IMG/VR virus record: IMGVR_UViG_3300030090_004797
Location: 1-27,751 of that record
Strand: one strand, 5' to 3'
DNA from: a virus
Length of the DNA stretch: 27,751 nucleotides
Position numbers and translations under genes: made by a program. Below, one piece after another: positions 1 through 27,751 of this stretch (the stretch's first letter is position 1; the number at the start of each line of letters is the position of its first letter). The notes beneath the pieces are model-generated. The model saw only the letters and a program-made list of their open reading frames with translations, did not search any database and was not told the DNA's origin.

Positions 1-2367
1 TAAACCTAAACTTTTTACATAGTTATTAATAGCACCATTAGGTTTTACTATAGACTCAAATATTTCTTTAAAAATTCTGTTTCTTGGATCTTGAAAAGCT
101 GCTTTTGTATATGGTTTGCCCTCTGCTTTTAACTTGTTTTTTAATCTTTGTTCTATTGCATTTACAGCCTCAACAGCTTTTGATCTTGACTCTAAAAATT
201 GTACTTCACCAACACCTGCTTTAGCTAACTCAACTGATCTTTCGCTTAGTTCACCAGTTTTTATATTTTCATTATATTCTTTTAAAAAGTTATAGGCTTG
301 TCTTGCGTTGCTAAATTCTTTTCTATATAAAAATGATTCTTCAGTAAAATAACCAGCTTTACTTAGTTTTCTTAAAACTTCTTCTATTGTGTTTTTTATT
401 TTGCTAAAAACCCCTTCGTTAAACTGTATTTCATTACCAGCTATAGCGTCTGAAAAAACTGAAAATATTTCATTTACTCCTCTTTTACTATATATATTGT
501 CGCCTGTAAGGTTGTAATCATTTTTTAATCTTTTTAATACAGCTTGTTTTTGTTTTTTATTCAAAACGTTCATAAAAGACTTACCTAGCTTAACTCTATC
601 ATTGTTATTTAAGTTGTTCAAGTGTTTAGCTAGTATTCCATGTAAAACCTCATGAGAACCAACGTTTATAGCTCCTGTTTTTGCAGCTACCTCTTTGTTT
701 ATAACTATAGTGTCACCAAATATAAACCCATCTGTGTTTCTCGTTTTTTTAGCTCTACTTTTTGATATACCTAACTTTATAGCTTGTTCCTCTGTTTTTT
801 GTGCAGTTTTAGCAACTATCACCTTTTTACCTATACGTTTACCTTGTGTTTTAGCAAATTCAATAGTACCTTTTAACATGCTTTCTCTAATAATTTTGTC
901 AGCACGTATTGCGGCTTTTGTTTTACCAATTTCAACAGCTCCTTCGTATTTGTTAATTATTTCTTGTATTTGATCGTTTACAGAGTCTAATTTTACTTTA
1001 GCACCAGATGTTTGGCTTTTTATATCATCTGATTTAACTTTTCTTTTTAAATCTCTTCTTTGTATTTCTAAATCAATTAATTTGTCTCTGTCTTTTACAT
1101 CTGTTATTCTAGCATCTATTTGAGTATTTATTATTGCTCTAGTTTGCTTTTCGTAAGCTAGTTGTTCTAAACCTGTTTGATCATTTTCCATTTTGATATT
1201 TGCTTTCGCAATATCCATACCATCTGCTGTCTCTATAAACTTTTTTATTACACTGTATTCAACAGGGTTTTTCATGTCGTTAAGATAATACTTAGCTCCT
1301 TTAAAAGTCATTAAAGCATGACCTACTGATAAGGGTGCTGTTGATAAACCAGAAAAAGCTTCAAAACCAACTTCAGCCGCATCAAACTCTTGACCAGCAG
1401 CTTCTCTACCTAAAACCTCACCTAAACCACCACCAAACGCTTCAACTGCTAAACCTCCAGCAACAGCTGTAGTTTTCTTAGCAATACCAGGCCCTCTTCT
1501 TAAAAGTCTAGTAGTAGTAGCTCCAGCACCGTACATAGTCAACGCTTCAACACCACCAATAGTAAAACCTCTACCATAAGCCCTGTTTCTTAACTCTTGA
1601 CCTCTTGGACCATTAACAAGATCCATTACGTTTTTTTCGTTAAATTCTAAGTTGTCTTCTCTTAACATTTCGCTTATCAAGTCTCCATAAGTTAAGGCAG
1701 ATTCCATAGTTGTCATTAAACCAAACATAGAGCTTGCAAAAGCTGTTTTTGGACCACCAACAAGTAATCCAGCACCACCAGATAGTAATGTTTCTCTAGC
1801 TATGTTAGCCTCTCCCTCGAAAAAAGCCCCAACTTGACTAGCCATAGAAGAAACTAAAGTTTCAGCTAATAAACCTGGGTTTTCTTTTATACCCTCGTAA
1901 AAAGCGTACCAACCTCCACCGTTTGCCTCGTATTTTTTTTGAAACTCATACATAGCTCTAGACATTTTATAATTACGCGCTTTTTCAAGGTTTGCTTCAA
2001 CGTAGTCTCTAGCTACTTGCTCATTAACCTGACCGCCAGCAAGCAAAAGATTATAAGCTTCACCAACATCAGAACTTTGTTCATACCCACGCCTTACAGC
2101 GCCAGGAAGGTCTATAACGGTATTTATAGTGTTGTTTATCCAACCTTCACCAAACCAATCAACCCTGTAATCTTGTTCATCAATAAGAAAACTTGGCGTT
2201 TCTTGTTGTTGACTACCGTATAAGCCAGTGTTTGGATCTGCAAAATCTGGTTGAGCATAAAAAGGCTGATTGTTGACAACCACAGCGTTTGGAAAGTCGT
2301 TTAAAAACTGTTCTTTCCTATCTGGGCTAACGTTATATACCTGTCCGTTTACTTCGTATTGCTCCAT
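1..2367 (-). CDS. Large virion/ejection-type protein with zincin metallopeptidase motif (3' end outside window)
   Basis: This frame is open from an ATG at 2367 to the window edge with no stop, giving 789 codons of a longer protein (start MEQYEVNGQVYNV). In order it shows: an N-terminal polar part; Gly/Ala-rich, partly hydrophobic segments at about residues 170-235 and 262-345 that could insert into a membrane; a charged, probably coiled-coil region at about 380-500; and an HEVLH motif at residues 572-576 preceded by GFIFGDTIVINKEV. HExxH with that lead-in matches the zincin peptidases found in very large phage 'polyvalent' and internal virion proteins. A third ligand cannot be assigned by eye. 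It follows the 231- and 603-residue genes with a 7-base gap, the position T7-like phages give their largest ejection protein. The leader before the ATG is A/T-rich with no Shine-Dalgarno. A tape-measure protein is the main alternative. The coding call is firm; the role is inferred. Confidence 0.72.
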   Translation of the reverse strand, partial: MEQYEVNGQVYNVSPDRKEQFLNDFPNAVVVNNQPFYAQPDFADPNTGLYGSQQQETPSFLIDEQDYRVDWFGEGWINNTINTVIDLPGAVRRGYEQSSDVGEAYNLLLAGGQVNEQVARDYVEANLEKARNYKMSRAMYEFQKKYEANGGGWYAFYEGIKENPGLLAETLVSSMASQVGAFFEGEANIARETLLSGGAGLLVGGPKTAFASSMFGLMTTMESALTYGDLISEMLREDNLEFNEKNVMDLVNGPRGQELRNRAYGRGFTIGGVEALTMYGAGATTTRLLRRGPGIAKKTTAVAGGLAVEAFGGGLGEVLGREAAGQEFDAAEVGFEAFSGLSTAPLSVGHALMTFKGAKYYLNDMKNPVEYSVIKKFIETADGMDIAKANIKMENDQTGLEQLAYEKQTRAIINTQIDARITDVKDRDKLIDLEIQRRDLKRKVKSDDIKSQTSGAKVKLDSVNDQIQEIINKYEGAVEIGKTKAAIRADKIIRESMLKGTIEFAKTQGKRIGKKVIVAKTAQKTEEQAIKLGISKSRAKKTRNTDGFIFGDTIVINKEVAAKTGAINVGSHEVLHGILAKHLNNLNNNDRVKLGKSFMNVLNKKQKQAVLKRLKNDYNLTGDNIYSKRGVNEIFSVFSDAIAGNEIQFNEGVFSKIKNTIEEVLRKLSKAGYFTEESFLYRKEFSNARQAYNFLKEYNENIKTGELSERSVELAKAGVGEVQFLESRSKAVEAVNAIEQRLKNKLKAEGKPYTKAAFQDPRNRIFKEIFESIVKPNGAINNYVKSLGL
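640..654 (-). other. HEVLH zinc-metallopeptidase motif
   Basis: These five codons read His-Glu-Val-Leu-His, in frame at residues 572-576 of the large edge protein, followed by GILAKHL. The HExxH form with flanking hydrophobics is the metal-binding and catalytic helix of zincins. The family fit is from motif and context only. Confidence 0.65.
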
Positions 2368-2374
2368 ACTGTTA

Positions 2375-4186
2375 TTATATTTTATCTAAAAATGTGTCTG
2401 ATGCTAAATATCTCCAAAGATCATCTAAATTAGCTTTACTATTTAATCTAAATGTTCTACCGTCAGAAGTTAATGTTTTACCATCAGTTGTAAACATACT
2501 AGTATCGTAAGCAGAGTTAATAGTAGCTTTAGCTTCGTCTAAAGACATTTCTCCAAGTTCGTACACTCTAACATCTGTATTACCAATAGTTTCATACATA
2601 TTAAGCTCTATAGTACTATAACGTCTTGTTCTTTCGGTGTGATATTTACCTTTTGGATACCTAACATAATCTATTATCTTATCGTTTTTAGCTATATCTT
2701 CTACCGTTACGGGCTTGTCTAAAAGTTGACCATTATTATCAACAACGGTTTGAAAGAACTGTCCACCTTGATATTTGTATGTAAAACCACTAGGTGATTG
2801 GAAAGTTTCACCGTCAGAATAATATGTCTCAGGATTTTCTATTTTATTTATAAACGTACCAAAATTAACTTCAAAATCTTGCGCATTAAACTGTTGTGCG
2901 CCAACAATATAATTTGGTATTCTTGACGTTCTGTTTCTATCATTAGCTCTTTTTCTTTTGTCTGCTTCAAAATTAAAAGCCAAAGTATATTTTTGTTGAT
3001 CATAAGTCATATAGTACTTAGCCATTAAATCTCTTGATGTTTCAAGGTTAAAAGCCGGGTTATTAACATTGACAATAGCATCAATCATATTTTTTACATT
3101 TTCTTTATATTTTTTTAGCTCATCAGGATTATTTGCAAACATTTCTGCAGCCTTTGATCCGTCTAAAGAATTTATTATTTGATTACCGTCTAAGTCTAAA
3201 GTTTTATATGTTTCACCGATGTTAACTATTTGATTGTTTTCGTTAACCATCATATTATCTAAAGCAGAAAAAGGTATACCCATCAACTCTGCGTTTTCAT
3301 AAACAGAATCTTCAAAAGAAGGTTCGTCATTTAAACCTGTTATACTTTCATAAGCAAAGTCATCAAAATCTTTTTTGTCTTTAATTAAATCTTTAAAAAA
3401 AACCTGAAATTCATTTTCGTCATAAGCAAAACTAGCATCAGGATCAGCGCCGTGCAATAAACCTCTTCTTTTACTGTTTTCTGTTCTAGTTATGTATGCT
3501 GTGGCTAAATCAGCATTTATAGGTGCAAAAGTAGAGCTAATTTCATCTAAACTTAAAGTTTTAAAATCACCATTGTCATCTAAAACATTAAAAAACACAC
3601 CATCTTTATTGTAACCTAACTGTAGTTTTCCGTTTTTAACGTTTTCGTCCATGTTTTTAGTATCAAAAGCTATAGCTGCTAAGTGAATATCTTCGTAGTT
3701 ATAAACTCTTTCGTTTGCCAAATCATTTTTAATAACATCGGACCTATCCATAAAAGTAGTTCTAGTATCTTTCAGTTTGTTTGTTAACAGTGTTAGCTCT
3801 GCTAATATTTGCCTTCTAGCTCTTCTGTTTTCTTTAGTATCGTTTTCACCAATAGTGTTTACTAAATCAAATCTGTCTGCCATATCTTGAACAGCGTTTT
3901 CAGCTAAATTAATTATAGCCTCAGGCAAAGGTTCTTCATTAACATATAAAGAACCTAGGTTTTCGTCGGCTATTGACATAAATCTAGCTTTCACTTGTTC
4001 TTTTTTCTTTTTTAAAAGATCTTTTTCTAGTTTTATCTCATTCATGATACCACCCACCATATCCATATAAGCCTTGCTAATATCAGCTGTTGATTGGTGT
4101 AGTTTAGAAGTGTCAAAGTATTCACCGCTATATCTAGTTTTTGTTTCTGCAAAAGCAGCGTTTATTAAGTTTCTATCTGATCCCAT
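2375..4186 (-). CDS. Putative internal virion/ejection protein (603 aa)
   Basis: This is a 603-residue soluble protein with no signal peptide or membrane segment. The N-terminal ~170 residues are rich in Lys, Glu and Leu and look alpha-helical, including a KKKKEQVKARF stretch. The middle is acidic (many DD, DE and ND pairs). The C-terminal ~200 residues hold aromatic, beta-leaning sequence such as SPSGFTYKYQGGQFF. I recognise no catalytic motif. It lies between a small Ala/Gln-rich protein and a very large one with a 16-base gap upstream and 7 downstream. That small-medium-large order matches gp14-gp15-gp16 of T7-like podoviruses, so an ejected internal protein is the best guess. A tail-associated structural protein is the alternative. 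Start at 4186 follows an A/T-only leader; the stop is TAA. Confidence 0.5.
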   Translation of the reverse strand: MGSDRNLINAAFAETKTRYSGEYFDTSKLHQSTADISKAYMDMVGGIMNEIKLEKDLLKKKKEQVKARFMSIADENLGSLYVNEEPLPEAIINLAENAVQDMADRFDLVNTIGENDTKENRRARRQILAELTLLTNKLKDTRTTFMDRSDVIKNDLANERVYNYEDIHLAAIAFDTKNMDENVKNGKLQLGYNKDGVFFNVLDDNGDFKTLSLDEISSTFAPINADLATAYITRTENSKRRGLLHGADPDASFAYDENEFQVFFKDLIKDKKDFDDFAYESITGLNDEPSFEDSVYENAELMGIPFSALDNMMVNENNQIVNIGETYKTLDLDGNQIINSLDGSKAAEMFANNPDELKKYKENVKNMIDAIVNVNNPAFNLETSRDLMAKYYMTYDQQKYTLAFNFEADKRKRANDRNRTSRIPNYIVGAQQFNAQDFEVNFGTFINKIENPETYYSDGETFQSPSGFTYKYQGGQFFQTVVDNNGQLLDKPVTVEDIAKNDKIIDYVRYPKGKYHTERTRRYSTIELNMYETIGNTDVRVYELGEMSLDEAKATINSAYDTSMFTTDGKTLTSDGRTFRLNSKANLDDLWRYLASDTFLDKI

Positions 4187-4202
4187 ATTGTTTTATTTAG
4201 CT

Positions 4203-4898
4203 TTATTCCTTACCATCTCCGGAAAAAAATTCTTTTTGTACTCCTTCACCTATTTGCTTACCAATACCTGATTTTGCTAACGTACCCATGAAGTTCATAG
4301 TTGCTTGTTGAGTTGCTATTTGTGCGTTCATTTGGTTAGCCTGTGCTTGCATTACAGCTTGGTTAGCACCTGTAGCTTCACCCATTTGCATGCCTAAAAG
4401 AGTTGCTTGTCTATCAGCTTCCATTTGTTGTAAAACTTGTTCTCCTTGTCTTTCTGCTAATTGAGTCGCAGCTGCTCCTTTTGCTGCGGCTAATCTATTT
4501 GCTGATTCTTGTTTACCTATATTAGCTGAAATTTGAGCTGTCTGCAAAGCACCTTGATTAGCCATAGCTTGAGCTAGACCAGCAATACCACTTGCGCCAG
4601 CTGCTTCTCTAAAGCCTTGCATTATATTTGCTCTTTGTTGAGAACCTTGTTTAGCCATAAACTCGGCTTGCTGTGTATTAACAGTTAAGTCCTCGTATGT
4701 ATTCTCCATGTCTTTGTATGGATTAACAAATGTTTGTGCTTTATATTCTGCTTTTTGCTTATCTAATAATTTTTGTTGCTCTTTTCTTAATTCTTTAGCA
4801 TCCTCATACTGTGTCCTTGCCAAGTTTCTGTTTTTATTAGCAGTACTCATGTTCATCAAAGCGCCAATACCTGCTATTGCTATTGATCCGTAACTCAT
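4203..4898 (-). CDS. Putative small internal virion protein (gp14-like), Ala/Gln-rich
   Basis: The 231-residue product starts with a short hydrophobic stretch (SIAIAGIGALMNM), then a charged helix rich in Lys, Glu and Gln (about residues 20-55). A long Ala/Gln/Met-rich region (about 75-215) follows, with repeated GxQxxAN and QAxxNQ patterns and probably helical throughout. It has no cysteine and no enzyme motif. This composition resembles small ejection proteins of podoviruses such as T7 gp14, which form a pore in the host outer membrane. Homology cannot be shown by eye. The gene lies 4 bases after the cupin stop and 16 bases before the 603-residue gene, so all three are probably co-translated. 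The leader ends ATTATG with no Shine-Dalgarno. Confidence 0.55.
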   Translation of the reverse strand: MSYGSIAIAGIGALMNMSTANKNRNLARTQYEDAKELRKEQQKLLDKQKAEYKAQTFVNPYKDMENTYEDLTVNTQQAEFMAKQGSQQRANIMQGFREAAGASGIAGLAQAMANQGALQTAQISANIGKQESANRLAAAKGAAATQLAERQGEQVLQQMEADRQATLLGMQMGEATGANQAVMQAQANQMNAQIATQQATMNFMGTLAKSGIGKQIGEGVQKEFFSGDGKE

Positions 4899-4902
4899 AA
4901 TT

Positions 4903-5391
4903 TTAATTTTTGTTTTTATATTTTTCGTACTCTTCCCATGTAAAAACTACGTTCATTTTTTCAAGTTCTTTTAAATCTTCAGTATTAGTAGGATTTGCAT
5001 GTACAGTAACTATAACACAATCTTCTTGTGCGTACACTATTCTTTTAGCACCCTCTGGAGATATTATGTGACAAGGTGCAATAAGCTCTAAAACACCGTC
5101 TTCACTAGAAGTTTGCAAAATACCTGTTAACAAAAAAAACGCGTAGCTATGTTTGTGTATTGCTGAAAAACCTAGTTGACCTTTTTTCATAGTCATTTCT
5201 CTAACATAAATACCATTAGCAAAAGAGTGCTTGTAACCCCAAAAATCTGGATAAACCAACTCCTTGTTATTTCCAACAATATTTTTTCCGTCAGCAATAC
5301 TAACTATAAAATCTTCAATAGCTTTAATCTTTTCTCTATAAGACTTAACAGGTATATTATCAAATACTTTTTGTAACTCAAAATTAGACAT
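4903..5391 (-). CDS. Cupin-fold protein
   Basis: The 162-residue protein has a single cupin barrel. The first metal-binding motif is seen as IHKHSYAFFLLTG (H79, H81), then P106, ISPEGAKR (110-117), the strand VYAQEDCVIVTVHANP with H131, and an acidic C-terminal tail. Small cupins of this type, with 'HKH...G...P...spaGtkR...ED...vHxNp', recur beside tail and internal virion genes of marine phages. Their role is not established; metal binding, sugar binding or help in folding tail proteins are all possible. The glutamate usual between the two histidines and the next motif is not obvious, so enzymatic activity is uncertain. A 57-base A/T-rich gap without a hairpin separates it from the 864-residue gene. 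Confidence 0.75.
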   Translation of the reverse strand: MSNFELQKVFDNIPVKSYREKIKAIEDFIVSIADGKNIVGNNKELVYPDFWGYKHSFANGIYVREMTMKKGQLGFSAIHKHSYAFFLLTGILQTSSEDGVLELIAPCHIISPEGAKRIVYAQEDCVIVTVHANPTNTEDLKELEKMNVVFTWEEYEKYKNKN

Positions 5392-5448
5392 AATTTAATT
5401 ATATTATTATCTTAATATAGTTACAGTTTTTGTTGTTTTTTTACTTTT

Positions 5449-8043
5449 TTACGTTATAGATAGTATTCTATCAACGTCAAGTCTTATGTTTTGAGCAGCG
5501 TTACCAGCTCTGTTTATTTTTATGTTACCTGTTACTGTTGCTGTTTGACCAGAACCAGAAAAAGTTAATGTTATACCGTTTTCTAAAGTTTGAGCCGCAC
5601 TTAAAACTATAGTACCAGCTCCTGCTGCGCCACCACCCGAGGCAACTGTAACATTAGTTCCTGATGCTTTTTTTATACCTATACCAGAAACAGTGTCGCC
5701 ATTTGCAATACCATTTCTACTAGCCACAGGTACGTTAGTGCTGTTACCAACACTAGAGGTTGTTGTAGTTGAAACACTAGAAAGTGTAACGGCTAAATCA
5801 GTTAACTCTACCTCGTAACCAAAAACTCTTTTTATTTCATTCAAACCATAACCACCTATTTTTAAAGTTTGACCAGCTAAAGCCAATGGCTGTTGTTTAC
5901 TAAACACAACGTTACCCTCTTGAGTTGTTACCTCACCTCTTGTTATTGTAGGTTTTTTACCTAAATTATCAATAGATGGAACTTCTGTATTAACATAGGT
6001 TTCTTCTGAAAAAGTATTTTCTAAAGAAACAATAGTGTCTTGATAACTTGCTAGTACAGTGTCAGATTCTATACCTCCACCTGGAACAACTATCATGCTT
6101 TCTTCTAATAAATGTGTACTAGACACTGGCCATCTATAATTCATTTGATTACTAAAGCTAAGCGTTATACCATCTGCTATTGCAACGGCTTGAGACATAG
6201 TAAACACGTTTGTCGAGTCAAGAGAAACAACTGTTACTGTGGCAGCATCTAAGGCTGTGTTACCAGTTATTCTATCACCTACTTTCATTATAGAGGCTAC
6301 AGCAGCGTCCATTGTAACAGAGGTGCCACTAGTAACGGCTCCGTTAACTGTTCCTGAGTCAGTTACAGACGGATAAATGTTTTCACCTTCTATTTGTATT
6401 GGAGAAGCGCCAACAGTTCTAGTAACAAAAGCTACGAAATCGTTAGCGCTAGGTTGTTTTGTTATACTGTAAGACTTTGTGTTTGTTGTTACAGAAAAAT
6501 CTATAGTAAACGGTATTTTACTGTTAGGTTTAAATTGATCTACAGTTATAGTAGCATTAGTAGGTGATCCTACTTCAAGATTTCCACTAGCAGAATATGC
6601 ACTTATAGTTAAATCAAAACTTAAATATTGATATATTACTTTTTGTAACAAACTAGAATTAGAACCTTTTGAAGAGTTTAAATCTAAAGAACCATCAGCA
6701 AATCTAAACTCAACGTAGTTAGCATGCTCTGTGTTTTCTCCAGCAAACAAATAAATATCATACTGATCATCATCTGTTACTGAAGGAAATTGTATTTGTC
6801 CGGTATAGTTATTACTACTACCAATTTTTTCTTCAAGACAGTAATAAGCGGTTTGAAAAGTGTTTGTAACAAAGTTGTAATATTTAGCATCTTCGTTTTT
6901 TACTTCTAGTTTAAAATTAGCACCAGCGGTTCCTACGATGTTAAAACTTCTGTTTTCTCCAGAGGCTTTTATACTTGAAAGATCTAAGTCAAAATTGTTA
7001 ATTGTTTTAGTTTCCACCGTTGTTACATTTATGTTTTCTACAAAATCATCATTGTCCATTTCTTCATAAAAAGATATTTCTTCTTTAGCTTTAACTAGCT
7101 GTGAAATTGAAGGCGGCGCTACAGGAGGTGGTGTACCACAACCACAAGTTATATACATTTGTTGACAAAAAGCAATTTTAGCTTGTTTTAAAGATATTTG
7201 ATATGGATTTGTTATATTAGGTAGTTGTCCTTGAAATAATATTATTCTATTATAAAAAAACGTACATCCCCACTGAAGATAGTTACTCCACATGTTTGTT
7301 TGAAACGTTAAAAAATTATTATACCAAACAGACATTGGTTGGTTCGGATGTGAAGAATAAACAGGATACATTATTGAGCCAGCAAAGTTTTTAATATCTT
7401 GCTCACTACAAGTTTGAGCAGACATTTTTAATTGTGAACCTGGTGCCATTGGAATAGTTCCGCAGTTACAGTGATTATACATGTATTGAAAATAATCTCT
7501 TTTAGCTTCTTTTAATAATGTTTGAGCAGTGCTATAGGTGTTATTAATTAATTGGTTATTAAAATGATTATATCTATTTAGCAAATAATTACAAGGATTG
7601 TTATGGTTTGAATAACTATTCCAAAGATTATTCATAAAAGTAAAAAAAGTATTTTGACTTGGAGTTCCAGTTTGAAGCTTTACAACCTCTTCAAAAACTT
7701 CTATTAATCCTGTTGGTGCGCCAAAATAATTTGCTGAACTAGGTATAAGGTAAACATTTACTGCATAAACATTAGTTCCTGGAACTGAGGCACCAGCTGC
7801 TTCATAAAAATCATTTATAGAGCAAAGTAAAGATTGTTGTGCCTGTTGAGCCTGTTGCGCGTTAGGTAACATAGTACCCATTGAAGCATGTTCGGCATCA
7901 GACATAAGACTACCGTCGGGCATGTAATGAAAACCATCTGGAGCAGGAGGTCTAGTACTTTGACTTTGGTTACTTGTGTTAGAAGTTCTTTGTGAAGAGC
8001 TTCTTTGTGAAGAACCTTGATTATTATTATAGTGATAACTCAT
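5449..8043 (-). CDS. Modular virion structural protein (864 aa), possible tail/baseplate or fiber component
   Basis: This 864-residue protein is built of clearly different parts. Residues 1-35 are a Ser/Asn/Gln-rich disordered tail; 32-52 hold the motif PPAPDGFHYMPDGSLMSDAE, a segment I associate with marine phage structural proteins. Residues 131-199 and 242-308 are two divergent copies of a Cys/Trp/Tyr-rich helical unit, each ending in C-x-C-GT (CNCGT, CGCGT). Residues 345-560 are beta-rich. Residues about 563-632 and 748-829 carry a small beta module with 'VGDRITG...LSFSN' and 'NGDTVSG...LTFSG'. There are no signal peptide, membrane segment or enzyme motifs. It lies between the 122-residue and cupin genes, 10 bases after the former's stop. 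A tail-associated virion protein is inferred from modularity and position; the exact place in the particle is unknown. Confidence 0.6.
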   Translation of the reverse strand: MSYHYNNNQGSSQRSSSQRTSNTSNQSQSTRPPAPDGFHYMPDGSLMSDAEHASMGTMLPNAQQAQQAQQSLLCSINDFYEAAGASVPGTNVYAVNVYLIPSSANYFGAPTGLIEVFEEVVKLQTGTPSQNTFFTFMNNLWNSYSNHNNPCNYLLNRYNHFNNQLINNTYSTAQTLLKEAKRDYFQYMYNHCNCGTIPMAPGSQLKMSAQTCSEQDIKNFAGSIMYPVYSSHPNQPMSVWYNNFLTFQTNMWSNYLQWGCTFFYNRIILFQGQLPNITNPYQISLKQAKIAFCQQMYITCGCGTPPPVAPPSISQLVKAKEEISFYEEMDNDDFVENINVTTVETKTINNFDLDLSSIKASGENRSFNIVGTAGANFKLEVKNEDAKYYNFVTNTFQTAYYCLEEKIGSSNNYTGQIQFPSVTDDDQYDIYLFAGENTEHANYVEFRFADGSLDLNSSKGSNSSLLQKVIYQYLSFDLTISAYSASGNLEVGSPTNATITVDQFKPNSKIPFTIDFSVTTNTKSYSITKQPSANDFVAFVTRTVGASPIQIEGENIYPSVTDSGTVNGAVTSGTSVTMDAAVASIMKVGDRITGNTALDAATVTVVSLDSTNVFTMSQAVAIADGITLSFSNQMNYRWPVSSTHLLEESMIVVPGGGIESDTVLASYQDTIVSLENTFSEETYVNTEVPSIDNLGKKPTITRGEVTTQEGNVVFSKQQPLALAGQTLKIGGYGLNEIKRVFGYEVELTDLAVTLSSVSTTTTSSVGNSTNVPVASRNGIANGDTVSGIGIKKASGTNVTVASGGGAAGAGTIVLSAAQTLENGITLTFSGSGQTATVTGNIKINRAGNAAQNIRLDVDRILSIT
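7120..7653 (-). repeat. Internal duplication in the 864-aa protein ending in C-x-C-GT motifs
   Basis: Two units of about 67-69 residues (codons for residues 131-199 at 7447-7653 and 242-308 at 7120-7320) align as LWNSY / MWSNY, then a Cys, NRYNHFNNQL / NRIILFQGQL, SLLKEAKRDYF-like / SLKQAKIAFC helices, and MYNHCNCGTIP / MYITCGCGTPP. The copies are diverged at protein level, so the duplication is old. Confidence 0.65.
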
Positions 8044-8053
8044 AGTTTAATTT

Positions 8054-8422
8054 TTATTTACTACTTTCTGTTACTTCTGAACCAACGTTAAAAAGTTCTA
8101 TTTCTTTTTCAGAATCGTTAACAAAATTTACTTCAGCATAGTAACCTAATACGCTAGAAGTGTTTAGTTGTTGATTTTTTACAAAAGAAATATAAGAGTT
8201 TAATGGCGGAGGAGTTGTTAAAGTATCATCATATCTAACCGTAACGGTGTTGTTGACGTCATCTATAGCCGTTACCTCACCAAGAATTTTAGTATTCTGT
8301 AAGTTTGACTGATTATCAAAACCTCCTAGCTGCTGGCCACCATAAGTATAATAAACTATGTCACCAACCTGTAAAGAAACGTTTATATTGTCAAATTGTA
8401 AAAGTATATTTATTAAAGCCAT
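8054..8422 (-). CDS. Small conserved virion-region protein, SH3-like beta barrel (122 aa)
   Basis: A 122-residue protein dominated by beta strands: LQVGDIVYYTYGG (18-30), KILGEVTAIDD, NNTVTVRYDD, YISFVKN and the C-terminal GYYAEVNFVND...VGSEVTESSK. The 'VGDIVYY...GEVTAID' pattern suggests an SH3-like or KOW-like barrel. I recognise the family as a recurrent small protein of marine phage structural clusters, without an assigned function. It lies 13 bases downstream of the giant tail gene and 10 bases upstream of the 864-residue gene. The same strand pattern occurs as modules in its neighbours, so it may be the stand-alone version of a domain used across this virion. The ATG follows the leader AAAAAATAAAAT. 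Confidence 0.6.
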   Translation of the reverse strand: MALINILLQFDNINVSLQVGDIVYYTYGGQQLGGFDNQSNLQNTKILGEVTAIDDVNNTVTVRYDDTLTTPPPLNSYISFVKNQQLNTSSVLGYYAEVNFVNDSEKEIELFNVGSEVTESSK

Positions 8423-8435
8423 ATTTTATTTTTTA

Positions 8436-11400
8436 TTAACTTGATCCTTGCTCGCTGTTACAAAGCGTTATATCATCATATATACCTCCTAAAACGTTAG
8501 TTGTTGCTAAATAATTGTTTATACCATATTGTAAATAAATTTGATCATTTGCGTAAGTACAATCAGGTATTGACTGTTGACAAGCACTACCAGGGTTAGA
8601 ATTAGGTATACTACAAGCTGTACATCCAGTAACCCCTGGTTGGAGGCTTTCGTAAGCTTGAACAGTAACGTAATAACAGCTTCCATCATCACACGTGGCA
8701 TTGTAATCATGATTACAAGCTGATGGATCAGTACATCCTAAAACAGCAGTAGGATCATTTAGACAACCATCTACTGTAAATTGGAACTCTAAATAACCAC
8801 CACAATTAGGGAATTCAGCAGCTATAGGTAGGTTGGTTACAGCGTCTCTTCTTCCATAATACCCACCATCTATTTCGTAATATAATTCAACAGCATATTC
8901 GGCCTTAGTCCAAGTTGTTTGCGGCCCTGATTGAGTTATTGGGTGGTATATGTTAAACTCATAGTTAGTAGAAGAGTTCTGAGCATTACCCCAAGGATGT
9001 GGATAGTGTTGTTCACTACGATTACCATATATACCGTTAAACGGAAACACTGCAATAGCTTGTGCATTACTAAGAATTGCGTTATAAACAGGATTCCAAA
9101 CTGCTGCAGAATCTCTTTTCCAAAGTCTTACTCTAACACTATCACTAGAACTTGTAAAATTAGTGTTCAACATTCTGTAACTTAAACCTAAATCAACAAC
9201 CCCGGCTGAAGAGTCTAAATCGTAACCTAATGCTAACTGAGGAGTACCAGCTGGAGCTGTGCTAGGATCCCATATATCTCCACCAGGACCAGCTACACCA
9301 GGATCAAACAAAAAGTGTTGCTCTGTGTCACTAGGGCTAGGTGTTCCAGGTAAGTAATGCATAGGACCGTTAGGCGAGCCAACGTAAATATCGCTAAAAC
9401 CTTTATAACAACAATTATCCCAACCTACAATTTGAGTGTAACCACCAGCGTTTATATTGTTTCCTAAACAATCTAATCCCGCGGCTGCGTCATAATTACA
9501 TGCTGTAGGATCAGTACATCCTTGTGTTGGCTGTGGATATACACATGAGCCGTCGTCACAAGTAGCGTTTGGATCGTAATTATTAGCAGCTGAGTCAATA
9601 CATCCATAAACACAATAATCACAACTTCCATCATCAGTATTTGCTAATGGGTCATAGTTGTTTGCAGCAGGATCTGTACATCCATAAATAGTATACGTAC
9701 AACAAGAGTCCCAACCACTCTGTTGAACATAACTAGGATCGTTAATATCATCTCCGTTACAATCTAGTCTACAATTTGCAGTAACCCCACCTAAAGTACA
9801 AAATGGCTGAGGTTGGTAAATAGAATTTGTTTGAATATTATAGTTGTCAGCAGAAACATCAGTACAACCTAAACAAGTAACATATTCACATGATCCATCA
9901 TCCGTATTTGCGCCTGAGTCGTAATTACAAGCAACAGGATCAGTACAACCTAATACAGGCAAAGGACCACCGGTTCCAATTGTTACCGTGTAAGTAAACG
10001 GTGGACAAGGATTAGGAGGTGTTGCGTTATAACCTGGTGTGTTTGTTAATTGAGTTGTAATAGTATACGTTCCAGGAGGCAAATTATCGTAAAGCGCGGA
10101 ATTACTTTGTGGCGAGTTATTCAAATAATAACCAAAAGTAGCTGACTGCGTTATACCATTACCACTTATACCAATAGCAACAACACCGTTACCTTGTAAG
10201 TAAAAATAATCAGTGTTCCAAACTACAGCAATTTGCCCGTCGTTGTTACCAGAAAAAGTTTCATCTTGACCAACGATAGTAAATGGTATACCGTTGTAAG
10301 GCTGTGATGGTCCACCTACTGGTATTGGCGTTGTAATTTCATCACAGTAAAAACAACTACCATCATCTGTACTAGCAGTCGGGTCATAGTTTTGAGCCGT
10401 TGGATCGGTACAACCATAAGTAAACACACATGAACCATCGTCTAATATACCATAAGAACCACTAAGAGGTGTGTAACTTAATGCTTCTGGAGGGAAGGTA
10501 GTAGGATTACTAGCGCTGTTATCCGTACAACCATACCAAATACAAGTACCGTCATCAGTGTTAGCTAATGGGTCAAAGTTAGATGCAGTACCTATTGTAC
10601 AACCAGTAACAGTATACATACATGAACCATCATCCGTATTAGCCGATGGGTTATAATTTACAGCGTTTGGATCCGTACAACCGTAAATAACTCCTATACA
10701 GCTTCCATCATCATTATTGTTGTAAGATTGTGGTGGGAACACAGTGGTATTAGTACAGCCATCTGGATAAGTTTGCGGATCGCAAGTACAGCCCCACCAT
10801 TCACAAGTAGCATCGTCTGTATTAGCTGATGGATAATAATTTGTAGCCGAAGGGTCTAAACATCCCATTAAAATAGGCTCACAAGAACCATCATCTACTG
10901 TAGCATTTGGATCGTAATTAAATGCGGTTGAATCTGTACAACCAGTAGTTGTAATTACTATTGGAGTAGAACTTAAAACACCTTGTCCTTGTATTGCAAA
11001 ACTAGCTTGGTCAAAATAAGAGCTACCGTCAGGGTTTACAAATATATGACCAGAATTATTAAGATTATTATTATCGTAAGTAACTTGGACTTCTTTTCCT
11101 TTTATGAAATTAAACCACTTTCCTTCTTTTTCAATAAATTCATTTATATCTCCAACTTCTTTGTTTGTTTCTATCTTATCTACATACCAACCTTTTCTTG
11201 GATCTAAATTGTAGTATTGATCATCATCTAAGTTTTGGGTAATTTTAGCATCAGAACCTTCATAGTTTATAGTTGTAAAAGACTTTACACTTCCAGGAAT
11301 CTCGTTTATAATAACACTCACCTCAGAATTTGTGAAATTGTCATAAAAAGTATTTCTACCAAACTCTACACCATTAGCGTCAAAACGTTCAACATGATGC

Positions 11401-14400
11401 AACCAAGGCTCACCATTTCTCCAAGTGTAATATTCATTAGCACAACTAACAGCAATTTCTGGAATAAAAGATTTAAAACTTACCCAGCCTTTTACGTCTT
11501 CTCTAAAAGACAACGTTTTAGGCATACCATCAACACTATTGTCAAGAGTTAGATTGTACTCATCTTTTTTATCGTCATAAGAACCTAAAACTTTACTAGA
11601 TAGCTTTAAATTATCTCTAAACCAATCTTTCATACCGTGATTAGATATAGGAGTTAAACCGTCCATAGATAATCTCATAACGGTACCTCTTACTTTATCG
11701 GTAAAATAAACTCTATATGATTCTGAAGCAAAAGATTCTGGATTTTTAGATATACCGTATTCACCAACAAAAGGTACAGCTTGACCTAAAACTCTTTCGT
11801 TAGCTGTTAACTGTGGATTTCCATCAGCGTTAAATACAGCATCTTTGTTAGCTAGTATTTTCAACACCTTATCTTCACACAAAACAACTAAATCAGTATC
11901 TCTAGTATGTATTTTTTGTATACTACCGTATATAGGGTTTATGTCTTTAGTTATTTTTTCTGCAGCTACAAATTGATTTGTTTCGTTTGTGTTGGAATTA
12001 TCATTATATATACCAGAGTATATTAAACCATATTTTCTGTGCTCTTCTTCGTAAACGTTGTCTATTGTTGACGAAGCAACAACACCATTTGTTATAAATT
12101 GTAAGTTAAAATTGTCTCTAATTCTATTCGACTCAACACCATTACCCCAAGAATAACAGTTGTGCCAGTCTAATATATTTATACTATTTTGATAAACATT
12201 ATTTTCAAAGGTTAAAATAGAGGCCGATAGAGGCGGTGGTGTGTCAACAGCATCTTCGGCTAAAGTCATTATTATTTTACTACCATTTGGTTTGTGAATT
12301 AATATTTTTGTTCCAGCAGTTATTTGAGTGTGTTGTACGCCTGTGTTTGGATCAAGACAGCCACCAGGAGTTGTACATACTGCCGGAAAAACAACTACTT
12401 GACTACCAGTTGATCCAACAGAGGCACTTGGTGTTGTGCTTATAATTTGAGGTTGTCCAAAACCACCAAAAGCAAAAATACCAAGACCAGGATCGTCGTA
12501 ATTTTCTATAGTAGATCCTACTGGAAAGTTTATTTGTCTTTCTTTGTAAGATAACTCAATAGGTATATTGTCACTTGCCTCGTAATATATATCAAGATCT
12601 GTTTGATCTTTTGGTTCTGTTTCCCATATAGCTGGGTTTGTAGGCATTACAGATTCTTCTATTTCTTCTTCTAAAAACTCTATAGTATATCCAACAGAGT
12701 CAACACCCATTTTTGTAGCATTAAAACCTTCTGCATCGTTATGATAATTAATATTAAGAACAGAGTTAGGACTTATACCGTTAAAGCTATATTGAGCAAA
12801 AACTAAAGTATCATTATTAGATATTGATAAACCCGATACATCTACGTTAGATAAATCAGTTCTATATTTTTTAAAATAAACAGTGTTACTGGTACTAGAT
12901 ATATCAGCTACTACCACAAGTCTATCGTCTGGAACTGCGGTTCCGTTAATTGATTTTAGAACCATACCTTCTGTTAACGTTCTAGTTCCGTAGTTAGAGT
13001 TACCTTGTAGTGAGCTTAACGTAACTGTGTTATTTGCAAAAGAACTAGAAGCGGTTAAAGTTAGTTCTACACCACCAGATATTGGGTCGTTATAACCACC
13101 AGGATTCCAAACAAGCTCCTTATCGAGTGTTATTCTAAATCTTCTTGTAAAGTTAAAAGGTCTAAAGTAAATTTGATTATCATAACGAATATTATTATAC
13201 GTGTACGTTAGAGTAGCACCAGTAGCCATTACCTTACCACCTACTAAATAACCTCTTTGTTGTTCCCAATTAGTGTCTTTGGAACCCTCTAATGGAGTAC
13301 CGTTGTTATCACAATATCTAGCTAAAAAAGCGTTTTCAACACCAGTTATTTCATATACTTCGCCGGTTGGATCTTCTGCAAATCTAATCTTTTGCCCCGC
13401 AACTAATCTTTTAGCAATGTTCCAAACATTACCAGAATATAGTTCATTGTTTTCTAAATCATATATTATAGGATCGTTTGTATCTTCATCGTCAACTATC
13501 CATCCATTAGATAATTCCGCATCTGTAAATCTCTGTAAACCACCAAAGTTTAAATCTAAAACAGCACCTCCAGGAGAATTTATTATTCCTACAGAGCTTG
13601 AACTACCACCCGCAGGTTTTCCATCCCAACCATCATTACTACCACCAAAACCATAAACAAAAGTGTTCTCAATATGACCAGCGTCATCTATAAACCAAAC
13701 ATCTTGAAAGTCAAAAGGAGTTGCTGGATCATGCGGATCTAAAGTAGTTACTCTTCTATTTATACCCATAATACCAGGTGCACCATTATATGAAAGGTTG
13801 TTTGCAGTGTCATATATAACTTCTCCGTGATTTCTTGATCTAATCGTATTTCTACCTCTCATAAACGCGGCGTGCGGTCTCCATTGTCTATGGCTGTTAG
13901 TTATAAAACCTCCAACACCAGCATCTTTCGCAGAGTTATCTAAAGTTTGTAAATAACCCTGACTCCCACCGTAATCTTCATTGACTATATTCGATGAACT
14001 GCTATAAGCTTGAACATGCCAATAGTTTGGTATTCCAGCTGCTGAAGCATCAGTTGGGCAATTGTCTCCCATGTCCCAAGTTTTGTCGTGAGCTTCTTTT
14101 TTAAAACTAAATATTTTTTGAGCCGCAACAATATTATAATTAACATTAATACTTGTTCCGGTGTTTACTATATTTTGTTGAAAAATATCATCATTGTATA
14201 TTTTTACAAAAAATCTTCCATCAAATTCAGGTAGGTTTTTTACTTCGTACTTATAAAAAACAATAATAGTTCCGTTGTTAAAATCATTTACGTTATTACC
14301 GGTTGGATCATTTGTAAAATTGTTTATTGTACTATCAAACGGTTTGTCTACAGATATTGTCCATTTTGTTGCAGATGACAAATCTTGATTGTTTGGAGCA

Positions 14401-17009
14401 ACAGAAGTTATTTCTAATGGAATTGTTGCTGGAACACTATTGTCGCTACTTCTAAAGCTAATATAGTACTTAACGTCTTTAGTTGCTTGAGTAACCAACG
14501 TGTGTAATTCTCTTATATTACTATTATTGTAAGCGGTATCAAACGCAAGTTCAAAAGTTTTTTGTTCTTGAGTAGGTAAAAGGTTTGAAGAGTTTATTAT
14601 GTTGTTATTAGTATTATGGTGTACTTGAGTGTTTATAGTAGTTTTGTGGGTTTTTATAAAGTCTGGCGCTTCATTTTCTATGGCTAATATTTTATATCTA
14701 GCTTCTTGCTCTACTAAATAATTTTTTTCTGCTGCTTTTTTTAATATTAAATAATCATCAATATCAAGTTTGTTTCTATCGTTAGAATTAAAAGACAACC
14801 AAATATTATCATCTTTAGCATCGTAATATCTATCCATTGCTAAATTATAATACTCTGTAGACGTTTCTTTTATATAAAACTTGAAATACTTAGCGTCAAC
14901 AGGGGTAGCTTGAGAAACTGTAGACACTAATAAAGAGTTTGCATGAACAGACTCTTTTTTAGAAACTGTTATACCAGCAGTAGTGTTTGTTATAATAGGA
15001 GTTTCTCTACCGTGTTCGTCTAAAAAAACAACGCCTAATTGATAATCTCTAAGAGATTTTATAGACTTTCTGTTTTCGCTATAAGTGTTTGACAACAACA
15101 CCCTAAACTTTGGGTTATGTTGTTGATCAGTACCTTTGTTTAATAAACTAAAATTTTGATAGTAATTACCATATACGATTCTATTTCCAACAACGTCTTG
15201 TGCTAAAGCTCTTTTAGGAACGTTGTCCCAAGATCTTAATAGTTGATTAGATGGTAAAACACCTTTTATTGTTTCCGATGTTATAAAGTATTCGTCTTTT
15301 AAATAAGCGTTTAAATCCCCAGGTACAAAATAATCTTTAGGATCTATAGTCTCCACAACGTAAATATTAGGATTATCTTCTTCTTTGTACAGTATATCAA
15401 TAGCTACAACGTCAACGTTTATTTGTTCAATTATAGTTTTCCAACCTGAAAGTTTTATTTCTTTAACCTGGTTTGTCATACCAAGATTAAAACCTCTTTT
15501 AGGATGGTAAGAAAAACTACCAGGTGAAAAAGCTACTTGTGTAAACGGTGCAAAAGTAGAATATTCACCATCTTCATATTTGTATCTGTAAGAAAATCTA
15601 GGAAATTTAAACTCAAAAAGTTTTTCTTCTTCATCTAGTAAGTCAATAACATATTGAAAAGTTTGACCTGCAACAACAGGGTTTGCATCATTGTCTGTTA
15701 CTATTTTTATCTTTACCTGTACTATTCCGTTGGCAGTATCAAAATTATTACCACTCCAATCTTCTATAGTACCTCTTATAGCCCAGTCTTGTAACGGTAC
15801 GGTTGGTAGAGCGCCTGTAATAGTTTCAGGTTTTAAAACAACTGTTTTACCTACCTCCCAACCATTTAACACAAAACTAGAATTGTTGTTACTGTCATAA
15901 GGCATAGAAACGTAAAAAGTATCTCCAACACTAATGGTAGAAAAATCATAAATACCATTTGCGGAAGAATTTCCAACGAAAGTAGATTGGTTAGCGTTAC
16001 CCGGTGAAGATATTAACATTACACCAGAGTAATTTTGATCAAAATCTCTAGTTGTAACTAAGTCCATGTTTAACTTTATTTTAGGACTTCTTTTTATAAC
16101 GGTTATTTCTTGTTTAGTAACAAATCTCTCTGATATACCAATAACATTTGGGTTGTTAGCAATTAAACCTAAAGGATTTTGAAGTTTTAAATTTACAGTT
16201 ACGGTATTTTTTAAACCAGTTTGCTCTGTACCTTGCACGCTACGTGTTATGTTTATTTTTTTAGGCTCGCTAAAACCATCAGTCCAAAATAACATATCGT
16301 CAATAATATTGATACCAGTTATTATTCTCTGCGTGTTAAACTCTAATACTTTTTCTCTTGTTTTACCAACACTCATACTTAACATAGGTTGACCAGGTAA
16401 CGCGCCGACTATATTAGCGTTTAAAAAACCACCTATATTTATACTGTTATTAGTAGCGTCTTTTGAAACTACCTCAGCTTGCCAATCGTCCCAACGTTCA
16501 CCAGTATTAACGTCTTCCCAAAACAATATTTTATCTCCAACTTCTATTTTATCAAAAGCTTCTGTTGTGCTTATAAAAACATCACCAGTAATAGGATTCA
16601 TTTGAGAACCTAAGTTAATTAAAACATAAAGTTCTTTTAGATCAACAAAAACATATTCTACTAAGTTATTTTTGTGTCTTAGTATCATATCTTTAGACTC
16701 AAAAAAGCCATTAGTGTAATTACCTGCAAAAAAGTCAGGTAAACCTTCTTCACTTATAAACCAATAAAAAGCATCGTCTTTTTCATCAGAAACAGTACCT
16801 ATGCAACTAGCATTAGCGCCAATATTAATTTGACCTACATCATATAATCTTTCATTACCTAATATATTTTGAACAGTTCCAACTTCAGAGTTCTCTGACG
16901 TGGAAACCTGTACGTTTATAGCGTGCCTGTATTCTCCGTTAGGTACTAGCCTTTCATCAACGTCTTTATTCATTTTACCACCGGCAAAATGGTGTTTAAT
17001 ATCTGGCAT
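8436..17009 (-). CDS. Giant tail protein (2857 aa): nozzle-like N-terminal part fused to adhesin-type Cys-rich repeats
   Basis: The largest gene here (8.6 kb). It starts MPDIKHHFAGGKMNKDVDER, followed by LVPNGEYRHAINVQVSTSE and a VQNILGNE stretch, a lead I associate with tail/nozzle proteins of marine phages. About residues 1-2000 are beta-rich; near 1755-1790 is ESFASESYRVYFTDK followed by RGTVMRLSMDGLTPIS, a blade-like segment typical of this family. A Gly/Ser-rich region lies near 975-1170 and a beta module near 1310-1408. From residue 2023 to 2778 run 13 GCTDP...DDGSC-type repeats, interrupted by a SprB-like segment and by a ~220-residue domain of unknown type. A further Cys-rich tail closes the protein. 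There is no signal peptide. It probably binds the host surface; the repeats are known from Bacteroidetes surface proteins. The cysteines may form disulfides after release from the cell. It lies 3 bases after the 451-residue gene. Confidence 0.78.
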   Translation of the reverse strand: MPDIKHHFAGGKMNKDVDERLVPNGEYRHAINVQVSTSENSEVGTVQNILGNERLYDVGQINIGANASCIGTVSDEKDDAFYWFISEEGLPDFFAGNYTNGFFESKDMILRHKNNLVEYVFVDLKELYVLINLGSQMNPITGDVFISTTEAFDKIEVGDKILFWEDVNTGERWDDWQAEVVSKDATNNSINIGGFLNANIVGALPGQPMLSMSVGKTREKVLEFNTQRIITGINIIDDMLFWTDGFSEPKKINITRSVQGTEQTGLKNTVTVNLKLQNPLGLIANNPNVIGISERFVTKQEITVIKRSPKIKLNMDLVTTRDFDQNYSGVMLISSPGNANQSTFVGNSSANGIYDFSTISVGDTFYVSMPYDSNNNSSFVLNGWEVGKTVVLKPETITGALPTVPLQDWAIRGTIEDWSGNNFDTANGIVQVKIKIVTDNDANPVVAGQTFQYVIDLLDEEEKLFEFKFPRFSYRYKYEDGEYSTFAPFTQVAFSPGSFSYHPKRGFNLGMTNQVKEIKLSGWKTIIEQINVDVVAIDILYKEEDNPNIYVVETIDPKDYFVPGDLNAYLKDEYFITSETIKGVLPSNQLLRSWDNVPKRALAQDVVGNRIVYGNYYQNFSLLNKGTDQQHNPKFRVLLSNTYSENRKSIKSLRDYQLGVVFLDEHGRETPIITNTTAGITVSKKESVHANSLLVSTVSQATPVDAKYFKFYIKETSTEYYNLAMDRYYDAKDDNIWLSFNSNDRNKLDIDDYLILKKAAEKNYLVEQEARYKILAIENEAPDFIKTHKTTINTQVHHNTNNNIINSSNLLPTQEQKTFELAFDTAYNNSNIRELHTLVTQATKDVKYYISFRSSDNSVPATIPLEITSVAPNNQDLSSATKWTISVDKPFDSTINNFTNDPTGNNVNDFNNGTIIVFYKYEVKNLPEFDGRFFVKIYNDDIFQQNIVNTGTSINVNYNIVAAQKIFSFKKEAHDKTWDMGDNCPTDASAAGIPNYWHVQAYSSSSNIVNEDYGGSQGYLQTLDNSAKDAGVGGFITNSHRQWRPHAAFMRGRNTIRSRNHGEVIYDTANNLSYNGAPGIMGINRRVTTLDPHDPATPFDFQDVWFIDDAGHIENTFVYGFGGSNDGWDGKPAGGSSSSVGIINSPGGAVLDLNFGGLQRFTDAELSNGWIVDDEDTNDPIIYDLENNELYSGNVWNIAKRLVAGQKIRFAEDPTGEVYEITGVENAFLARYCDNNGTPLEGSKDTNWEQQRGYLVGGKVMATGATLTYTYNNIRYDNQIYFRPFNFTRRFRITLDKELVWNPGGYNDPISGGVELTLTASSSFANNTVTLSSLQGNSNYGTRTLTEGMVLKSINGTAVPDDRLVVVADISSTSNTVYFKKYRTDLSNVDVSGLSISNNDTLVFAQYSFNGISPNSVLNINYHNDAEGFNATKMGVDSVGYTIEFLEEEIEESVMPTNPAIWETEPKDQTDLDIYYEASDNIPIELSYKERQINFPVGSTIENYDDPGLGIFAFGGFGQPQIISTTPSASVGSTGSQVVVFPAVCTTPGGCLDPNTGVQHTQITAGTKILIHKPNGSKIIMTLAEDAVDTPPPLSASILTFENNVYQNSINILDWHNCYSWGNGVESNRIRDNFNLQFITNGVVASSTIDNVYEEEHRKYGLIYSGIYNDNSNTNETNQFVAAEKITKDINPIYGSIQKIHTRDTDLVVLCEDKVLKILANKDAVFNADGNPQLTANERVLGQAVPFVGEYGISKNPESFASESYRVYFTDKVRGTVMRLSMDGLTPISNHGMKDWFRDNLKLSSKVLGSYDDKKDEYNLTLDNSVDGMPKTLSFREDVKGWVSFKSFIPEIAVSCANEYYTWRNGEPWLHHVERFDANGVEFGRNTFYDNFTNSEVSVIINEIPGSVKSFTTINYEGSDAKITQNLDDDQYYNLDPRKGWYVDKIETNKEVGDINEFIEKEGKWFNFIKGKEVQVTYDNNNLNNSGHIFVNPDGSSYFDQASFAIQGQGVLSSTPIVITTTGCTDSTAFNYDPNATVDDGSCEPILMGCLDPSATNYYPSANTDDATCEWWGCTCDPQTYPDGCTNTTVFPPQSYNNNDDGSCIGVIYGCTDPNAVNYNPSANTDDGSCMYTVTGCTIGTASNFDPLANTDDGTCIWYGCTDNSASNPTTFPPEALSYTPLSGSYGILDDGSCVFTYGCTDPTAQNYDPTASTDDGSCFYCDEITTPIPVGGPSQPYNGIPFTIVGQDETFSGNNDGQIAVVWNTDYFYLQGNGVVAIGISGNGITQSATFGYYLNNSPQSNSALYDNLPPGTYTITTQLTNTPGYNATPPNPCPPFTYTVTIGTGGPLPVLGCTDPVACNYDSGANTDDGSCEYVTCLGCTDVSADNYNIQTNSIYQPQPFCTLGGVTANCRLDCNGDDINDPSYVQQSGWDSCCTYTIYGCTDPAANNYDPLANTDDGSCDYCVYGCIDSAANNYDPNATCDDGSCVYPQPTQGCTDPTACNYDAAAGLDCLGNNINAGGYTQIVGWDNCCYKGFSDIYVGSPNGPMHYLPGTPSPSDTEQHFLFDPGVAGPGGDIWDPSTAPAGTPQLALGYDLDSSAGVVDLGLSYRMLNTNFTSSSDSVRVRLWKRDSAAVWNPVYNAILSNAQAIAVFPFNGIYGNRSEQHYPHPWGNAQNSSTNYEFNIYHPITQSGPQTTWTKAEYAVELYYEIDGGYYGRRDAVTNLPIAAEFPNCGGYLEFQFTVDGCLNDPTAVLGCTDPSACNHDYNATCDDGSCYYVTVQAYESLQPGVTGCTACSIPNSNPGSACQQSIPDCTYANDQIYLQYGINNYLATTNVLGGIYDDITLCNSEQGSS
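8739..9407 (-). other. Unassigned ~220-residue domain inserted between repeat units 12 and 13
   Basis: This in-frame segment of the giant tail protein has no GCTDP motif until the next unit. It is rich in Tyr, Trp, Pro and Gly with alternating beta-strand patterns (VDLGLSYRMLN, SVRVRLWKRD, YAVELYYEIDGGYYG, YLEFQFTVDGC). It looks like a single beta-sandwich, a fold often used for ligand binding, but I do not recognise the family. Confidence 0.55.
9951..10352 (-). other. SprB-like/Ig-like beta domain inserted between repeat units 7 and 8
   Basis: This segment of the giant tail protein contains FSGNNDGQIAVVW, then GYYLNNSPQ, then LPPGTYTITTQL, and ends PFTYTVTIG. That order (NNDGxI..., a short YxLN strand, ...LxPGTYTxT...) is the pattern of SprB-type repeats in gliding-motility adhesins of flavobacteria. 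It could also be described as a generic PKD/Ig-like domain. Confidence 0.6.
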
Positions 17010-17012
17010 ATA

Positions 17013-18368
17013 TTAATGTTTTATCCACTTAGATTTTGCTCTAAGCATTTGAGTTAATTCTTCTAATTTTATATTTGATAATCTAAGTTTAGCTTTTCTT
17101 GTTTCTGCAAATCTTTCTTTTTTTAATCTTTGAACTAAATATTCAGGGGTGTTTGCTTTTGAAGCTAATACAGCATGAGTAATCCATTTATACATAGCTT
17201 CTTCTGCCATCTTGTGAACTCTCATTTCCTCGTCTGTACCTAAACCGTCACTTATATAATCTATTATTACAGTTTTTCCAGCAATATTAGAGCTAAAATG
17301 TATTTTTCCTTTGTCACAATCAATATAATAAGAACCGTTTACTTGAGCGTGATAAGGGTCTAGTCCATATCTTTGTCCTATATTTAAGTCGTATATATCA
17401 TCATCAACCTCGTAATCATCGTTTGTATTTGCCGACGGTACATGAGACTTATAGTTAGACCAAGCTGTTGAATCTTCAGCTGGTAGTGTAAAGTTTATTT
17501 CTGGTTCACTAACAGAATCAAAATAAGACATTGTTGAGGTAGTGATAACAGTTCCTTGTATATCTATAATAGTTGTGCCTGGTGAAAAAGCGAGGTTAGA
17601 CACAAGCATACCAACTTCAAGCATTTGTGCGTTTGCTAGAGAAGAAACCGTAATTTTATTATCGTTAGCTGACCATGTGTTAGCGTCTAAAGAAACATAT
17701 TTGTCTAGATTTGAAACAGCAGATCCGTCAACATTTGTAAAAGTTAAAGTTTCGTCTCCGTCAAAAGTAGGTGTTACACCAACAGCTGTTAAAACATTAG
17801 AACCATCTGCTAATTCAATAACTGTTTGAGTAGTAGAGTTTCTAACACTTAACACGTACGTTGCTGGAGGTATATTTGTGCCGCTAACTAACATACCAAC
17901 AACTATTTTGTCATAAATTTTATCAAGACCAACTATATTTAAATTTGAGTCAAGTGTTCCTACGGCTTGTAGTATGTAATTATCATCACCGTCTTTAAAA
18001 GGTGCTTTTTTAGGATTAGAAGTATTACTTAACGTGGGGTATAATGGATGTTTTATACCAGCGCTGTCTACCCAGCTAATTTTAGTATAGTTAACATAAT
18101 CTTGTGGTAACGGCTCTACTAATGTTGCACCAATCTCTACCTCAAGTGATTTACAAGATTTAAAAACATCAAAACTAAACTCTTGCATACCTCTCATTGC
18201 GTGAAAAGCAACATCTGTTCTTCTAGCTTTGTTTATTATCTTGTCTTCACCTACATAGACAACCATGAATTGATCTATAATATCTTTTAAACTTATAAAC
18301 TGATAGTTACCATACAGGTCGTCATTGTCGTAGTAAACTTGTTGTGATTGATTGTTTAAGTAAGCCAT
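17013..18368 (-). CDS. Putative head-tail connector/neck protein (451 aa) with two beta-module insertions
   Basis: The outer parts look like one conserved protein: residues 1-125 (ISLKDIIDQFMVVYVGED, LPQDYVNYTKISWVD) and 325-451 (IGQRYGLDPYHAQVNG, KIHFSSNIAGKTVIIDY, then a basic helical C-terminus rich in Lys and Arg). Between them are two related beta modules, about residues 140-212 ('VGMLVSGTNIPP...LTFTN') and 225-294 ('VGMLVSNLAFSPGT...INFTL'). I recognise the conserved parts as a structural protein of marine phage clusters; position between the 236-residue connector candidate and the giant tail protein suggests a neck or tail-collar role. No enzyme motif, signal peptide or membrane segment is seen. 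It lies 4 bases after the preceding stop and 3 bases before the next ATG. Confidence 0.55.
   Translation of the reverse strand: MAYLNNQSQQVYYDNDDLYGNYQFISLKDIIDQFMVVYVGEDKIINKARRTDVAFHAMRGMQEFSFDVFKSCKSLEVEIGATLVEPLPQDYVNYTKISWVDSAGIKHPLYPTLSNTSNPKKAPFKDGDDNYILQAVGTLDSNLNIVGLDKIYDKIVVGMLVSGTNIPPATYVLSVRNSTTQTVIELADGSNVLTAVGVTPTFDGDETLTFTNVDGSAVSNLDKYVSLDANTWSANDNKITVSSLANAQMLEVGMLVSNLAFSPGTTIIDIQGTVITTSTMSYFDSVSEPEINFTLPAEDSTAWSNYKSHVPSANTNDDYEVDDDIYDLNIGQRYGLDPYHAQVNGSYYIDCDKGKIHFSSNIAGKTVIIDYISDGLGTDEEMRVHKMAEEAMYKWITHAVLASKANTPEYLVQRLKKERFAETRKAKLRLSNIKLEELTQMLRAKSKWIKH
17487..17951 (-). repeat. Tandem pair of beta modules inside the 451-aa neck protein
   Basis: Codons for residues 140-212 (17733-17951) and 225-294 (17487-17696) each encode 'VGMLVS', a short Pro-Gly/Pro turn, a V/I-rich strand ending in T-x-I or V-I-T, and a closing 'TLTFTN' or 'EINFTL' strand. 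The two are clearly related in layout but diverged in sequence. Confidence 0.55.
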
Positions 18369-18372
18369 TTAT

Positions 18373-19083
18373 TTATATTTTTTCTTGTTGTTTTTCTAGT
18401 GTTTCCATACCTTGACCACCTTGTAAAATATCTTGGTGTTTCATAGACAATCCTGCAAGTTTTAATATTTTAAAAACTAATTCTGGCTGCTCTGATTCGT
18501 GTAGCTCAAAATGCGTGGTTTTGTTTGGATTAGGATCGTGTAGTGCTTTTCCAGAAATTACAAAATAACCCCATTGAGGTTCTGCTGGCAGTCTATAAGC
18601 GTGAACTCCAATACCTGTAAAAACAGGACTTCCATTGTTTACTAAAATTCTGTCAGTTCTTTGTGTAAAAATAGGAGAAGTAGCACTTGGTCTTGTCAAG
18701 TAAGGAGAGTTTGCGGTTTGACTATATTCTTTTGGGTCTAAATAATCACATTGCACATTATTTACTGAAACCATAACCATTCTATATATTTCGTCTATTA
18801 ATATAATAGCGTTACCAGCTGTAGACCAAGTACTAGTTTGGTTTGGTCCATAAGTTCTATAAAATATATCTAGTTTTTGTTTTACTAACTCCGCTGTTTC
18901 TTTGTTTAAGTTCTTTAACCCAGATCTTAACTCAAAATTATTAACATCATAAAAATATTGCTCAAATATTTCTCTTTGCGCTAAATTAGCAAACAAGTTG
19001 AACTCCTGAGGTGTTATATATCCTCTTTGCTCTTTGTTTGCTATAGCTAAAACTTGTTGATATACTGTGTCTATATTTACCAT
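18373..19083 (-). CDS. Putative head-tail adaptor/connector protein (236 aa)
   Basis: The N-terminus reads VYQQVLAIANKEQRGYITPQ followed by EFNLFANLAQREIFEQYF, an alpha-helical opening I recognise from neck-region proteins of marine and Bacteroidetes phages. A helical region up to about residue 75 is followed by a beta-rich middle (IILIDEIYRMVMVSVNN; RILVNNGSPVFTG; WGYFVISGKALHDPNPNKT) and a helical, Gln/Lys-rich C-terminus. Length and fold order resemble podoviral adaptor proteins such as T7 gp11 (about 200 residues), which bridge portal and nozzle; true homology is not shown. It follows the 54-residue gene by 9 bases and precedes the 451-residue gene by 4. No Shine-Dalgarno precedes the ATG. 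Confidence 0.58.
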   Translation of the reverse strand: MVNIDTVYQQVLAIANKEQRGYITPQEFNLFANLAQREIFEQYFYDVNNFELRSGLKNLNKETAELVKQKLDIFYRTYGPNQTSTWSTAGNAIILIDEIYRMVMVSVNNVQCDYLDPKEYSQTANSPYLTRPSATSPIFTQRTDRILVNNGSPVFTGIGVHAYRLPAEPQWGYFVISGKALHDPNPNKTTHFELHESEQPELVFKILKLAGLSMKHQDILQGGQGMETLEKQQEKI

Positions 19084-19092
19084 TTTGTTATT

Positions 19093-19257
19093 TTAAGGAT
19101 TATAAGGAAATAATCTATTTAGTGTTTCTTTTCTTTTGTCACAGCCACAATCTTTTCCTACTGCTTTACTTACTGTCTTTACAACTTTTTTAATACCAGT
19201 GGCAGTTGTTATTTTTTCTATAGTATCACCTAAACCTTTTGACCTTTGTTTTTGCAT
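19093..19257 (-). CDS. Small conserved DCGCD-motif protein (54 aa)
   Basis: A short gene between the capsid-neck hairpin and the 236-residue connector gene. The protein begins MQKQRSKGLGDTIEKITTAT, continues GIKKVVKTVSKAVGK, and ends DCGCDKRKETLNRLFPYNP. I recognise the layout 'GLGDTIxKIT...TGIKxxV...GxxCGCDxRKxxLNxxFP' as a recurrent small protein of Bacteroidetes and marine phages with no assigned function. The Cys-Gly-Cys-Asp cluster could bind metal or form a disulfide, and the amphipathic Lys-rich N-terminal half could contact DNA or another virion protein; both are inference. The start at 19257 is chosen because the conserved GLGDTI motif begins a few residues later; the stop is TAA at 19093-19095, 9 bases before the next ATG. 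Confidence 0.85.
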   Translation of the reverse strand: MQKQRSKGLGDTIEKITTATGIKKVVKTVSKAVGKDCGCDKRKETLNRLFPYNP

Positions 19258-19275
19258 ATATTTAATTTGTAGTTA

Positions 19276-19297
19276 CGATCGCCCCGTAGGGCGACCG
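19276..19297 (-). terminator. GC-rich hairpin with UACG loop (terminator-like, no U-run)
   Basis: On the minus strand, arm CGGTCGCCC pairs with GGGCGATCG (9 pairs, one G-U) around the loop TACG, giving a C(UACG)G cap of the very stable UNCG class. It lies 13 bases after the 274-residue gene and 18 bases before the 54-residue gene. The sequence after it is TAACTACAAATTAAA, not a U-run, so strong intrinsic termination is doubtful. An RNA-processing or pause site is equally possible. Confidence 0.55.
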
Positions 19298-19310
19298 CTC
19301 TACAGTTTGA

Positions 19311-20135
19311 TTAGTTGTTTAATCTTTTTTCAATGTTCTTATAAATTTCCATACCTTCGTCGGTCTTAAACCAGGCCGCTAAAGCAGAGTAAGGATGTTC
19401 ATCATAAGGAACTGTCATTAATCTTCTATCGTTAGAAGCCCAAACAAAATACCTTTGATCTTGTGATAGTTTTATAATGTTCATTTCGGTAGCTTTTATA
19501 CCAAAATTTCTCAACATAACGTTGTCGTCATTTATTAACTCTAAGAACAAAATTGGGTTTCTCTTAGCATATAGTAGTAAATCTCTTTTAAGTTCGCTAG
19601 AACTCATCTCTGACACTCTAGAACCTAACTCTACACGCATAACAGCTTCTGCCATTTCAATATCTAAGTTTCTAGCCGCTAAAATAGCGTCAGCTTCTAT
19701 TTCTAACCATTCCATTTGGTCTTCAGCAACTTTAACTGGCTCCCACTCGTAATAAACTTTGTCTTTATGAGGGTGGTATAAACTTAAAAGTTTTTGTAAC
19801 GTTTGTTTATTTCTAGGAACATGAAGTGCTCCTGATCTAAATATAATATGTTCTAACCTATGCTCACCTTTCATTTCATCAACAAACGGTGTTGTTTGGT
19901 TTCTAGTGTATTTTAATTCTCTTTCAAAACCTTTTTCTTCGTCAAAATAATAAATACCAGTACCTTTAACAATGTAAGACAAAGGTTTCTTTCTTGACTT
20001 TAAGTAGTAAACCCTATCTTTTATTTCCCATTTAGGTTTTTTAGGTTCGGTTTTTTTAGGTTTTGGTGTTTCTACAACAGGTGTTTCAACAACAGGTACC
20101 TCTACCTCTTTTTTTGTTTCTTGTTTTTTTGCCAT
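19311..20135 (-). CDS. Conserved capsid-adjacent protein of unknown function (274 aa)
   Basis: The first ~37 residues are a Lys/Pro/Val/Glu tail with repeated 'VPVVETPVVETP' and KPKKTEPKKPK, probably disordered. Residues 38-135 are beta-rich (RVYYLKSRKKPLSYIV, GIYYFDEEKGFERELKY, IIFRSGALHVPRNKQTLQK). The rest is mostly helical (EIEADAILAARNLDIEMAEA, SSELKRDLLLYAKRNP, LRNFGIKATEMNIIK). I recognise this family as a conserved neighbour of the major capsid gene in marine phages; no function is assigned. A decoration or head-completion role is inferred from position. It is the only gene here flanked on both sides by stable hairpins, so it may be transcribed or processed separately from capsid and neck genes. 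Its leader, ending ATATTATATTATG, closely matches that of the scaffold gene. Confidence 0.65.
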   Translation of the reverse strand: MAKKQETKKEVEVPVVETPVVETPKPKKTEPKKPKWEIKDRVYYLKSRKKPLSYIVKGTGIYYFDEEKGFERELKYTRNQTTPFVDEMKGEHRLEHIIFRSGALHVPRNKQTLQKLLSLYHPHKDKVYYEWEPVKVAEDQMEWLEIEADAILAARNLDIEMAEAVMRVELGSRVSEMSSSELKRDLLLYAKRNPILFLELINDDNVMLRNFGIKATEMNIIKLSQDQRYFVWASNDRRLMTVPYDEHPYSALAAWFKTDEGMEIYKNIEKRLNN

Positions 20136-20152
20136 AATATAATATATAATAA
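20136..20152 (-). promoter_or_regulatory. A/T-only translation leader shared with the scaffold gene
   Basis: The bases directly before the ATG are only A and T. The 11 bases nearest the start codon are identical to those before the scaffold gene. No purine-rich Shine-Dalgarno is present. This is the usual form in Bacteroidetes, where A/T-rich leaders replace Shine-Dalgarno pairing. Confidence 0.5.
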
Positions 20153-20168
20153 AATTAATAAAATAAAA

Positions 20169-20190
20169 GGCCGAGGCCGAAGCCCCGGTC
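20169..20190 (-). terminator. Intrinsic terminator after the major capsid gene (UUCG tetraloop)
   Basis: On the minus strand, arm GACCGGGGC pairs with GCCTCGGCC (9 positions, one G-U and one A-C mismatch) around the loop TTCG, forming a C(UUCG)G cap, the most stable tetraloop class. It is followed by TTTTATTTTATTAATTTT, a U-rich tract. It starts 15 bases after the capsid stop codon and ends 33 bases before the next start. It would end most capsid transcripts and let part read through to the neck genes. Confidence 0.85.
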
Positions 20191-20205
20191 TTTTTATAAA
20201 AATGC

Positions 20206-21708
20206 TTACTTCATTAACATAAAGTTGTTAGCACCTTGAGTAATCAAACATCTTTCAGATAACATGTGGATTTGCATTGCATCTAAAGCTGAAGTAGCAG
20301 CACCTACAGAACCTGTAACCCAAGTCTTAAGTCTTCTATCATCAGTTTGAGAAGCTCTATATCTAACATGTAAGAAAGGACGCTTCATGTTTCTACCTAA
20401 CATTTGGTCATAAACAGAAGATACACCAGCTGGGATAATAACTCCTCTAATAGCGTTAACAGTATCTCTTGAGTTTATACCTCCTCTTGTAGCTTTGTCA
20501 TTTAAGTATCTGAAGTCAGACTTGTAGAAGTCATAAGAACCTCTTCTGAAACCAGAGAAACCTAAATTAAGTGCCATATCTTCAGAGTTGTCAAATACTC
20601 CATAAGAAGTACCACCAGCTCCGTAAGAGTTCATAGAAGCTAACATATCGTCAATAGCTAAAGATGTAGCTCTATTAACAAATAACATGTTTTCTTCAAT
20701 AGCACCTTGAGAATCAAACTCAGCTAATATCGCGTCAAACTCAGCTAAATCAGTAGCAGCGTTAACACCAGTAATACCAGTAGTAATGTTACCTCTTGTT
20801 TCGATAGCATCAAATAAACCTTGAGTACCAAAGTGGTCAGTTGAAGTATCTCCTAAGTAAGCATCAACAGTAGACTGATCAGTATCACCCATGATAGCTT
20901 CAAGCATAGTCATTTCTAAGTAATCAACAAATCTAGCTCTTGTGTCAGCTTCAGCTTTTAAGTACCATAAGTAACCAGCAGCACCCATTTCACTAGCGAT
21001 TTCAACCCAACCAACTCTTGAAGCATCAGATCCAGAAACTTGATAAAAGTCTTTCATAATGATCGGCTTGTTAGAGAAAGAAGTAAATTGAGGCTCGTTA
21101 GCTTGACGAGTAGTAGAGTTTTGGTAATCGTCACCTTTTCTGTATTCAGAACCGATAACTAGTAATGTAGCTGAATCACCAGAACCAGTAGCTAAACCTG
21201 CGTTAGCACCAGTTGCTGTAGTGTTACCAGCGTCATACAAAGCTACAGCTACTTGGTCGTTAGAAACCTCAGTAACTAAACCTTTAACAGTAGCATTTGC
21301 GTCAGCTACTAATACCATATCGTTAACTCTAACACCGTGATCAATACTAGCTGTATCAACAGCGTTACCATCAATATCAGTATCGATTTCAAAAGTAAAA
21401 CCATTGTTAGTACCAGTAATTTGGTTAGCGCCGTTAGCGATGTGACCTTTGTAAGAAAGGTGTAATCTACCTTGCTCTGACCAAACAACTTGATCAGCAG
21501 TCATAGATTCTTCAGCACCTACTTGAGCTAAGAAACCTGAAATAGTTCTTGGTCCAAAAACCTCAGCTTCTTTCTCCATTAGGTCTGGTAAATATTGTTG
21601 CGCCCAACCTTGTCCAGCTGTAGACGCTAAGTCTAGGTAGTTACTTTGTAGTGCCTGTCTAGTAGGAGCAGGAACACTATTAAGACTACCACCTGCAGTA
21701 ATTGCCAT
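20206..21708 (-). CDS. Major capsid protein
   Basis: The 500-residue product starts MAITAGGSLNSVPAPTRQAL, then QSNYLDLASTAGQGWAQQYL, a lead typical of capsid proteins of marine tailed phages. Residues about 70-165 include a beta insertion (VRVNDMVLVADANATVKGLV) like an E-loop or added surface domain. The helical spine is seen in AGYLWYLKAEADTRARFVDY and LEMTMLEAIMGDT. The rest alternates helix and strand and ends CLITQGANNFMLMK. Several facts agree with the call: length, position directly after an acidic scaffold and before neck genes, and a strong terminator directly downstream as expected for the most abundant virion protein. The HK97 fold is inferred; by eye no cleavage site can be fixed. 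The ATG follows the leader ACATTACATT. Confidence 0.9.
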   Translation of the reverse strand: MAITAGGSLNSVPAPTRQALQSNYLDLASTAGQGWAQQYLPDLMEKEAEVFGPRTISGFLAQVGAEESMTADQVVWSEQGRLHLSYKGHIANGANQITGTNNGFTFEIDTDIDGNAVDTASIDHGVRVNDMVLVADANATVKGLVTEVSNDQVAVALYDAGNTTATGANAGLATGSGDSATLLVIGSEYRKGDDYQNSTTRQANEPQFTSFSNKPIIMKDFYQVSGSDASRVGWVEIASEMGAAGYLWYLKAEADTRARFVDYLEMTMLEAIMGDTDQSTVDAYLGDTSTDHFGTQGLFDAIETRGNITTGITGVNAATDLAEFDAILAEFDSQGAIEENMLFVNRATSLAIDDMLASMNSYGAGGTSYGVFDNSEDMALNLGFSGFRRGSYDFYKSDFRYLNDKATRGGINSRDTVNAIRGVIIPAGVSSVYDQMLGRNMKRPFLHVRYRASQTDDRRLKTWVTGSVGAATSALDAMQIHMLSERCLITQGANNFMLMK

Positions 21709-21731
21709 AATGTAATGTTTTTAAATTGTTA

Positions 21732-22922
21732 TTATTTTTTGTTTTTAATTTTAAACTTAAAATCAGAAGAACTTTCACCAACAACCCTAGCTTTTATACC
21801 ATCAACTTTTATATTTTCATGTGCTTGTCTTGGTCTCATGTCAATGTTTTTTGACTTACTGATACTGTCTTTCATTGCATCAGCTCTTCCTTGCTCATAA
21901 AAATGTTTTGCGATAGCATCCGCGTTCATAGCTGTATAAAGAGATTTATGATAACCCGCAGCGTCTTTTAAAGCCATTTTTTTATCTAAAAACTTTTTAG
22001 TAAAATTGTTTAAATCGCTTTGCGTGTTTTTAACCTCATCAGCATTTTTAACGTTAAACCTGTATTTTTTATCACCAACATTATATTCAAAACCTTTGAA
22101 CTTGTCGTTAAAAACCTCATTAGTTTTTTGTGTAAAAATTTCAGAGTTTGCTTCAGCTGCTTTTCTTGTCGTTTCTGACTCTTCGTTGTATCTATTAAAA
22201 AAATCTATAGCCTTTTGTTGTTCAGATGTAAGCTTTGAACCAGCTTTGATTTCTTTATAGTATTTGGACTTTTGCCCGTCCAGGTGGCTTTTAGCGTTGG
22301 CAACTTGCTCTTTAAACGCTAGTTTTTTTCTTTTTATTTCTATTTCCTCATCCACATCTTCGTCAAAAGAAAATCTATCTTCTAGTAAAAAGTTTATTTC
22401 TTCTATGTTTAAATGAGGTTTTGTTTGTTTATAATATTCGTACAATAATTCAGAATCATCAAGTTTGCTATAATCCTTGTTTAATTTTACATAGTCGTTT
22501 AAATCTCCACCAGTTTCTTGCATAAAGTCTACAAGTTTTTGTATATCTTCTGGTAGCGGTTCTTGTTTTTCTACAGGTTTGACGACGGTGTTCTCGATTT
22601 TTGTTTCTAGCTCTTCAACTTTTTCTTCTTCTATTTTTTCGTCTTCTTTTACTTCTTCTAAAACTGAAGTTTCTTGTGTTTGATCTTCCTGTTGTACTTC
22701 TTCTTGTTCCGGTACGGTTGTGGTGTCTTCAACGAGTTCAACCACTCCGCTGTTGTAAGTATTATCTTCTTTAGCTTCTTGTTTGGTTTCATTTTCTTTT
22801 GGTTTATCCATGTTGATAACAAAATCTCCATGCTCGTTTGTTTCTGGTTTTTTAACTTCTTCAACATTTTCAGTTGGTTGATTTGTAGTTTCTTCTACTA
22901 CTTTTTCATTTTTTTCTTCCAT
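21732..22922 (-). CDS. Capsid assembly scaffold protein
   Basis: The 396-residue protein lies between portal and capsid genes, the standard place for a scaffold. Residues 1-130 are extremely acidic and low in complexity (many Glu, Thr, Val, Gln and Lys; EEKIEEEKVEELETK). Residues 130-215 contain 'LVDFMQETGGDLNDYVKLNK' and a probably coiled-coil stretch; 215-330 are helical with 'EIFTQKTNEVFNDKFKG'. The C-terminus is basic (VVGESSSDFKFKIKNKK), as in scaffolds whose basic tail binds the capsid shell. No cysteine and no protease motif is seen, so exit or degradation would need another factor. Portal stop and scaffold ATG are 28 bases apart, and 23 bases separate its stop from the capsid ATG. Confidence 0.8.
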   Translation of the reverse strand: MEEKNEKVVEETTNQPTENVEEVKKPETNEHGDFVINMDKPKENETKQEAKEDNTYNSGVVELVEDTTTVPEQEEVQQEDQTQETSVLEEVKEDEKIEEEKVEELETKIENTVVKPVEKQEPLPEDIQKLVDFMQETGGDLNDYVKLNKDYSKLDDSELLYEYYKQTKPHLNIEEINFLLEDRFSFDEDVDEEIEIKRKKLAFKEQVANAKSHLDGQKSKYYKEIKAGSKLTSEQQKAIDFFNRYNEESETTRKAAEANSEIFTQKTNEVFNDKFKGFEYNVGDKKYRFNVKNADEVKNTQSDLNNFTKKFLDKKMALKDAAGYHKSLYTAMNADAIAKHFYEQGRADAMKDSISKSKNIDMRPRQAHENIKVDGIKARVVGESSSDFKFKIKNKK

Positions 22923-22940
22923 AATATAATATAATAATAG
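22923..22940 (-). promoter_or_regulatory. A/T-only translation leader of the scaffold gene
   Basis: The sequence before the ATG is almost pure A/T (ATTATTATATTATATT). Its last 11 bases match the leader of the 274-residue gene exactly. It has no Shine-Dalgarno element. Confidence 0.5.
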
Positions 22941-22950
22941 TTAATAATTT

Positions 22951-25371
22951 TTATCTAGGATCAAAAGGCCCTAAATCAATACCGCCTCCTAATATATCAT
23001 TACCTGCAGACTCAAATCTTTTAGGTGGTTTACCAGTTGTTCTTTGATCTATAAGTTCTGATTGTTGCGAAGCTTGTATTCTTGTTCTTTCGTCTTTACG
23101 ATCTTCTTTTTGTCTTTCTCTTTCTTTCATACCATCTACTTCAATACCTTTTAGCTGCATGTTATACTGAAACTCTAAAGCCATTAAGTCTTTTTTATGC
23201 TGAACCTCTTGCATCATTTTTTGAGACTCAAGCTGCGCTTTTGTTTGTTCTAACTGTATTTGACTCTGTGCTAAAGCTTGGTTTTTTTGAACTTCAGTTG
23301 CAGCTGCTGCTTGTGCCGCTTGTTGATTAGCTTGAGACTGTAATTGTATATTACGCTCTTGCATAGCTTGATCTCTTTCTAGTTTTTTCTTTCTACGCAA
23401 CTTTAAAAGTTGATTAGCTAGTTTTATGTTTTTTATTTCTCTAATATCAATAGCATCAGCAAGTTCTATTATTTGTTGTTGTAGCGCCATTTGAATATTG
23501 TTTTCAAGCATCATGCGCTCTTCTTCATCTGGTTGTAAGTTTAAAAATATACCAAAGTCATACAAGTGCAACTCACTCATTTCTTTTAAAACTGCAGAGT
23601 TATGAACACCTATAGATTCTATAAAAGCTTCGTGTGTTGGTGAGTATTCTATAATATCAGATATTCTAAGCGACAAACACTCTGCAACCTCAGCTGTTAA
23701 GTATAAACCTGCTTGTAGTATATGTCTAGTTGCTGTGTTACTATTTGCTGCTGCTAGCTTTTGAACACCTACTAAAGCATTTTTATCTGGAGTTGTACCG
23801 TCTCTAGCCTCGTTCAAACCGGTTACATCTCTTATCATTTGTAGATAATAGTTATAATTACCTATAAGAGCTTGCATTTTATTTCCACCGCTACCACTAG
23901 TTATCTCTTGTATTGGAATTTTACCAGGGTTCATATCACCATCCTGCGTAAACGATCTACCAATAACAGAACCTGTTTGGAAGAACATGTTTAAAGCTTC
24001 TTGCGGATTATAGTTTGTACCGTTACCTAAATCTATTTCAGCTAAACCATCAGCGTCTAAATAAACACCATCAGGCACCATGCGAGATAACACTTGTTGA
24101 AGTTTTAAGTGTGTTAACTGTATCATGTCTGCAAAACTAGTTATTCTACTTACAATAGACTCTATTTTACCGTTATACATTCTAGGAGCAACTATAGCGT
24201 AATTCATTTTAACTTTATTATAATTGCTTTTTGGCCTAACCATATTTTTAGCCATACCCCAGTTTAAAAGCTTATCACTACCTAAAACTAAAGCACCTTC
24301 ATATAAACATTCAATAGATCTTAACATTTTACCAAAACCACCCTCCATATTTTCTGGTGGATTAAACTGATCATTTTTTGGAATAATTTTTTCAGCACCA
24401 GAAGCGGTTTCTTTTATTTTATAAACTTCGTTCATGTAAGTTTTATAATTAAAATATAAAACTTGAACAGTGTTGTTGTCTTCTTTTTTAGCAGAATAAG
24501 AAGAGTTATAATTAGACCTATTGTAAGTCTTGTTTTTCATTATATCTTCAAGGTCTGATTCTGTTAAATGTGGAAATTGTTTAGCTAGTTCGTTTACCGG
24601 TATAGATTTTACTTCACCAACATAATATATATCTTCAAAATAAGGAGAGTCTGTATAAGAGTAAACAAGATTCGCTGGATCAACATAATCAATAACAACA
24701 CCTTCTGATGTGTTGAAACTTGTTTTTACAGCACCTATACCTAGTACTGTTAAATCATAATAAAACTGTTTTTTGATAAGATCGTACCTATTACCTTCAA
24801 ACAAAGTGTTTAACGCTTGTTCTTCTGCTAGCTCAATAGATTGTTTGTATGTTAACTGCATGTGAAGTTCTAACTCTTCTTTTGTTTCAGGTAGTTCTTC
24901 TAATTCACTTTTTCTTATATCTAATTGAAGAGAATCTTGAACAGCGGCATGAAACTCTTTTAACCTCATATCGCTAAGTATGTCTTCCATATACTTTGTA
25001 CGCTTTGCTACTCCATAAGGATCTTGCGAGTACGCTTTTATATCATACGTCCTTTGCGACATACCATTAACAACTATATCTACAAATTTAGGTATAATTG
25101 GAACAGGTTTCCAGTCTAAATTAAGATAAGATAAATCACCGTTTATAGATAATTCATCTTTATATTTTTGTATTGATTGTTCTCCCCTAGCGTAAAGCCT
25201 TAAGTTGTGAAAGTTATTATGATTAGTTCTAAATCTATTAGAGCTTTTATCGTTGTTAAACCACTCTATTTCTATAGCTTTAGCAACTTTTAAACCATAT
25301 TCATAACTTAACTTTTCAGCATCGCTTACTGTTTGACTAGGAAAATAACTTTTAATGCCAGACTCTGCCAT
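22951..25371 (-). CDS. Portal protein
   Basis: The 806-residue protein follows the terminase by 2 bases. N-terminal features include RLYARGEQSIQKYKDEL (58-74) and DWKPVPIIPKFVDIVVNGMS (86-105), the 'arm and body' opening of long portals in marine and crAss-like phages. Next come VLGIGAVKTSFN with GVVIDYVDPANLVYSY, and a stem/crown part with MIRDVTGLNEARDGT then LVGVQKLAAANSNTATR. Residues about 655-775 are a Gln/Ala/Lys-rich coiled-coil likely to form the barrel extending into the head. The tail end is GGGIDLGPFDPR. The length fits long portals with barrels rather than the ~500-residue type. It forms the DNA channel that docks the terminase and, on the other side, the neck proteins. Confidence 0.9.
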   Translation of the reverse strand: MAESGIKSYFPSQTVSDAEKLSYEYGLKVAKAIEIEWFNNDKSSNRFRTNHNNFHNLRLYARGEQSIQKYKDELSINGDLSYLNLDWKPVPIIPKFVDIVVNGMSQRTYDIKAYSQDPYGVAKRTKYMEDILSDMRLKEFHAAVQDSLQLDIRKSELEELPETKEELELHMQLTYKQSIELAEEQALNTLFEGNRYDLIKKQFYYDLTVLGIGAVKTSFNTSEGVVIDYVDPANLVYSYTDSPYFEDIYYVGEVKSIPVNELAKQFPHLTESDLEDIMKNKTYNRSNYNSSYSAKKEDNNTVQVLYFNYKTYMNEVYKIKETASGAEKIIPKNDQFNPPENMEGGFGKMLRSIECLYEGALVLGSDKLLNWGMAKNMVRPKSNYNKVKMNYAIVAPRMYNGKIESIVSRITSFADMIQLTHLKLQQVLSRMVPDGVYLDADGLAEIDLGNGTNYNPQEALNMFFQTGSVIGRSFTQDGDMNPGKIPIQEITSGSGGNKMQALIGNYNYYLQMIRDVTGLNEARDGTTPDKNALVGVQKLAAANSNTATRHILQAGLYLTAEVAECLSLRISDIIEYSPTHEAFIESIGVHNSAVLKEMSELHLYDFGIFLNLQPDEEERMMLENNIQMALQQQIIELADAIDIREIKNIKLANQLLKLRRKKKLERDQAMQERNIQLQSQANQQAAQAAAATEVQKNQALAQSQIQLEQTKAQLESQKMMQEVQHKKDLMALEFQYNMQLKGIEVDGMKERERQKEDRKDERTRIQASQQSELIDQRTTGKPPKRFESAGNDILGGGIDLGPFDPR

Positions 25372-25373
25372 AT

Positions 25374-27590
25374 TTACTTTTTAATTATTTGCGATACATT
25401 TCCTGTGTTTTTATATTTAGAAATATGTATATTTAATTTTGGTTTCTCTATTTTTGCGTTTGGCGCATACAAGTGTCTATTGTTAGCCATAATTGCTAAA
25501 CCACTACTTATTGTCGCGTCAAACTTTGTTCTTTTTGTTATATCAAATCTTGACCAGTCGTTTAAAAGAGTGTTAAAATACAAACTTCCAAAACTTCCAT
25601 CTTGTTTTATACCTACGTGATCTTGTATGTACATTTCTATTGCTGCTGCGTGAGCTTGTTTTATATCTTCACTAGTGTTTGGTATACCACCTATTTCTTT
25701 CTCTGCTACAGATAGTTTGTTCCAAGTTTTATCTGGCCTATTCATACTATAGCCTCTATAACCTCTACGTCTTAAATAATACAACAACCTAGGCTTGTTA
25801 TTTTCTGCTAACATTGGCATGCCATAAAACACTAAAGCCATCAAAACGTCTTCAAAAAATATCTCAGCAGTTTGCGGTCTTGATAAATACTCTAAAAAAA
25901 AGTGGTTTGCAGGAGCGTCTTCCATACTAAACTTTGTTAAACCATGTAAAGCTCCTTTAGATCCTTTTCCATCTACTGTTCCTGATATATCGTAGCTATC
26001 ACAACCAAAAGCACCCATGTGTTCGTTACCAGGGTATTTAATACCGTTTTTAATTACTACTCTGTTTTGTAATGGTTGTTGTGGTACCCAACTAACTTTA
26101 AACCTACCTTTTGGATCTGGATAAAAAATTACTTGTGAATCTTTTATACCGTTAACCCACTGAAAGTTTCCTTGCGTTATACCAAGCGTGCTATACATCT
26201 CTTCGTTATAGTCTATTTGTTCGTAAATTTTTATCAAGTTAAATATACTATTTTTAGCCTCATCTCTAAACGCGTGTTCTTCTGTTCTTGGAAACTGCCT
26301 GTAAAACTCATTTAAAGCATCTTGATCGTTTTTTAAACCGTCTGCTTCGTTATTCCAGTGATCTATTATTCCATAATCTATTAATTCACCATCTGGTCCG
26401 AAGACATCATTATCTGGGTTATTAAATACTGGTTGTCCGTATTCGTCAATAAATCCTTCATAGTTCCACTCCATTGGTATAAAAAGAGAATATAAACCAG
26501 ACTTTGTTTGTCCATTACGGTTTCTTTTTGTAACGTCAGAATCATTGTAAAGTTTTTTAAAGTTATCACCACCTTTGTCTAACGCATTACTAGTTGAGCC
26601 CATCATACACTTACCAACTATTTTAGCGCCTAATCTTAAACACGTTTTTGTAACACGCCAGTTGTTTAAAATATTATCAGGTCTTTCCCATTTACCACTT
26701 TCATCGTGCACTAGTAAAGCTAATTTTTCACCGTCATAACTATTGTCACCAGTATTTTTCCAGTCAATAGTTGTATCTAAACCTTGAAGATCTTCTAGCT
26801 GTTCGTTAGCTGTAATCTTTTTTCTTGTAAACTTACTAGCTGGTACCCTGTAAGCAAGCTCTGTTTTAGGACGGTCCATACCGTCTTGTATTGGTTTAAA
26901 GAAAAACGGGTAATTTATACTAATTGGCACTACTTTATCCGTAAACATTTTTTTAGCATCTGCACCTGTTTTAGATAGTATACCATATCTACTATCACTT
27001 GAAATAGTAGCTAAATTAACTGTTTCTGCGCTTGACATGAAAGAAAATCCACTACGTCTGTTTTTAAGGTAACACATACCGTAACACCTTTTATCAGCTT
27101 TACATGCTTCCCAAAATATATAGAATAACCTATTAGCCTCTCTATAGTCAGGAGCACCCACGTCTATTTTACTCCACTGTAAATACATATAGTGAGTGCC
27201 TGTTATGTATGTTGGTTTTTTATTATTCATAAACCAAAAACCCTCGTCTCTACGCTTAAATTCTTCGTCTATATAATCAAACCACTGCTCTTTTTGTTCT
27301 TCAGGATAAGCTCTCCAATCAAATATGTTTTTAAGCTTACTTAATTCTTTTGGGTAATCTATTTTTTCCCACTTATTTTTTTGCAGTCCATGTACTTGCA
27401 CGGGCACAGATGGTAAAGCAATTCGCAAGTTTTGGATTTCAAGTATTTCACCAATTTTACCAGTTTTTGATATAACGATAATATCATGTTCTTTATTGTA
27501 TCCATATTTCCATTTTTTACCACGGTTTAAACGTGTAATTGTTGTCTTCTTTATAGGTTCTATAACCTTAACTAAACTTTGATTGTACAT
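25374..27590 (-). CDS. terL: Terminase large subunit
   Basis: This 738-residue protein is the ATP-driven DNA-packaging motor and nuclease. Visible parts: the adenine-binding lead 'YITGTHYMYLQWSKID' (128-143); a deviant Walker A KNRRSGFSF (176-184); Walker B ALLVHDE with D296/E297; the coupling motif GSTSN (331-335); and the FPRTEEHAF segment (433-441) common at the end of the ATPase. In the nuclease part, GAFGCDSYD has D531 as the first metal-binding acid, and acidic residues in EIFFEDVL (575-582) and further on may complete the site. The lack of a classical GxGKS loop and the QWSKID lead resemble crAss-like and related marine phages. Its ATG overlaps the upstream stop (TAATG), suggesting coupled translation. 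Confidence 0.93.
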   Translation of the reverse strand: MYNQSLVKVIEPIKKTTITRLNRGKKWKYGYNKEHDIIVISKTGKIGEILEIQNLRIALPSVPVQVHGLQKNKWEKIDYPKELSKLKNIFDWRAYPEEQKEQWFDYIDEEFKRRDEGFWFMNNKKPTYITGTHYMYLQWSKIDVGAPDYREANRLFYIFWEACKADKRCYGMCYLKNRRSGFSFMSSAETVNLATISSDSRYGILSKTGADAKKMFTDKVVPISINYPFFFKPIQDGMDRPKTELAYRVPASKFTRKKITANEQLEDLQGLDTTIDWKNTGDNSYDGEKLALLVHDESGKWERPDNILNNWRVTKTCLRLGAKIVGKCMMGSTSNALDKGGDNFKKLYNDSDVTKRNRNGQTKSGLYSLFIPMEWNYEGFIDEYGQPVFNNPDNDVFGPDGELIDYGIIDHWNNEADGLKNDQDALNEFYRQFPRTEEHAFRDEAKNSIFNLIKIYEQIDYNEEMYSTLGITQGNFQWVNGIKDSQVIFYPDPKGRFKVSWVPQQPLQNRVVIKNGIKYPGNEHMGAFGCDSYDISGTVDGKGSKGALHGLTKFSMEDAPANHFFLEYLSRPQTAEIFFEDVLMALVFYGMPMLAENNKPRLLYYLRRRGYRGYSMNRPDKTWNKLSVAEKEIGGIPNTSEDIKQAHAAAIEMYIQDHVGIKQDGSFGSLYFNTLLNDWSRFDITKRTKFDATISSGLAIMANNRHLYAPNAKIEKPKLNIHISKYKNTGNVSQIIKK

Positions 27591-27751
27591 TACTTAGATC
27601 TGCCTTCTGCGAATCCTTTAAAGACTTTTTTCTCTGCCTCTTTAGGTGTTTTTCCCTCAAGCAGGTTTTCTTCTTCTTGGATTCTGTTAAGTATTTCAAA
27701 TGCGTCAAATATTGCTAGTTTTTTAGTAGCCGCGGCATTTTTTAATCTATC
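27590..27751 (-). CDS. C-terminal end of a small protein upstream of the terminase (possible small terminase subunit; 5' end outside window)
   Basis: The last 53 residues are visible before a TAA stop at 27590-27592. They read FDAFEILNRIQEEENLLEGK and TPKEAEKKVFKGFAEGRSK, preceded by a helical DRLKNAAATKKLA. I recognise this C-terminus as recurrent in marine phages in front of the terminase gene. The position fits a small terminase subunit, but the DNA-binding N-terminus is outside the window, so the role is open. The last base of the stop is the first base of the terL ATG. Confidence 0.6.
   Translation of the reverse strand, partial: DRLKNAAATKKLAIFDAFEILNRIQEEENLLEGKTPKEAEKKVFKGFAEGRSK

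Follow-up and report, generated by a model that had tools for sequence, protein, structure and literature searches.

According to the available text of Iyer et al. (2017; PMC5512222), no domain occurs more often in the polyvalent proteins of phages and plasmids than the zincin. What these domains cut may be the proteins that carry them, before packaging or after injection, or proteins of the host. Self-processing by such domains was proposed in that 2017 work, the clue being the DdrB protein of phage P1, which is processed before packaging.

Here we describe a giant protein of a marine phage with a domain of this kind, encoded at the edge of a 27,751-nucleotide stretch of virus DNA (positions 1 to 27,751 of IMG/VR record IMGVR_UViG_3300030090_004797), the whole of which we call the window. 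With the polyvalent-protein MPTases, as the accessible text of PMC5512222 presents them, the domain shares an HExxH helix, a Glu on the next helix and a small sheet. Like them, it lies inside a giant phage protein whose enzymatic modules can be exchanged; self-processing was proposed for them in the same source. The present clade differs in having no Pfam match and in its own marks, an invariant E-x-x-T-x-x-S-D and the residue N557. It is a new clade of a known theme, that of zincins in 'polyvalent' injected proteins.

The vRNAP of phage N4 and its like are, in the available portions of PMC12633501 and PMC5512222, also giant ejected podovirus proteins, of about 3500 residues and with a C-terminal HExxH domain. 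There, however, the zincin is preceded by an RNA polymerase, a module not recognised here, and the N4 protein is packaged uncut. In giant phages, according to the accessible text of PMC5694885, proteins of the head and ejected proteins are processed at a short S/A-X-E motif by prohead proteases (phiKZ gp175, SPN3US gp245); these are separate, T4 gp21-related enzymes acting in trans, whereas in the present case the zincin sits inside the chain that would be processed. Elemovirus gp18 (NC_055854, 3694 aa) has the same gene position and a matching zincin (HEIFH), but it is longer and contains FS[KR][ST], the motif with which much of this work deals, only once (0.2 expected). Finally, lethal-factor and PPEP-type zincins give the best structural matches to the predicted domain, but they are secreted proteins, and the matches have 7–15% identity and Z below 8.

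No site motif is named in the available text of PMC5512222, and the literature that we searched held nothing closer. As far as these sources show, the candidate cleavage motif is new, whereas zincins in polyvalent proteins are an already known theme.

The Giant Protein and Its Gene Neighbourhood

The frame at 1–2367 on the minus strand is open over 789 residues, with an ATG start at 2367; the first base of the record, a virus contig of 46,883 bases, cuts the gene. Its features, and the two genes upstream of it, are as follows.

1..2367 (−): start (789 residues) of the giant ejection-type protein, which is cut off by the contig end (open frame, relatives, phrog_32588 match)
943..2367 (−): N-terminal region, residues 1–475, with Gly/Ala-rich hydrophobic segments; sole known family phrog_32588 (translation, family searches)
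247..942 (−): zincin peptidase domain, residues 476–707 (AlphaFold model; top VIA rows are zincins)
697..699 (−): N557, on the strand preceding the HExxH helix; invariant
640..654 (−): HEVLH, residues 572–576, two predicted zinc-ligand His and the general-base Glu; H, E and H invariant
469..471 (−): E633, invariant; predicted to be the third ligand of the zinc and located in the model's second conserved helix
448..450 (−): D640, in the conserved E-x-x-T-x-x-S-D helix; invariant
1..246 (−): linker after the zincin, residues 708–789, reading LESRSK near residue 728 where one relative (L036) reads FSRSK
2375..4186 (−): probable internal or ejection protein of 603 aa, its gene upstream of the giant one (order kept in relatives; phi18:3 gp121, in the same place, is structural by MS/MS annotation)
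4203..4898 (−): 231-aa Ala/Gln-rich protein, probable internal or ejection protein (translation; phi18:3 gp120, in the same place, is structural by MS/MS annotation)

The original prediction had placed an HEVLH motif in a protein at the edge, 789 residues long or longer, with hydrophobic Gly/Ala segments. Both elements are seen in the translation, the motif at residues 572–576 (window 654..640, minus strand) and a Gly/Ala-rich stretch at about residues 190–360. The only family matched, phrog_32588 (unknown function), covers residues 82–480 (E 4e-26), and the zincin is the sole recognised enzymatic domain of the fragment. Complete relatives are 1871–3620 aa long. A search with the C-terminal block of the relatives did not find the remainder of the giant gene elsewhere in the 46,883-base record, nor does the edge of the gene overlap with the record's last 8 kb.

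The genes are ordered terminase, portal, probable scaffold, capsid, tail proteins, 231-aa protein, 603-aa protein and giant gene. Because tblastn against phage records gave only very weak rows for the giant protein, cultured relatives were sought through the portal protein, whose nearest records are one spring-water genome and phages of Maribacter, Flavobacterium (elemo), Cellulophaga and Tenacibaculum. In five of the six records inspected the giant gene is the last of the block (3859, 1829, 3694, 1691 and 1935 aa); in the sixth, Tenacibaculum phage Gundel_1, it was not placed. At the giant-gene position, gp123 of phi18:3 is annotated as a virion protein by MS/MS, and elemo gp18, annotated 'structural protein', has an HEIFH domain that matches our zincin profile (E 2e-7). 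The spring-water giant protein (MW202828 P0017, 3859 aa) occupies the same gene position and carries two HEFGH motifs, at residues 1615 and 2500, with no match to the present zincin profile; the giant proteins of the Maribacter phage, phi38:1 and phi18:3 have no HExxH.

The window protein is the cut-off start of the giant (~1900–3600 aa) last structural-block protein of Flavobacteriia-type podoviruses. The ejection-protein context first proposed from the fragment is supported by the gene order and by the virion annotation of same-position proteins in the cultured relatives. Taken with the zincin of elemo gp18, these data indicate, by analogy, that the giant protein is very likely packaged and that in the window phage, too, it is probably both packaged and ejected.

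Some further observations concern the neighbourhood and the relatives. Phage-encoded GroES and GroEL genes lie near the terminase, outside the window on its own contig (L265, at 191–916 and 5288–6859), and both genes also occur in elemo and in the spring-water phage. Another window protein, of 2857 aa (8436..17009, minus strand), has in its last third an array of tandem Cys-rich repeats of the GCTDPxAxNYDPxAxxDDGSC type, and its residues 1885–1970 show a weak similarity, under the Pfam cut-off (E 7.8e-4), to the C-terminal domain of the crassvirus muzzle. Among six full-length relatives scanned with Pfam, four showed no domain at all, and no family covered the C-terminal block. This block, some 500 residues long, turns up very often in marine viral contigs, with 582 and 475 relatives in ~600 examined stretches. 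Extra domains were seen in the giant protein of L159, which starts with a lysozyme-type Glyco_hydro_108 domain (residues 17–132), and in that of L099, where residues 1639–1816, between two FSK sites, hold a HAD-like motif followed by an AAA_33/Zeta_toxin kinase domain, resembling a polynucleotide kinase/phosphatase module. A HAD-like motif is present in 100 of 171 non-redundant giant proteins.

A Conserved Zincin Domain

HEVLH is the only HExxH among the 14 window proteins, where composition would predict 0.0017 occurrences in the giant protein and 0.09 over all 14. Relatives were gathered in three ways, with the window protein alone, with a three-sequence alignment and with an alignment of the domain. 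All 11 first homologues that reach the domain have HExxH (one more, L013, ends before it), as do all 80 rows kept from the domain-alignment search (the best 80 of 137 relatives). Across the 78 distinct domains left after removal of 13 duplicates, H572, E573, H576, E633, D640, N557 and F694 are invariant (78/78). This conservation, from the first homologues (11/11, plus the window protein) to the wider sets (80/80 and 78/78), rules out a chance occurrence of HEVLH, and no close homologue among the 11 or the 78 had lost the motif.

Of the two search patterns, one included HE[LV]LHG, a potential bias toward the motif. Nineteen of the 78 domains do not match the HELLHG-type pattern, yet have HExxH, so that these 19 cannot owe their selection to it. 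When the C-terminal block alone served as the query (best 80 relatives per scan), 79 new loci emerged, 72 of them with a complete ORF, and 67 of these 72 have an upstream HExxH.

The AlphaFold model of the domain, built from 78 sequences (mean pLDDT 86.7, pTM 0.81), supersedes a first model from 12 sequences (pLDDT 66). Its elements follow the order helix, strand, helices, two strands, HExxH helix, insert and E633 helix, which corresponds to the core given for polyvalent-protein zincins in the accessible text of PMC5512222. The model places both histidines on one helix and E633, the predicted third ligand, on a later one (model residues 153–168). The top 32 VIA rows (Z 4.6–6.1) are lethal-factor and edema-factor complexes, Certhrax and PPEP/Zmp1, some of which we take to be non-catalytic domains of the same fold; the next row has 3.7, and then comes ArdC with 3.6. 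The element order and these 32 rows agree on a zincin core for the predicted structure. The best structural matches were 4wf6 (Z 5.9, rmsd 4.9, 162 residues aligned) and PPEP-3 9g5j (Z 5.3, rmsd 4.4, 142 aligned); all Z values being below 8, they support the fold class and no closer kinship. Foldseek gave no match in the PDB at E 0.001, only unrelated proteins at E >1, and among predicted viral structures the best row was a protein of an uncultured virus (E 1.1e-4), with an elemo structural protein sixth.

Neither the window protein nor its zincin could be assigned to a usable family by sequence searches against Pfam, NCBIfam and the PDB, and the PDB search gave no convincing match for the zincin; LuxT_C and other weak Pfam rows were dropped as scattered chance rows. 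Searched with 12 members, Pfam gave only scattered one- or two-member rows (E up to 10) and no match to a model of a known MPTase clade. No Pfam model recognises the present clade, and we do not claim that it belongs to a described MPTase clade. A scan of bacterial and archaeal genomes gave 80 pattern matches, with no relative among them.

HEVLH is thus almost certainly part of a genuine zincin domain. The suspicion of a metallopeptidase is strengthened by the conserved third ligand and by the zincin fold, and the domain is, with good probability, an active gluzincin-type peptidase (HExxH plus E633), the conserved residues suggesting that it would bind zinc. A folded but inactive domain with a structural or binding role seems highly improbable, because all the ligands and the general base are invariant in the 78 distinct domains of the clade, even if inactive zincin-like domains exist (the N-terminal domain of lethal factor is among the best matches) and some relatives have an HHDxxH or a decayed site.

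Ejection proteins often carry wall enzymes, and the L159 relative has its Glyco_hydro_108 domain. A peptidase cutting the peptide crosslinks of the host wall during ejection, one of the targets that had been suggested, is nevertheless a role to which we give next to no chance. The fold neighbours are protein endopeptidases (lethal-factor type, PPEP) and not wall peptidases, the wall enzyme of L159 is a separate domain, and nothing else points to the crosslinks.

A Short Motif Downstream of the Zincin

The sequence 'KFSKS' was first spotted by eye at the starts of unrelated stretches in aligned giant proteins, and was counted afterwards. Eight near-identical proteins out of 80 were dropped, and then three with too little post-zincin sequence, leaving 69. 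In these, FSKS ranked first of 2167 4-mers downstream of the zincin when distinct flanking contexts were counted (28 versus 2.1 expected), followed by KFSK, FSKT and FSRS. In 72 proteins, the pattern FS[KR][ST] occurred 111 times after the zincin against 5.8 expected, and 9 times before or inside it against 2.0; in 289 neighbouring ORFs (126,903 residues) it was found 8 times against 5.9. Enrichment depended on the individual positions. It was 9.9-fold for FS[KR][ST], but 4.3-fold with YS, 2.4-fold with LS, 1.1-fold with IS and 0.8-fold with FT at the start, and variation of the third residue gave 1.6-fold for FS[NQ][ST] and 1.3-fold for FS[ED][ST].

Since the motif had been seen before it was tested, the pattern was then fixed and counted again in 61 further non-redundant proteins, which a more divergent search had supplied. 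FS[KR][ST] was found 33 times versus 7.25 expected. In this divergent set FSKS was not among the leading 4-mers, and KFSK was fifth of 3327. An enumeration of 3-mers from small, unclustered counts was dropped, as it favoured rare residues; of the clustered 3-mers none stood out strongly (FSK, 45 versus 34.3 expected). The window protein, which ends at residue 789, contains no intact FS[KR][ST], so for the window phage the cleavage-site claim rests on the relatives.

The motif lies at module borders. Starts and ends of blast homology blocks fell within 10 residues of inner motifs in 370 of 2232 and 303 of 2004 cases, versus 77.6 and 66.3 expected (64 proteins, 66 inner motifs, C-terminal block junction excluded). 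With circular shifts as the null, 0 of 500 shifts reached the observed value. The flanks of the motif are slightly richer in disorder-promoting residues (0.142 versus 0.102, P 1.5e-5). With a looser pattern, the gaps between successive sites peak at 150–250 and 350–450 residues, and 53 of 138 gaps lie within 340–460 residues (null 20.5). The HAD/kinase region of L099 (1639–1816) is flanked by sites at 1627 and 2003; more generally, 31 of 100 HAD-like motifs have an [FY]S[KR] in the 30 residues before them, versus 5.4% of random positions.

This placement bears on the idea that the zincin is an effector, cutting a host protein (of defence, transcription or the envelope) after ejection, with the FSK motif unrelated to it. 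Such a role is listed as an option for these domains in the available text of PMC5512222, and secreted endopeptidases acting on foreign proteins are among the fold neighbours. We deem it unlikely, as it leaves unexplained both the presence of the motif at module borders and its scarcity in proteins without HExxH, described below.

Motif and Active Site

Five of the 72 complete proteins found through the C-terminal block have no HExxH. They keep the zincin domain, with HHDxxH instead, and retain the third-ligand Glu and the SD. In all five the inner FS[KR][ST] is absent, and the junction reads FSE (two proteins) or has lost FS (three); three of the five are 94–96% identical. The HHDxxH sites, at residue 1029 in L102, 939 in L133 and 867 in L134, L137 and L161, represent a natural active-site variant. 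Scanning for more HHDxxH relatives gave these five contigs again, plus one weak partial match.

We then considered a combined set, reduced from 215 to 171 proteins by leaving out incomplete ones, those whose C-terminal block starts before residue 300, and near-duplicates. Inner FS[KR][ST] sites numbered 129 versus 13.0 expected in proteins with HExxH (79 of 160 proteins), and 1 versus 0.86 in those without (1 of 11). The association gives a Fisher P of 0.011 for the 171 proteins, only 11 of which are without HExxH. For the junction site there was no association with HExxH (97/160 versus 4/11, P 0.13). On a tree of the C-terminal block (168 rows, three of the 171 proteins falling outside), HExxH changed at least nine times. 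After correction for kinship, 4.2 of 8 independent pairs linked inner sites to HExxH and 0.3 pointed the other way (median P 0.125), while junction sites showed nothing (1.9 versus 2.1 pairs). The idea that loss of the junction site strictly tracks loss of the active site found no support in the junction statistics and the divergent set. As a whole, the link between the inner motif and an intact active site is suggestive: lineages with an HHDxxH or a decayed active site appear to tend to be without the motif.

The motif may be real and yet not belong to the zincin. Another protease, encoded by phage or host, may cut there, or the motif may serve as a linker or packaging tag that travels with exchanged modules. 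Four proteins without HExxH (L196, L201, L204 and L212) keep FSK or YSK sites, and in three of these the domain survives only as a weak match to its C-terminal part; proteins without HExxH also show an excess of the looser [KRQ]FS[KR] (6 versus 1.4). Trans-acting prohead proteases of giant phages, moreover, cut ejected proteins at short motifs, as the accessible text of PMC5694885 reports. The inner FS[KR][ST], however, is at background in the 11 proteins without HExxH, and no protease family was recognised in the other window proteins (P0004 and others by Pfam, some by PHROGs only) or in ten ORFs of the record's remainder. On balance, we consider such a separate agent or tag rather unlikely.

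A Possible Self-Processing Polyprotein

A built-in zincin, combined with a recurrent, position-specific sequence at the borders of downstream modules, makes self-cutting the best reading of these data. As a judgement, we put the probability that the zincin cuts its own chain at FS[KR][ST] at roughly 0.55. Points against it are the N4 vRNAP, which is packaged uncut in spite of having such a domain, and the sites kept by four proteins without HExxH. The giant multi-module protein would be packaged into virions and then, together with the DNA, be ejected into the host. Residues 476–707 would act as a gluzincin-type zinc peptidase, of the kind found in polyvalent injected proteins, and would cut the polypeptide to which they belong between modules, at downstream F-S-[K/R]-[S/T] sites. 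Such cuts, made either during head assembly or after ejection, would set free the interchangeable middle modules and a C-terminal core some 700 residues long. Of the targets envisaged in the original prediction, then, processing of a virion or ejected protein, specifically the zincin's own chain, has the best evidence.

In a broader and more tentative formulation, whose chances we would put a little short of even, these phages eject a self-dismantling polyprotein, in which this clade of zincins reads a four-residue code flanking swappable effector modules. Modules could then be exchanged between phages, because each would bring its own cutting sites.

The presence of a candidate motif at module borders makes the question of the zincin target simply testable, and the HHDxxH relatives offer natural comparison proteins. 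If self-cutting at the motif is true, the pieces released from many giant phage proteins would be predictable from sequence.
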